The notes under the pieces were generated by a model, which was not told the DNA's origin, did no database searches, and worked only from the letters and a program-made list of their open reading frames with translations. DNA of 55,676 nucleotides from Sideroxydans sp. Lineage in GTDB: Bacteria; Pseudomonadota; Gammaproteobacteria; Burkholderiales; Gallionellaceae. The translations under genes were made by a program, and so were the position numbers. The stretch lies in NCBI GenBank assembly GCA_028710605.1, contig JAQTTU010000016.1:1-55676 (forward strand), written 5' to 3'. Each line of letters starts with the position of its first letter. The first letter of the stretch is position 1. Below are positions 1 to 55,676 of this stretch, piece by piece.

Positions 1-57
1 CATGAGGCTGTCGATCAACTCGGCGGGAATTGCGGGGGCTGCTTTTGCTACGGTCAT
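1..57 (-). CDS. N-terminal 19 codons of a probable IS256-family transposase (partial)
   Basis: An ATG at 55-57 (minus strand) is preceded by GAAAGGAGACGCA, a good ribosome site. The visible residues are MTVAKAAPAIPAELIDSLM; the PAELIDSL-like stretch resembles the start of Mutator-type transposases. Only 19 residues are visible, so the family call rests mainly on the adjacent terminal-repeat-like sequence. The gene continues beyond base 1. It could instead be an unrelated small gene. Confidence 0.45.
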   Translation of the reverse strand, partial: MTVAKAAPAIPAELIDSLM

Positions 58-127
58 TGCGTCTCCTTTCAAAGTGGCGGCAGTTTCCTGCCTAATGACC
101 GTTTACACAAAATTTCTTACGCCCTCA
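1..127 (-). mobile_element. End of an IS256-like insertion sequence, truncated by the window edge
   Basis: Read on the minus strand, this stretch has a terminal segment containing TTTTGTGTAAAC (about 102-113), then a GGAGA ribosome site and an ATG reading out of the window. A GTGTAAA-type terminal inverted repeat a short way before the start codon is characteristic of IS256/Mutator-type elements; that is family knowledge. The outer boundary near 120-127 is an estimate because the other end and any target duplication are outside the window. About 80 bases with no recognised gene (128-208) separate it from smpB. Confidence 0.55.
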
Positions 128-208
128 TGCCCGTGGAATTGTAATAACGAAATTGATTCACTATTCTTCGCAGTGCCCAACATTAGCAATTGCTGCCCCA
201 GAAAAATT

Positions 209-658
209 TTAACGCCGTTCCTTCTTCATTGCCTGCGCCGCCTCGCGCTTCGATTCCCGCTCTTTCTCGGTCGCACGCTTGTCATGCTCCTTCTTCCCCT
301 TCGCCAGCCCGATCTCCAGCTTCACGTGGCTGCCTTTGTAGTGCATGTCCAGCGGCATGATGGTGTAGCCTGCTCTTTGCACTTTGCCGATGAGTTTGTC
401 GATCTGGTGTTTGTGCAGCAGCAGTTTGCGCGTGCGCACGGGGTCGGGGTGGATGTGGGTGGAGGCGTTGAGCAACGGGCTGATGTGCGAGCCAAACAGG
501 TATAACGCGCCGTCTTTGATGGTGACGTAGGCTTCCTTCAATTGGGCGCGTCCGGCGCGGATGGCTTTGATTTCCCAGCCTTGCAGCATGATGCCGGCTT
601 CATATTTGTCTTCGATGAAGTATTCGTGGAAGGCTTTTTTGTTCTGGATGATGCTCAT
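209..658 (-). CDS. smpB: SsrA-binding protein SmpB
   Basis: The 149-residue product is a full-length SmpB. It binds tmRNA and delivers it to stalled ribosomes for trans-translation in the cytosol. It starts [17 protein letters not shown] and carries the family core ([15 protein letters not shown], then the KLIGKV and [17 protein letters not shown] segments) and the lysine/arginine-rich C-terminal tail that inserts near the decoding centre. It is divergent from ratA with only 65 bases between start codons, an arrangement common in beta- and gammaproteobacteria. The tmRNA gene itself is not in this window. Confidence 0.97.
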
Positions 659-723
659 TTTTGTGAGTTTTGCTTGGGGTTGCGATATTCTACCAGCCTT
701 TGATTTTGTGGCTCGGATATGCG

Positions 724-1161
724 ATGGCCTTGGTAGAGAAAACGGTTTTGGTTGCCCACACGGCGGAGGAAATGTTCAATCTGGTGGACAGGGTGGAGGC
801 ATACCCGGAGTTTCTGCCGTGGTGTGGGGGCGGGGTGGTCAACGAGATGCGGGGCACGACCATGCATGCCACGGTGCATATCAATTATCACCACATCAAA
901 CAGCATTTTTCCACGGTGAATACGCGCAATCCGCCGCATCAGATCGACATCGCGCTGAAGGATGGGCCGTTCAAACAGCTGGACGGAATATGGCGTTTCA
1001 CGCCTTTGAGCGACGAAGCCTGTAAAATAGAATTCCGCCTGCATTACGAGTTCTCCAGCAAGTTGCTGGAAAAGCTGGTGGGGCCGGTGTTTCATCACAT
1101 TACCAACACGTTTGTGGATGCCTTCATCCGCCAAGCCGACAAAATTTACGCGAAAAAATGA
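724..1161 (+). CDS. ratA: RatA/Coq10-family START-domain protein
   Basis: This 145-residue single-domain START/polyketide-cyclase-like protein belongs to the RatA/Coq10 family. Members bind hydrophobic ligands such as ubiquinone; E. coli RatA was also reported to block 70S ribosome association. I chose the ATG at 724 ([18 protein letters not shown]) over an in-frame ATG at 670, because homologues begin here and the upstream segment would overlap the smpB promoter region. Typical motifs are [11 protein letters not shown] near residue 24 and the C-terminal helix region [16 protein letters not shown]. Its stop overlaps the next start (ATGA), so it is translationally coupled to rnfH. Function in this organism is inferred from family. 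Confidence 0.92.
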
Positions 1162-1472
1162 GCGACGAAAAAATCAAAATCGAACTGGTCTATGCCTTGT
1201 CTGCCGAGCAGATATTGCTCAAACTGGAAGTGCCTCAAGGGGCGACCATCGCCGAAGCCGTCAGGTTGTCCGGCATTCTGGACAAGCATCCCGAGATTGA
1301 CCTCGACAAAGGCAAGTTCGGCATCTTCGGCAAGCTGAGCAAGACCGACACGGTGCTGCGCGAAAAAGACCGTGTCGAGATTTATCGCCCGCTGCTGGCC
1401 GATCCGAAAGAAGTGCGCCGCAGGCGCGCCGAAGAGGGCAAGGTCATGAAGAAGGGCGGCGGCGACCTCTGA
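1158..1472 (+). CDS. rnfH: RnfH family ubiquitin-fold protein (RatB)
   Basis: This 104-residue RnfH/UPF0125 protein has a small beta-grasp fold. It is the usual partner gene of ratA and was proposed as its antitoxin (RatB), although that toxin-antitoxin role is disputed. The sequence shows the typical LVYALSAEQILLKLEVP start and the IYRPLLADPKEVRRRRAEE signature at residues about 76-94, followed by a basic tail. It overlaps ratA by four bases and the following PHP gene by one base (TGATG), so ratA-rnfH-rnm form one coupled unit. Confidence 0.93.
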   Translation: MSDEKIKIELVYALSAEQILLKLEVPQGATIAEAVRLSGILDKHPEIDLDKGKFGIFGKLSKTDTVLREKDRVEIYRPLLADPKEVRRRRAEEGKVMKKGGGDL

Positions 1473-2323
1473 TGTTGAATTACGATCTGCATTGCCATTC
1501 CAATGTTTCCGACGGCACGCTCACTCCCACAGAACTGGTGACGCGCGCCGCCGCGCGCGAAGTGAAAGTGTTGGCGCTGACCGATCACGATGACGTGGCG
1601 GGCTTGGCGGAAGCCGCGCAAGCTGCCGCCGCAGCGGGCATCGAACTCATCAACGGCGTGGAAATTTCTGTTTCCTGGCGCAAGCACACGGTGCATGTGG
1701 TCGGTCTCAATATCGACCCGCAGTATCCCGAACTGGTGGAAGGGCTGCACGGCATCCGCAGCGGTCGCCGCCAGCGCGCGGAACTGATGGCCGACTCGCT
1801 GGCGCGCGCCGGTATCGGCGGTGTGCTGGCGGGCGCGCTGCGCTATTCCTCCAACCCGGACATGATAGGGCGCACCCATTTCGCGCGTTACATGGTCGAA
1901 GCCGGACACTGCAAAGATGTGCGCAGCGTGTTCAACCGCTATCTGGTCAAAGGCAAGCCGGGTTATGTGCCGCACGAATGGGGCAATTTGCAGGATGCGA
2001 TTTCGTGGATACGCGGCAGCGGCGGCATCGCGGTGCTGGCGCATCCGGGACGCTACACCGCCGGGCGCAAGGCGATGGGCAAAACGACATTGGTTGAATT
2101 GCTGGGCGAGTTCGTCGAGGCAGGCGGACAGGCCATCGAAGTGGTAAGCGGCAGCCACACGCCGCCGCAATTCGCCGAGTTCGCGCGCTACGCCAAGGAG
2201 TTCGATTTGTATTGCTCTTGCGGTTCGGATTTTCACGGGCCGGAAGAAAGTTACCGCGATGTCGGGCGACTGCCGGATTTTCCGCTGGAATGCAGGCCGG
2301 TGTGGGAAGCGTGGCAGAAATAA
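1472..2323 (+). CDS. rnm: PHP-domain phosphoesterase, RNase AM (YciV/TrpH) type
   Basis: The 283-residue PHP-domain metallophosphoesterase matches the RNase AM family (E. coli YciV/TrpH). Those enzymes trim 5' ends of rRNA and oligonucleotides and hydrolyse 3',5'-bisphosphonucleotides. Metal ligands are visible: DLHCHSNVSDG at residues 5-15, LTDHDD near 36, a VLAHPGRY segment near 188, and CGSDFHGPE near 250. It is joined to rnfH by a one-base overlap. In E. coli the homologue is next to yciO; here yciO lies downstream across a repeat block, so the association is partly kept. Confidence 0.88.
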   Translation: MLNYDLHCHSNVSDGTLTPTELVTRAAAREVKVLALTDHDDVAGLAEAAQAAAAAGIELINGVEISVSWRKHTVHVVGLNIDPQYPELVEGLHGIRSGRRQRAELMADSLARAGIGGVLAGALRYSSNPDMIGRTHFARYMVEAGHCKDVRSVFNRYLVKGKPGYVPHEWGNLQDAISWIRGSGGIAVLAHPGRYTAGRKAMGKTTLVELLGEFVEAGGQAIEVVSGSHTPPQFAEFARYAKEFDLYCSCGSDFHGPEESYRDVGRLPDFPLECRPVWEAWQK

Positions 2324-2326
2324 AAT

Positions 2327-2565
2327 GTAGGTTGGGTTAGCGGTTTCACCGCGTAACCCAACATGGGAAAAATAATTTGCTACAGAGGACACAGAAAACA
2401 CAGAGCATTCGTTGCTACTTCGCCAGAGATGCTCTTTTTTTGGGAAGACGGCGAATTGAGAAACATTCAAGTCTCTCTCTGTGTACTCTGTGATCTCTGT
2501 GGCTAATTTGGTTTTTAGATTTTTAAATTGTTGGGTTACGCGATAAAACCGCTAACCCAACCTAC
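2327..2565. repeat. Nested palindromic repeats between rnm and yciO
   Basis: The outer element is two inverted arms, GTAGGTTGGGTTAGCGG... at 2327-2362 and the complementary ...CCGCTAACCCAACCTAC at 2530-2565; the left arm is also a hairpin by itself. Inside sits a CACAGAG-family inverted repeat, with left arm about 2375-2405 (ACAGAGGACACAG) and right arm about 2473-2512 (CTCTGTGATCTCTGTGGC). The layout is as expected if one repeat inserted into another. No gene is seen here. Confidence 0.85.
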
Positions 2566-2590
2566 GGAGTCCGATTTTTAACTAGCAACC

Positions 2591-3220
2591 ATGGCACAAT
2601 TTTTCACTATCCACCCCGACAATCCGCAGCCGCGTTTAATCAAACAAGCGGCGGAGATGTTGCGCGACGGCGCGGTGATCGTGTATCCCACCGATTCCGG
2701 CTTTGCGCTCGGCTGCCATCTGGACGACAAGGATGCGGTGACGCGCATCCGCCAGATACGCGGTCTGGATGACAAACATCTGATGACGCTGATGTGCCGC
2801 GACCTTTCGGAATTGGCGAAATACGCGCGGGTCGATAACGCGCAGTTCCGCTTGCTCAAAAACAACACGCCGGGCAGCTACACGTTCATTCTGGACGCGA
2901 CCAAGGAAGTGCCGCGCCGCTTGCAACATCCCAAGCGCAGCACCGTGGGCTTGCGCATCCCGGATCATCCGATCGCGCTGGCTTTGCTGGAAGAATTGGG
3001 CGAGCCGTTACTCAGTTCCACACTGATTTTGCCGGATGCCGGGCTGCCGCTGATTGATGTGGAAGAAATACGCGAGCATCTGGAGCGCAAGGTCGAGCTG
3101 GTGATCGAAGGCGGCGCGGTCGGGCTGGAGCCGACCACCGTGATCGACCTGACCGATGCCACGCCGGTCTTGGTGCGGCGCGGCAAAGGTGAAGTGGCGC
3201 ATTTGGGAATTGAGGAATAA
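2591..3220 (+). CDS. yciO: YciO/YrdC/Sua5-family protein (YciO subgroup)
   Basis: The 209-residue YrdC-like fold protein belongs to the YciO subgroup. Sua5/YrdC proteins make threonylcarbamoyl-AMP for the t6A tRNA modification. YciO paralogues share the fold but have weak or uncertain activity in that reaction. The sequence has VIVYPTDSGFALGC (residues about 30-43), the YciO-like HLMTLMCRDLSELAKYARV segment instead of the classic KxR loop, and the LSSTLILP loop near residue 140. The length equals E. coli YciO. Linkage to the PHP-domain gene supports the subgroup call over true tsaC. Confidence 0.88.
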   Translation: MAQFFTIHPDNPQPRLIKQAAEMLRDGAVIVYPTDSGFALGCHLDDKDAVTRIRQIRGLDDKHLMTLMCRDLSELAKYARVDNAQFRLLKNNTPGSYTFILDATKEVPRRLQHPKRSTVGLRIPDHPIALALLEELGEPLLSSTLILPDAGLPLIDVEEIREHLERKVELVIEGGAVGLEPTTVIDLTDATPVLVRRGKGEVAHLGIEE

Positions 3221-3239
3221 ACCTCAACAACTTCCTTGC

Positions 3240-3363
3240 CCGCAGATTACACAGATTTTCACAGATTAAACAACACGTAACCATGTTTTCTGCGTGTCAT
3301 TCGGTTGATTTATTCCTTCTTACAGAACCGCCTGATAATCTGCGGAATCTGTGTAATCTGCGG
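3240..3363. repeat. GCAGATT-family inverted repeat
   Basis: The left arm at 3240-3268 reads CGCAGATTACACAGATT..., and the complementary right arm at about 3333-3363 ends in CTGTGTAATCTGCGGG. A unique spacer lies between them. The same family recurs as the outer arms at 35724-35977. It separates yciO from the protease gene and may act as a hairpin terminator or a passive insertion. Confidence 0.8.
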
Positions 3364-3388
3364 GCTGTACTTGTTTTTTAAGGGATAT

Positions 3389-4045
3389 ATGGACATTGAT
3401 GCACTGATACAAACCATCGCGCTGGCCGCCATTCCGGTGCTGTTCGCCATCACCATTCACGAGGCGGCGCACGGTTATGCGGCGCGCCATTTCGGCGATA
3501 TGACGGCGTATGCGCAAGGGCGCATTTCGCTCAATCCGCTACGCCATATCGACCCGGTCGGTACGGTGCTGTTGCCGCTGCTGACCTTGTTCGTGGGCGG
3601 TATTTTGTTCGGTTGGGCGAAGCCGGTGCCAGTCAATTTTTCCGCTCTGCGCCAACCCAAGAAAGATATGTTGTGGGTGGCGCTGGCCGGTCCCGCATCC
3701 AATCTGGTGATGGCTTTTTTCTGGGGGCTGATGATCAAATTGGCCATGGCGTTTCCCGGCAACTATTTCGCCGAGCCGCTAATTCGCATGGCGCAGATCG
3801 GGGTTACAATCAACGCCGTTTTGCTGGCGTTGAACCTGTTGCCGTTGCCGCCGCTGGACGGCGGGCGTATCGCCGTGAGCCTGTTGCCGCACCGTCAATC
3901 CTACAAACTGGCGCAAGTCGAACCTTACGGCATGATTATCCTGATCGCGATGGCGGTGGTGCCGATAGGCGGTCAACCGCTTCTGGGGTGGATACTGTCT
4001 CCGCTGGTGAGCGCGGTAATCCAGGTAATTGGATCAATTCTTTAA
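3389..4045 (+). CDS. Site-2 protease family (M50) membrane metalloprotease
   Basis: The 218-residue polytopic membrane protein is of the short M50 type. The zinc motif HEAAH (residues about 24-28) lies in the first helix. A conserved NLLPLPPLDGGRI motif near residue 150 supplies the third zinc ligand. About five to six hydrophobic segments are visible. The ATG at 3389 is preferred because an AGGG ribosome-like sequence precedes it and homologues start at the first helix; an in-frame upstream start would read through the repeat arm. These enzymes cleave substrates within membranes; the substrate here is unknown. Close upstream linkage to trpS and scpA is common in proteobacteria. Confidence 0.9.
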   Translation: MDIDALIQTIALAAIPVLFAITIHEAAHGYAARHFGDMTAYAQGRISLNPLRHIDPVGTVLLPLLTLFVGGILFGWAKPVPVNFSALRQPKKDMLWVALAGPASNLVMAFFWGLMIKLAMAFPGNYFAEPLIRMAQIGVTINAVLLALNLLPLPPLDGGRIAVSLLPHRQSYKLAQVEPYGMIILIAMAVVPIGGQPLLGWILSPLVSAVIQVIGSIL

Positions 4046-4067
4046 TTCTTGAATGTGAAGTTGAACT

Positions 4068-5270
4068 ATGTTTGCTGATCGCGTTTTATCTGGAATGCGC
4101 CCCACGGGCAGTCTGCACCTGGGGCATTACCACGGTGTGTTGAAAAATTGGGTGGAGATGCAGCACCAGTACGAGTGCCTGTTCTTCGTGGCCGACTGGC
4201 ACGCGCTGACCACGCATTACGACTCGCCGCAAATCATCGAGCAGAACGTGTGGGACATGGTCATCGACTGGCTGGCGGCGGGGGTCGATCCGTCGCAGGC
4301 CACGCTGTTCATCCAGTCGCGCGTGCCGGAACATGCGGAACTGAATCTGCTGCTGTCGATGATTACGCCGCTGGGCTGGCTGGAACGCGTGCCGACCTAC
4401 AAGGATCAGCAGGAGAAGCTGACCTCCAAGGATCTCACCACCTACGGCTTTCTCGGCTATCCGCTGCTGATGAGCGCGGATATTTTGATCTACCGTTCCA
4501 CCAAAGTGCCGGTGGGCGAGGACCAGGTGCCGCACCTGGAATTCACGCGCGAAATGGCGCGCCGCTTCAACCACATGTACGGGCGCGAGCCGGGCTTCGA
4601 GGAAAAAGCCGAAGCGGCCGTGAAAAAGCTGGGCGGCAAAAAAGCCAAGCTCTATTCCGAATTGCGCACGCGCTTTCAGGAGCAGGGCGACTCTGAGGCG
4701 TTGGAATCCGCCAAATCCTTGCTGGACGAACAACAGAGCCTCTCGTTGGGCGACCGCGAGCGCCTGTTCGGTTACCTCGAAGGCGGCGGCAAGATGATCC
4801 TGTCCGAGCCGCAAGCCATGCTGACGGCGGCTTCGCGCATGCCGGGACTGGACGGGCAGAAGATGTCCAAGTCCTACGGCAATACCATCAGCCTGCGTGA
4901 AGATGAAATCGAGGTCGGCAAAAAGATCAAGACCATGCCCACCGACCCGGCGCGCATCCGCCGCACCGATCCCGGCGATCCCGACAAATGCCCGGTGTGG
5001 CAACTGCATCTGGTGTATTCCAGCGACGACACCAGACAATGGGTACAGAAAGGCTGCAAGAGTGCTGGCATCGGCTGCATCGAATGCAAACAGCCGGTCA
5101 TCGCGGCGGTGCTGGAAGAACAGAAGCCGATGCGCGAACGCGCCCAACTCTATCTGGACGACCCGTCGCTGGTGCGCAACATCATCGCCGACGGCTGCGA
5201 AAAAGCGCGCAAACTGGCCGGCGAAACCATGCGCGACGTGCGCGAAGCGATGGGGCTTGGTTACAGCTAG
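4068..5270 (+). CDS. trpS: Tryptophanyl-tRNA synthetase
   Basis: The 400-residue class I synthetase charges tRNA-Trp. The HIGH motif is HLGH (residues about 17-20) and the KMSKS motif is present as GLDGQKMSKSYGN near residue 270. The protein is about 65 residues longer than the E. coli enzyme. The extra segment (about residues 165-245, rich in K/E/L) lies before the KMSKS loop and is typical of the longer betaproteobacterial form. It heads a tight run: the next gene starts 9 bases after the stop. Confidence 0.97.
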   Translation: MFADRVLSGMRPTGSLHLGHYHGVLKNWVEMQHQYECLFFVADWHALTTHYDSPQIIEQNVWDMVIDWLAAGVDPSQATLFIQSRVPEHAELNLLLSMITPLGWLERVPTYKDQQEKLTSKDLTTYGFLGYPLLMSADILIYRSTKVPVGEDQVPHLEFTREMARRFNHMYGREPGFEEKAEAAVKKLGGKKAKLYSELRTRFQEQGDSEALESAKSLLDEQQSLSLGDRERLFGYLEGGGKMILSEPQAMLTAASRMPGLDGQKMSKSYGNTISLREDEIEVGKKIKTMPTDPARIRRTDPGDPDKCPVWQLHLVYSSDDTRQWVQKGCKSAGIGCIECKQPVIAAVLEEQKPMRERAQLYLDDPSLVRNIIADGCEKARKLAGETMRDVREAMGLGYS

Positions 5271-5278
5271 GAGATAAA

Positions 5279-5599
5279 TTGATCTCAGAACAAACCATTC
5301 AGCAGGCGGTTGACAGGCTGGTCGCGGCGGCCAACCCGAGCAAGGTGATCTTGTTTGGCTCCTACGCACGCGGCGATGCGACCGAAGATTCCGATCTGGA
5401 TTTGATGGTGGTTGAGCAAAGAGTCTCAAACAAGTTTGAAGAAATGGTTCGTCTGCACAAAGTGGTCGGTGATGTTGGAATCGGTGTGGATGTGCTGGTC
5501 TATTCGGACGGGGAGGCATCAAGCCGCAGCCAAGTGCCGGGAACCGTGCTGTACTGGGCCTTCAAAGAGGGAAAGGTGCTTTATGAAGCCCGGGCATGA
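5279..5599 (+). CDS. MNT-type nucleotidyltransferase (antitoxin-like partner of HEPN)
   Basis: The 106-residue minimal nucleotidyltransferase has the catalytic motif GSYARGDATEDSDLDL at residues 27-42 (GS...R..G.....SD.D). The start is a TTG at 5279, preceded by AGGAGA with four bases of spacing; no ATG fits the conserved N-terminus. It overlaps the following HEPN gene by 17 bases, the classic MNT-HEPN order. Known MntA/HepT-type pairs act as toxin-antitoxin systems in which the nucleotidyltransferase modifies and silences the HEPN protein; that role is inferred here. The pair lies between trpS and scpA. Confidence 0.88.
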   Translation: MISEQTIQQAVDRLVAAANPSKVILFGSYARGDATEDSDLDLMVVEQRVSNKFEEMVRLHKVVGDVGIGVDVLVYSDGEASSRSQVPGTVLYWAFKEGKVLYEARA

Positions 5600-5966
5600 A
5601 GAGGCGTTGCGCTCGCTTCGGGTGGCAGATCGCGACATTGTTGCGTTCAGGGCTCTAAAAAACTCTCCCGGAGTTTCTCTCGAATCCACCTGTTTTTTTG
5701 CGCAACAGGCCATTGAAAAATGCCTGAAGGCAGTCCTGTTTGAGCGCGGCATCACATTTACACCCATACACGATTTGGCCAGACTTGCAGTGGCATTGCA
5801 GGGGCATGATATTGTCGTGCCCTGCTCTGCGGATGAATTGCGCAAGTTAAATCCTTTCGCGGTGACGTTTCGCTACGACGATACCGATATTCCGCTCATC
5901 TCTGTTGAGGTGGTGGAAAACATGGTGGACACCATGCGCCGCTGGGCGGGCGAGGTGGTGCAATGA
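5583..5966 (+). CDS. HEPN-domain protein (toxin-like partner of MNT)
   Basis: The 127-residue all-helical HEPN protein has the family signature FFAQQAIEKCLKAVLFERG followed by the conserved HDL (residues about 60-62). The compact RxxxxH RNase motif of canonical HEPN toxins is not evident: an arginine and the HDL histidine are eight positions apart. It therefore fits the PF05168-like subgroup, whose catalytic status is uncertain. It overlaps the MNT gene by 17 bases, and its stop overlaps the scpA start as ATGA, so scpA translation should depend on it. It could be a toxin or an inactive regulatory protein. Confidence 0.85.
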   Translation: MKPGHEEALRSLRVADRDIVAFRALKNSPGVSLESTCFFAQQAIEKCLKAVLFERGITFTPIHDLARLAVALQGHDIVVPCSADELRKLNPFAVTFRYDDTDIPLISVEVVENMVDTMRRWAGEVVQ

Positions 5967-6787
5967 GCGAAGCGGAAGCCCAACTCGAACCGCCAGCCAT
6001 CAATCCCGTGGCGCACGTCCACGGCGAACCGATGCTGGAGATGCCGCTGGATCTGTATATCCCGCCGGATGCGCTGGAGGTGGTGCTGGAATCGTTCCAG
6101 GGGCCGCTCGATCTGTTGCTGTACCTGATCCGCCGCCACAACCTCGATGTGCTCGACATTCCGATGGCGGCGCTCACCAGGCAATACATGGTTTACATCG
6201 AAGTGATGCAGCGTCACCGGCTGGAGCTGGCCGCCGAATATCTGCTGATGGCGGCAGTGTTGATCGAGATCAAATCGCGCATGCTGTTGCCGCGTCCGCC
6301 CAAAACCAATGATGAAGAAAGCGATGAAGACCCGCGCGCCGAGTTGATGCGCCGCCTGCTCGAATACGAGCAGATGAAATCAGCCGCGCTCAAACTGAAC
6401 GAGCTGCCGCAAGCCGGACGCGATTTCGAACTGGTGCAGGTGTTGATCGAACGCACGGTGCTGGAACGTCTGCCCAGCGTGTCGGTGGAAGACTTGCGCC
6501 ACGCCTGGCTGGCATTGCTTACCCGCGCCAAGCAGAACGCGCATCACAAAGTGCGCCGCGAAGAATTGTCGGTGCGCGAACAGATGACCAAAGTGCTGCG
6601 CCAATTGCGCAATAGCGACTACGTGTTGTTCGACAGTCTGTTTGAAATGGATGGCGGCATTCCGCTGCTGGTCGTCACCTTCATCGCCATCCTCGAACTT
6701 GCCAAAGAAAATCTGCTGGAGATCACGCAAACCGAATCCTTGGGGAACATCTATGTCCGAACTTATCGAGCCATCACCGACGACTGA
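5963..6787 (+). CDS. scpA: Segregation and condensation protein A
   Basis: The 274-residue kleisin is the ScpA subunit that bridges the SMC heads with ScpB in chromosome condensation. The diagnostic segment is FQGPLDLLLYLIRRHNLDVLDIP (read in parts, residues about 44-66), followed by LAAEYLLMAAVLIEIKSRMLLP. The N-terminal 40 residues are a variable, proline-rich extension. It starts at the ATGA shared with the HEPN gene and overlaps scpB by 35 bases. Its expression is therefore tied to the MNT/HEPN pair. Confidence 0.95.
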   Translation: MSEAEAQLEPPAINPVAHVHGEPMLEMPLDLYIPPDALEVVLESFQGPLDLLLYLIRRHNLDVLDIPMAALTRQYMVYIEVMQRHRLELAAEYLLMAAVLIEIKSRMLLPRPPKTNDEESDEDPRAELMRRLLEYEQMKSAALKLNELPQAGRDFELVQVLIERTVLERLPSVSVEDLRHAWLALLTRAKQNAHHKVRREELSVREQMTKVLRQLRNSDYVLFDSLFEMDGGIPLLVVTFIAILELAKENLLEITQTESLGNIYVRTYRAITDD

Positions 6788-7436
6788 AAATATTGTGGCC
6801 GTTCGCCCTGCGCTGCCCGAAGAGACGGACGTGCTTGTGGTTGCGACCGACTCCACAAGTACCGAACTCGTCGAAGCCGAACACGCCGTAGATGCCGTGC
6901 AACTCAAGCGCATCCTCGAAGCCGCTTTGCTCACCACACAGGAACCGCTTTCCATCGCCGAATTGAAGCGCCTCAGCGACGTGCCGCTGGAAACGAAATT
7001 CGTCGAAGAATTGCTGCAACAACTGGCGGACAAATATGCCGACAGCGGCATCGAATTGAACCGCGTCGCCAGCGGCTGGCGCTTCCGCGCACGCCCCGAA
7101 ATGCAACAACATCTGGACAAACTCAACCCGCAGAAAACGCCGCGCTACTCGCGCGCCGTGATGGAGACGCTGGCCATCATCGCCTATCGCCAACCTGTCA
7201 CGCGCGGCGACATCGAAGACATTCGCGGCGTGGCCGTCTCCTCGCAAATTTTGAAAACGCTGGAATCGCGCAATTGGATAGAAGCCATCGGCACGCGAGA
7301 CACGCCCGGCAAACCCGCGCTGTACGCCACCACCCCGCAACTGCTGGACGACCTCAACCTGCGCTCGCTGAGCGAACTGCCCGCGCTGGAAGAAATGGGT
7401 AGTCTGCTCGACCAGAGCGGGCAGGAAGAGAGTTGA
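6753..7436 (+). CDS. scpB: Segregation and condensation protein B
   Basis: The 227-residue winged-helix ScpB is the partner of ScpA in the SMC complex. Core motifs are LKRILEAALLTTQEPLS (residues about 50-66) and the second domain YSRAVMETLAIIAYRQPVTRGDIE with RGVAVSSQILKTLESRNWIE. I chose ATG 6753 (MSELIEPSPT) because the longer in-frame start would overlap scpA deeply with non-conserved sequence. The overlap with scpA is 35 bases. A 57-base palindrome follows the stop and may end the operon. Confidence 0.95.
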   Translation: MSELIEPSPTTENIVAVRPALPEETDVLVVATDSTSTELVEAEHAVDAVQLKRILEAALLTTQEPLSIAELKRLSDVPLETKFVEELLQQLADKYADSGIELNRVASGWRFRARPEMQQHLDKLNPQKTPRYSRAVMETLAIIAYRQPVTRGDIEDIRGVAVSSQILKTLESRNWIEAIGTRDTPGKPALYATTPQLLDDLNLRSLSELPALEEMGSLLDQSGQEES

Positions 7437-7450
7437 TGAATCCGGTTTGT

Positions 7451-7507
7451 GTAGGTGCGAATTCATTCGCACGATGTTCGGTCATGTGCGAATGAATTCG
7501 CACCTAC
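7451..7507. repeat. GTAGGTGCGAATTCATTCGCAC-family palindrome
   Basis: The two complementary arms start GTAGGTGCGAATTCATTCGC (7451) and end at 7507 with CGAATTCGCACCTAC, around a short spacer. The transcript would form a long stable hairpin just after scpB. Other copies are at 22102-22127, inside 24119-24370 (split) and at 55484-55541. Confidence 0.88.
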
Positions 7508-7532
7508 AAACTTTGTTGTTAGGCATTTCAGG

Positions 7533-8315
7533 ATGACCATCAAACGCATCACCTCGCGCGACAATCCGTTCTACAAGTCGCTGCTTAAACTCTCCACTTC
7601 CGCACGCGAGCGGCGCTTAGCGGGGCAGACTTTGCTTGATGGCGCACATCTGCTGCGCGCCTATCTGGACGCGGGCGGCAAGCCGCTGCATCTGCTGCTG
7701 AACGAACAGGCATTGCAAGATGCCGAAATTATTTCTTTGCTCGATACCTGCGAATACGTTCCGCAAACGCAACTCGACGACGCGCTGTTCGCGCAACTCT
7801 CCGAACTCAAAACACCGAACGGCTTGCTGGCGCTGGTCGATATTCCGCCAGTCAAAATTGAAGCCGCACACAGTTTTTTCGCCTTGCTGTTGGAAGATAT
7901 TCAAGATCCCGGCAATCTCGGTTCCATCCTGCGCTCCGCAGCGGCGGCGGGTTGCGATGCGGTGTTCCTGTCGCAGGGCTGCGCCGATGCGTGGTCGCCC
8001 AGAGTATTGCGTGCCGGGATGGGCGGGCACTTTGCCTTGAGCATCACCGAGTCGGCTGACCTGCTGCAAGTCGCCGCCGAATTCACCGGCAAACTCTTGG
8101 CCGCATCGCTGCAAGCGCAGCAATCGCTGTACGACTGCAACCTGCGCGGCAAGCTCGCGTTCGCCATCGGCAACGAAGGGGCGGGTCTGTCGCAAGCCTT
8201 GCAGGATGCCGCACAGCAGCACTTCATCATCCCCATGCCGGGCAAGATCGAATCGTTGAACGCGGCGGCGGCGACGGCGGCATGTCTGTTTGAAGCGGTA
8301 CGCCAGCGGCAATAA
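7533..8315 (+). CDS. SpoU/TrmH-family RNA 2'-O-methyltransferase
   Basis: The 260-residue SPOUT methyltransferase probably methylates a ribose 2'-OH in 23S rRNA or tRNA. The N-terminal part (residues 1-100) is a substrate-binding domain. The knot motifs are LLLEDIQDPGNLGSILRSA near residue 110, IGNEGAGLS near 214, and IPMPGKIESLNAAAATA near 235. I chose ATG 7533 (MTIKRITSRDNPFYKSLL) because upstream in-frame sequence lies inside the palindrome. The exact target nucleotide cannot be told from sequence. Confidence 0.92.
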   Translation: MTIKRITSRDNPFYKSLLKLSTSARERRLAGQTLLDGAHLLRAYLDAGGKPLHLLLNEQALQDAEIISLLDTCEYVPQTQLDDALFAQLSELKTPNGLLALVDIPPVKIEAAHSFFALLLEDIQDPGNLGSILRSAAAAGCDAVFLSQGCADAWSPRVLRAGMGGHFALSITESADLLQVAAEFTGKLLAASLQAQQSLYDCNLRGKLAFAIGNEGAGLSQALQDAAQQHFIIPMPGKIESLNAAAATAACLFEAVRQRQ

Positions 8316-8362
8316 TTCTTTCCGGTAGAATCCGTTCACGTTTTACAGTCAGGATTTTTCCA

Positions 8363-8632
8363 ATGTGTCTCGGTATCCCCATGCAAGTTGTCGAAGTCGA
8401 TGGCGCGTTCGCGTGGTGCGAAGGGCGCACCCGGCGCGAGCGGCTGAACACGCTGTTGCTGGAGCAGGTTGCCGTCGGCGATTGGGTGTATGCCGTGCTG
8501 GGACAGGCACGCGAAATCATCTCGGCTCAACACGCGCATGAACTCAATCTGGCTTTGGATGGCCTTGCGGCGGCGATGCGGGGCGAGACCGATCTCGATG
8601 CTTACTTCCCCGATGTCTCGACACAGCACTGA
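8363..8632 (+). CDS. hypC: Hydrogenase maturation chaperone HypC
   Basis: The 89-residue HypC/HupF protein begins with the invariant MCLGIP; its Cys2 carries the Fe(CN)2CO precursor with HypD and delivers it to the hydrogenase large subunit. It also has the VGDWVYAVLGQA strand region (residues about 36-48). It lies just upstream of the maturation protease and hydrogenase structural genes, so it probably serves that enzyme. No hypA, B, D, E or F is in the window. Confidence 0.94.
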   Translation: MCLGIPMQVVEVDGAFAWCEGRTRRERLNTLLLEQVAVGDWVYAVLGQAREIISAQHAHELNLALDGLAAAMRGETDLDAYFPDVSTQH

Positions 8633-8659
8633 AAATGGAATGGGCATGAGCCGCACCGC

Positions 8660-8747
8660 TCCTCCCCTGACAAGGGGAGGTTGGGAGGGGTTGGGGTTTC
8701 AGGAAAATCAAACCCAACCCCCTCTAGCTCCCCCTTGTCAGGGGGAG
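8660..8747. repeat. CCCTCCCC-type inverted repeat between hypC and hynD
   Basis: The left arm contains CTCCCCTGACAAGGGGAGG and the right arm GCTCCCCCTTGTCAGGGGGA. The arms continue into GGTTGGGGTTT and AAACCCAACC, so nearly the whole 88 bases fold into one hairpin. The same broad family is seen at 35816-35914. Confidence 0.85.
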
Positions 8748-8814
8748 AACAAAGTTGCGACTGTTCTTGAAATTGCCGAAATGAAAGCAATTTTTCGCTA
8801 ATGGATTTCCATCA

Positions 8815-9291
8815 ATGAAGATTCTGGTACTCGGCATCGGCAACACCCTGCTCAGCGACGAAGGCGTGGGCATTGTCGCCATGCAGCAATTGCAGGCGCA
8901 ATTCGGCGCGCGCGACGACATGGAATTTCTCGACGGCGGCACGCTGTCGTTCACGTTGGCCGTGCCGATCAGCGAATGCGACGCGCTGCTGGTGATCGAT
9001 GCTGCCGAACTGCATGCCGCGCCGGGCACGGTGCGCTGTTTCGAGGGTGAAGCGATGGATCAATTCCTCGGCGCGAATCGCAAGAGCAGCGTGCATGAAG
9101 TCGGGCTGCTTGATTTGCGAGCTATTTCCATTTTGACCGGACACTGGCCTGCGCAGCGCGCGCTGATCGGAGTGCAGCCCGCGCTGGTGGGTTGGGGCGA
9201 AACATTGACAGCGGAAGTGGCGGCGGCACTGCCGGAGGTTTGCGGCACTGCATCCGAAATTATCGGGCGTTTTGCATTTCCAGATACGTGA
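8815..9291 (+). CDS. hynD: [NiFe]-hydrogenase maturation protease
   Basis: The 158-residue HybD/HyaD-type endopeptidase removes the C-terminal peptide of the large subunit after nickel insertion. The nickel-sensing residues are in place: Glu16 in GNTLLSDEGVG, Asp62 in LLVIDAAEL, and His94 in SSVHEVGLLDL, matching Glu16/Asp62/His93 of E. coli HybD. Its presumed substrate, the hydrogenase large subunit 4 kb downstream, has a 15-residue tail after its last conserved His. The symbol hynD is by context; hupD or hyaD would be equivalent. Confidence 0.93.
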   Translation: MKILVLGIGNTLLSDEGVGIVAMQQLQAQFGARDDMEFLDGGTLSFTLAVPISECDALLVIDAAELHAAPGTVRCFEGEAMDQFLGANRKSSVHEVGLLDLRAISILTGHWPAQRALIGVQPALVGWGETLTAEVAAALPEVCGTASEIIGRFAFPDT

Positions 9292-9318
9292 AGATCGCCT
9301 ATTGACGGCCATCTTCAC
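9288..9318. repeat. Hairpin copy of the ATGCCCGTCAATAGGCGAT dispersed repeat
   Basis: GTGAAGATCGCC and GGCCATCTTCAC pair around the loop TATTGAC, with one mismatch. It overlaps the stop codon of the protease gene and precedes the hynS promoter candidate. The core is shared with copies at 15289, 32556, 52287 and 53580. It could weaken read-through from the protease gene into hynS. Confidence 0.75.
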
Positions 9319-9350
9319 GATAGTGTTATTTCAGGATTCCATCAGAAAAT

Positions 9351-9379
9351 TTGACCGGACAACGCTGTTCGCGCAGAAT
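9351..9379 (+). promoter_or_regulatory. Candidate sigma70 promoter of the hydrogenase operon
   Basis: TTGACC (9351-9356), 17 bases, then CAGAAT (9374-9379), which differ from consensus by one and two bases. It lies 40 bases upstream of the hynS ATG and downstream of a hairpin. No experimental support can be seen in the sequence. Confidence 0.45.
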
Positions 9380-9419
9380 GAACCCGCATTCCATGGTTCA
9401 CCGGACACAGGGAGTCAAA

Positions 9420-10535
9420 ATGAAAAAAACGCAAAAAGCGGAGGTTATACCCGGTTCAGTGGGTGAAGGTCTGGCGCAGCGCGGGGTCACCCGCCGCGAG
9501 TTTCTCAAATACTGTTCTTCGCTGGCGGCGCTGTTGGCGCTGCCGCCTTCGATGGCCAGCGCGATGGCGGAAGCCATCAGCAAGGCGCGACGGCAATCGG
9601 TGATCTGGCTGTCGTTTCAGGAATGCACCGGCTGCACCGAATCCATCACGCGTTCGCATTCGCCGACGCTGGAAAATCTGATCTTCGATTTAATCTCACT
9701 CGACTACCACCACACGCTGCAAGCCGCTTCGGGCGAGGCTGCCGAGCAGGCGCGCATGCAGGCGATGAAGGACAACGACGGCAAATATCTGGTGATCGTG
9801 GACGGCTCGATCCCTTTGGGCAATCCCGGTTATTCCTGCATCGCGGGCATCAGCAATCACGACATGCTGGTGGAAACCGCGAAGGGCGCGGCGGCGATTG
9901 TGGCGGTGGGAACATGCGCGGCTTTCGGCGGTTTGCCGATGGCCGATCCGAACCCGACCGGCGCGGTTTCTGTCGGCGACATCATCAAGGACAAACCCAT
10001 CATCAACGTGCCCGGATGCCCGCCGATTCCGGTGGTGATGACTGGCGTGCTGGCGCATTTCCTCACCTTTGGCGGTCTTCCCGAAATGGATGCGCTGGGT
10101 CGCCCGAAATCATTTTACGGCGACACCATTCACGACCGCTGCTACCGCCGTCCGTTCTACGATCAGGGCAAATTTGCGCAGAGTTTCGATGACGAAGCGG
10201 CGCGCAATGGCTGGTGTTTGTTCAAACTCGGCTGCAAAGGCCCGGTGACCTACAACGCCTGCGCCACCACTAAGTGGAATGATGGAACAAGTTTTCCCAT
10301 CCAGTCCGGCCACGGTTGCATCGGCTGTTCCGAACCTGATTTCTGGGACGCGGGATCGTTCTACAAAGCGCTGTCGATGCCGGTGTCGGCTACTTCTTCC
10401 ATGTTGGCTGGGGCGGCGGCAGTCGGCGCGGCGGCGGGCGTGGCGATCACCTGGCATAACCGTTCGACCAAGGCGGCGGCGAAAGCGGCGCATGAAAAAG
10501 TGACGGTGCAGGATTTGACGCGGGAGGTGAAATGA
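9420..10535 (+). CDS. hynS: [NiFe]-hydrogenase small subunit (group 1e-like)
   Basis: The 371-residue electron-transfer subunit has three iron-sulfur clusters. A twin-arginine signal, TRREFLK, is at residues 24-30, so the folded heterodimer should be exported by Tat. Proximal-cluster cysteines are in ECTGCTES (Cys69, Cys72). Later ligands are in GTCAAFGG, NVPGCPP, DRCYRRP, KLGCKGPVTYNAC and GHGCIGCSEP. The extra cysteines of oxygen-tolerant enzymes (CTCCSE) are absent. A hydrophobic C-terminal segment (MLAGAAAVGAAAGVAITW) anchors it. ATG 9420 has a GGGAG ribosome site; an in-frame upstream start at 9351 would overlap the promoter candidate. The order S-isp1-isp2-L matches Thiocapsa-type HynSL. 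Confidence 0.96.
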   Translation: MKKTQKAEVIPGSVGEGLAQRGVTRREFLKYCSSLAALLALPPSMASAMAEAISKARRQSVIWLSFQECTGCTESITRSHSPTLENLIFDLISLDYHHTLQAASGEAAEQARMQAMKDNDGKYLVIVDGSIPLGNPGYSCIAGISNHDMLVETAKGAAAIVAVGTCAAFGGLPMADPNPTGAVSVGDIIKDKPIINVPGCPPIPVVMTGVLAHFLTFGGLPEMDALGRPKSFYGDTIHDRCYRRPFYDQGKFAQSFDDEAARNGWCLFKLGCKGPVTYNACATTKWNDGTSFPIQSGHGCIGCSEPDFWDAGSFYKALSMPVSATSSMLAGAAAVGAAAGVAITWHNRSTKAAAKAAHEKVTVQDLTREVK

Positions 10536-10648
10536 AGATTTCTAAAAACAAATCTCACCACAGAGGCACAGAGATACAGAGAAAGACAAAACCATTCTCC
10601 GTTTTTCCTCTGTGCCTCTGTGTCTCTGTGGTGGAGGTTTTCAAATGA
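10532..10648 (+). CDS. 38-codon coupled reading frame through the repeat between hynS and isp1
   Basis: The frame begins at an ATG overlapping the hynS stop (ATGA at 10532) with a strong GGGAGG upstream, and ends in a TGA overlapping the isp1 start (ATGA at 10645). It runs without a stop through the whole CACAGAG hairpin. The encoded peptide (for example HHRGTEIQRKTK and LCLCVSVVEV) looks like translated repeat DNA, not a selected protein. Its likely meaning is that ribosomes can still pass from hynS to isp1. Treat it as a coupling frame; a stable product is doubtful. Confidence 0.3.
   Translation: MKISKNKSHHRGTEIQRKTKPFSVFPLCLCVSVVEVFK
10556..10633. repeat. CACAGAG-family inverted repeat between hynS and isp1
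   Basis: The arms are CACCACAGAGGCACAGAG (left) and CTCTGTGTCTCTGTGGTG (right). The right arm ends directly at GGAGG (10633-10637), the ribosome site of isp1, so folding could mask it. Related copies are at 2375-2512, 11325-11450 and 48715-48826. Confidence 0.88.
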
Positions 10649-11304
10649 ACCATCTCGATCTTTTAACTTTTGCGCGCGGCAGCGCACTCAACTGGGCGCT
10701 GATGATATTTGCCGCCGGTGTTGTGTTGCGCCTGTTTGAAATCTTCGGTCTCAGCCGCAAGCCGGATCTGGCAAGGCCGCGCAGCGATTCGCCGGGAAGC
10801 GGCTGGCGCACGATGTTGTCGCGCTCCATCCCGCCGCAAGGCATGCTGAAACGCGATCCGGTGACGTATATCGGCGGTTACGTGTTCCACCTCGGACTGC
10901 TCCTCGCCATCTTCTTTTTTGCGCCGCACATCGAGTTCTTCCGCAGCATGACCGGCCTGCACTGGCCGAATTTGCCGACAGCGCTGGTGGATGCTTCTGT
11001 GGTGGCGGCGATTGCCGCGCTGGGCGTGCTGCTGGCGCACCGGCTCAACAACAAGGTGAAGCGCATGCTGTCCGGCTCAGGCGATTATCTGGCGTGGGCG
11101 GTGACGCTGCTGCCTTTGCTCACCGGCTACATGGCTTATCACCACCTGCTGTTTGAATATGCGCTGATGCTCTCGCTGCATATTTTCTCGGTCGAACTGC
11201 TGCTGGTTCTGCTGCCGTTCACCAAACTGTTTCACACCTTCTCTGTGTTCGTGTCGCGTTGGTACAACGGCGACTTTTTTGGGCGGAAGGGAGTGGCATC
11301 ATGA
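10645..11304 (+). CDS. isp1: Hydrogenase-associated cytochrome b-like membrane protein Isp1
   Basis: The 219-residue membrane protein resembles the NarI/DsrM heme-b family. It has five hydrophobic helices (about residues 11-30, 75-95, 110-130, 148-170 and 173-195). Histidines in VFHLGLLLAIFF, YHHLLFEYALML and SLHIFS are likely heme ligands. In group 1e hydrogenases Isp1 takes electrons from HynSL and passes them to quinone or to Isp2. The ATG at 10645 follows GGAGG with seven bases of spacing. Its stop forms ATGA with the start of the next coupled frame. Confidence 0.88.
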   Translation: MNHLDLLTFARGSALNWALMIFAAGVVLRLFEIFGLSRKPDLARPRSDSPGSGWRTMLSRSIPPQGMLKRDPVTYIGGYVFHLGLLLAIFFFAPHIEFFRSMTGLHWPNLPTALVDASVVAAIAALGVLLAHRLNNKVKRMLSGSGDYLAWAVTLLPLLTGYMAYHHLLFEYALMLSLHIFSVELLLVLLPFTKLFHTFSVFVSRWYNGDFFGRKGVAS

Positions 11305-11516
11305 GTGAAAGCAAAAAAAATAAATTTAGCCACAGAGAACACAGAGATCACCGAGAAATACCAAATGCAAAGTGGCTTGTATTGGATGATTCCGCTATAG
11401 ATGGACAAGGCTCGTCTTTCTCTGTGTCCTCTGTGTTCTCTGTGGCTAAAGGTTTTTTTCAAGAAACAGTTGGAAGCCGATACCTGAATTTTCGGAGTAT
11501 GGAGGCCACGTCATGA
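11301..11516 (+). CDS. 71-codon coupled reading frame through the repeat between isp1 and isp2
   Basis: The ATG at 11301 overlaps the isp1 stop (ATGA) and has GGGAG upstream. The frame stays open across the CACAGAG repeat and ends at 11516, overlapping the isp2 start at 11513 (ATGA). The peptide contains repeat-derived HREHRDHRE and SVSSVFSVAK runs. As at the hynS-isp1 junction, the insertion has kept continuous translation from gene to gene. It is probably not a functional protein. Confidence 0.3.
   Translation: MSESKKNKFSHREHRDHREIPNAKWLVLDDSAIDGQGSSFSVSSVFSVAKGFFQETVGSRYLNFRSMEATS
11325..11450. repeat. CACAGAG-family inverted repeat between isp1 and isp2
   Basis: The left arm is TTTAGCCACAGAGAACACAG (from 11325), and the right arm ends at 11450 with GTGTTCTCTGTGGCTAAA. 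A 60-70 base spacer lies between. About 60 further bases of unassigned sequence precede isp2, ending in its GGAGG ribosome site. Confidence 0.88.
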
Positions 11517-12775
11517 GCGCGACTCTCGCCAAAGGCATCAACTCTTTCAAGGAAGTGATCGACACGCCCATCGCCAGCTACTTCTCCAGTTGCGTGCATT
11601 GCGGACTGTGCGCGGAAGCGTGCCTGTTCTACAACGAAACCGGCGATGCAAAATATACGCCCATCCACAAGCTGGAACCGTTGCGCCGCGTGTGGAAGCA
11701 GGAGTACACGCTGCTCGGCAAGCTGGGCAAGATGCTCGGTCTGTCCGATCCGGTGACGGATGCGGAACTGACGGAGTGGGAACCGCTGGTGTATGACAGT
11801 TGCACCATGTGCGGCCGCTGTTCCATGGTGTGCCCGGTGGGCAACGACATCACTTACATGATCCGCAAGATGCGCGAGGGCATGTCCGCTTCCGGCCATG
11901 CGCCTGAGGACATGATCGGCGCGACGGCGCGCGCGGTGAACATCGGTAGCCCGATGGGCATCAAGTGGCCTGCGGTGCAGGCGCAGATCAAACACGTGCA
12001 GGCGGAGACCGGTATCGAAGTGCCGGTCGATAAGCAAGGTGCGGACTACCTGGTGTTGATGTCGTCGATGGAAATCATCAATTTCCCGGAATACCTGTCC
12101 GCGCTCAGCCGCATTTTCAAACAGGCCGGCGTGAGCTGGACGCTGGCTGCCGATGCGTTCGAGGCGACCAACAGCGGCATCCAGATCGGCGCTTCCGATC
12201 TGGCGCGCGAGATCGTCAGCCGCATCGTGGTGGCCGCCGAGCGATTGAAAGTGAAATGCGTCATCAGCCCGGAATGCGGCCATGCCTTCACCGCGATCCG
12301 CTGGGAAGGCCCCAACCTGATGGGCAGGCCGTTCGGCTTCGAGGTGAAGCACATCCTCGAAGTGCTGGACGGGTTGCACGCGGCGGGCAAACTCAAAACC
12401 AGGGGCAAGGACAAACGCCCGCTGACCTATCACGATCCCTGCCAGATCGCGCGGCGCGGCGGGGTGGTGGCGCAACCGCGCCGCTTGCTGAACGAGGTGG
12501 CGGAGGACTTCCGCGAGATGCCGGATGCGGGCGTGATGAACTGGTGTTGCGGCGGAGGCGGCGGCGTATCGGCCAACTCGCGCGCCGAGCCGCTGCGTCT
12601 GGAAGTGTTCAAGACCAAGAAGCGGCAGATCGAAGCCACCGGCGTTCACACGTTAATCACCGCCTGCGCCAATTGCCGCATCGTGATGGAAGAAGGTTTG
12701 GAACATTACCAGATGAAGGTCGAAGTGCTCGGCCTGACCGAGCTGCTCGCCGAATATCTGGTAGAAGGGGAATGA
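11513..12775 (+). CDS. isp2: Hydrogenase-associated HdrD-like iron-sulfur protein Isp2
   Basis: The 420-residue cytosolic protein resembles HdrD/DsrK. There are two [4Fe-4S] motifs: CVHCGLCAEAC at Cys27-Cys37 and CTMCGRCSMVC at Cys97-Cys107. Two CCG-type segments follow; ligands are visible in VISPECGHAF, YHDPCQIARRGG, MNWCCGGGGG and ITACANC. In HynS-Isp1-Isp2-HynL systems it is thought to work with Isp1 in electron exchange with a cytosolic partner. The heterodisulfide-reductase kinship is notable given the Hdr genes at 43.6-45.1 kb, but any direct link is inference. Confidence 0.9.
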   Translation: MSATLAKGINSFKEVIDTPIASYFSSCVHCGLCAEACLFYNETGDAKYTPIHKLEPLRRVWKQEYTLLGKLGKMLGLSDPVTDAELTEWEPLVYDSCTMCGRCSMVCPVGNDITYMIRKMREGMSASGHAPEDMIGATARAVNIGSPMGIKWPAVQAQIKHVQAETGIEVPVDKQGADYLVLMSSMEIINFPEYLSALSRIFKQAGVSWTLAADAFEATNSGIQIGASDLAREIVSRIVVAAERLKVKCVISPECGHAFTAIRWEGPNLMGRPFGFEVKHILEVLDGLHAAGKLKTRGKDKRPLTYHDPCQIARRGGVVAQPRRLLNEVAEDFREMPDAGVMNWCCGGGGGVSANSRAEPLRLEVFKTKKRQIEATGVHTLITACANCRIVMEEGLEHYQMKVEVLGLTELLAEYLVEGE

Positions 12776-12779
12776 TGCG

Positions 12780-13217
12780 ATGACTATCCATAACGACAGC
12801 GAATTCAAATCTGCGTTGGACAAGCTTCCGAGGGGCGGGCAGCGTCAGGTTGCCGCGCGCTTTGCCGAGAACGTGCTGGCACTCAGCAAGGATGCCAGAG
12901 TGAAAAATGCGATAGGCGTTGCCAAGCGCGACGATATCACCGAAGAGGAATTGGCCTCCGCGTTCGAGTCGGCAAAGAAAGCCAGCGTGGACAGCTTTAC
13001 CCAGTGCGGGAAAGAGTGCGACTGGAACAGTCAGGCCGGTCACTTCGTGGCGCAAGCGGTGCTATCCAGTCTCAAACCGGGCTATAGCCAAGCATGGGAT
13101 GCCGCGATGCACGCGCGCATGGCGCGCACCTGCGAGAGCATCGTTACCGGGCATGGAACAGACAATGCTGAAGCCTCGGCGCAGTACCGCATCCTGGCTG
13201 AATTTCTAAAAGTTTGA
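12780..13217 (+). CDS. Hypothetical hydrogenase-operon protein
   Basis: This 145-residue protein is not recognised. It is hydrophilic and helical in appearance, with no signal peptide or membrane segment. It has a small cysteine pair in FTQCGKECDWN (near residues 76-83), a third Cys near residue 121, and several histidines (AGHFVAQ, MHARMAR). It starts four bases after isp2 and lies inside the hydrogenase operon before hynL. That position suggests an accessory or assembly role for the hydrogenase. Composition is like its neighbours. A cysteine-histidine metal or redox site is possible but unproven. Confidence 0.8.
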   Translation: MTIHNDSEFKSALDKLPRGGQRQVAARFAENVLALSKDARVKNAIGVAKRDDITEEELASAFESAKKASVDSFTQCGKECDWNSQAGHFVAQAVLSSLKPGYSQAWDAAMHARMARTCESIVTGHGTDNAEASAQYRILAEFLKV

Positions 13218-13230
13218 GAGCAACACCAGT

Positions 13231-13404
13231 TCCCTCTCCCGCAGGCGGGATAACCAGCGACTTAGCTGACGTTTTTTGGCAGCTTAGTCGAATGGCTAGT
13301 AGTTTTATCAGAGGGTTAGGGTGAGGGTCGTTCAGTAGTAAATACATTTGTTGCAACGCATAGACCCTCATCCCCAGCCCTTCTCCCGCCTGCGGGAGAA
13401 GGGA
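13231..13404. repeat. CTCTCCCGCAGGCGGGA inverted repeat with internal insert, between the hypothetical gene and hynL
   Basis: The left arm is TCCCTCTCCCGCAGGCGGGA at 13231-13250. The right arm ends at 13404 with CTCCCGCCTGCGGGAGAAGG. The left arm is followed by about 58 bases (13251-13308) that contain a second small hairpin, CGACTTAGCTG...CAGCTTAGTCG. This is a further insertion compared with the copy at 24163-24276. The remaining halves read GGGTTAGGGTGAGGG and CCCTCATCCCCAGCCC. Confidence 0.85.
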
Positions 13405-13435
13405 GTGTCAAACAACACCAGAAGAGGTTATTAGC

Positions 13436-15217
13436 ATGAATTCACCAACCACCAACCGCGTTATCGTTGACCCCGTCACCCGCATCGAAGGCCATTTGCG
13501 CATCGAAGCCGAAACCGATAACACAGGTCGCATCACCCGCGCTTCGTCCGCAGGAACCATGGTGCGCGGCATCGAGCTTATTCTCAAGGGACGCGACCCG
13601 CGCGATGCGTGGGCGCTGGCGCAACGCATTTGCGGCGTGTGTACGCTGGTGCACGGCATCGCCTCGGTGCGCTCGGTGGAGAACGCGCTGAAGATCGAAG
13701 TGCCGCACAACGCGGAGCTGATCCGCAACCTGATGATAGGCGCGCAATACATCCACGATCACGTGATGCACTTTTATCATCTGCATGCGCTGGACTGGGT
13801 GGATGTGGTGTCGGCGCTGAAAGCCGATCCCAAAGCGACTTCAGCCTTGGCGCAAAGCATTTCCGGTTACGCCAAATCGTCGCCCGGTTATTTCAGCGAC
13901 GTGCAGAAAAAACTCAAAGGCTTTGTAGAAGCAGGCCAATTGGGCATCTTCGCTAACGGCTATTGGGGACACCCGGCGTACAAGTTGCCGCCGGAAGCCA
14001 ACCTGATGGCGGTGGCGCATTATCTGGACGCGTTGGCGTGGCAGCGCGATGTGGTGAAACTGCATGCCGTGTTCGGCGGCAAAAATCCGCACCCGATGTT
14101 TTTGGTGGGCGGCGTGCCGTGCGCGATCAGCATTGATCCGAATCATCAAGGGCAGGGCAACGGCGCGCATTTTCGCGGCGGCAATTCCGGCACGGCGCTG
14201 AATGTGGTCGGGCTGCAAACCGTGCAGAACGCCATCAACCAGATGCGCGAATTCGTCGATCAGGTGTATGTGCCGGACACGCTGGCGATTGCCGGTTTTT
14301 ACAAGGACTGGTTCAAGCAGGGCGAAGGCGTGGGCAACTTCCTCACCTTCGGTGAGTTCCCGGCCAAGGGCATGAGCGATCCGTCTTCCTACATGATTCC
14401 TTCCGGCGTGATTCTGGATAGAGACTTGAGCAAAATCCACCCCATCGACCTCAACGCGGAAAGCGAGATTCAGGAATTCGTGAGCCATGCGTGGTACGAC
14501 TATTCCGTGGGCAAAACTCAGGGACTGCACCCGTACAAAGGCGAAACCAAACTCGACTACACCGGGCCGAAGCCGCCCTACGACCATCTGGATGTGGAGA
14601 AGGATTATTCGTGGATGAAGTCGCCGCGCTGGCAAGGCAAAGCGGTTGAAGTCGGCCCTTTGGCGCGCGTGCTGATGCTGTATGCCAGCGGACACGAGCA
14701 GACCAAAGAACTGGTCGGCATGACGCTGAAAAAACTCGACCTGCCGGTGCAGGCGCTGTATTCCACCATGGGACGCACCGCCGCGCGCACGCTGGAAACC
14801 AAGCTCGTGGCCGACGCGATGCAAGGCTGGTACGACCAACTGGTGGCCAACATCAAAGCGGGTGATGTGAAGACGTTCAATGACACGAAATGGGAACCTT
14901 CGACGTGGCCTGCTCATGCGCAAGGCGTGGGCGTGATGGAAGCGCCGCGCGGCGGGCTGTCGCACTGGATCGTCATCGACGAACAGAAAATTTCCAACTA
15001 TCAGGCCATCGTACCCAGCACCTGGAACGCGGGGCCGCGCGATGCGGCGGGCAATCAGGGCGCTTACGAAGCCGCGCTGCAAGGTCACCAGTTGCACGAC
15101 GTGAAGCAACCTATCGAAATTCTGCGCACCATCCACAGCTTCGACCCGTGCATCGCCTGCGCCGTGCATTTGACCGACCCGGACGGCAAGGAACTGGTGC
15201 AGGTGAAGGTGGTTTGA
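13436..15217 (+). CDS. hynL: [NiFe]-hydrogenase large subunit (group 1e-like)
   Basis: The 593-residue catalytic subunit carries the Ni-Fe(CN)2CO site and interconverts H2 with protons and electrons. Nickel ligands are in RICGVCTLVH (Cys66, Cys69) and DPCIACAVH (Cys572, Cys575). A 15-residue tail after His578 is the expected maturation-protease product. It has no signal peptide of its own and would be exported with HynS. It is separated from the rest of the operon by a 218-base repeat-bearing gap, so it may need read-through or its own weak promoter. Confidence 0.97.
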   Translation: MNSPTTNRVIVDPVTRIEGHLRIEAETDNTGRITRASSAGTMVRGIELILKGRDPRDAWALAQRICGVCTLVHGIASVRSVENALKIEVPHNAELIRNLMIGAQYIHDHVMHFYHLHALDWVDVVSALKADPKATSALAQSISGYAKSSPGYFSDVQKKLKGFVEAGQLGIFANGYWGHPAYKLPPEANLMAVAHYLDALAWQRDVVKLHAVFGGKNPHPMFLVGGVPCAISIDPNHQGQGNGAHFRGGNSGTALNVVGLQTVQNAINQMREFVDQVYVPDTLAIAGFYKDWFKQGEGVGNFLTFGEFPAKGMSDPSSYMIPSGVILDRDLSKIHPIDLNAESEIQEFVSHAWYDYSVGKTQGLHPYKGETKLDYTGPKPPYDHLDVEKDYSWMKSPRWQGKAVEVGPLARVLMLYASGHEQTKELVGMTLKKLDLPVQALYSTMGRTAARTLETKLVADAMQGWYDQLVANIKAGDVKTFNDTKWEPSTWPAHAQGVGVMEAPRGGLSHWIVIDEQKISNYQAIVPSTWNAGPRDAAGNQGAYEAALQGHQLHDVKQPIEILRTIHSFDPCIACAVHLTDPDGKELVQVKVV

Positions 15218-15228
15218 GCAAATAATCT

Positions 15229-15274
15229 GTAGGTCGGGTTTTAACCCGACATGTCGGGCTGAAGCCCGACCTAC
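15229..15274. repeat. 46-base GTAGGTCGGG palindrome after hynL
   Basis: GTAGGTCGGGTTTTAACCCG is followed by ACAT and then TGTCGGGCTGAAGCCCGACCTAC-like sequence. The outer arms (GTAGGTCGGG/CCCGACCTAC) pair, and each half is a smaller hairpin, so cruciform and double-hairpin folds are both possible. Same-length copies are at 16227-16272 and 52445-52490. Confidence 0.9.
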
Positions 15275-15288
15275 AAATACCGCGCCTC

Positions 15289-15364
15289 GTGAAGATGCCC
15301 GTCAATAGGCGATCTGCATGATGCGTTTATTGGAGATGCCCGTGTTTATTGGTCTGCGAGCAAA
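15289..15364. repeat. ATGCCCGTCAATAGGCGAT dispersed repeat, long copy
   Basis: The copy has two linked parts: GATGCCCGTCAATAGGCGAT, then GCATGATGCG, then GAGATGCCCGTGTTTATTGG with TCTGCGAGCAAAC. It fills the gap between the convergent hynL and ppsR genes, ending one base from the ppsR stop. Other copies are at 9288, 24416, 32556 (reverse), 51128, 52287 and 53580. Confidence 0.8.
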
Positions 15365-16183
15365 CTACATCCCCGACCGTTTCAACCCGGTCAAATGCAG
15401 CAATGTCGTGGCGATTTCTTCGACCGAGATGGTGGTTACGTCTAGGAACGGAATGTTGGCTTGCTTCATCAGTTTCTCCGCTTGGGCAATTTCGTGGCGG
15501 CAATTTTCCAGTGAAGCGTAGCGGCTGTTCGGCTTGCGTTCTGCGCGTATTTGCGCGAGGCGTTCCGGCTGTATGGTCAGGCCGTAGATTCGTTTGCGGT
15601 GGTGCTTGAGTGCAGAGGGCAACACGCCGTCGGAAAAATCTTCGGGCACCAGTGGATAGTTGGCGGAGAGGATGCCGAATTGCAGCGCGAGGTAGAGGCA
15701 GGTCGGGGTCTTGCCGCAGCGCGACACGCCGACCAGAATAATCTGCGCACTGCCGAGGTCGCGCGTGATGCCGCCGTCGTCGTGGTTCATCGCGTAGTTC
15801 ACCGCATCCATGCGCTCGGTGTAATGCAGCCCGGTGCCGTGCGATTTGCCGACGGCGTGCGAAGAAGGCATGCCCAGTTCGTTTTCCAGCGGCACGATAA
15901 AACTCTCGAACAGGTCGAGGATCAGCGCGTCGCTTTGTTCGATGATGTTGTGCACGGCGGGCAGAATCAATGTGCTGAACACGATGGGGCGTTCCCCGTC
16001 CGCCATCGACGCTTCGTTGATCTGCCGCACCGTGTCGCGCGCTTTTTCAATGGAATCGACAAACGGCAGCGTGACCTGCACAAACTGGATGCCGTCGAAC
16101 TGGCTCAACAAACTGCGCCCCAGTTTTTCCACCGTGATGGCGGTGCGGTCCGAAACAAAAAATGCAGTACGTTTTTTAGGCAT
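15365..16183 (-). CDS. ppsR: Phosphoenolpyruvate synthetase regulatory protein (PpsR/DUF299)
   Basis: The 272-residue bifunctional ADP-dependent kinase and pyrophosphorylase inactivates and reactivates PEP synthetase by threonine phosphorylation. It opens with the family start KRTAFFVSDRTAITVEKLG. The ADP-binding loop is VGVSRCGKTPTCLYLALQFG (near residues 150-170). ANYPLVPEDF and RKRIYGLTIQPERL follow. The partner ppsA, often adjacent, is not in the window. It lies downstream of the GGDEF/EAL gene on the same strand, with a 46-base palindrome between. Confidence 0.95.
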   Translation of the reverse strand: MPKKRTAFFVSDRTAITVEKLGRSLLSQFDGIQFVQVTLPFVDSIEKARDTVRQINEASMADGERPIVFSTLILPAVHNIIEQSDALILDLFESFIVPLENELGMPSSHAVGKSHGTGLHYTERMDAVNYAMNHDDGGITRDLGSAQIILVGVSRCGKTPTCLYLALQFGILSANYPLVPEDFSDGVLPSALKHHRKRIYGLTIQPERLAQIRAERKPNSRYASLENCRHEIAQAEKLMKQANIPFLDVTTISVEEIATTLLHLTGLKRSGM

Positions 16184-16226
16184 TATTTCCTGTTGAATAA
16201 ATAGTTGTCCGTAGATTTTGCAGTTC

Positions 16227-16272
16227 GTAGGTCGGGCTTTAGCCCGACATGTCGGGTTGAAACCCGACCTAC
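16227..16272. repeat. 46-base GTAGGTCGGG palindrome upstream of ppsR
   Basis: Same structure and exact length as the copy at 15229-15274, but with the two halves in the opposite order (GGGCTTTAGCCC first, GGGTTGAAACCC second), so it is inverted relative to that copy. Together the two copies flank ppsR. Confidence 0.9.
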
Positions 16273-16314
16273 AATCAATGTCCCGATCTGCGCGTTCGGA
16301 AATTTTACCATCGC

Positions 16315-19293
16315 CTATTTGCGCAGAAACGCTTCGAACTCGTCCGCCGGTAGCGGTTTACTGAAGTAGTAGCCCTGCACTTCATCGCAGCCTTGCAGGC
16401 GCAGGAAAGCCAGTTGCCCGGCGGTTTCCACGCCTTCGGCGATGGTGTGCATGCCCAGGCTGCTGGCCATGTTGATGATGGCGGTGACGATGGCTTTGTC
16501 GTCCGCGTCGTGCGTGATGTCGCGCACGAAGGACTGGTCTATTTTCAGTTTGTACACCTTGAACCGTTTCAAATAACTCAGCGAAGAATAGCCCGTGCCG
16601 AAATCGTCGATGGACATGCGGATACCGCATTCGTCCAGCTTGTCCATCACGGCGACGGCGGCCTGCGGGTCGTCCATGGTGACGGCTTCGGTCAGTTCCA
16701 GTTCCAGCAATTCGTGCGGCAGTTTCGCTTCATCCAGAATTCGCGTGACCATTTCCGGCAAGTTGGGGTGGCGGAACTGCGCGGCGGACAGATTCACCGC
16801 CATCATCATGCGCGGCAGGCCTTTGTCCATCCATTGCTTCAATTGCGCGGCGGCGGTGCGCAACACCCATTCGCCGATCTGGATGATCTGGCCGCTGGCC
16901 TCGGCGATGGGGATGAACTCGGCGGGCGAGATCATGCCCAGTTCGGGATGTTGCCAGCGCAGCAGCGCTTCCGCGCCGACGATGTGGCCGTCTTGCAGGG
17001 TGATTTGCGGCTGATAGTGCAGCCGCAATTCGTCGCGCGTCAGCGCATGGCGCAGCGCGTTGCCCAGTTGCAGGCTGCGCGCGGAATGAGTCTGCATCTC
17101 CTGCTTGAAGAAACGGAATCCGTTGTGGCTGTCCTGCTTGACGCGGTACATGGCGGTATCGGCATTCTTCAGCAGTGCCTCGAAATCCTCGCCGTCGTCG
17201 GGATAAATGGCGATACCGATGGAGGAGGTGATAATGAGTTCGTGCCCCTCGATCAGGCAGGGCTGGGAAACCATCTCAAGCAGTTTGGTCGCCACCAGTG
17301 CCGCGCCGTTCTCGTCGTTGCCCGGCAACACCAGAATAAATTCATCGCCGCCCAGCCGCGACACCGTGTCTTCATCGCGGATGTGCGCCTTCAGGCGCAG
17401 CGCGATCTCCATCAGTAACTGGTCGCCTATGCTGTGCCCCAGCGTGTCGTTGATGTCTTTGAAATGGTCGAGATCGAGGAACATCACAGCCATTTTTTCG
17501 CCGCTGCGCTGCGCCAGACTGTGCGCGTATTTGAAGCGTTCAGTCAGCAGGCTGCGGTTGGGCAGGCCGGTCAGTTGATCGAAATGCGCCAGATTCTGGA
17601 TGCGCTCTTCAGCCAGCCGCTTGTCGGTGATGTTTTCCTTGATCGCCAGATAGTTGGTGATCTTCCCGTCCGCCTGCCGCACCGGCGAGATGATGGCCGA
17701 CTCGATGTATTCGCTGCCGTCCTTGTTCCGGTTGATGAGTTCGCCGCGCCAGGTTTCGCCCCGCGTCAGATGCGCCCACATGTCATCGTAAGTCGCCTTG
17801 GGCGTTTTGCCGGATTGCAGCATGCGCGGATTCTGCCCGATCGCTTCGTCCATAGTGAAGCCGGAAACCTGGCTGAAATTTGCATTGGCGTATTCGATTC
17901 TGGCATCCAGATCGGTGATGACGATGGTGTTGGGGCTTTGCTCCACGGCCAGCGAAAGTTTGCGCAACTTGTCTTCCGCGAGATCGCGTTCGGCGATGCG
18001 ATGTTCCAGTTGCGCCGTATGCAGTTCGATGGCTTGGAACAGTTGCGCATTGTTGGCGGCTATGGCGCAGAAATTGGCCAGCGTGCGGCACACGCCCAAT
18101 TTGCTCGCGCCGATTTCCACTGTTTGTTTCGCACTGGTAACGGTCAATATCCCCAACACTTTATCGCCCACCAGCAAGGGCAGGAACAGTGCAGTGCGCA
18201 GGCTGAACATTTCGGCCATATAACGTTCGGCAGCAGAGAGTTCGGCAATTTGCATGTCGGGCAATAATACGAACTCGCGGCTGTTTATCGTCTGCATGAT
18301 GTGCGGGTAATCCGCCAGCGGCGGATTGCGCAATGCTTCCGGGTAGGAGGCCGGCAGCGGCGGCGCGACAGCCCACAAGCGCATCCTGTCGTCATTCAGC
18401 AGATAGACGGCCGAGTATTGCATCCGGGTCAGTTGGATGATGCTTTCCGCCGTGGTCTGGAGCAGACTTTTCAAATCGAGCGAAGAGATCAGTTGCTGGC
18501 TGACCTCCAGCAGTGTGGACATGTTTTCGGATTGCGAATGAATTTGCTCGTCCGCCTGCTGTTGCAGCAACTCGTCCGCGAACCGATCCAGCGCAAAACT
18601 GATGTCTGCGCCCATTTCCAGCAACAGGTTCTGTTCGGCTGTATCAAACGCACTGACCTGATCGGCATACAGCGTGAGCGCGCCGACAACGCCGCCTTTG
18701 CGGCGCAAGGGAATCGAGGCGGATGCTTTCCAGCCGAACTGCGCGCCATGTTCGTGCCAGACGGTTGTCGTCTGATCGCGCTGAAAATCCTGGCACCAGA
18801 CAGGCCTATCTTCGCGGATGGCCGTTCCGGTCGGGCCGCGTCCGGCGGGTTCGCCAGCATCAACCGAGATGCGAATTTCTTGCAGATAGTCGATGCCCGC
18901 ACCATAAGATGCGACGGGTGTCACCCGTTTCCCGCCATCGTCCAGCATGCCTATCCACGCCATTTTCATGCCGCCGAACTGCACCGCGTCGCGGCAAACG
19001 GCTGAGAATAATTCGGCGGGGCTTTTGCTGCGTACGATGGCTTTGTTGCACTGGCTCAGCGCCTCGTACAGTTTGCTCTGACGTTGCAGAGCAGCGTGCC
19101 AGCGATGCAGCAACAGATAGAGCAGGGCGCTGGTGATGGCGACAAAAGCCAGCCCTTTGCCCATTTCGATGAGTGACTGGGTATGGGAATCGGCGACCGT
19201 GATGGTCAGCAGGTAGCCCGACAGGATTATCCACAGCGCGGCAAAAACCGCGTAGCGAAGAGTGACTCCGGCTGGGGTGTTCTTGTCTGACAT
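16315..19293 (-). CDS. GAF-PAS-GGDEF-EAL c-di-GMP signalling protein
   Basis: The 992-residue inner-membrane protein has two N-terminal helices (about residues 11-30 and 45-65). A GAF domain follows (about 80-235), then a second GAF (about 265-440), a PAS with PAC (about 460-580), a GGDEF (about 590-750) and an EAL (about 760-990). The cyclase motif is RLGGDEFILVLPG, preceded by RDED (inhibitory-site spacing). The phosphodiesterase motifs VGAEALLRW, AVNLSAAQF, ELELTEAV, DDFGTGYSSL, KIDQSF and AEGVET are intact. It could make or degrade c-di-GMP. I chose ATG 19293 (MSDKNTPAG); an in-frame start 56 codons earlier lacks support. Confidence 0.93.
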   Translation of the reverse strand: MSDKNTPAGVTLRYAVFAALWIILSGYLLTITVADSHTQSLIEMGKGLAFVAITSALLYLLLHRWHAALQRQSKLYEALSQCNKAIVRSKSPAELFSAVCRDAVQFGGMKMAWIGMLDDGGKRVTPVASYGAGIDYLQEIRISVDAGEPAGRGPTGTAIREDRPVWCQDFQRDQTTTVWHEHGAQFGWKASASIPLRRKGGVVGALTLYADQVSAFDTAEQNLLLEMGADISFALDRFADELLQQQADEQIHSQSENMSTLLEVSQQLISSLDLKSLLQTTAESIIQLTRMQYSAVYLLNDDRMRLWAVAPPLPASYPEALRNPPLADYPHIMQTINSREFVLLPDMQIAELSAAERYMAEMFSLRTALFLPLLVGDKVLGILTVTSAKQTVEIGASKLGVCRTLANFCAIAANNAQLFQAIELHTAQLEHRIAERDLAEDKLRKLSLAVEQSPNTIVITDLDARIEYANANFSQVSGFTMDEAIGQNPRMLQSGKTPKATYDDMWAHLTRGETWRGELINRNKDGSEYIESAIISPVRQADGKITNYLAIKENITDKRLAEERIQNLAHFDQLTGLPNRSLLTERFKYAHSLAQRSGEKMAVMFLDLDHFKDINDTLGHSIGDQLLMEIALRLKAHIRDEDTVSRLGGDEFILVLPGNDENGAALVATKLLEMVSQPCLIEGHELIITSSIGIAIYPDDGEDFEALLKNADTAMYRVKQDSHNGFRFFKQEMQTHSARSLQLGNALRHALTRDELRLHYQPQITLQDGHIVGAEALLRWQHPELGMISPAEFIPIAEASGQIIQIGEWVLRTAAAQLKQWMDKGLPRMMMAVNLSAAQFRHPNLPEMVTRILDEAKLPHELLELELTEAVTMDDPQAAVAVMDKLDECGIRMSIDDFGTGYSSLSYLKRFKVYKLKIDQSFVRDITHDADDKAIVTAIINMASSLGMHTIAEGVETAGQLAFLRLQGCDEVQGYYFSKPLPADEFEAFLRK

Positions 19294-19476
19294 TTCACGA
19301 GCCTCTTCGTTGAACCGCCACACAAAACAATTGCGGTCGAATGTGCTGATTTTCCAACAATCTGCCATGAATGGGAATAAAAAATAATCGGTGCAGAAAG
19401 CGACTGTTGCAACAAATGATTTGAGTGTATAAGTCGGATGAAGCCAATATCCAATTTGCATGAATCGGAGAGAATC

Positions 19477-20373
19477 GTGAAGTGGCGCATCGTGTTTATT
19501 GTTGCATTACTGCTCATCGCTTGCGGCAGGCAACAGGAAGAAACCTATCAGCCCGCATTCTCGACACACGCTGCGGATGTGCGGGAAGAATACGTGGTCG
19601 GCATCCATCCGCTGCACAACCCCAAACGCCTGCTCGAAGTGTATGGCCCGGTCATTGATTATCTGAATTCCAATCTCCCGCAAACGCACTTCCGGCTGGA
19701 GGCTTCGCGCAACTACGAAGAATTTGACAAAAAGTTGTACAGCGGCCATTTCGATTTCGCCATGCCCAATCCCTATCAGACCGTGCGTTCGCTCAACTCC
19801 GGCTACCGCGTATTCGGCAAGATGGGCGACGACGACATGTTTCGCGGCATCATCCTGGTGCGCAAAGACAGTGGCATCCAGAAGGTGGCCGATCTCAAAG
19901 GCAAGAAGGTGTCTTATCCCGCGCTGACCGCGTTGGCGGCAACCATGATGCCGCAATATTATTTGCACACGCACGGCCTCGACGTGAACCGCGACATCGA
20001 AAATCTGTACGTCGGTTCGCAGGAATCTTCCATCATGAATGTGCTGCGCGGCCATGTGGCGGCGGGGGCGACGTGGCCCGTGCCGTGGAAAACTTTTCAA
20101 GAGGAGCATCCCGAACTGGCCGCGCAACTGGAAGTGAAATGGCAGACCGGAACGTTGCCGAACAACGGCTGGGTGGTGCGCAAGGATATTGCGCCCGAAC
20201 TGGCAAACGAAGTCGGCAAGTTGCTGGTCGGATTGGATGCGACGGAAAACGGGCGCGCCATGTTGCGGCATCTGGGCATTACTCATTTCGAGCGCGCCAC
20301 GGATGAAACCTATAAACCCGTGTTGAATTACCTGAAAGAATTTTCCTCCACCGTGCGGCATATCGAATACTGA
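19477..20373 (+). CDS. PhnD-like periplasmic substrate-binding lipoprotein
   Basis: The 298-residue protein belongs to the phosphate/phosphite/phosphonate-type binding family. I prefer the GTG at 19477, which has GGAG six bases upstream and directly gives a lipoprotein signal, ending in LLLIAC with lipidated Cys16. An ATG at 19438 adds 13 non-signal residues. Family segments include VGIHPLHNPKRLLEVYGPVI, HFDFAMPNPYQT, VADLKGKKVSYP and GATWPVPW. No transporter permease is nearby. Its stop overlaps the start of a diguanylate cyclase (TGATG), so it more likely serves as the sensory partner of that cyclase than as an uptake component. Confidence 0.88.
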   Translation: MKWRIVFIVALLLIACGRQQEETYQPAFSTHAADVREEYVVGIHPLHNPKRLLEVYGPVIDYLNSNLPQTHFRLEASRNYEEFDKKLYSGHFDFAMPNPYQTVRSLNSGYRVFGKMGDDDMFRGIILVRKDSGIQKVADLKGKKVSYPALTALAATMMPQYYLHTHGLDVNRDIENLYVGSQESSIMNVLRGHVAAGATWPVPWKTFQEEHPELAAQLEVKWQTGTLPNNGWVVRKDIAPELANEVGKLLVGLDATENGRAMLRHLGITHFERATDETYKPVLNYLKEFSSTVRHIEY

Positions 20374-22079
20374 TGAATCCCGGCAAATACCTCAGCGCGC
20401 TATGGCGCGGCTCAATACGCAGGCAGCTTGTGCTGAGTTTCGCGCTGTCTTCGCTTGCCCTGATGTCGGGCTTCGGTTATCTGATATTTGAACAGCAACG
20501 CGTTGCGCTGTACCAGGCTTCGGAAGAGCGGGCGACTTCGCTGGCGCACGCGCTTTCCATCAGCGGCACCTCGTGGGCGATGGCGAACGACCTCGCGGGC
20601 TTGCAGGAAGTGGTGCAGGGCTTCGCCAATACGCCCGATCTGCGGCGCGCCTTTTTCCTGAACCCGCATGGCGAAGTGCTGGCCTCGACCAACCAGAGCG
20701 AAGTGGGTTTTTTCCTGACGGATGCGGTGAGCCGCAACATGCTGGCCTCTACCGCCGCAGATAGCGTCGTGCTGATGGAACAGCGCAACCTGATCGTGGT
20801 CGCCCATCCGGTTCTGGCAGATGGGGCCCGGTTGGGCTGGGTGCGGGTGGAAATGTCGCGCGATACGGCGAATGCCAACTTGTCATCGCTTGCCTCGGTG
20901 GTGTTCGGGTTTGTGCTGCTTTCGGTGCTGGCGGTCTCGTTGGTCGCCTTTGCCCTGGCCCACCGGTTGACGCTGGGTTTGCATCACCTGATGCGGGTCA
21001 CCGCCACCGTGGAACAGGGCGGCGAGAAGCCGCGTGCGGATGTCGGGCGCAAAGATGAAATCGGCGTGTTGGCGCGCCATCTGGACCGCATGCTGGATAC
21101 GCTTGGGCGGCAAAAAAATGTGATCGAAGAAAGCGAAGCCAATTACCGTTTTCTGGCCGAAAACATTTCGGATGTGATCTGGATTGTCAATCTCGATACC
21201 AACCGCTGGGTGTATATCAGTCCGCCGGTCGAAAAATTGCTCGGCTACACCGTGGCGCAGATCAAGGCGCAACCCACCGACTATTTGCTGTCGCCCCTGT
21301 CGCAGGCGGACATTAAAGAACGGATCGTCGAACGCGTTAAAGTTTTCAGGAGCGGCGAGGATGGCGATCATGTTTACACCGATGAAGTGCAGCAGCGGCG
21401 CAGCGATGGCTCCATGGTGTGGACCGAGGTGACGACCCGTATCGCCCGCGATGTGCAAGGCAAAATGATCCTGTTGGGGGTAACGCGCGACATCGATGAG
21501 CGGATGAAGGCGGATGAGCAAATCCGCAATCTGGCTTTTTACGATCCCTTGACGCAACTGCCGAACCGGCGCTTGCTGATGGATCGTTTCGGCCTGGTCA
21601 TCTCCGCCTGCAAGCGCAACCATCGCTACGCGGCATTGATGTTCATCGACCTGGACAATTTCAAGCCGCTCAACGACGAGCACGGCCACGATATGGGGGA
21701 TATTTTGCTGGCGGACGTGGCGCAGCGCATTGCCGGTTGCGTGCGCGAAGTCGATACCGTGGCACGTTTCGGCGGCGACGAGTTCGTGGTGATACTGAGC
21801 GAACTGGATGCCGACAAAAATATATCAAAGACGCAAGCCATGGGGGTGGCCGATAAAATTCGCCGGATGTTGGGCGAACCTTACCGCTTGTCGGCATCGC
21901 ACGAGGGAGCGGAGAAGCCGTGTCTGGTCGAACATCGTTGCACTGCCAGCATAGGCGTGGTGCTGTTCAATAGCCGCGACAACTCGCCGGACGATTTGCT
22001 CAGGCTGGCCGATAACGCGATGTATAGAGCCAAAATGAGCGGGCGCAACCGGGTGCATTTCGCCGAAACATCCCAATAG
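20373..22079 (+). CDS. Membrane diguanylate cyclase with periplasmic sensor, HAMP and PAS
   Basis: The 568-residue protein has a first helix (about residues 17-42), a periplasmic domain (43-168), a second helix (about 172-195), a HAMP-like linker (195-250), a PAS/PAC (about 255-385) and a GGDEF domain. The motif is RFGGDEFVVI, with REVD five residues before it as an inhibitory site. It therefore probably makes c-di-GMP. It is coupled by a one-base overlap to the PhnD-like lipoprotein, which could dock on the periplasmic domain. Its GGDEF domain closely resembles that of the 25717-26922 protein, including an extra loop before CTASIGVVLF. Confidence 0.93.
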   Translation: MNPGKYLSALWRGSIRRQLVLSFALSSLALMSGFGYLIFEQQRVALYQASEERATSLAHALSISGTSWAMANDLAGLQEVVQGFANTPDLRRAFFLNPHGEVLASTNQSEVGFFLTDAVSRNMLASTAADSVVLMEQRNLIVVAHPVLADGARLGWVRVEMSRDTANANLSSLASVVFGFVLLSVLAVSLVAFALAHRLTLGLHHLMRVTATVEQGGEKPRADVGRKDEIGVLARHLDRMLDTLGRQKNVIEESEANYRFLAENISDVIWIVNLDTNRWVYISPPVEKLLGYTVAQIKAQPTDYLLSPLSQADIKERIVERVKVFRSGEDGDHVYTDEVQQRRSDGSMVWTEVTTRIARDVQGKMILLGVTRDIDERMKADEQIRNLAFYDPLTQLPNRRLLMDRFGLVISACKRNHRYAALMFIDLDNFKPLNDEHGHDMGDILLADVAQRIAGCVREVDTVARFGGDEFVVILSELDADKNISKTQAMGVADKIRRMLGEPYRLSASHEGAEKPCLVEHRCTASIGVVLFNSRDNSPDDLLRLADNAMYRAKMSGRNRVHFAETSQ

Positions 22080-22101
22080 TTGCCCGCAAATTTAAGCCGT
22101 T

Positions 22102-22127
22102 GTAGGTGCGAATTTATTCGCACCTAC
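22102..22127. repeat. Short GTAGGTGCGAAT palindrome
   Basis: GTAGGTGCGAAT, a two-base centre, then ATTCGCACCTAC: a near-perfect 26-base palindrome 22 bases after the diguanylate cyclase stop. It is the minimal form of the family seen at 7451 and 55484. It could form a terminator-like hairpin but has no strong T run. Confidence 0.85.
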
Positions 22128-22187
22128 ATTCCACACAACTGCATTTTTTCGCTGAAATATAGTCGTCATATCAAAAGCAAGGCTCTG

Positions 22188-22196
22188 TGCTAGAAT
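22188..22196 (+). promoter_or_regulatory. Extended -10 promoter candidate for typA
   Basis: TGCTAGAAT at 22188-22196 gives an extended -10 (TGn) joined to TAGAAT, 34 bases before the typA start. The -35 region (ATATCA at 22168-22173) is poor, which extended -10 promoters tolerate. Confidence 0.45.
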
Positions 22197-22230
22197 GCGC
22201 GCCCTTCGATTTCAGTACAGGTAGTACACC

Positions 22231-24063
22231 ATGTCCCGCGCTCTCCGCAACATCGCCATCATTGCCCACGTTGACCACGGCAAGACCACACTGGTTGACC
22301 AATTACTGCGCCAGTCCGGCACCTTCCGCGCCAACCAGAAAATGGAAATCCGCGTGATGGATAACAACGATCTGGAAAAAGAGCGCGGCATCACGATTCT
22401 GGCGAAGAACACCGCCATCGAATACGAAGGCACGCACATCAACATCGTTGACACACCGGGACACGCCGACTTCGGCGGCGAGGTGGAACGCGTGCTGGGT
22501 ATGGTGAACGGCGTGCTGCTGCTGGTGGATGCGGTGGAAGGCCCGATGCCGCAAACGCGCTTCGTGACCAAGAAAGCGCTGGCGCTGGGGCTGAAGCCCA
22601 TCGTTGTGATCAATAAAATTGACCGTCCCGGTTCGCGTCCAGACTGGGTGCTGAACCAGACCTTCGATCTGTTCGACAAGCTGGGCGCGACCGACGAACA
22701 GCTCGACTTCCCCGTAATTTATGCTTCCGGCCTGAACGGCTGGGCTTGCATGGATTTGAAAGATGCGCCATCCAACGGCGGCGCTGCTGCCGACATGAAG
22801 CCGCTGTTCGATACTGTGTTGAAACACGTGCCGACACCTCCGGGCGACCCGGAAGCGCCGCTGCAACTGCAACTGGCCGCACTGGACTATTCCACCTTTA
22901 CCGGACGCTTGGGTATTGGCCGCGTGTTGAACGGCCGTATCAAACCCGGCCAGAACGTGGTGGTGATGAACCACGAGAATCAAGTCAGTTCCGGCCGTAT
23001 CAACCAGGTGCTGGGCTTTCAGGGGCTGGAGCGCATACAAGTGGAAAGCGCCGAAGCGGGCGACATCATCATTATTTCCGGTCTGGACGAGATCGGTATC
23101 GGTGTCACCATTTGCGACAAGGACAATCCTGTCGGCCTGCCCATGCTGACCGTGGATGAGCCGACATTGACCATGGACTTCATGGTCAACAGTTCGCCGT
23201 TGGCGGGCACGGAAGGCAAGTTCGTTTCCAGCCGTCAGATCCGCGATCGCCTCAACAAGGAATTGCTGACCAACGTGGCGTTGAAGGTTGAAGATACCGC
23301 CGATGCCGATGTGTTCCGCGTCTCCGGTCGCGGCGAATTGCACCTGACCATTTTGCTGGAAACCATGCGCCGCGAAGGCTTCGAGCTGGCTGTGGGAAAA
23401 CCGCGCGTGGTCTATAAGGAAATCAACGGCGAAAAATGCGAGCCGTATGAAAACCTGAGCATCGACCTGGAAGACGGCCATCAGGGTGCGGTAATGGAAG
23501 AGATCGGTCGCCGTCGCGGCGAATTGACCAACATGGAATCCGACGGACAGGGGCGCACACGTCTGGAATACCATATTCCTGCACGCGGCCTGATCGGCTT
23601 CCAGTCCGATTTCATGACCATGACACGTGGCACCGGCCTCATCAGCCACGTGTTCGACGATTACGGTCCGGTCAAAGCCGACTTGCCCGGTCGCCACAAC
23701 GGCGTGCTGATCTCGGCGGAAGACGGCGAAGCGGTGGCCTACGCCTTGTGGAATTTGGAAGATCGCGGACGCATGTTCGTGGTGCCCGGCGACAAGTTGT
23801 ACGAAGGCATGATTATCGGCATTCACACCCGCGACAACGACCTCAACGTCAACCCGATCAAGGGCAAGAAGCTCACCAACGTGCGCGCGTCCGGCACCGA
23901 CGAAGCGGTGCGTTTGACCACCGCAATCAAACTGACGCTGGAGTCCGCCGTCGAATTTATCGACGACGACGAACTGGTGGAACTGACACCGAAGTCCATC
24001 CGCATCCGCAAACGTTACCTGAAAGAATTCGACCGCAAGAAAGCGATGCGCGCGGCGGATTGA
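22231..24063 (+). CDS. typA: Translational GTPase TypA/BipA
   Basis: The 610-residue ribosome-associated GTPase is involved in 50S assembly and stress adaptation. G motifs are [10 protein letters not shown] (residues about 10-19), [13 protein letters not shown] and [17 protein letters not shown]-like domains follow, and the C-terminal BipA-specific region holds [11 protein letters not shown] and [11 protein letters not shown]. Length and domain order are those of the family. It stands alone, with a promoter candidate upstream and a strong terminator 24 bases after the stop. Confidence 0.98.
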
Positions 24064-24086
24064 TTTTTGCCGCAACGGTAATATCG

Positions 24087-24118
24087 ACAAGGGACACTGC
24101 GGTGTCCCTTGTTATTTT
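24087..24118 (+). terminator. Rho-independent terminator of typA
   Basis: ACAAGGGACAC (24088-24098) pairs with GTGTCCCTTGT (24102-24112) around TGC-type loop bases, followed by TATTTT. The stem is 11 base pairs and it lies just after typA. Confidence 0.88.
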
Positions 24119-24370
24119 GCAGGTGCGAATTTATTCCATTTCTATTTCAATACTTGAATTTACTCCCTTCTCCCGCAGGCGGGAGAAGGGCTGGGGATGA
24201 GGGTCTATGCGCTGCAAATAACTGGCTTGCTCACCACGCCCCTCACCCTACCCCTCTCCCGCCTGCGGGAGAGGGAACTGATAGCAGCTGCAATTTCATT
24301 TCACTCTTGATCTGGAAATGGAATTATTCGCACATGACATTCAATTCGTGCGAATAAATTCGCACCTACG
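24119..24370. repeat. Nested repeat: CTCCC-type inverted repeat inside a split GTGCGAAT palindrome
   Basis: The outer left arm is AGGTGCGAATTTATTCCATT (24121-24140). Outer right arms are GAAATGGAATTATTCGCAC (about 24314-24332) and GTGCGAATAAATTCGCACCTAC (about 24348-24369). Inside lies a CTCCC inverted repeat at 24163-24276, with arms around CTCCCGCAGGCGGGAG and CTCCCGCCTGCGGGAG. Together with the dispersed repeat that follows, this explains most of the 509-base gap between typA and the FIST gene. I see no gene in it. Confidence 0.82.
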
Positions 24371-24415
24371 CAATATCCGTCCCATCATTCGGACATGCCC
24401 GAAACTCCGCATCAA

Positions 24416-24475
24416 GCGGCGATCCGCGCGATGCGCTGCCTGAAGATGCCCGTATTTATTGGCTTGCGGGCAAGG
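24416..24475. repeat. Dispersed repeat copy upstream of the FIST gene
   Basis: The copy shows GCGGCGATCCGCGCGATGCG followed by GAAGATGCCCGTATTTATTGG and CTTGCGGGCAAGG (written in parts). It matches the second half of the copy at 15289-15364. It lies about 100 bases upstream of the FIST start, so it may overlap its promoter region. Confidence 0.72.
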
Positions 24476-24572
24476 TATATTTTGAAGCACGGCTTGTGTA
24501 AGGAAATCCAGATAGGTCTATACTGGTTTGCAGCGTTGCCAAAGAGCGATTTGCAACAGGGAGGAAGAAATC

Positions 24573-25724
24573 ATGAGCAATCAAACTGTTCGTACCGCGC
24601 AATCCCGCGCAACCGACGCGCGTCTGGCCGTGCAGGAATTCCATGCGGCGGTGGTGCAGCCGGAGATGGCGCTGGTGGTGTTCTTTTGTTCCAGCGAGTA
24701 TGACCTCGACCTGCTGGCGGCGGAAATGAACCGGCTGTTTGCCGGAGTGCAAGTGGTGGGCTGCACCACGGCGGGGGAAATCGGACCATCCGGCTATTGC
24801 GCGCGCAGTCTGTCCGGGGCGAGTTTTGCGGCGGGCGATTGCGTGGCAGTCAGTGGCGTGCTGGAAAATTTGAGCCAGTTCACTATCGCCGCAGGACACG
24901 GTTTTGCCCAGGCGCTGTTGCAACGTCTGGAGCATCAAGCCCCGCTGGCCAACTCGAAGAACAGCTTCGCCTTGATGCTGATCGACGGCTTGTCGGTGCG
25001 CGAAGAACAGGTGGCGCACGCATTGCAGTATGCCTTGGGCAATATCGGGCTGTTCGGCGGTTCGGCGGGCGACGACCAGCGTTTCGCCAAGACTTTTGTG
25101 TTCGGCGAAGGCCGCTTTTATTCCGACAGCGCCGTGCTGGTTCTGCTCAATACCTCCTTGCCCTTCAAAATATTCAAGACACAGCATTTCATTTCCACCG
25201 ACGAGCGGCTGGTGGTCACGGAAGCCGATACCGAACGCCGCATCGTCAAGGAGATCAACGGGCTGCCTGCCGCCGCCGAATATGCTCGCCTGGTCGGGGT
25301 CGATGTGCACGAACTCAATCCCATGCGTTTCGCCGCCGCGCCCGTGGTGGTGATGATAGACGGCACGGACTACGTGCGTTCCATCCAGAAAGCCAATGCG
25401 GACGGCAGCCTGACTTTCTTCTGTGCCATCGAAGAGGGCGTGGTGTTCCGCGTGGCGCACGGCGTGGGGCTGCTGAACAATATGGAGCAGGCCTTCGCCG
25501 AGGTGCGCGCGCAAATAGGGCAGCCGCAACTGGTCATCGCGTGCGACTGCATTTTGCGCAATCTGGAAGTGAGCCAGGGCGGTTTGAAAGAGCGCGTCGG
25601 CGAGATTTTTAAAAGCAACAACGCGATCGGTTTCAGCAGTTACGGCGAACAGTTCCACGGTGTGCACGTCAACCAGACGCTCACCGGAATCGCCATCGGC
25701 AACCCGGAGCCGAAAAATGCCTGA
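24573..25724 (+). CDS. FIST-domain sensory protein
   Basis: The 383-residue protein has a FIST N domain (about residues 30-225) and a FIST C domain (about 230-365). These are predicted ligand sensors, possibly for amino acids, found beside chemotaxis and c-di-GMP proteins. The typical GNIGLFGGSAGDDQRFAKTF segment is near residue 160. There is no signal peptide or membrane helix, so it is cytosolic. ATG 24573 follows GAGGAAG. It overlaps the next diguanylate cyclase by eight bases, implying that the two form a sensor-effector pair. Confidence 0.92.
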   Translation: MSNQTVRTAQSRATDARLAVQEFHAAVVQPEMALVVFFCSSEYDLDLLAAEMNRLFAGVQVVGCTTAGEIGPSGYCARSLSGASFAAGDCVAVSGVLENLSQFTIAAGHGFAQALLQRLEHQAPLANSKNSFALMLIDGLSVREEQVAHALQYALGNIGLFGGSAGDDQRFAKTFVFGEGRFYSDSAVLVLLNTSLPFKIFKTQHFISTDERLVVTEADTERRIVKEINGLPAAAEYARLVGVDVHELNPMRFAAAPVVVMIDGTDYVRSIQKANADGSLTFFCAIEEGVVFRVAHGVGLLNNMEQAFAEVRAQIGQPQLVIACDCILRNLEVSQGGLKERVGEIFKSNNAIGFSSYGEQFHGVHVNQTLTGIAIGNPEPKNA

Positions 25725-26922
25725 CCCGCTACAACCATCAAACGTGCAGGCCTTGCAGGCCGAGATCACGCGGCTGAACAAGATCGTTCAGGCGTTGATG
25801 AACCGCGCCGAGCGCAACGCCAGCCTGCACGGCTCCGATTTCAACCTGTTCCAGACCGCGATCACGCTGGAAGACCAAGTGCAGCGCCGCACCGGGGAAC
25901 TGGAAGCGGCCTTGCAGGAAAACGAAAAAATCACCCGCACCTTGCGCGAACGGGAAAGCAATTACCGCCTGCTACTCGAAAATTCTCCGGTCAGTGTTCA
26001 CGAGATCGGTTTGGACGGAAAAATTATTTCCATGAGCCGGGCCGGTCTGGTCATGCATGGAGTCAAAGACGAGGACGAAGTGCGAGGCGCTTTATATCTG
26101 GACGGAGTCGGTGCCGCCGACCGCGAACGCATCGCGCAACTGCTGGACAAGGCCTATAACGGCGAGACCAGCCATTTTGAATTTGTCGCCAGCGGCTCGC
26201 GCGGGCGGATTTTCAAATCGTGTTTTGTCCCGCTCAAAGACAGAAATGGCAATGTCGAAAAACTGATGGGCATCACCGAAGACATTACCGAGCGCAAGCA
26301 GGCCGAAGAGCAGGTGCGCCACCTCGCTTTTTACGATGCGCTGACCCAACTCGCCAACCGCCGCCTGCTGACCGACCGTTTGGGATTGGCGATGGCCGCC
26401 AGCAAGCGCAGCGGGCGTTACGGTGCGCTGATGTTTCTGGATTTGGACAACTTCAAACCGCTCAACGACACGCACGGGCACGAGGCGGGCGACCTGTTGC
26501 TGATCGAAGTGGCGCAGCGTCTCACCCGTTGTGTGCGTGCCGTGGATACCGTGGCGCGTATCGGCGGCGACGAGTTTGTGGTGATGGTCAGCGAATTGCA
26601 TGCCGATAAAGAAATCTCGTTTGCGCAGGCCGGGGCAATCGCCGAAAAAATCCGCGTCGCGCTGGCAGCGCCGTATTTTCTGGAACGCAATTTCTGCGCG
26701 CTGCCGGTCTTGGAACTAAGCAGCCGTGCCATTTCGACCGAGCCGAATTTGCCGCAGGCAGATGAATCAAACACGGTGGAACACCATTGCACGGCGAGCA
26801 TCGGCGTGGTGCTGTTCATCAACCACGAGTCCAGCCATGAAGACATCCTCAAGTGGGCCGATAGCGCGATGTATCAGGCGAAAGAAAGCGGGCGCAACCG
26901 GATTCGTTTCTACGAACAATAA
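25717..26922 (+). CDS. Cytosolic PAS-GGDEF diguanylate cyclase
   Basis: The 401-residue protein has an N-terminal coiled coil (about residues 10-85), a PAS/PAC domain (about 86-205) and a GGDEF domain (about 210-400). The cyclase motif RIGGDEFVVM is intact, with RAVD five residues before it as a probable inhibitory site. There is no membrane segment. A roughly 40-residue loop precedes the final CTASIGVVLF strand, as in the 20373-22079 protein, so the two cyclases look like paralogues that acquired different sensors. Its start lies inside the FIST gene end. Confidence 0.93.
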   Translation: MPDPLQPSNVQALQAEITRLNKIVQALMNRAERNASLHGSDFNLFQTAITLEDQVQRRTGELEAALQENEKITRTLRERESNYRLLLENSPVSVHEIGLDGKIISMSRAGLVMHGVKDEDEVRGALYLDGVGAADRERIAQLLDKAYNGETSHFEFVASGSRGRIFKSCFVPLKDRNGNVEKLMGITEDITERKQAEEQVRHLAFYDALTQLANRRLLTDRLGLAMAASKRSGRYGALMFLDLDNFKPLNDTHGHEAGDLLLIEVAQRLTRCVRAVDTVARIGGDEFVVMVSELHADKEISFAQAGAIAEKIRVALAAPYFLERNFCALPVLELSSRAISTEPNLPQADESNTVEHHCTASIGVVLFINHESSHEDILKWADSAMYQAKESGRNRIRFYEQ

Positions 26923-27051
26923 ATCCAGATTGCCCATTAGATTTGCGGGCATCGCAAAATTAAGGTGTTGTAGGTCGAGCTTCAGCCAGAGCTACGTTCT
27001 AACAGCCGATCTGGGTTTATACTTCGCCCTCAATTTTCTTCCCGACTAAGC

Positions 27052-28335
27052 ATGCTGGAAATCCTCTCCGTTATCGCTGTTCTGCTGCTGCTCGTGCTGT
27101 TGGCGATGCAGTTCAAGCAACCCGCACGCGCCGCGCAGATGCTGGAGCAGCAGCACCGTGCCATGCTCACCGATTTGCACGACGGGCTGAACAAGCAGGG
27201 CGACCGGCTGATCGCCGCGCAGGTGGCGGAATCCGAGCGTTTGCGTGCGGCGGTGAACGAGGAGTTGCGCGCCACGCGCGATGCCATCAACGCGCTGCAA
27301 GCCAAGCAGGATCTGCTGCGCAGCGAGATGCTGGCGCAGACGCTGGCCAAGCTGGCGGAGCAGGGGCGCGCCGATCAGGAGTTGATCCAGAATTCTTTCC
27401 GCAATGCCACGCAACATCTGGCGAGCAGCATCGAGACTTTGTCCAAGACCGTAGATGGCCGACTGGAACAAATCGGCGGCAAAGTGAACGAGCGGCTGGA
27501 TGAAGGTTTCAAAAAAACCAACGAGACGTTTGTGAGCGTGATGGCGCGTCTGGCGACCATTGACGAGGCGCAAAAAAAAATCGACGGCCTGACCACCAAT
27601 ATGGTGAGCTTGCAGGAATTGCTGGGCGACAAACGTTCGCGCGGCGCGTTCGGTGAAGTACAACTGGAAGGCCTGGTGCGCAACATCATGCCGCCGCAAT
27701 CCTACGAGATGCAATACACCTTGCCCAACGGCAGCCGCGCCGATTGCGTGTTGAAACTGCCGGAGCCGACCGGCATGGTGGCGGTGGATTCCAAATTTCC
27801 GCTGGAAAATTATCACCGCATGTTCGGCGCGGCCAGCCCCGCCGAAAAGCTGCTCGCCGAAAAACAATTCAAGGCCGATGTCAAAAAACATGTGGACGAC
27901 ATTGCCAACAAATACATCATCGCGGATGTCACCTCCGACGGCGCGGTGATGTTTGTGCCCGCCGAAGCCGTGTTCGCCGAAATTCACGCACACCATTCCG
28001 ACGTGGTCGATTACGCCATGCAGCGCCGCGTGTGGATCGTCTCGCCCACCACGCTGATGGCGGTGCTCAACACCGCGCGCGCGGTGATGAAAGATGTGGA
28101 AACGCGCAAGCAAGTGCACATCATCAAGGACGAGTTGGGCAAGCTGGGCAAAGAGTTCGGTCGCTTCGACGAGCGCATGAAAAAACTCGCCGACCACATC
28201 CGCCAGGCGCACGAAGATGCGCAAGACGTGCAGATCACCAGCCAGAAGATTTCCAAACGGTTTGTCAGCATCGAGCAAGTGGAACTGGAACATCCGGCGG
28301 CGTTGCCATCCGGTATCGCGGCGGCAGATCATTGA
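27052..28335 (+). CDS. rmuC: DNA recombination protein RmuC
   Basis: The 427-residue RmuC-family protein has an N-terminal membrane helix (MLEILSVIAVLLLLVLLAM), a long coiled coil (about residues 25-185) and the conserved nuclease-like domain (about 190-385). Visible signatures are RGAFGEVQLEGLVRNIMPP, VAVDSKFPLENYHRM, KKHVDDIANKYI and MFVPAEAVFAEIH. RmuC limits inverted-repeat recombination in E. coli, which may matter in a genome this rich in palindromes. The gap upstream has a degenerate GTAGGTCGAGC hairpin near 26969-26994 and little else. Confidence 0.94.
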   Translation: MLEILSVIAVLLLLVLLAMQFKQPARAAQMLEQQHRAMLTDLHDGLNKQGDRLIAAQVAESERLRAAVNEELRATRDAINALQAKQDLLRSEMLAQTLAKLAEQGRADQELIQNSFRNATQHLASSIETLSKTVDGRLEQIGGKVNERLDEGFKKTNETFVSVMARLATIDEAQKKIDGLTTNMVSLQELLGDKRSRGAFGEVQLEGLVRNIMPPQSYEMQYTLPNGSRADCVLKLPEPTGMVAVDSKFPLENYHRMFGAASPAEKLLAEKQFKADVKKHVDDIANKYIIADVTSDGAVMFVPAEAVFAEIHAHHSDVVDYAMQRRVWIVSPTTLMAVLNTARAVMKDVETRKQVHIIKDELGKLGKEFGRFDERMKKLADHIRQAHEDAQDVQITSQKISKRFVSIEQVELEHPAALPSGIAAADH

Positions 28336-28360
28336 TTGCAATTTTGGGAGTTAAACCAAG

Positions 28361-30493
28361 ATGAAATCTTCACACACATGGAAATTTTTCCGCGCGGGCG
28401 GCTTCGACCAGGTGCAACTGGACAGCGCTGCCGATCTCATGGCGCTGGAGCAGCTCGATCAAAAGTTGTGGGTCGCGCTGAGTTGCCCGACGCACGGCAT
28501 CGAGTTTGATAGCCGCACGCTGGACATGATAGACGCGGACGGTGACGGGCAACTGCGTGTCAACGAAGTATTGGCGGCGATCAGATGGGCGGGCGCGCTG
28601 CTGAGAAATTGCGAGCTGCTGGTGAAAAGCCCGGAAAGCCTGGCTCTCGCTGACATCGCGGATGACACCGAAGAGGGGAAACAGGTGTTGGCTTCGGCGC
28701 GCCATATCCTGAAAAGTCTGGGCAAACCGCAAGCGGCAGAAATCTCGTTGGAGGATATGGCCGACATCGACAAATTTCTCGCCGCTTTGCAGTTCAACGG
28801 CGATGGTGTGGTTTGCGCAAAACAAATCGAGGATGCCGGTTTGCGGGGCGCTGTCGAGAACATCGCCGCGACGACCGGCTCTCTCGCCGACATGAGCGGC
28901 GACAACGGCATCAATCAGGAAATCGCCGACAAATTTTTTGCGGATGCCAAGGCTTGCGCGGACTGGTATGCGCGGGGCGAGGCGGATGCGGCCATTTTGT
29001 TTTTGGGCGCTGATACCCGGTCGGCAGCGGAAGCGTTGCGCGCCGTGCAGGAGAAGGTCGGCGACTATTTCGTGCGCTGCCAAATGGCGAGCTATGATGC
29101 CCGCGCCGCATCTCCTTTGAGCCGTTCTGCCGAGGACTACCAGCAGTTGGCCGCCAAGACGCTGTCGGCGCAGAATGAGGATGTGGCCGGTTTCCCGTTG
29201 GCGACCATCGCAGCCGACAAGCCGCTGCCTTTGCTTGCCGGGATCAACCCGGCCTGGCGCGCCAAAGTTGAAGCGTTGCGCGCGCAGGTTGTGCGACCTT
29301 TGTTGGGAGACAAGCAAAACATTACGGCGGAAGAATGGACGGCGCTGTGCGCGAAATTTGCGGGTTACGATGCGTGGCAAAGCGCGAAGCCGGACTCGCC
29401 GGTGAACGAACTCGGCATAGACCGCTTGCGCGAAATCTTATCCGGTACTTATCAGGCGCAGATCAACGAGCTCATCGCGCAAGACAAGGCGGTGGAGCAT
29501 GAGATCAAAGCCATCCGCTCGGTGGAGCGGCTGATCCGCTATCAGCGCGATCTGTTCAAGCTGGCGAATAATTTTGTTTCGTTCCGCGAATTTTATTCCG
29601 GCAAACACAAGTCGATCTTTCAGGTCGGCACGCTCTATCTGGATGGGCGCAGTTGCGAGCTGTGCGTCAAAGTCGATGACATCAATGCGCATGCCGCTTA
29701 CGCGAACAGCAGCGGCGTGTGTCTGGCTTATTGCGAACTGGTGCGCAACGGCGGGGCAGAGAAGATGAATATTGCCGCCGCATTCACGGCGGGCGATTCC
29801 GACTTCTTGATGGTGGGGCGGCACGGCGTGTTCTACGACCGCAAGGGGCTGGACTGGAACGCCACCATCGTGCGCATCGCCGATCATCCCATCAGCATCC
29901 GTCAGGCGTTCTGGTCGCCCTACAAAAAGCTGACCAAGATTATCGGCGAGCAGATGCAGAAGTTTGCCGCATCCAGGGCGAATGCGGTGCAGGAGAAAAT
30001 GGTCAAGACCGCGCTGGAAAGCGGCAGTGCGGTCGCCACCGCGCCGAATACGCCGCCCAAACCGCCGTTCGATGTGGCCAAATTTGCCGGTATTTTTGCC
30101 GCGATAGGGTTGGCCATAGGCGCAATCGGCGGAATTCTCGCGGCTATCGTCGGCGGGATATTGGGCCTGAAACTGTGGCAAGTGCCGCTGGCTTTGGGCG
30201 GGCTGATGCTGGCGGTTTCCTGCCCCTCCATGCTGCTGGCCTGGTTCAAATTGAAACGCCGTAACCTCGGTCCAATCCTCGATGCATGCGGCTGGGCGAT
30301 CAATGCCAGGGTGCGCATCAACATTCCGTTCGGCACTTCGCTCACCGCGTTGCCGGCTTTGCCTGCGGGTGCGCACAGGTCGCTGGTCGATCCTTACGCC
30401 GACAAAAAATCGCTGTGGCCGTATATGCTGATCGCGCTGTCGGTATTCGCGGCGGTGTTGTGGGCATGGTATGCCGGATATTTTTCGAGATAA
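28361..30493 (+). CDS. EF-hand-containing membrane protein of unknown function
   Basis: This 710-residue protein is not assigned to a known family. A canonical calcium-binding EF loop, DADGDGQLRVNE, lies at residues 58-69, and a degenerate second one, FNGDGVVCAKQIED, near 145-158. The long middle is soluble and charged. The C-terminal 145 residues hold three hydrophobic helices (IFAAIGLAIGAIGGILAAI, PLALGGLMLAVSCPSMLL and YMLIALSVFAAVLWAW). There is no N-terminal signal, so the EF-hands should face the cytosol. It starts 25 bases after rmuC and 19 bases before nadE. Function is unknown. Confidence 0.85.
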   Translation: MKSSHTWKFFRAGGFDQVQLDSAADLMALEQLDQKLWVALSCPTHGIEFDSRTLDMIDADGDGQLRVNEVLAAIRWAGALLRNCELLVKSPESLALADIADDTEEGKQVLASARHILKSLGKPQAAEISLEDMADIDKFLAALQFNGDGVVCAKQIEDAGLRGAVENIAATTGSLADMSGDNGINQEIADKFFADAKACADWYARGEADAAILFLGADTRSAAEALRAVQEKVGDYFVRCQMASYDARAASPLSRSAEDYQQLAAKTLSAQNEDVAGFPLATIAADKPLPLLAGINPAWRAKVEALRAQVVRPLLGDKQNITAEEWTALCAKFAGYDAWQSAKPDSPVNELGIDRLREILSGTYQAQINELIAQDKAVEHEIKAIRSVERLIRYQRDLFKLANNFVSFREFYSGKHKSIFQVGTLYLDGRSCELCVKVDDINAHAAYANSSGVCLAYCELVRNGGAEKMNIAAAFTAGDSDFLMVGRHGVFYDRKGLDWNATIVRIADHPISIRQAFWSPYKKLTKIIGEQMQKFAASRANAVQEKMVKTALESGSAVATAPNTPPKPPFDVAKFAGIFAAIGLAIGAIGGILAAIVGGILGLKLWQVPLALGGLMLAVSCPSMLLAWFKLKRRNLGPILDACGWAINARVRINIPFGTSLTALPALPAGAHRSLVDPYADKKSLWPYMLIALSVFAAVLWAWYAGYFSR

Positions 30494-30512
30494 ATTTGGA
30501 TAGAGTGACCAG

Positions 30513-32490
<1,978 letters not shown>

Positions 32491-32513
32491 TTCCGCAGTT
32501 CCATCAATATGAA

Positions 32514-32547
32514 AACGCCACCGCAATCATTGCGGTGGCGTTTTTTT
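32514..32547 (+). terminator. Rho-independent terminator of glnB
   Basis: CGCCACCGCAA (32516-32526) pairs with TTGCGGTGGCG (32530-32540) around a three-base loop and is followed by seven T. It is the strongest terminator in the window. Confidence 0.95.
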
Positions 32548-32555
32548 CGTTGAGT

Positions 32556-32642
32556 ACCTTGCCCGCGAGCCAGTAAATACGGACATCTACACGATACGCA
32601 TGGTGCGGATCGCCTATTGACGGGCGTTGCGGGGCAGGTGGC
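32556..32642. repeat. Dispersed repeat, full-length copy in reverse orientation
   Basis: On the minus strand it reads CCGCCACCTGCCCCGCAACG, then CCCGTCAATAGGCGATCCGC, ACCATGCGTATCGTG, AGATGTCCGTATTTACTGGC and TCGCGGGCAAGGT. This shows the order of all modules of the family in one place. It fills the gap between the convergent glnB and smr genes. Confidence 0.78.
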
Positions 32643-32645
32643 GGT

Positions 32646-33191
32646 TCAGCTTTGATCGGATTCGGCTGGTTTGGCGCTTTTCAGCAGCACCCAGACCGCA
32701 CCGCCACCGCCCGCATTCGGCGGCGCTTCGCAGAATGCCAGCACTTGCGGGTGCTGGGTCAGCCAGTGGCGGGTGTTGACTTTCAATATCCCGTCGCGCC
32801 CTTCGCTGCGCCTGCCTTTGCCGTGGATGATGTTGATGCAGCGCAGCTCGCGCTGTGCGGCATCGCGCAGAAATTCGGCCAGCAATTTTCTGGCTTCGTC
32901 GTTGGTTAGCCCGTGTAAATCGAACTCATCTTGTAGCGGCCATCTGCCGCGACGCAAGTCGCGCAGCATCATGCGGCTGATGCCGTTGCGCGCGAATTCG
33001 GTGGGGGCGATGTCGCCTGCGCCGTGGTCGGACAAGGTGTCTGCTACGGGAGCGGAGGAGGGGATGCTGCGCGTTGATGCCCGGCGCGGCTTGGGCTTGG
33101 GCGTGATGCGGTCGGGAGGCGGGAGCGGTGTTACGCCTTCCAGTGCTTGCCGGAACAAGTCGATTTCGGGTTGTTCCGGCTTGGCTTTCAA
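32646..33191 (-). CDS. Smr-domain protein (MutS2 C-terminal-like)
   Basis: The 181-residue protein has a disordered, proline/serine-rich N-terminal half and a C-terminal Smr domain (about residues 88-175). Smr motifs are FDLHGLTNDEARKLLAEFL and IIHGKGRRSEGRDGILK. Smr domains nick DNA or cleave RNA; the specific role is unknown. The start is a TTG at 33191, four bases after the trxB stop on the same strand, with no ribosome site, so it probably relies on coupling to trxB. The next internal methionines would remove half of the protein. Confidence 0.88.
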   Translation of the reverse strand: MKAKPEQPEIDLFRQALEGVTPLPPPDRITPKPKPRRASTRSIPSSAPVADTLSDHGAGDIAPTEFARNGISRMMLRDLRRGRWPLQDEFDLHGLTNDEARKLLAEFLRDAAQRELRCINIIHGKGRRSEGRDGILKVNTRHWLTQHPQVLAFCEAPPNAGGGGAVWVLLKSAKPAESDQS

Positions 33192-33194
33192 CGA

Positions 33195-35209
<2,015 letters not shown>

Positions 35210-35213
<4 letters not shown>

Positions 35214-35668
35214 CGGCGGATACGCCGCGCTCCGTTGTAGCGGGCTTGCCAATAGCCGAGTTGCATTTGTTCGGTGCGCACGCTGTCGCCGCTCTTGGGG
35301 GAATGCACGAATTTTCCATCTCCGACGTATATCCCGACATGAGAGAAGGGATTGTGCAGGGTGTTATAAAACACCAGATCGCCGGGACGCAATTCGCTTT
35401 TGTCTATGGGGATGCCGACCCGGCTTATTTCTTTGCTGGTGCGCGGCAAATTGATACCCAGCGAGTGTCGATAGACATGGCCGACAAAACCGCTGCAATC
35501 GAAACCGCTGTTGACCGAATTGCCACCGTAGCGGTATGGCGTGTTGGACAGACTCATTGCGTACATCACCAGTTCATTAATTTGATCGTCAGAGGCGTTT
35601 TGCTGCCGGACGGGAGGCGATGCGCAGGCAGTCAGCAGCAACAGAAAAATGAAAAACAGTTTATTCAT
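35210..35668 (-). CDS. NlpC/P60-family peptidoglycan endopeptidase lipoprotein
   Basis: The 152-residue lipoprotein has a signal with lipobox LLTAC (Cys15). The NlpC/P60 catalytic residues are Cys58 in GFDCSGFVGHVY, His110 in PFSHVGIYVGDG and His122 in FVHSPKSGD. Such enzymes cut the gamma-D-Glu-diaminopimelate bond of murein stem peptides, similar to E. coli Spr/MepS. It is convergent with the transglycosylase mltB, which also acts on cell wall. Confidence 0.93.
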
Positions 35669-35723
35669 GGGTGCGGAATGTAAAGGGAAGAGCCTGCATC
35701 TGTAAACCCAAAAAAACGTTTTT

Positions 35724-35977
35724 CCCGCAGATTACGCAGATTCACGCAGATTTCAAAACCGTTTTGCCTGTCGATATTTTTGTTTTTAACCCAGATAATT
35801 CATTAGCCGAAACGTCCCCTCCCCCTTGCAGGGGGAGGGTTAGGGAGGGGGTAGAAATGTGGCCGTTCAGCAACTCTACCCCCATCCCAGCCTTCCCCCT
35901 GCAAGGGGGAAGGAGTGAGTTCGGTTCTAATGGATTATTTGGGTTTAATCTGTGAAATCTGCGGAATCTGCGGGAAA
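35724..35977. repeat. Nested repeats: CCCTCC-type inside a GCAGATT-type inverted repeat
   Basis: The outer arms are CCCGCAGATTACGCAGATTC (35724) and the complementary ...GAAATCTGCGGAATCTGCGGG ending at 35974. They extend inward through AACCCAGATAATTCATTAG and CTAATGGATTATTTGGGTT. The centre is a second inverted repeat, CCCCTCCCCCTTGCAGGGGG to CCCCCTGCAAGGGGGAAGG (35816-35914). These explain most of the 378-base gap between the NlpC gene and sqr; I see no gene there. Confidence 0.87.
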
Positions 35978-35994
35978 AGGTTTTCCTAATAAAC

Positions 35995-36030
35995 AAAAAG
36001 CCGCTGCACGTTTCCGTGCAGCGGCTTTTT
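35995..36030 (-). terminator. Terminator of the sqr operon
   Basis: AAAAAGCCGCTGCACG and CGTGCAGCGGCTTTTT pair around a TTTC loop. It is symmetrical, with A and T runs on both sides, so it can work on either strand. It lies 17 bases beyond the sqr stop. Confidence 0.93.
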
Positions 36031-36046
36031 GTTACATCATTTGCGC

Positions 36047-37318
36047 TTATTTCAGTTTTTCGATGCCCAGCATCTTGAGGATGCTGCCTTCGTAGAACGG
36101 TTCGGAATTGCCTTTCTTCATTTTGCGGATGAAGTATTTCTCGAACGCGACTTTGGCCAGATGCACCCATTTGCCTTCGGAGAACCAGTTCACGTTGCGC
36201 GGCGGGATCTGCGGGATCGCCACGAAGGCTACGCCGCTTTCGCCGAAATCGGCCAGACACACCGCATTCCAAGTGGCTTCGGTATCAGCCGGTTCGCCGG
36301 TCAGGTCGGCATGGATGTTGTGCACGGTGGCGGTGACCATGGATTCGATCATGTAGCCGGTCTTGGGCGTGCCGCAAGGAACCGGAGTGGCTTCCACCGG
36401 CGGAATGGCGACGCACACGCCGACCGCGAAGACGTTCTTGTACTTCGGGTTGCGCTGGTGTTTATCGACGACGACAAATCCGCGCGCCTGAACCAGGCCG
36501 TCAATGCCGAACACGGCATCCACGCCCTTGAACGCTGGCAGCATCATGCTGTAGTTAAACGGCAGTTCGTGTTTTTTCTTTTCGATGCCCATGTCGTCAT
36601 GTTCGGTGACGTACATTTTGCCCGCTTCGATCTTGGTGACCTTGGCGTTGCAAATCCACTTGATGCCTTTGTCGCGCATGGCGGATTCGAGGATGCCGTT
36701 GGAGTCGCCCACGCCACCCAGACCGAGGTGACCGATGTAAGGTTCGGAGGTGACGAAGGTCATCGGTACTTTGGTGCGGATCTTGCGTTTGCGCAGATCG
36801 GTATCCATGATGAATGCGTATTCATAAGCCGGGCCGAAGCAGGAAGCGCCTTGCACCGCACCGACCACGATGGGGCCGGGGTTCTTGCAGAAACCTTCCC
36901 ATTCGTCGTGCGATTTCATGGCGTGATCGACATGGCATACGGAGTAGCTGTGGCCGCCGTGCGGACCCAGCCCTTCAACTTCCTCGAAGGCCAGCTTGGG
37001 GCCGGTGGCGATCACCAGATAGTCGTAATCGACGTTCTTGCCATCATTCAATTCGAGCTGGTTCTTGTCAGGATGAACGCGCTTTACGCCGGTTGAGATG
37101 AATTCGATTCCCTTGCGCTCCAGATAGGTGCGCACCGGAAATTCGATCTGCTTGCGTTCGCGCCATTTAACGGCTACCCAAGGGTTGGACGGAACGAAAT
37201 GGAAATTTTCGCTGTTCGAAACGACTGTGACTTTGTGCTGTTTGTCCAACTTGTCGCGCATTTCGTATGCTGCCGGCATGCCGCCGAGTCCTGCTCCCAT
37301 AATGACGATGTGTGCCAT
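36047..37318 (-). CDS. sqr: Sulfide:quinone oxidoreductase, type I
   Basis: The 423-residue membrane-associated flavoprotein oxidises sulfide to polysulfide and reduces quinone. The three catalytic cysteines are at Cys128 (SVCHVDH), Cys160 (GASCFGPAYEY) and Cys354 (WNAVCLADFGE), matching Cys128/160/356 of the Acidithiobacillus ferrooxidans enzyme. The FAD motif is IVIMGAGLGGMPAAYEM, and the C-terminal amphipathic region (VNWFSEGKWVHLAKVAFEKYF) fits membrane attachment. It lies 44 bases downstream of a two-component system on the same strand, and a symmetrical terminator follows. A flavocytochrome c sulfide dehydrogenase is excluded by the cysteine pattern. Confidence 0.95.
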   Translation of the reverse strand: MAHIVIMGAGLGGMPAAYEMRDKLDKQHKVTVVSNSENFHFVPSNPWVAVKWRERKQIEFPVRTYLERKGIEFISTGVKRVHPDKNQLELNDGKNVDYDYLVIATGPKLAFEEVEGLGPHGGHSYSVCHVDHAMKSHDEWEGFCKNPGPIVVGAVQGASCFGPAYEYAFIMDTDLRKRKIRTKVPMTFVTSEPYIGHLGLGGVGDSNGILESAMRDKGIKWICNAKVTKIEAGKMYVTEHDDMGIEKKKHELPFNYSMMLPAFKGVDAVFGIDGLVQARGFVVVDKHQRNPKYKNVFAVGVCVAIPPVEATPVPCGTPKTGYMIESMVTATVHNIHADLTGEPADTEATWNAVCLADFGESGVAFVAIPQIPPRNVNWFSEGKWVHLAKVAFEKYFIRKMKKGNSEPFYEGSILKMLGIEKLK

Positions 37319-37362
37319 ATTTTTTCCTCTTTAGTTATTGATTGATGGAACAACTTCCTGTG

Positions 37363-38070
37363 TCACCTGCTACCTTGCTGCTTTGATCCGGTTTGATTGT
37401 TCGAAGCCGAATCGTTTTCCTGCGGCAAACCTTGCTCCTTGGCGAACAGCACGGCCGCCTTCACCCGCGACGACAGATTGAGCTTGTTCAGAATGTGCCG
37501 CACATGCTGCTTGACCGTGTCGTAGCTGATTTTCAAGGTGATCGCGATGGCCTTGTTGCTTTCGCCGCGCGACAGCAACTGCAATATCTCGCGCTCACGG
37601 TCGGTCAGCAGTTTGAGCGAGTTCTTCGGCTCTTGGCCGGGTTGATCGCCGCGCAACATGTCGATCATTTTTACCGTCATGGTCGGGGCAACCACCAGTT
37701 CGCCTGCGGCGACGCGGCGGATTGCATCCACCACCTCTTCCGGTGCCATGTCCTTCAGCAGATAGCCGCGAACTCCGGCGCGAATCGCGTTGCCCAAGTC
37801 CACTTCCGAATCGCTCATGGTCAGCATCACGGCGGGAATGGTGCAACCTTCCTTGCGTAGCAGTTCCAGCATTTGCAGGCCGTCCATCGGTTTCATGCGC
37901 AGATCCATGACCAGCAGGTCGGGCTGCTCCTTGATGAGGGCGCGCAAATCCTCGATGGTGCCGACTGCGCCGAGCACATTAAAGCCGTAGCAACGAGCGA
38001 GCAATTCTCCCAGTCCTCGTCGGCACAGGCTTTGGTCATCCACCAAAGCAATCTTAAGTTCTTCAGTCAT
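37363..38070 (-). CDS. NarL/FixJ-type response regulator
   Basis: The 235-residue response regulator has a receiver domain (phospho-acceptor Asp56 in LLVMDLRMKPMDG) and a LuxR-type helix-turn-helix (about residues 160-222, LTDREREILQLLSRGESNKA). It should bind DNA when phosphorylated by the kinase encoded just upstream, whose gene end it overlaps by eight bases. The ATG at 38070 (MTEELKIALVDD) is preferred; longer in-frame starts lie deep in the kinase gene. Position directly before sqr suggests that it controls sqr, its own operon, or the divergent qmo operon. Confidence 0.93.
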   Translation of the reverse strand: MTEELKIALVDDQSLCRRGLGELLARCYGFNVLGAVGTIEDLRALIKEQPDLLVMDLRMKPMDGLQMLELLRKEGCTIPAVMLTMSDSEVDLGNAIRAGVRGYLLKDMAPEEVVDAIRRVAAGELVVAPTMTVKMIDMLRGDQPGQEPKNSLKLLTDREREILQLLSRGESNKAIAITLKISYDTVKQHVRHILNKLNLSSRVKAAVLFAKEQGLPQENDSASNNQTGSKQQGSR

Positions 38071-39286
38071 GCGCAGTTCTCCAATTCGTTTCCGGTTCAG
38101 GAAAAAATAATTGTACGCATGTTCCAAGCCCTTTGGTGCTTTCTACCTTAATTTCGCCTCCGATTCGGTGCGCGCGTTCGCGCATGATGATGACTCCGTA
38201 ATGTCCTTCCACCGGGGAAAATGTCCCTACACCGTTGTCTTCAACGGTAAAAACGTAATAGCCGCAGAGGTGATCGACAATCAGGCGGGCATGGCTCGCG
38301 TTGGAATGCTTGGCAATATTGGAAAGCGCTTCGCGCACGATGTGGAAAACCTGTATTTCGTGTTCCAGCGGCAGGTCGAGGTCGGCCACCCGGATGGAGA
38401 TGTCGAGCACAATACTGTGCCGTTTGCGAAACTGTTTTACCAGTGTCTGCAAAGCCTGCAACAGGCCGGCCGGATCCATGTCGCTGCGGAAATCGGTAAT
38501 CAGCGCGCGCACCGCCTTTTGGCCGATCTCCAGCGCTTCGTCGATGTCGCGCGCATATTTGGTCGCCATCAACTCGTTGTTATTGCGCAATGCATCGCTC
38601 AAGAGTGTAGTGTTCATGCGCGCATAATTCAGCGTTTGCGCCAGCGAATCGTGGATTTCGTTGGCGATGGATTGCCGTTCCATCAGCAGTTCGGCGCGCT
38701 TCATTTCGCGGTGGTATTTGATGTGATCAATCAAATTGGACAGCAGATCGGAGAAACTGATCGCCATGGTTGATGCCGCACCGGAATCGGACTGCGGTTT
38801 GTCGAAGAACAGGGTAAAAACGCCCAGCATCGCATCGGAAGAGTTGCGGCTTTCCAAGGGAATGGAAATCACCGAGCGGAATTGCAGGTGAGGGCGGTCG
38901 CCGTGTCGCGTTACGCAGGTTTCGACATCGGTGGAACACAGGCCGTGTTTGAATGCGTCCTTGCCGCAATTTTCGCAGGCCAGTTCCACGATGCGTTCGG
39001 CTTCAAGCTCTTCTCCGGTCAGTCCGACCGCACTGATAACCTGCAAGGTTTGTTCGTCCGGCAGCATTACGCGCACGACCCCCGCTCTTGCGTGGATGAA
39101 AGCGATGGCGGACTCCAGGAAAGTATTCAGTAGCGACTGGAGGTCGCTGTTGCGGGAAGCCGAGAATTCCTGCTCCACGCAGGCATCCAGTCCGCAGCTT
39201 TTGCCGGGAAGCACGAACTCGGGATCTCGCGTCCAGTAAAAAGCCGCGCTGCCTGCACCGTCAACTAACTTCAGCTTTTTACTCAT
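38063..39286 (-). CDS. Soluble NarX-like histidine kinase with cysteine-rich GAF domain
   Basis: The 407-residue cytosolic kinase has no membrane segment. An N-terminal region has Cys31 and Cys36. A GAF domain (about residues 45-190) holds Cys104, Cys107, Cys117 and Cys124 in CENC...GLC...ETC. HisKA_3 follows with His212 in SIANEIHDSLAQTLNYAR, then an HATPase domain ending in DNGVGTF and GLGTCVQLFF. The cysteine cluster suggests a metal, iron-sulfur or thiol redox sensor. I chose ATG 39286 (MSKKLKLVDG). Because the kinase is in the operon with sqr, redox or sulfur state is the likely signal; this is inference. Confidence 0.9.
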   Translation of the reverse strand: MSKKLKLVDGAGSAAFYWTRDPEFVLPGKSCGLDACVEQEFSASRNSDLQSLLNTFLESAIAFIHARAGVVRVMLPDEQTLQVISAVGLTGEELEAERIVELACENCGKDAFKHGLCSTDVETCVTRHGDRPHLQFRSVISIPLESRNSSDAMLGVFTLFFDKPQSDSGAASTMAISFSDLLSNLIDHIKYHREMKRAELLMERQSIANEIHDSLAQTLNYARMNTTLLSDALRNNNELMATKYARDIDEALEIGQKAVRALITDFRSDMDPAGLLQALQTLVKQFRKRHSIVLDISIRVADLDLPLEHEIQVFHIVREALSNIAKHSNASHARLIVDHLCGYYVFTVEDNGVGTFSPVEGHYGVIIMRERAHRIGGEIKVESTKGLGTCVQLFFPEPETNWRTAHD

Positions 39287-39337
39287 GGCATCCGCGATAT
39301 TTTTGTGGGTTCTATCGAGTACGTTTTCATGACAAAG

Positions 39338-39464
39338 TACATCCGGCAGGCGGATGCGGTACGTGAGGTTATGCCGCTTCCTTTTAAATTTCAACATAAC
39401 ACAGCATGAATTCTGCAAGCTACCCCATCAGGGCTATAACCCCACCCACCCGATATGGTTATAG
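39338..39464. promoter_or_regulatory. Inverted repeats in the divergent kinase-phosphoesterase control region
   Basis: Two inverted repeats lie in the 235-base gap between divergent operons. CATCCG-GCAGG-CGGATG (39340-39356) is nearer the kinase start. CTATAACC and GGTTATAG (39434-39441 and 39457-39464) are more central and separated by 15 bases. Either could be an operator for the response regulator. No clear -35/-10 pair stands out; a weak one (TAGACA, 18 bases, CCTAAT) points toward the phosphoesterase. Confidence 0.4.
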
Positions 39465-39521
39465 ACACTTTATGCGTGAATTCGGCCTAATGCGACGCAA
39501 TTTCAGAGGCATAATCAAAGT

Positions 39522-40064
39522 ATGAAGATTTGTATTGTTTCAGACAGCCATGACCGTTCTCCACCCCTTGTGGAGGCGATCAAGGAAGCGCAGGCAGCCG
39601 GGGCGCAAGCCGTTATACACTGCGGCGACCTGATCGGTGTCAACACTTTGCGCGCCTCACTCAAGCTGGGCATTCCCATCCATGCCGTCCACGGCAACAA
39701 CATTGGCGATGTGGCATCGCTCTACCGCGTAATGTACAAGTCTGACGGAATATTCAATTACTATGGGCAGGAAGCCGTGCTGGAACTGGGCGGACGCAGG
39801 ATATTCGTCACCCACATGCCCAATCATGGAAAAGCATTCGCTTGTACCGGTGACTACGATCTGGTCTGCCACGGTCACAGCCACACGGCGCACGTCGGCA
39901 TGCAATCCGACATCAGCGGCGGGCACACCTGGCTGGTCAATCCCGGCTCGGTTGCCGGCATAGATGCCCCCGGCGTGAATGCTATTCCCACCTGGATTCT
40001 CGGAGATCTGGAACGCATGAATTTTGAAATACGTACTTTGCAGCAAACTATATCGGAGGTTTGA
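39522..40064 (+). CDS. YfcE/MJ0936-type metallophosphoesterase
   Basis: The 180-residue calcineurin-like phosphodiesterase has the metal motifs VSDSHD (residues 6-11), HCGDLIG near 33, VHGNNIGD near 56, THMPNHG near 97 and CHGHSHTAH near 115. Substrates in this family are phosphodiesters or nucleotides; this one is unknown. Its stop codon is immediately followed by the GTG start of qmoA (TGA then GTG), with the qmoA ribosome site GGAGG inside its last codons. It is thus the first gene of the qmo operon, which is unusual and not explained by known Qmo function. Confidence 0.92.
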   Translation: MKICIVSDSHDRSPPLVEAIKEAQAAGAQAVIHCGDLIGVNTLRASLKLGIPIHAVHGNNIGDVASLYRVMYKSDGIFNYYGQEAVLELGGRRIFVTHMPNHGKAFACTGDYDLVCHGHSHTAHVGMQSDISGGHTWLVNPGSVAGIDAPGVNAIPTWILGDLERMNFEIRTLQQTISEV

Positions 40065-41354
40065 GTGAACGCTTCTATTGCAACAAACCAGACAATCCTC
40101 GTTGTCGGCGGCGGTATCAGCGGCATGACGGCAGCGCTGGAGGCCGCCGAATGCGGCAAACAAGTAATCCTGGCCGAACGCGATACCAGCCTGGGCGGAC
40201 GTACCGCGCTGCTGTACCGCTATTTCCCCAAGATGTGCCACCCCACCTGCGGCCTGGAAATCAACCTGCGCCGCCTCAAGGCCAACCGCAATTTGCGCGT
40301 GATGACCCAGACCGAGGTGGTGTCGGTGACAGGTCAGCGCGGCGATTACAACGTTACGCTGAAAATTTCGCCGCGTTACGTCAACCAGAACTGCACCGGC
40401 TGCGGAGAATGCGCCAAAGTGGTGGAGGCCGAGATTGCCAATCCTTACGAATATGGCTTGTCCAAGACCAAGGCAGCCTACTTGCCGCATGCCATGGCTT
40501 ATCCGCAACGTTATGTGCTGGACGCATCCATCGTCGGTACAGCCGATGGCGAAAAAGCCAAAGCCGCGTGCAAATACAGCGCCATCGAACTCGACATGCA
40601 GATCGAAACCGTCGAGCTGAAAGTCGGCGCGGTCGTGTGGGCGACCGGCTGGAAACCTTACGACGCGGCCAAGATTCAGCCTTACGGTTATGACCGTTTC
40701 GACAACGTCATCACCAGTCTGGAATTCGAGCGTCTCGCCGATCCGCACGGCCCCACTGGCGGCAAGCTGCTGCGTCCTTCGGATGGCAAGGAAGCGAAGA
40801 ACATCGCCTTCATCCAGTGCGCCGGTTCGCGCGACGAAAACCATCTGCGCCATTGCTCGCGTATCTGCTGCATGGCCTCGTTGAAGCAAACGCAATATGT
40901 GCGCGAGGCTTACGGCGAAGAAGGCAAGTCCACCGTTTATTACATCGACATCCGTTCCATCGACCGTCTGGAAGACTTCTACCAGAAGGTGCAGCAAGAC
41001 CCGACGGTGAAATTCGTCAAATCCAAAGTCGCTAGCATCAAGCTGCACGAAGCGAGCGGCGATCTGGTGCTGCACGGCGTGAATACCGAAGGCTATCACC
41101 GCTATGCCGAGCAACACGATCTGGTGGTGCTGGCAGTGGGCATGGAGCCGGAAAGCAACGGCATCGCGTTGCCTGCGGACATCGTCACCGACTCGTCCGG
41201 TTTCATCGAAGGATCGAAAGATGGCGGACAATTCTCTGCCGGTGCGGCGAGCAGCCCGCTGGATGTTAACCGTTCTGTACAAAGCGCCACCGCCGCGTCG
41301 TTGCGCGCGATTCAAGTGGTACACAAAACCTCTGCTAGCGAAGGAGCAAGATAA
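40065..41354 (+). CDS. qmoA: QmoA, HdrA-like flavoprotein of the Qmo complex
   Basis: The 429-residue HdrA-like flavoprotein has an FAD fold (ILVVGGGISGMTAALEAAE, residues 11-29). Cysteine motifs are KMCHPTCGLE near 57-66, CTGCGECAKVV near 109 and HCSRICCMASLKQ near 265. In the Qmo complex it passes electrons between APS reductase and the quinone pool; sulfur-oxidising betaproteobacteria use it in the oxidative direction for sulfite. It starts at GTG 40065 after TCGGAGGTTTGA and overlaps qmoB by one base. The aprBA genes it would serve are not in the window. Confidence 0.9.
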   Translation: MNASIATNQTILVVGGGISGMTAALEAAECGKQVILAERDTSLGGRTALLYRYFPKMCHPTCGLEINLRRLKANRNLRVMTQTEVVSVTGQRGDYNVTLKISPRYVNQNCTGCGECAKVVEAEIANPYEYGLSKTKAAYLPHAMAYPQRYVLDASIVGTADGEKAKAACKYSAIELDMQIETVELKVGAVVWATGWKPYDAAKIQPYGYDRFDNVITSLEFERLADPHGPTGGKLLRPSDGKEAKNIAFIQCAGSRDENHLRHCSRICCMASLKQTQYVREAYGEEGKSTVYYIDIRSIDRLEDFYQKVQQDPTVKFVKSKVASIKLHEASGDLVLHGVNTEGYHRYAEQHDLVVLAVGMEPESNGIALPADIVTDSSGFIEGSKDGGQFSAGAASSPLDVNRSVQSATAASLRAIQVVHKTSASEGAR

Positions 41355-43597
41355 TGGCTGAGATGAAAACTGCTGCGTATATCTGTTCCGGTTGCGAACT
41401 GGGCGACAAGCTCGATGTTGCGCAGCTGACCAAGATCGCGCAGAAGGAAGGCAAGATGGCGCTGGTGCGCGAACACGCTTTCCTGTGCAATGAAGAAGGC
41501 GTGCAGATGATTCGCGACGACATCGAAAAAGAAGCCGTCACGCATATCTGCATCGCGGCTTGTTCGCGTCGCGCCAAGACCGAAGCGTTCAATTTCCCGA
41601 CCGTTGCCATGTCGCGCGCCAACTTGCGCGAAGGTGTGATCTGGGTGATCGCGGAAGGCGAGCAGCACGACGAAGTGCGTCAGGAAATGGCGAATGACTA
41701 CGTGCGTATGGGCTGCGCCGAAATTAAAAAAATGATTTTGCCGCAGGGCAACCCCAACCACGCGCACAACAAGCGCTTGCTGGTGGTGGGCGGCGGCATG
41801 TCGGGCATGACCTCGGCGCTGGAAGCTGCCGAAGCGGGCTACGACATCGTTATCGTGGAAAAAGAAGCTCAACTCGGCGGCTGGGCGGCCAAGTTGTGGA
41901 AGCGCGTACCGTTCAAACAACCGTTCGCCGAACCGCAAGATACCGGTCTCACCGAACTGGCTGCCAAGGTCAGCGCACATCCGCGTATCACGGTTCACCT
42001 GAGCTCCACCGTCGCCGAGACTTCCGGTGCGCCGGGACGCTTCAGCGTACAGGTGAAGGGCGCAGCCGGAATCACCACAGAAGAAGTGGGCGGCATCGTG
42101 CAAGCCACCGGCTTCACCACTTATGACCTCAACAAGCTGCCCGAACTCGGCGGCGGCAAAGCCAACGTGGTTGACCAGGCAGGCTTGGAAGCCTTGGCGC
42201 GCAGCGCGAATGGCGCAACTATCAAACGTGCCGACGGCAAAGAAGTGAAATCGGTGGTGTTCGTGCAGTGCGCCGGACAGCGCGACGAGACGGGTACACA
42301 TCTGGCTTATTGCTCCGGCCATTGCTGCGCCACCAGCGTCAAGCAAGCCATGTATTTCAAGGATGCCAACCCGCAAGTGGATACGGTGGTGATGTTTACC
42401 GACCTGCGTTTGCCCGGCATGGGCGAAGATTTCTACCGCAGCGCGCAGCAGAAGGGCGTGATTTTCACCAAGGGCAAAGCCTCTGCGGTGGAAGCCTCCG
42501 GCGACGGTTGCGAAGTTAAATTCCGCGATCTGATTCTGGATGAAGACACTTCTCTGAACGCCGATCTGGTGGTGCTTGCCACCGGACAAGTGCCGAACGC
42601 AGGTGTAAATCTCGAAGCGTGGAATCCTATCGTAACCGCAGCCGAAGGTGGTTCGGACGAGGCCAAACAGCAGAAGATCGAGATGCAAAAGACTTCTGTG
42701 CTCAACCTCAACTATCGCCAAGGCCCGGACATGCCGCAGTTGAAGCAGGGCTTCGCGGATTCGCATTTCATCTGCTTCCCTTACGAAACGCGCCGCACCG
42801 GCATTTACGCCGCAGGCCCGGTGCGCCGTCCCATGGACATGCTGCAAGCCACGGAAGATGCCACCGGCGCGGCACTCAAGGCCATTCAGGCCGTGGAGAA
42901 CGCCAGCATCGGACGCGCCGCGCATCCGCGCTCCGGCGACTTGTCTTTCCCGACTGCGCGTCTGGAAGGCTGCACTCAATGCAAACGCTGCACGGTGGAA
43001 TGTCCGTTCGGCGCGATCGACGAAGATGAAAGACGCTTCCCGGTGTTCAATGAAAGCCGCTGCCGCCGTTGCGGTACTTGCATGGGCGCATGCCCGGTGC
43101 GCGTGATTTCGTTCGAGAACTATTCGGTCGATACCGTCGGCATGCAGATCAAAGCGGTGGACATGCCGGACGAGTTCTCCGAAAGACCGCGTATCCTGAT
43201 TCTCGCTTGCGAGAACGATGCTTATCCGGCGCTGGATATGGCGGGCTTGCAGCATCATCTGTATTCCGCGTTTGTGCGCGCCATTCCGGTGCGTTGCCTC
43301 GGTTCGGTGAACACCATCTGGATCACCGATGCGCTCAACTCCGGCTACGACGGCGTGATGTTGATGGGCTGCAAACACGGCGACAATTATCAGTGCCACT
43401 TTGTTAAAGGCTCGGAGTTGGCCAACTACCGCATGAGCAAGATCGACGACACGCTCAAACAGCTCGGGTTGGAAAAAGAGCGCGTTATCACGCACGAAGT
43501 GGCGATCACCGACAATGCGCGCGTGGCAAAACTGATTAACGAGTATGTCGAGAAGATCAACGAGATCGGTATGTCGCCCATGAAGGGCTTCAACTAA
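41354..43597 (+). CDS. qmoB: QmoB, HdrA-like flavoprotein with ferredoxin and MvhD domains
   Basis: The 747-residue protein has an N-terminal cysteine segment (AYICSGCELGDK), a flavin domain from about residue 140 (LLVVGGGMSGMTSALEA) and two [4Fe-4S] motifs near residues 538-590 (CTQCKRCTVECPFG, CRRCGTCMGACPVR). A C-terminal MvhD-like domain (about 615-747) contains MLMGCKHGDNYQCHF. This architecture is that of QmoB. MvhD domains link Hdr proteins to electron donors, so it could bridge QmoA and HdrCB. It sits 12 bases before hdrC. Confidence 0.92.
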   Translation: MAEMKTAAYICSGCELGDKLDVAQLTKIAQKEGKMALVREHAFLCNEEGVQMIRDDIEKEAVTHICIAACSRRAKTEAFNFPTVAMSRANLREGVIWVIAEGEQHDEVRQEMANDYVRMGCAEIKKMILPQGNPNHAHNKRLLVVGGGMSGMTSALEAAEAGYDIVIVEKEAQLGGWAAKLWKRVPFKQPFAEPQDTGLTELAAKVSAHPRITVHLSSTVAETSGAPGRFSVQVKGAAGITTEEVGGIVQATGFTTYDLNKLPELGGGKANVVDQAGLEALARSANGATIKRADGKEVKSVVFVQCAGQRDETGTHLAYCSGHCCATSVKQAMYFKDANPQVDTVVMFTDLRLPGMGEDFYRSAQQKGVIFTKGKASAVEASGDGCEVKFRDLILDEDTSLNADLVVLATGQVPNAGVNLEAWNPIVTAAEGGSDEAKQQKIEMQKTSVLNLNYRQGPDMPQLKQGFADSHFICFPYETRRTGIYAAGPVRRPMDMLQATEDATGAALKAIQAVENASIGRAAHPRSGDLSFPTARLEGCTQCKRCTVECPFGAIDEDERRFPVFNESRCRRCGTCMGACPVRVISFENYSVDTVGMQIKAVDMPDEFSERPRILILACENDAYPALDMAGLQHHLYSAFVRAIPVRCLGSVNTIWITDALNSGYDGVMLMGCKHGDNYQCHFVKGSELANYRMSKIDDTLKQLGLEKERVITHEVAITDNARVAKLINEYVEKINEIGMSPMKGFN

Positions 43598-43609
43598 GGA
43601 GCGCGTAAG

Positions 43610-44233
43610 ATGACCGTACAAAATCAACAAGCTGTTGCGCGTTACCGTAACGACTTCCTGCGCGAAGTCGAAGAGCGCGTCGAGGACGGCGAGTGGGTCA
43701 AGATGTGTATGCAATGCGGCGTGTGCGCGGGTTCATGCCCGCTGGGCAACGCATGGCAACACACCCCGCAAAAGCTGTTCATGATGATCCGCGCCGGCAA
43801 GCGCGAAGAGGTGCTGACATCGGATGCGATGTGGATGTGTACCTCCTGCTACAACTGCATCGTGCGCTGCCCGCGCAAGTTGCCCATCACGCACATCATG
43901 CACGGCTTGGCGAACTATGCGCACCGCCTGAACATCGCCCCCAAAGGCCAGCCGACGCGCGAAGTTGCCAAGTTGTTCTGGAACAACCTCGCCAAGACCG
44001 GACGCGTCAACGAGTTGAAGTTTTCGCTGGCGATGTATTTCAAAGACGGTTTCGTGCAGGGCATCAAGAATGCGATGGCGATGCAGAGCGTCGGTCTCGG
44101 TCTGGTGAAAGCAAAACGCCTCAATCCGATGGAGCTGTTCGGCGGACACAAGTGCAAAGACACGGGCAGCTTCAACAAGATGATCGCCAAAGCGCGCGAG
44201 ATCGAAGACCGTAAGAAAGGTTTCACTTCCTGA
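43610..44233 (+). CDS. hdrC: HdrC-like iron-sulfur subunit (replaces QmoC)
   Basis: The 207-residue protein has two [4Fe-4S] motifs, CMQCGVCAGSCPLG (residues about 34-47) and CTSCYNCIVRCPRK (about 80-93), and no membrane helices. In sulfate reducers QmoC is a fusion of HdrC with a cytochrome b membrane part; here the soluble HdrC and HdrB genes follow qmoAB instead, as known in some sulfur oxidisers. The membrane anchor for quinone must therefore come from another protein, or electrons go to a soluble acceptor. Confidence 0.9.
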   Translation: MTVQNQQAVARYRNDFLREVEERVEDGEWVKMCMQCGVCAGSCPLGNAWQHTPQKLFMMIRAGKREEVLTSDAMWMCTSCYNCIVRCPRKLPITHIMHGLANYAHRLNIAPKGQPTREVAKLFWNNLAKTGRVNELKFSLAMYFKDGFVQGIKNAMAMQSVGLGLVKAKRLNPMELFGGHKCKDTGSFNKMIAKAREIEDRKKGFTS

Positions 44234-44250
44234 GGGAATGGATAACAGTC

Positions 44251-45147
44251 ATGGCTAAAAAACAATACGCTTATTACCCCGGTTGCTCTTCCCAGAAGGG
44301 CGCGTCGGCTTCCAACTTCAGCACCTCGCTCGACGTGATGTGCGACAAGCTCGGTGTCCAGCTCAACGAGATTCCTGACTGGAACTGTTGCGGCGCATCC
44401 ATCGGTTATGCCGAGGGCGGCGAGTTGCCGCGTCTGGCTATCGGCGCGCGCAACCTAGCGCTGGCAGAACAGAATTTGCCCGGACAGGATATGGTGTCCG
44501 GCTGCCCGGCATGCTGGCTGGCTTCGCGCGAAACGGCGGATCGCCTGAATGCGCACGGCAATTTGATGTCCGAAACCAACGAAGCGCTCAAGGAAGTCGG
44601 CCTGAACTTCAAAGGTTCGGTCAAGCCGCGCCACATGGTCGAAGTGATGGTGGAAGACATCGGCTTCGAGGCAATGAAACAGGCGGTAGTCAAACCGCTG
44701 CAAGGCCTGAAGATTGCCGGTTATGTCGGTTGCCAGACCAACCGTCCGTTCGGCATTGCCGGTGAATCGTTCGAGAACCCGCAATATCTCGACAAGATGA
44801 TCGAAGCTGTCGGCGCGGAAGCGGTTGCCAAGTTCGACCAGAAAGTCACTTGCTGCGGCGGCGCGCTGGCGTTTTCCGAACCGGAAAAGGCGCAGAAGCA
44901 GATTCGCAGCATCATCGAATCGGCTTACGACCACGGCGCGGAAATGATCGTCACGCCTTGCCAGTTGTGCCAGGCCAACGTCGAAGTCTATCAATCCGAA
45001 ATCAACAAGAAGCAGGGCACCAAGTTCGCCATGCCGGTGGTTTATTACTCCGAGCTGATGAGCGTGGCCTACGGCGGCAACGCCAAGCAGTCCGGCTTGG
45101 ACGGGCACATCATCCAGCCGAAGAAGTTGCAGGACATCGCCAAGTAA
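44251..45147 (+). CDS. hdrB: HdrB-like CCG-domain subunit
   Basis: The 298-residue protein has two CCG domains. The first has YYPGCSSQKG, WNCCGASIGY and GCPACW. The second has GYVGCQTNRPFG, VTCCGGALAF and TPCQLCQAN. In HdrB these bind the special double-cubane clusters that carry out disulfide chemistry in methanogens. The full cysteine sets suggest a catalytic cluster rather than a relic. It is the last gene of the operon; a palindrome with a new promoter candidate follows. Confidence 0.92.
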   Translation: MAKKQYAYYPGCSSQKGASASNFSTSLDVMCDKLGVQLNEIPDWNCCGASIGYAEGGELPRLAIGARNLALAEQNLPGQDMVSGCPACWLASRETADRLNAHGNLMSETNEALKEVGLNFKGSVKPRHMVEVMVEDIGFEAMKQAVVKPLQGLKIAGYVGCQTNRPFGIAGESFENPQYLDKMIEAVGAEAVAKFDQKVTCCGGALAFSEPEKAQKQIRSIIESAYDHGAEMIVTPCQLCQANVEVYQSEINKKQGTKFAMPVVYYSELMSVAYGGNAKQSGLDGHIIQPKKLQDIAK

Positions 45148-45159
45148 TTTTCAATCGCG

Positions 45160-45202
45160 CGTTCGCCCTTGCTTCGTTACAGGGCGAACGTGGCGCTATA
45201 AT
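45160..45202 (+). promoter_or_regulatory. Palindrome plus TATAAT promoter candidate before the rhodanese gene
   Basis: CGTTCGCCCT (45160-45169) and AGGGCGAACG (45181-45190) form a perfect 10-bp inverted repeat. A consensus TATAAT -10 follows at 45197-45202, 40 bases before the rhodanese ATG. The -35 position falls in the palindrome loop (TTCGTT at 45173, 18-base spacing). It could be an operator over the -35 or the 3' end hairpin of the qmo operon, which lacks a T run. Confidence 0.5.
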
Positions 45203-45241
45203 CCCGCCATCCATAAAAAAACAATCAGGAGCGCGGAGACC

Positions 45242-45628
45242 ATGCAACACCTTGAACCGAAACAAGCCTACGAATTTCTGCAAGCCAATCCAGAAGCGGT
45301 GTTCGTCGATGTGCGCAGCGAGATGGAATACATGTTCGTCGGCCATCCGCGCGGCTCGATTCACATCCCTTGGGTGGACGGCCCGGACTGGGAGATCAAC
45401 CCGCAATTCGTCGCGCAAGTGCGCAAGGCCGCCAGCGCCAACCGTCCCGTCGTGCTCATCTGCCGCTCGGGGCGACGTTCCGCCGATGCCGGGCTGGCTT
45501 TGGAAAATGCCGGGTTGAAAGAGATATACAACGTCACGCACGGCTTCGAAGGCGACCTCGACGATAGCCATCACCGCAATTCCCACAACGGCTGGCGCTT
45601 CGACAACCTGCCTTGGGCGCAAACCTGA
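45242..45628 (+). CDS. Rhodanese-like sulfurtransferase
   Basis: The 128-residue single rhodanese domain has the active-site loop CRSGRRS, with catalytic Cys74, and the upstream strand VFVDVRSEMEYMFVGHP. There is no signal peptide, so it is cytosolic. It could carry persulfide sulfur between sulfide-oxidation and Hdr/Qmo enzymes, which fits its position just after hdrB; that is inference. A GGAGCGCGGAG ribosome region precedes the ATG. Confidence 0.93.
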   Translation: MQHLEPKQAYEFLQANPEAVFVDVRSEMEYMFVGHPRGSIHIPWVDGPDWEINPQFVAQVRKAASANRPVVLICRSGRRSADAGLALENAGLKEIYNVTHGFEGDLDDSHHRNSHNGWRFDNLPWAQT

Positions 45629-45652
45629 TATTGAACCGGAAATAAAATCACC

Positions 45653-46051
45653 ATGACCACCATCCCAGACTTCAGCGAATCCCAACAAAAGCATGTCGCC
45701 GCCTTGCTGTTCGAGCGCTACGGCAAAATCGTGCCGCTCCAGCTCGCCGACAGCGAATTGCAACTCGGCGGCGATCCCGCGCAACTCACGCTTTGTCCGA
45801 CGCTCTATTGGAACGAACGCGGCGCGCACTTCGTGGTGTGCAAGGTCGCAGCGGACCGCTATCGCTGCCAGTTCTTTTATTCCGAAGCCGAGCACTATGG
45901 CACGGGACGCGAAGAATACGACGACCTCGATAACTGCGTGGTGACCCTGCTGCAAGTGCAGGCCGACCACGAAAGCCAGCTCGCCGAAATCTCCTCCGGC
46001 GCGACCGCCGCCAACCTCGGCGACGATTATCACGGGCCGCTGGTGGTGTAG
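45653..46051 (+). CDS. Hypothetical protein following the rhodanese gene
   Basis: This 132-residue soluble acidic protein is not recognised. It has aromatic/tyrosine-rich stretches (CQFFYSEAEHYGTGREEYDD) and no metal or nucleotide motif that I can see. Cysteines are at LTLCPTLYW, VVCKVAA, RCQFF and DNCVVTL. It starts 24 bases after the rhodanese and is probably co-transcribed. Function is unknown. Confidence 0.78.
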   Translation: MTTIPDFSESQQKHVAALLFERYGKIVPLQLADSELQLGGDPAQLTLCPTLYWNERGAHFVVCKVAADRYRCQFFYSEAEHYGTGREEYDDLDNCVVTLLQVQADHESQLAEISSGATAANLGDDYHGPLVV

Positions 46052-46131
46052 ATTTTTTGTGCTGTAGCAGGTTGCGGCTTGATGCATTAGGCTCGCATCG
46101 GACACGATGCCTCCAACTCAAGGAGAAAACA

Positions 46132-47361
46132 ATGAAAAAGACTCTGCTTGCTACACTGTTACTCGGTTTCTCTGCCCAACTTTTTGCTGCGGATTCCATC
46201 AAGCTTGCCATCACCGGCCCGTTCAGCGGCGGTTCGTCACCTATGGGAATTTCCATGCGTGATGGAGCCAAACTGGCCATCAGAGAGATTAATGCTGCGG
46301 GCGGAATTGTCGTTGGCAGGAAAAAACTGAAAATCGAAATCATCGAACGCGACGATGAGGCAAAGAATGATAGAGGCGCGTTGATCGGGCAGGAACTCGC
46401 TTCGATGGATGATCTCTCCGGGGTAATCGGTTCGGTCAACACCGGCGTGGTCATCGCAGGCGACAAATATTTGCAGGAAAAAGGCATCACCAAAATCATC
46501 TGCCCCGCTGCGGGTTCCGCTTCGATGACGCAATGGGCTGACAACCCCGGGAAACCTGGTGTAAAGGATTTGTCTATCTTCCGTTTTGCTGCACATGACG
46601 GAATCCAGTCGGCGATGGTGGTCGAAGAAGCGATCAAGCGCAAATTTACCAAGGTCGCCATCATCCACGATGCAACCAGCTACGGCGTTTCCGGTCGCGA
46701 CGACTTGCTGGCGCAGATCAAAGCGCAGGGCAACGGGCTGGAAGTGGTTGCCACCGAAAAATTCAACGTCGGCGACAAGGATATGACCGCCCAACTGTTG
46801 AAGGCTAGGACAGCGGGCGCTCAAGCAATACTGGTCTGGGGTATCGGCCCCGAACTCGCCGCCGTGTCTAACGATATGGACAAGATCGGGCTGAAGATTC
46901 CAATGATTGGCGGATGGACGCTGTCAATGTCGAACTACATCGACAATGCGGGCAAGAACGGCAACGGCACCTTGATGCCGCAGACCTTCATCGAAGAGCC
47001 TATCACCGCCAGGGCGAAGCGTTTTATCAACGAGTACCACAAACGCTACAAAGTGGATCGCATCCCATCCCCGGTCTCAGCCGCCCAAGGTTATGACGCT
47101 GTGTATATTTTGATTGCCGCCGTGAAGCAAGCGCAGAGCGCCGATACCCGCAAGATCAAATTAGCACTGGAAAATTTGAAAGCGCCGGTCAAAGGCGTGA
47201 TCGCCACCTGGAAGCATCCGTTCTCGTCGTGGAATCCGGCTGATGAACAAACACACGAAGCCTTCCGCCGCGAGAATGTCGTCATGGGCATGGTCAAGGA
47301 TGGTCGCGTGATCTTTGCTAATGCGGCGGAAAAGAAACGCCTCATCAAGCAAGCAAAGTAA
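46132..47361 (+). CDS. Periplasmic leucine/branched-chain amino-acid-type binding protein
   Basis: The 409-residue LivK-like substrate-binding protein of the Peripla_BP_6 fold has a Sec signal (MKKTLLATLLLGFSAQLFA, cut before ADS). Family segments are KLAITGPFSGGSSPMG, GAKLAIREINAAGG, GVIGSVNTGVVIAGD and AQGYDAVYILIAAV. An AAGGAGAAAACA ribosome site precedes ATG 46132; the in-frame upstream start lacks a signal. No permease or ATPase genes are next to it, so it may feed a distant transporter or act as a sensor protein. The ligand is unknown. Confidence 0.92.
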   Translation: MKKTLLATLLLGFSAQLFAADSIKLAITGPFSGGSSPMGISMRDGAKLAIREINAAGGIVVGRKKLKIEIIERDDEAKNDRGALIGQELASMDDLSGVIGSVNTGVVIAGDKYLQEKGITKIICPAAGSASMTQWADNPGKPGVKDLSIFRFAAHDGIQSAMVVEEAIKRKFTKVAIIHDATSYGVSGRDDLLAQIKAQGNGLEVVATEKFNVGDKDMTAQLLKARTAGAQAILVWGIGPELAAVSNDMDKIGLKIPMIGGWTLSMSNYIDNAGKNGNGTLMPQTFIEEPITARAKRFINEYHKRYKVDRIPSPVSAAQGYDAVYILIAAVKQAQSADTRKIKLALENLKAPVKGVIATWKHPFSSWNPADEQTHEAFRRENVVMGMVKDGRVIFANAAEKKRLIKQAK

Positions 47362-47404
47362 CACTCTGCAAATGGGGTTCTAATTTGCCTCGTTGATGCA
47401 TTTA

Positions 47405-48685
47405 TTAACGTGCCGGACACACCATCAGTTCATCCCACTCCGTCGTATAACGTTTCGACATATTTTCTCTGCGCATCGCCCACGTTTTATCCGTGCCTTC
47501 GCCCAATAATTTGAGCGTGCCGCTGCCCATGCTGCGGTTGATGCGATCCAGCGTTTGCATCAGCGCGTGCGATTTCTGCTGCGCCAGCACATCATCGAAC
47601 AAGGTGCGCGGTCTGGCGGAGCGGGGGATGATTTCGGTCAGCATCACACCGGCCTTTTGATAGGCAAAGCCCGCGCGGAAAATCTGGCGCAGCCCGTGCA
47701 GCGCGGCATGGCACAGCAGGCGCGTGTCATCGGTCGGTTCGGGCAATGGCATCAGTATGGCTTGCCGGTATTGCGGGGCGCGTTCCTTGTGCGGGTTGGT
47801 GCGGATATAGACCTGGATGCCGCTGGCTAACGAGTGCTGCTGGCGCAATTTTTCCGCCGCGCGGCTGGCGTAGGCGATCACCGCCTGTTCCAGATCGGGC
47901 AGCAGCGAAGTCAACGCGCCGAACGAGCGCGAGCAAATGATTTGCTGCTTGTCGGACACCACATCATCCAGTTCCAGACACGCCACGCCGTTCAGTTCTG
48001 CCACGATGCGCTCGAACACCACGCTGAATTTTTCGCGCAGCCGTTTGGCGGAAAAACGTTTCAGATCGAGCACGGACTGGATGCCCATCTCGTTCAGCTT
48101 GCCCACGCTACGCCTGCCCACACCCCACACTTCGCCCACCGCAATGGTGGCGAGCAGATCGTTCAACTCTGTTTCGTTTAGCGCATTGAAATCGCACGCG
48201 CTGCCGAAGCGCGCATTCTTCTTGGCGACATGGTTGGCGAGTTTGGCTAAAGTTTTGCTGGGCGCGATGCCCACGCACACCGGAATGCCGACGCAGCGGC
48301 GTATGGTCTCGCGTATCTGCTGCGCGTATTGCGTGTGGTCGGCGGGGATGCCGGTGAGGTCGAGGAAGGATTCGTCAATGGAGTACACCTCCTGATTCGG
48401 GCTGAACTGCGCCAGCAGCGACATCACGCGGTTGGAGAGATCGGCGTACAAACTGTAGTTGGAAGAAAACGCGATGATGCCGTGGCGCTTGGCCAAATCT
48501 TTCATCTGATACCAGGGCACGGCCATTTTCAGCCCCAGGTCTTTCACCTCCTGCGAACGCGACACCACGCAACCGTCGTTGTTGGACAGCACCACCACCG
48601 GCTTGCCTTCCAGCTTGGGCTGGAACACGCGCTCGCAGGAAACATAAAAATTATTGCAGTCCACCAGCGCGATGGCGCGTTGCAT
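47405..48685 (-). CDS. umuC: DNA polymerase V catalytic subunit UmuC
   Basis: The 426-residue Y-family translesion polymerase is full length. Catalytic acidic residues are in [16 protein letters not shown] (near the N-terminus) and [13 protein letters not shown] (near residue 100). Helix-hairpin-helix and little-finger domains follow, and the UmuC-specific C-terminus has [24 protein letters not shown] 48685 is used; a GTG one codon earlier is also possible. It follows umuD on the same strand, across a 153-base repeat insertion that separates what is normally a tight operon. Confidence 0.95.
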
Positions 48686-48714
48686 CACATCACCCTAAAA
48701 GCAAAAAACAATAT

Positions 48715-48826
48715 CACCACAGAGACACAGAGAACACCGGGCAAACCAAGCAACGACATATTTTTGTGGCAACGAAATAGGAGCGGCAAATTTTGGCGTT
48801 TTGTTTTTCTCTGTGTCTCTGTGGTG
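48715..48826. repeat. CACAGAG-family inverted repeat between umuD and umuC
   Basis: The arms are CACCACAGAGACACAGAG (48715) and CTCTGTGTCTCTGTGGTG (ending 48826). On the minus strand an ATG overlaps the umuD stop (ATGA at 48842) and opens a 42-codon frame across the repeat that stops at 48714, about 30 bases before umuC. The 5' coupling matches the hydrogenase insertions, but the 3' overlap is lost. Confidence 0.87.
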
Positions 48827-48838
48827 AAAGTTTTTGAT

Positions 48839-49318
48839 TCATACCTTATGCACATTCCACTGCACCACGCCCCAGATGGAAAAATCCTGTTCCGGTTTGA
48901 TGGTCACTTCCGGGTAATCGGGATGGGCTGCGCGCAGCACTTTGCCGCGCGGGGTGTAGAGCAACTGCTTCACCGTGAACTCGCCATCCACCACCGCCAC
49001 CACCACGCAGCCGTGCGAGGCGGGAACTGAACGATCCACCACCAGCAGGTCGCCGTCAAAAATGCCCAGCTCGCGCATCGAATGTCCCGCCACGCGCATG
49101 AAGAAGGTCGATTCCTTGTGCTGGATCAGATGCTCGTCCAGGCTCAGTCGGCGTTCGACATAGTCGTCGGCAGGCGAGGGGAAGCCCGCAGGCACGGCCT
49201 TGTGCAACAACGCGCGTTGCCTCTCGAACATGGATTTATTGGGGTGCGTCAGCGACAGCAGGGCGGGGTGTGCGGCGTGGCGCGCGGGGCTGGCAAAATG
49301 GTGATTAAGGCTGGTCAC
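48839..49318 (-). CDS. umuD: UmuD-like autoproteolytic subunit of polymerase V
   Basis: The 159-residue LexA-type S24 peptidase without a DNA-binding domain should self-cleave on RecA filaments to activate UmuC. The catalytic Ser80 is in AGHSMREL and Lys117 in VDGEFTVKQL. The cleavage site is Ala44-Gly45 in VPAGFPSPADDYVE. All three are offset by exactly 20 from E. coli UmuD (24, 60, 97), so only the N-terminal arm is longer. GTG 49318 follows TAGGAGATTGTC, a good ribosome site. Its promoter has two copies of a palindromic operator. Confidence 0.94.
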   Translation of the reverse strand: MTSLNHHFASPARHAAHPALLSLTHPNKSMFERQRALLHKAVPAGFPSPADDYVERRLSLDEHLIQHKESTFFMRVAGHSMRELGIFDGDLLVVDRSVPASHGCVVVAVVDGEFTVKQLLYTPRGKVLRAAHPDYPEVTIKPEQDFSIWGVVQWNVHKV

Positions 49319-49329
49319 GACAATCTCCT

Positions 49330-49377
49330 ACAGAACGAACGTTCACCAATCATAAAGAACGAACGTTCTGTTGTCAA
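49330..49377 (-). promoter_or_regulatory. umuD promoter with two SOS-like operators
   Basis: On the minus strand, TTGACA (49372-49377), 17 bases and TATGAT (49349-49354) make a near-consensus promoter. The spacer contains an operator of form ACAGAAC-GTTC-GTTCT (about 49355-49372). A second copy, GAAC-GTTC-GTTCTGT (about 49330-49344), lies between the -10 and the ribosome site. The pattern GAAC-N4-GTTC differs from the proteobacterial CTGT-N8-ACAG LexA box and recalls the Gram-positive type. Confidence 0.82.
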
Positions 49378-49453
49378 ATAAATGAAAACCGAATGCGGAT
49401 ATGCGTTAGCACCGATTCGCCGGAGCGGGTTGGCGGGATATTTTGATTCGTCG

Positions 49454-49481
49454 CTGACAGGTTTCGGGCATGAGGTATGAT
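49454..49481 (+). promoter_or_regulatory. Promoter candidate of the small basic secreted protein
   Basis: CTGACA (49454-49459), 16 bases, TATGAT (49476-49481), 31 bases before the ATG at 49513. Both hexamers differ from consensus by one base. Confidence 0.6.
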
Positions 49482-49512
49482 TCTTTTATCTCGCATTAAA
49501 CCGGAGAAGGTA

Positions 49513-49818
49513 ATGAACAGGAAAATCGTGTTATCGGGGCTGGCTACGGCAGCGTTATTGTCCGGCGCGGCGGCCTTTGCGGCAGACTCGGCTAATGCTC
49601 AGGGCGGCGGACAACAAGCGCAAACTACCGCCAAGAAAACAGCCGGTACTGCCGCCAAGGTTAGCCAAACAACTCGCCTCGCACCACCGAAAAAATCGGC
49701 AGCGCAAGCCAGAACCGTTCCCCCCAAAAAATCTCCGCTCGACGTGGCCGGTGAAAATAAATCGGGCAGTGAAATGGGCGGCGGCATGAGGGGCGGCATG
49801 GGCGGTATCAGACGCTAG
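49513..49818 (+). CDS. Small basic exported protein, unknown function
   Basis: The 101-residue protein has a Sec signal (MNRKIVLSGLATAALLSGAAAFA, cut before ADSANA). The mature part is low-complexity: Gln/Gly-rich, then Lys/Ala/Thr-rich with two similar PPKKSA/PPKKSP blocks, and a Gly/Met-rich tail (MGGGMRGGMGGIRR). It carries no cysteine. It has its own promoter candidate, a CCGGAGAAGGTA ribosome site and a strong terminator, so it is a real single-gene unit. I do not recognise a family; a secreted polycation or surface-binding role is possible. Confidence 0.8.
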   Translation: MNRKIVLSGLATAALLSGAAAFAADSANAQGGGQQAQTTAKKTAGTAAKVSQTTRLAPPKKSAAQARTVPPKKSPLDVAGENKSGSEMGGGMRGGMGGIRR

Positions 49819-49844
49819 CTGGTTTTGCAATGTTGCAGCCAAGG

Positions 49845-49880
49845 CGGGCACTTGAATCAAGTGCCCGTTTTGTTTTTTTA
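49845..49880 (+). terminator. Rho-independent terminator after the small exported protein
   Basis: CGGGCACTTGA (49845-49855) and TCAAGTGCCCG (49857-49867) form an 11-bp inverted repeat followed by TTTTGTTTTTTT. It ends four bases before the next promoter's -35. Confidence 0.93.
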
Positions 49881-49883
49881 GAA

Positions 49884-49912
49884 TTGACAACAGAACGTTC
49901 GTTCTGTATCTT
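49884..49912 (+). promoter_or_regulatory. Promoter with perfect SOS-like operator for the Ala-rich protein
   Basis: TTGACA (49884-49889), 17 bases, TATCTT (49907-49912). The spacer is filled by ACAGAAC-GTTC-GTTCTGT (49890-49907), a perfect palindrome with 7-base arms, the same sequence as in the umuD promoter. A repressor bound here would block polymerase. Spacing to the ATG is 49 bases. Confidence 0.8.
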
Positions 49913-49961
49913 TGGCGCGCAAAGTTGATGATCTGATTAACGCAAAATGAGGAGATTTTAG

Positions 49962-51098
49962 ATGTCAGAGGTGAAGCAGGTTAAATTGACACCCAACGAG
50001 ATTCGCACCGCCAAGAACGCGGCGGCAGCTGAAAAAACGCTAGCCCTCGCCAATAAATTGATGCTTGCCGCCAATCAGGCAGCGGCAGAAGCCAAGCAGA
50101 TACTGGAAGCGAAACAACTCATCGCCGCTCAAAAAGAGGATGCGGCAACCAAGGCACAAGTTGCTTATGCGACGGCAGTCGAAAAGAAAGCGCGGGCAGA
50201 ACAGGAAATGAGCGCCGCAACGGCAGCAGGTGAACAGGCGCGCGCGGATGCCGAGGCGGCCAGAGTCGCCAAACTCCTCGCCGCACAACAAGCTGCGGCG
50301 GCCAAGCAATTGGCAATGGAACAAGCAAAACAACGCGCACAGGAAGCCGCCGCAGCCAAATTGGCCCAGGCAGAAGCCAAAAAACAAGCGGCGGAAGAAG
50401 CGGCTGCCTTGAAAAAAGCGGAAGCTGAAGCAAAAAAGAAAGCCGCCGAAGAAGCCGCAGCCCTGAAGAAAGCCGAGGCGGAGGCCAGAAAGCTTGCCGC
50501 ACAACAAGCGGCAGCAGAAGCCGCAGCGTTGAAATTGGCCGAAGCCGAAGCACGCAAGCTGGCGGCGCAACAAGCAGCGGCAGCGAAACAAGCTGAGGCC
50601 GAGGCCAGGAAGAAAGCGGCGGAAGAAGCGGCTGCCCTGAAGAAATCCGAGGCAGAAGCCAGAGCCAGAGCCGCAGCAGAAGCTGCTGCCTTGAAAAAAG
50701 CCGAAGCTGAAGCACGCAGGCTGGCGGCACAGCAAGCCGCCGCCGAAAAGAAGGCCGAAGCCGAGGCCAGAAAACAAGCAGCGCTGGAAGTTGCCGCCAT
50801 CAAGAAAGCGGAAGCCGAAGTAAAAAAGATCGCCGTACAGGAAGCCGCAGCGGCAAGAAAGCTGGCCGCTGAACAAACCAAGTTGGCCGCACAAGAACTG
50901 GCCGCCGCCAAGAAAGCGGAAGCCGATGCACGCAAGGCCGCAGCCGCTCAAGCGAAACAAATTGCACAGGAAGCAGCGGCTGCACGCAAAGCAGCCGCCG
51001 CACTGAAAAAAGCCGAAGCCGCCGCCAGAAAAGCCGCCTTGGTTCCACCCGAACCTGTCTGGCCCTTCCCGGACGAGGAAAGCAAAGAGGCGGTTTGA
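49962..51098 (+). CDS. Alanine/lysine/glutamate repeat coiled-coil protein
   Basis: The 378-residue protein is mostly Ala, Lys, Glu and Gln, with heptad-like repeats such as KKAEAEARKLAAQQAA and AAEEAAALKKAEAEA from about residue 100 to 350. A single long helix or coiled coil is expected. It has no signal peptide or membrane segment, so it differs from TolA. The first 60 residues are less repetitive (VKLTPNEIRTAKNAA), and the acidic C-terminus ends PPEPVWPFPDEESKEAV. Histone H1-like, KfrA-like or PhaF-like DNA-binding or scaffold roles are possible. The operator shared with umuD suggests induction by DNA damage. Confidence 0.85.
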   Translation: MSEVKQVKLTPNEIRTAKNAAAAEKTLALANKLMLAANQAAAEAKQILEAKQLIAAQKEDAATKAQVAYATAVEKKARAEQEMSAATAAGEQARADAEAARVAKLLAAQQAAAAKQLAMEQAKQRAQEAAAAKLAQAEAKKQAAEEAAALKKAEAEAKKKAAEEAAALKKAEAEARKLAAQQAAAEAAALKLAEAEARKLAAQQAAAAKQAEAEARKKAAEEAAALKKSEAEARARAAAEAAALKKAEAEARRLAAQQAAAEKKAEAEARKQAALEVAAIKKAEAEVKKIAVQEAAAARKLAAEQTKLAAQELAAAKKAEADARKAAAAQAKQIAQEAAAARKAAAALKKAEAAARKAALVPPEPVWPFPDEESKEAV

Positions 51099-51127
51099 GC
51101 TGATCTTTGCAGGCATATTCACCCGTT

Positions 51128-51164
51128 GGAGATGCCCGTATTTACTGCCTTGCGGGGCAGGTGG
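51128..51164. repeat. Dispersed repeat, second-half copy
   Basis: GGAGATGCCCGTATTTACTG is followed by CCTTGCGGGGCAGGTGG; CTGCC and GGCAG form a small hairpin. It lies in the 248-base gap between the Ala-rich gene and the DUF4389 gene. The rest of the gap has short hairpins (CACCCTGTGGGTG near 51218-51230) but no gene. Confidence 0.72.
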
Positions 51165-51346
51165 TTGTGCTGGTGGCACAGCTATAGAGGCGAATTCACC
51201 TCGTAGAGGTTCTTGCACCCTGTGGGTGTTCGCCCATGATGCAGTTTTTACGCGTGGAAAGTGAGCGACTTTGCTGTTAGATTGAACGGGGAGGTGCGGC
51301 GGAAAAAATCTGTCGCCAATTTTCCTCAATATTCGGGAGAACCACG

Positions 51347-51625
51347 ATGACTGAAAATTCTGTTGCACCAGGCAGCAAGCGCAATATCTGGATGCGCGGC
51401 CTGTTCATGCTGCTGATGGCTGTGGCGTTCCACGTGTGTATGACCGTGCTGGGGATCGTGGCGGTTATCCAGTTTGTGATCGCGCTGCTGAACGATGCGC
51501 CCAACATTCGACTGGTTTCATTTGGCCGCAGCATGGGAAGCTACTTGCGCCAAATCGTCAATTTCCTGACTTTCGCCACGGAAGAAATCCCGTTTCCGTT
51601 CAGCGAATGGCCCGATGCAGCGTGA
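51347..51625 (+). CDS. DUF4389-type small membrane protein
   Basis: The 92-residue protein has one or two hydrophobic helices (about residues 16-48) and the conserved family tail: FGRSMGSYLRQIVNFLTFATEEIPFPFSEWP (in parts, residues 59-89). Such proteins are common in proteobacteria and have no known function. A GGGAGAACCACG ribosome region precedes the ATG. The next small membrane gene begins 41 bases later and is probably co-transcribed. Confidence 0.88.
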   Translation: MTENSVAPGSKRNIWMRGLFMLLMAVAFHVCMTVLGIVAVIQFVIALLNDAPNIRLVSFGRSMGSYLRQIVNFLTFATEEIPFPFSEWPDAA

Positions 51626-51666
51626 CCCGCACCGCTGCAACCGAGCATCATTAAAGTGATATTCCC

Positions 51667-52218
51667 ATGACGAAATCTGCCGTTTCTGCGCCCGTCCATC
51701 GTCTGGCACTGCGTGTGCGCGAGATGGCGCAGTTGTTCAATTCGATGGATCCGACACCGTTTCTGAACAAGGATCTCGACCCGGAAGCAAATACATTCAT
51801 CGAATCCTGGGCATCCGGGTATCCGCACGACAGCCGCTTTCATATCACCATCCACCTCGAACAATGGCCGGCGACCGGCGACCCGACCGAGATGCTGACC
51901 GGTGCGATTCACAACCACTTCGCCTACAAAGCCGAGCAAACACGCAAAGCACTGCGACAGCTTTTGCGGCAAGGCCGCATGAGCATGGTGATCGGGATCG
52001 TCTTCGTTTCACTCTGCCTGCTCGCGGCCGACTTCATCGGCAATCTGGGCAGCGGTGCCGGCTACAACATCGCGCGCGAAAGCCTGACCATCGTCGGCTG
52101 GGTCGCCATGTGGCGACCGTTGCAGATTTTTCTCTACGATTGGTGGCCGCTCCAGCGCCAGATACGTCTGTACCTGAGACTGTGCCACGCGCATATTCAG
52201 GTGGTTCAGGGCAAGTGA
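51667..52218 (+). CDS. Hypothetical inner-membrane protein
   Basis: This 183-residue protein is not recognised by name. It has a soluble N-terminal domain (residues 1-105, with YPHDSRFHITIHLEQWP) followed by two hydrophobic helices (about 108-128, MVIGIVFVSLCLLAADFIG, and about 140-158, LTIVGWVAMWRPLQIFLY). A short basic tail (RQIRLYLRLCHAHIQ) follows. It is in tandem with the DUF4389 gene. No catalytic motif is visible. Confidence 0.8.
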   Translation: MTKSAVSAPVHRLALRVREMAQLFNSMDPTPFLNKDLDPEANTFIESWASGYPHDSRFHITIHLEQWPATGDPTEMLTGAIHNHFAYKAEQTRKALRQLLRQGRMSMVIGIVFVSLCLLAADFIGNLGSGAGYNIARESLTIVGWVAMWRPLQIFLYDWWPLQRQIRLYLRLCHAHIQVVQGK

Positions 52219-52286
52219 GCGTAGCAGGGCTGGGAGAGGAAAAAATTTCGGTTTCTTGAATCTGAATAAAATCACCAACTCCCCCG

Positions 52287-52318
52287 CAATGCCCGTCAAT
52301 AGGCGTTCCAGGCAGGCC
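52287..52318. repeat. Dispersed repeat, short copy
   Basis: AATGCCCGTCAATAGGCG followed by TTCCAGGCAGGCC: the first-half core of the dispersed family, degraded at its end. With the palindrome at 52445 it accounts for part of the 378-base gap 52219-52596; the remaining sequence is AT-richer and shows no gene. Confidence 0.7.
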
Positions 52319-52444
52319 TATATATTCTTGCGTGTGGAAAGTTCCCCCCGTTACTGATAAATTTCGCGCCCAATAGCGGTGAGGGGATAACGCTATTTTT
52401 GAACAATGAGCTTTCCATGTTTCGCGACAGCATTTTGATTCTCC

Positions 52445-52490
52445 GTAGGTCGGGTTTCAACCCGACATGTCGGGCTGAAGCCCGACCTAC
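52445..52490. repeat. 46-base GTAGGTCGGG palindrome upstream of degV
   Basis: Third full copy, in the same orientation as the one at 15229-15274 (GGGTTTCAACCC first, GGGCTGAAGCCC second) and exactly the same length. It lies 107 bases before the degV start. Confidence 0.9.
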
Positions 52491-52596
52491 GTGACACCGA
52501 TGCGCTGTCTTCAATTTTAAAAAGCTCAATACTGAACTACTGGAAAATTTTTCAAAACACAACGGCACACAAGGCCGACAACGGGGAGAGAAGCGC

Positions 52597-53559
52597 ATGA
52601 AGATTGGATTGGTGGTTGACTCAAGTTGCGATTTACCGAGCAGCTTTTTCGAGAACGACGACGTTGAGCTGATGCCGACCATGATCAAAATGGGCGACCA
52701 CTCGTTCGAGGATCTTCGGGACGATGAGCAAACGATCCAGTTTCATTCGGACACGAGAACCCGGATGAAACAGAAGAAAGAGATCGAAGTCGAATCGAGC
52801 CCGTTCACCAGCGGCCAGATCGAAACGCTGTTTCTCGAAAAGCTGGTGTGCAAATACGACCACGTGTTCTGCATCATGGCGACGCACGCGCGCAGCGAAA
52901 TTTACGATCACGCGCTGAAGGCATCGCGCGCCATTCTCATCAAATACAAACCGATCAGACGCGACGCGGGAGTCACCGGACACTTCACGCTGGCCGTCGT
53001 CAACAGCCGGAACGTTTTCGCCGGGACGGCCGTGCTCGCGGCGGAAGTCGTGCGCATGATCAAGGCGGGCGCTTCAGCAACAGAGATTGATACGCGTATC
53101 GGCGAACTGGTGAACCACACCTACTGCTACCTGGTGCCGCCCGACCTGCAACACATCTACAAGCGCGCCTCCCAGCGCGGCGACCGGAGCATCAGTTGGA
53201 CCGGCTTCATGCTCGGCTCAATGCTAGACATCAAACCCATCCTGCTCGGACACATGGACAACACCAGCCCGGTCGCCAAGATGCGCCACTTCGATGCGGC
53301 CGTCGAAACCATGTTCGCCAATGCCACGCGCGCAGTCGAAGCGGGTTTGCTGGCTCCGGCGATATGCATGGGCTACGGCGGCGATCCGGCGGAGGTGTCG
53401 CAGATGCCCGGATTCGCGCGGCTGAAGGCGGCTGCCGCAAAGTCCGGCATCACGCTGCATATCGCGCCGATGAGCATTTCCGGCGGCGTACATACCGGCC
53501 CCGGCTGCATCACCGTCGCCTTCATTTCCGACAAACACGACTTCGAAGAAAAAGTGTGA
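52597..53559 (+). CDS. DegV-family fatty-acid-binding protein
   Basis: The 320-residue protein shows the DegV start (IGLVVDSSCDLPSSFF), the TSGQIETLF segment near residue 70, the VVNSRNVFAGTAVLAAEVV stretch near 135 and a C-terminal domain ending HTGPGCITVAFI. DegV/FakB proteins bind a fatty acid for phosphorylation by FakA; in proteobacteria the role is less clear. It is somewhat longer than the roughly 280 residues typical of the family. A GGGGAGAGAAGCGC ribosome site precedes the ATG. No FakA kinase is nearby. Confidence 0.92.
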   Translation: MKIGLVVDSSCDLPSSFFENDDVELMPTMIKMGDHSFEDLRDDEQTIQFHSDTRTRMKQKKEIEVESSPFTSGQIETLFLEKLVCKYDHVFCIMATHARSEIYDHALKASRAILIKYKPIRRDAGVTGHFTLAVVNSRNVFAGTAVLAAEVVRMIKAGASATEIDTRIGELVNHTYCYLVPPDLQHIYKRASQRGDRSISWTGFMLGSMLDIKPILLGHMDNTSPVAKMRHFDAAVETMFANATRAVEAGLLAPAICMGYGGDPAEVSQMPGFARLKAAAAKSGITLHIAPMSISGGVHTGPGCITVAFISDKHDFEEKV

Positions 53560-53579
53560 CTCGAACTGGCCACAGCCCC

Positions 53580-53655
53580 GAGATGCCCGTCAATAGGCGA
53601 TCCGCATGCAGCATCGCGTGAAGATAACCGTCTTTTCTGCCTTTCGGGGCAGGTG
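53580..53655. repeat. Dispersed repeat, near full-length copy
   Basis: GAGATGCCCGTCAATAGGCG, then ATCCGCATGCAGCATCGCGT, then GAAGATAACCGTCTTTTCTG and CCTTTCGGGGCAGGTGG: both halves in the order seen at 15289, with a diverged second half. It lies between degV and the permease gene. Confidence 0.75.
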
Positions 53656-53717
53656 GCATTGCATAATCGACAGCCAGCCGCAATAGCACCCACCGCTTGA
53701 ATTGAACTGAACCCGCC

Positions 53718-54479
53718 ATGCTCGACCTCTCCATCCTGTTTGCTTTTGCTTTCTGCGCGGGCATGGTCGATGCCGTGGTCGGCGGGGGCGGGCTCATCCA
53801 GATTCCCGCGCTGATCAACGCGTTTCCCAACGCGCCGGTCGCCACCTTGTTCGGCACCAACAAACTGGCCTCGGTCTGCGGCACCGCCGTCGCGGCGCGC
53901 ACCTACATCGGGCGCGTGCAACTTCCATGGCGGCTGGTGCTGCCCGCAGCGGCCAGCGCCTTTGCCATGTCCTTCCTCGGCGCTGCCGCCGTGTCGCTCG
54001 TACCGCAAAGCTGGTTGCGCCCCGTCGTGCTGGTGCTGGTCGTCACCATGGCGTTTTACATCTTCCACAAAAAAGATTTCGGCACACTCCGGCAGGCCCA
54101 ACATTTCGGCTCAAGAGAGCTGATACTGTCCGTGCTGATCGGCGGCGGCATCGGTTTTTACGACGGCCTGTTCGGGCCGGGCACCGGCAGCTTCCTGATC
54201 TTTCTGTTCGTGCGCTACTTCGCGTTCGACTTCCTGCAAGCCTCGGCTGCGGCCAAATTCGTCAACATCGCCACCAACCTCGCCGCGCTGCTGTTCTTCA
54301 TCCCCAGCGGCCACGTGCTCTACACCGTCGCCCTCCCCATGATTGTTTTCAACATGCTCGGCTCTTTCACCGGCACCTGGCTCGCGCTGAAACGCGGAGC
54401 CGGATTCGTGCGCGTCCTGTTTTTGTGCCTGCTCGTATTGCTGATACTCAAGCTCGGCTACGATATGGCCACTACCTGA
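53718..54479 (+). CDS. TSUP-family (TauE/SafE) permease
   Basis: The 253-residue inner-membrane permease has about eight hydrophobic helices. Family motifs are GMVDAVVGGGGLIQIPALI (residues about 15-33), LFGTNKLASVCGTAVAARTY and the second-half repeat GFYDGLFGPGTGSFLIFLFV. The family exports or imports sulfite, sulfoacetate or other organic anions. Sulfite is attractive because the qmo operon implies sulfite metabolism, but the genes are 9 kb apart and the substrate cannot be read from sequence. Confidence 0.92.
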   Translation: MLDLSILFAFAFCAGMVDAVVGGGGLIQIPALINAFPNAPVATLFGTNKLASVCGTAVAARTYIGRVQLPWRLVLPAAASAFAMSFLGAAAVSLVPQSWLRPVVLVLVVTMAFYIFHKKDFGTLRQAQHFGSRELILSVLIGGGIGFYDGLFGPGTGSFLIFLFVRYFAFDFLQASAAAKFVNIATNLAALLFFIPSGHVLYTVALPMIVFNMLGSFTGTWLALKRGAGFVRVLFLCLLVLLILKLGYDMATT

Positions 54480-54490
54480 ACAAATTGCTG

Positions 54491-55444
54491 ATGATTTCAT
54501 ACCAAGCCCCGCACTGGTTGCCCGGTGGTCACGCCCAGACCATCTATCCGCTGCTGATCAAAGGCCATGTCCCGCCATATCGGCGCGAACGCTGGGATAC
54601 ACCGGACGGAGATTTCATTGATCTCGACTGGATTGACGGCGCATCGGATGCGCCGCTCGTCGTGCTTTTTCACGGGCTTGAAGGAAGCTCCGCCAGCCAT
54701 TACGCGATCTCGTTGATGCACAGCGTAAAGCGGCAAGACTGGAGCGGAGTCGTGGTGCATTTTCGCGGTTGTTCCGGCGAACCAAACCGTTTGCCGCGCG
54801 CTTATCATTCCGGCGATAGCGAAGAAATCGACTGGATATTGCGCCGTTTGCGCGGGCGCTTTCCGCAGCGTTCCATCCATGCCGCCGGCGTGTCGCTGGG
54901 CGGCAACGCACTGCTGAAATGGCTGGGAGAGCAGGGCAGCGCGGCGGCAGTGGCCATCACCTCCGCTGCCGCCGTTTGCGCGCCACTCGACCTCACCGCC
55001 AGCGGCCATCAACTCGGACGCGGTTTCAACCGCATTTACTCGCAACGCTTTCTGCGCACCATGAAGCGCAACGCGGCGCTAAAACTGGCGCGCTTTCCCG
55101 GCTGCATCGACGAGCAAAGAATGCTCGCGGCACGTTCGCTCTATGAATTCGACGATGTGTTCACCGCGCCGCTGCATGGTTTTCTCGGTGTGGAAGATTA
55201 CTGGCGGCGCGCCTCATCCAAGCCGCTGCTCGGTTCGATCTGCGCGCCGACGTTGCTCCTGAATGCGCGCAACGATCCGTTCATGCCGACTACGGCATTG
55301 CCGCAAGCATCCGAAGTGGCGCGCGCCGTCACGCTGGAGCTGCCCGATGAAGGCGGCCATGTAGGCTTCGTTACCGGACGTTTGCCGGGACAACTCAGTT
55401 GGCTGTCGCAGCGACTGCTGCACTACTTCGGCACGGGTGTTTAG
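54491..55444 (+). CDS. YheT-like alpha/beta hydrolase
   Basis: The 317-residue hydrolase of the YheT/EMB8 family starts with PHWLPGGHAQTIYPLLI, typical of the group. The nucleophile is the serine in AAGVSLGGNALLKWLG (GxSxGG). LVVLFHGLEGSS is the oxyanion region, and the acid and histidine lie in NARNDPFMP and DEGGHVGFV. Substrates are probably short acyl esters, but no physiological role is known. It starts 11 bases after the permease gene and is likely in the same transcript. The open frame upstream over the permease gene is coincidental. Confidence 0.93.
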   Translation: MISYQAPHWLPGGHAQTIYPLLIKGHVPPYRRERWDTPDGDFIDLDWIDGASDAPLVVLFHGLEGSSASHYAISLMHSVKRQDWSGVVVHFRGCSGEPNRLPRAYHSGDSEEIDWILRRLRGRFPQRSIHAAGVSLGGNALLKWLGEQGSAAAVAITSAAAVCAPLDLTASGHQLGRGFNRIYSQRFLRTMKRNAALKLARFPGCIDEQRMLAARSLYEFDDVFTAPLHGFLGVEDYWRRASSKPLLGSICAPTLLLNARNDPFMPTTALPQASEVARAVTLELPDEGGHVGFVTGRLPGQLSWLSQRLLHYFGTGV

Positions 55445-55483
55445 TTTTTGTAAACCAAAACCGATGTGCCCAGTTGAGGGTTT

Positions 55484-55541
55484 GTAGGTGCGAATTCATT
55501 CGCACAAGCATCGCGTTTTGTGCGAATGAATTCGCACCTAC
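55484..55541. repeat. GTAGGTGCGAATTCATTCGCAC-family palindrome beside the IS30 remnant
   Basis: Arms GTAGGTGCGAATTCATTCGC and GCGAATGAATTCGCACCTAC surround a short spacer, as at 7451-7507. It lies 15 bases from the end of the transposase fragment and 39 bases after the YheT gene. Confidence 0.88.
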
Positions 55542-55556
55542 AAAGCAATGGCGGTT

Positions 55557-55676
55557 TCAAAGTCCAAGTGCAACAAAGTTAAGTTTGCCTTCCCAGTAAG
55601 CCTTAAAGTCAAAAGCGCCATCAGGAAGAAACAGTTCGGCTGGGCATTTCCAGTCTAGCGACTTTCTCGGTCTGGT
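55557..55676 (-). pseudogene. C-terminal fragment of an IS30-family transposase (cut by window edge)
   Basis: The last 120 bases read on the minus strand as TRPRKSLDWKCPAELFLPDG, then AFDFKAYWEGKLNFVALGL and a TGA stop at 55557-55559. The RPRKSL..KCPAE motif and the C-terminal length are typical of IS30-family transposases. Whether the element is complete cannot be told because it runs past base 55676. No terminal inverted repeat is obvious between the stop and the palindrome at 55541, so it may be a remnant. Confidence 0.72.

Follow-up and report, generated by a model that had tools for sequence, protein, structure and literature searches.

Dispersed hairpin repeats of a CACAGAG family lie in tight junctions between co-directional genes, where selection for translational coupling quite probably favours inserts carrying an open, in-phase linker frame. 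Since the frame remains open through the inserts more often than expected by chance, ribosomes of this iron-oxidiser-like bacterium can probably pass from gene to gene, as judged from the DNA, and the retention of the frame looks to be under selection. Two such inserts are situated in the hydrogenase operon of the window (the whole stretch of 55,676 nucleotides that was analysed), which contains 20 CACAGAG motifs compared with 4.7 in shuffled sequences, none of 100 shuffles reaching 20.

The operon is encoded on the forward strand and comprises a hynS-like [NiFe] hydrogenase small subunit (9351..10535; TIGR00391 with 432 bits at a cut-off of 179.5, PF14720 and PF01058), an isp1-like membrane anchor (10645..11304; NCBIfam TmcC/HmcE relatives below cut-off, 44 related loci), an isp2-like Fe-S/CCG-domain protein (11513..12775; PF02754 and PF13183, DsrK/HmcF below cut-off) and the hydrogenase large subunit (13436..15217; PF00374 with 786 bits). 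The stop codon TGA of hynS sits inside the ATGA at 10532–10535, whose ATG opens linker ORF 1 (10532..10648, forward strand, 38 codons). This linker closes with a TGA within the ATGA at 10645, the start of isp1, and encloses a CACAGAG hairpin element with an 8-nt period (10550..10640, forward strand). The 3' strand of the hairpin holds the Shine-Dalgarno-like GGAGG of isp1, and the region 10529–10650 folds with −55.4 kcal/mol (z −9.8). No match to insert 1 was found among PLSDB plasmids.

Similarly, the isp1 stop codon sits inside the ATGA at 11301–11304, and linker ORF 2 (11301..11516, forward strand, 71 codons) runs from there to the ATGA at 11513, the start of isp2; the region 11298–11518 folds with −81.2 kcal/mol (z −6.8). 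The initial annotation had described both frames as open from ATGA to ATGA over 38 and 71 codons, and rereading the sequence and recomputing the frames gave the same result. It had described insert 2 as a CACAGAG inverted repeat, which holds for a hairpin element with a 9-nt period at about 11325..11456 (forward strand, limits approximate), whereas the 3' part at about 11472–11512 is not CACAGAG repeat and resembles another element. This segment (11472..11512, forward strand), which carries the GGAGG preceding isp2, is a probable remnant of a ATGAGCAG mini-ORF element known from the same junction in relatives. In local alignments to the isp1/isp2 junctions of relatives, 0, 4, 6 and 9 of 500 shuffles were equally good for loci L013, L011, L009 and L015, respectively, and the similarity to L006 and L008 was not significant (65 and 125 of 500). 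Neither linker peptide matches Pfam, and their reading as conserved proteins was rejected on this basis.

Two further elements are found in the window. On the reverse strand, an insert between umuD and umuC (48716..48842; umuC NF002955 and umuD NF007621 above cut-off) combines a CACAGAG element with a linker frame of 42 codons that opens at the ATGA at 48842. As noted in the initial annotation, this insert lacks the 3' overlap, because 28 nt separate the end of the linker stop from the first base of umuC. The fourth element (about 2387..2505, forward strand, limits approximate) follows a TAA stop codon, contains no ATGA-to-ATGA frame and is uncoupled. An Rfam search of the window gave no match at gathering score, and the reading of the repeats as a known RNA family was rejected.

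The CACAGAG units recur with a period of 8 or 9 nt and are bounded, by inspection, by AAAACC...GGTTTT; together with the hairpin fold, this amounts to terminal inverted repeats as in MITEs, and the family is probably non-autonomous. Elements were counted from at least three units, and in genome G000, 5 of 90 elements comprise units from a single arm. Among the elements listed in stretches of three genomes of one genus, 167 of 188 lie between co-directional genes, near a stop and a start, and none lies wholly within a gene as called by a home-made caller. The places listed were 100 of 106, 100 of 297, 100 of 132 and 100 of 135, so that element counts are at least those given, and the G017 sample covered 36 stretches, so that copies are missing. 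Among the open-licence papers listed, none was seen to report this CACAGAG repeat at the junctions of bacterial genes; one Bacteroides paper contains one of six 15- to 16-mers. No CACAGAG motif lies within about 1.5 kb of any of the 10 PF01797 matches to the Y1 (RAYT) transposase in this genome, the sole transposase family searched, and mobilisation by RAYT was rejected.

Selection is indicated by the phase of the inserts. Only one length class, with an ATG-to-ATG distance of 2 mod 3, lets a linker ORF overlap both neighbouring genes. At junctions with (A/G/T)TGA upstream and ATGA downstream, 26 of 37 inserts are in this coupling phase (12.3 expected; p 4.8e-6 against one third). The proportion is 24/35 without the window, 20/30 when only one insert per orthologous junction is retained in addition, and 8/12 in G011 alone. 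The other tandem elements are distributed over the three phases without bias (39, 45 and 46 of 130). The initial annotation had asked whether double overlaps exceed what composition and random phase provide, and they do: counting overlaps of 1 and 4 bp, an exact double overlap is found in 18 of 167 tandem elements, compared with 7.3 expected over three phases when each insert is shifted by one or two bases with its composition kept. The remaining 149 of 167 lack it, so coupling is no general requirement.

Repeat-free junctions with the same codons served as controls, and the contrast with them is weak. Coupling phase was found in 8 of 19 controls, a sample too small to decide the matter, against 26/37 inserts (p 0.05) or 15/21 in G000 only (p 0.11). 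Exact double overlaps occur in 18/37 inserts against 5/19 controls (p 0.15), the controls themselves showing some excess over the 2.0 expected.

Comparison of the same junctions in relatives reveals what the repeats have entered. At ftsW/murG, an ATGA overlap is present in all 16 unfilled loci; the other 11 of the 27 contain inserts from at least four repeat families, and an unbroken ATGA chain is kept in 11/11, twice via two linkers in series. Since the copies of one family might descend from one old insertion, these 11 cases represent fewer events. At murG/murC, 7 of 8 filled loci keep the chain. Here the −4 overlap is present in 4/20 unfilled loci, in most of which a TAG or TAA precedes murC by a few bases, and at isp1/isp2 an ATGA overlap is present in 8/13 unfilled rows, so that the ancestral state at both junctions was mixed. 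The close relative L001 carries another repeat at isp1/isp2 after a TAG stop, with no chain. At hynS/isp1, 26 of 34 tabulated rows have the ATGA overlap, two of them via another repeat; the table for both hydrogenase junctions covers the loci up to L034 (of L044), and the gap of 395 tabulated for L013 at hynS/isp1 is a miscall, the sequence having an ATGA overlap. The window probably shares its hynS/isp1 insert with L017, the ATG-to-ATG distances being 113 and 137 nt, both in phase. Eight junctions show an empty ATGA overlap in G049, in a comparison of 34 rows; among these, G049 itself carries an element at two junctions, one copy is degenerate, one junction is listed twice and a few orthologies are doubtful. 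In G000, three of the eight are exactly coupled, two have the linker stop at most 8 nt from the start, and three (L062, L085 and L089) are uncoupled despite the G049 overlap.

The ATGAGCAG family behaves similarly to the CACAGAG elements. Among 18 hits, 12 begin in an ATGA closing a frame of 180 codons or more, 16 finish in the ATGA at which a long downstream frame opens and 10 are ATGA-overlapped at both ends. It forms 1–3 tandem copies at junctions, whereas CACAGAG elements fold as hairpins, and its copies are similar in DNA while the peptide frame differs between them.

In the preferred explanation, a repeat copy would enter the 4-bp stop/start overlap ATGA, which may then be present at both ends of the insert, and selection for coupled translation would favour inserts with an open frame and an ATG-to-ATG distance of 2 mod 3. 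The outcome would be a linker ORF: a terminating ribosome would restart at the left ATGA, read through and open the hairpin along with the Shine-Dalgarno sequence located in its 3' strand, terminate in the right ATGA and restart on the downstream gene. The anatomy of the inserts, the ancestral overlaps at several junctions, the repeated filling of the same junctions and the phase bias are observed; from these we infer that the linker is translated, that the hairpin has to be opened and that the insert arrived by transposition. The unpaired fraction of the start-proximal region in G000 is 0.30 in 15 chain elements compared with 0.45 in 73 controls (p 0.013). In this pairing, chain elements did not differ significantly from other elements (p 0.18), and masking of the start region was dropped as a mark of coupled versus uncoupled elements.

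Alternatively, the repeats or a transposase might merely recognise stop/start overlaps, ATGA being copied as a target duplication and the frame arising as a by-product. Tight tandem junctions are indeed over-represented, which could reflect targeting or benefit: in G000, the residual spacer (after subtraction of 24 nt assumed for the element ends) is at most 30 nt in 46 of 80 tandem elements (79 distinct junctions), while such tandem spacers make up 482 of 23,138 control intergenic bp, with control spacers above 600 bp excluded. Different families fill the same junction, and G000 and G011 have 15 filled junctions in common, against about 3 expected on the assumption of 1500 shared junctions. 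ATGA stands on both sides of many elements, and this tetranucleotide or a slightly longer sequence occurs twice around inserts against once in empty sites, which might be a target duplication; A/T-rich ends blur its limits, and TAA-type sites show no clear one. The association between upstream and downstream ATGA in G000 was not significant (odds 2.8, p 0.076). However, many elements follow TAA or TAG (36 and 6 of 80 in G000), and outside NTGA/ATGA junctions the ATG-to-ATG distances vary widely and fall almost evenly into the three phases, so the phase does not follow from a site rule by itself. This explanation is decidedly unlikely. The initial annotation had left targeting and selection side by side; the phase statistics speak for selection, and targeting persists only in the excess of tight junctions, for which benefit is a possible cause too.

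It is also rather unlikely that the repeats were positively selected as regulatory hairpins at operon junctions (attenuators, or RNA processing or stability elements, as proposed for other bacterial repeats), with open frames merely letting ribosomes through. The hairpins are strong and often followed by T runs, and few elements lie between divergent or convergent genes (7/90, 3/58 and 6/40 per genome, the deficit not being significant in G017). Against this stand the functionally unrelated genes at the element junctions and a copy number of 0 to 403 pattern matches per genome within one genus; as two genomes that are 94 and 99% complete contain none, the repeats serve no essential function. 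Finally, few stops occur in most reading frames of the CACAGAG arms and the repeat-free junctions are doubly overlapping in 5/19 cases, so open ATGA-to-ATGA frames could be due to composition. Both the composition-keeping shift and the phase test given above speak against this explanation, and chance is highly improbable.

Mycobacterial interspersed repetitive units (MIRUs) are direct repeats with DTGA as target. This target equals the A/G/T-TGA class used here. Further likenesses are the dispersal between co-directional genes and the 1–3 tandem copies of the ATGAGCAG family. An ORF overlapping both neighbours was seen in 10/18 ATGAGCAG hits and 18/167 CACAGAG elements. In contrast to MIRUs, CACAGAG elements are inverted repeats with interiors that vary in length, the frame often being kept; they occur in another clade, and here several unrelated families have come to occupy the same junction. 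The consulted part of a review describes MIRUs as mobile-looking short repeats at start codons with an internal ORF coupled to its neighbour at −4 nt spacing (PMC12548453, Brown and Wade 2025, citing Supply et al. 1997). By analogy, the behaviour reported here appears to match that of described MIRUs, the hairpin form and the converging unrelated families being the new part. ERIC/RU-1, NEMIS, RPE and other bacterial MITE-like repeats, according to excerpts of PMC2759123 and PMC2229807, share lengths of about 100–200 bp, hairpin-forming transcripts and some open frames; the ORFs reported there for these repeats are in-frame fusions with genes, whereas here a separate linker stands between two genes. 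REP/REPIN sequences with RAYT are likewise palindromic, intergenic and of high copy number (PMC3116915, PMC2817692); they differ in unit structure and in their link to Y1 transposases, near which CACAGAG was not found here. Each ATGA is assumed here to couple its neighbours by termination-reinitiation, described for two genes in the consulted part of Huber et al. 2019 (PMC6728339), as opposed to gene, linker(s) and gene here.

The inserts amount to a naturally replicated experiment on translational coupling. Since coupled and uncoupled inserts occur at orthologous junctions of many genes, including the cell-wall genes murG and murC, which are essential in other bacteria, the selective value of the ATGA overlap can be read from the retention of the frame. 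More tentatively, stop/start overlaps might in this genus be a shared landing site for several unrelated repeat families and each surviving insert a ribosome relay, its hairpin hiding the downstream start until the upstream ribosome reads the linker; operons might thus take up and exchange translated spacers, including several in a row, with coupling intact. Such linkers may be missed or misannotated by gene finders. The findings suggest that MIRU-like behaviour is a general way for repeats to live within operons rather than a mycobacterial oddity.

Both insertions in the hydrogenase operon, whose gene identities were tested with domain and family models, are organized as described in the initial annotation. 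The insert between hynS and isp1 opens with an ATGA at 10532 that overlaps the hynS TGA, continues for 38 open codons and then reaches the ATGA at 10645, and the insert between isp1 and isp2 runs correspondingly from the ATGA at 11301, which includes the isp1 TGA, through 71 open codons to the ATGA at 11513. The umuD/umuC insert likewise starts with ATGA at 48842, and its frame ends 28 nt short, leaving no 3' overlap, as had been noted. RNA folding places the GGAGG ahead of isp1 within the hairpin stem of the first insert, and the 3' end of the second is, judged from its sequence, probably a remnant of an element of a second family, ATGAGCAGNGANCAGG.

The window represents contig 2 of a 35-contig genome (G000) of 3.36 Mb, and close relatives of isp1 are found in assemblies of Sideroxydans, Gallionella, and other Gallionellaceae or Nitrosomonadales. 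A 4-bp overlap joins hynS and isp1 in 26 of 34 tabulated rows and isp1 and isp2 in 8 of the 13 unfilled rows, the others having TAA or TAG 9–14 nt before isp2. In a Thiohalomonas assembly (L023), isp1/isp2 harbors a different repeat, GCAGAGACGC, with a 63-codon frame overlapping both genes. Upstream of isp1, loci L002 and L012 display a ATTCCGGCCTGCGCCGGAATGACG repeat at the 3' end of hynS, and the frame through it overlaps isp1 by ATGA (gap −4).

The CACAGAG repeat is present in 32 of the 34 genus genomes, with 0 to 403 matches per genome. G000 contains 106 matches at the 8-nt period, where the reversed control pattern gives 31, and 297 at the 9-nt period (control 0). The main statistics cover three related genomes, with genes from a home-made caller, and sample, among the matches listed, 58 stretches from G000, 44 from G011 and 36 from G017, plus the window. 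Counting elements of three or more units gives 188 (90, 58 and 40, respectively). None lies wholly within a gene; 80, 55 and 32 are situated between co-directional genes, 7, 3 and 6 between divergent or convergent genes, and 3, 0 and 2 at a stretch edge. Among control junctions from the same stretches, 60 bp or longer, 89/128, 37/54 and 29/42 are tandem, giving a tandem excess in G000 and G011 (Fisher p 7e-5 and 4e-4) that is not significant in G017 (p 0.12).

Elements are closely flanked by genes, with medians of 18–20 nt between the upstream stop and the first unit and 25–31 nt between the last unit and the downstream start, both including the conserved A/T-rich element ends. Assuming 24 nt of element ends, the residual spacer is at most 30 nt in 46 of the 80 tandem elements of G000; in control intergenic DNA, tandem spacers of this size make up 482 of 23,138 bp. 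The excess of elements in tight junctions is large. Random insertion followed by purifying selection would not be expected to generate it alone, since copies ought to be tolerated in long and in convergent spacers as well; insertion may therefore be targeted to tight junctions, or copies may be beneficial there. G000 and G011 have 15 element junctions in common, where about 3 would be expected if, as assumed, 1500 junctions are shared.

At the end of G000 contig 17 (L103:6391-6577), one element arm has grown into a head-to-tail CACAGAGNN array of 21 units, and an arm at livG/livF of G041 (L238) forms such an array with more than 10 units; these long arrays may break assemblies. Some 9-nt-period elements provide the upstream gene with its stop, TTAG at the element end (L081:3873, L069:1869, L081:14247), and at the first two the ortholog in the relative G049 appears to overlap by more bases.

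Eligible inserts are those preceded by a gene stopping in (A/G/T)TGA and followed by a gene starting in ATGA; here, 4-bp overlaps of a linker ORF with both neighbors require an ATG-to-ATG spacing of 2 mod 3. The 37 eligible inserts fall into phases 0, 1 and 2 in 2, 9 and 26 cases (binomial p 4.8e-6 against one third), versus 39, 45 and 46 among the other 130 tandem elements. The coupling phase is found at 15/21 eligible inserts in G000, 8/12 in G011 (p 0.019) and 3/4 in G017, and at 24/35 without the window elements. Since filled junctions share ancestry, independent cases are fewer; one insert per orthologous junction, again without the window, gives 20/30 (p 2e-4). Doubly overlapping open frames exceed expectation: allowing 1- or 4-bp overlaps, 18 tandem elements (G000 12/80, G011 4/55, G017 2/32) display them, against 7.3 expected from reading every insert also with one or two extra bases. 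Moreover, the linker stops between 3 nt before and 8 nt after the start in 22 of the 37 eligible inserts (9.3 expected). Repeat-free controls form a small set: of 109 G000 tandem gene pairs separated by 20 nt or more, 19 have eligible codons. Their phases are 8/3/8, and 5/19 are exactly double-overlapping (2.0 expected), so that in direct comparison the eligible inserts stand out only weakly from them (p 0.05 for phase, 0.15 for double overlap). At least one control (L110) contains another dispersed palindrome.

That locus has, near 1137, a copy similar to the palindrome GTGCGAATTCATTCGCAC (window 7450-7503, 22101, 24343, 55483-55537) between genes with a double ATGA overlap. A 49-nt repeat, GTAGGTCGGG...CCCGACCTAC, occurs three times in the window (15226, 16224, 52442), which also has imperfect 54-nt repeats within an ORF at 50283-51037, perhaps a coiled-coil or TolA-like stretch.

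The ftsW/murG junction has been filled by different repeats. Among 27 loci with both genes, the 16 unfilled ones all display the ATGA overlap (gap −4 in 14; −1 in L215 and L217, because the match starts one codon late), and all 11 filled ones an unbroken ATGA chain. The filler is CACAGAG in G000, G011 and G020, a CATCCGTG repeat in G017, a AAGCCCCAACGGGGC repeat in seven genomes, whose copies resemble each other, and in G044 a AAGCCCCAACGGGGC repeat with a TTTCGTG repeat behind it that forms a second linker. At murG/murC, 20 of 28 loci are unfilled, with a −4 overlap in only 4, and 7 of the 8 filled loci form a chain; that of L222 consists of three very short ORFs and is possibly due to chance, L195 and L196 have a single insert in common, as do L214 and L218, and in the eighth, L215, the frame stops 2 nt before the start. 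The murG gene of G000 (L069:4554-5783) itself encodes an in-frame insertion of roughly 40 residues (150-189), which the G017 and G049 matches span and at which the other matches listed break; by eye, its DNA resembles the window repeat family GCCCGTCAATAGGCGATC (15291, 24401, 53579).

In the repeat-poor G049, 60 stretches provided orthologous junctions for 26 G000 rows, of which 17 overlap or are at most 30 nt apart (one junction counted twice, a few orthologies doubtful). The ATGA overlap is visible at eight G049 junctions. Their G000 counterparts are exactly coupled in three cases (ftsW/murG, a bioD junction and a MacB-like ABC junction), end the linker no more than 8 nt from the start in two (L099, L113), and are uncoupled in three (L062, L085, L089). 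Domain models support MurG, MurC, BioD, HolC and the L074 hydrogenase large subunit; the names ftsW, bioC, macA, liv and pepA were assigned by eye.

The ATGAGCAGNGANCAGG pattern, taken from the isp1/isp2 junction of relatives, yields 18 matches in 11 of the 34 genus genomes searched and none in G000. Its ORF ends in the ATGA start of a 200–468-codon frame in 16/18 cases and starts in the ATGA ending a frame of at least 180 codons in 12/18; four of the remaining six are later tandem copies, and L261 and L271 have only six open codons upstream. The sites are isp1/isp2, murG/murC and junctions of three further kinds, judged by eye to be RnfC-, PrpB- and MetW-like, and as many as three copies can lie in tandem. 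The peptide frame varies from copy to copy; thus DNA rather than peptide seems to be kept. The second dispersed element, beginning ATGAGCAG, is carried by L255-L272 and, after isp1, by L004-L017, in one to three tandem copies that are usually ATGA-joined to the neighboring genes (on the downstream side in 16 of 18 hits).

Huber et al. (2019, PMC6728339) document translational coupling at ATGA overlaps, and unfolding and reinitiation models of coupling have likewise been described (Brown and Wade 2025, PMC12548453). The 15 chain elements of G000 are more paired near the start than 73 control junctions (p 0.013) and not significantly more than the 65 other elements (p 0.18). We infer that translation of a linker would open the hairpin stem and deliver ribosomes to the next start. 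The 1997 paper on mycobacterial interspersed repetitive units (MIRUs) reportedly gives DTGA as their target. According to Brown and Wade (2025, PMC12548453), MIRUs are mobile and enter at start codons in such a way that their ORF is coupled at a spacing of −4 nt, and the Gallionellaceae repeats appear to behave in the same way. They differ from MIRUs in their inverted structure, in the number of families, and in interiors that vary in length while the frame is often kept.
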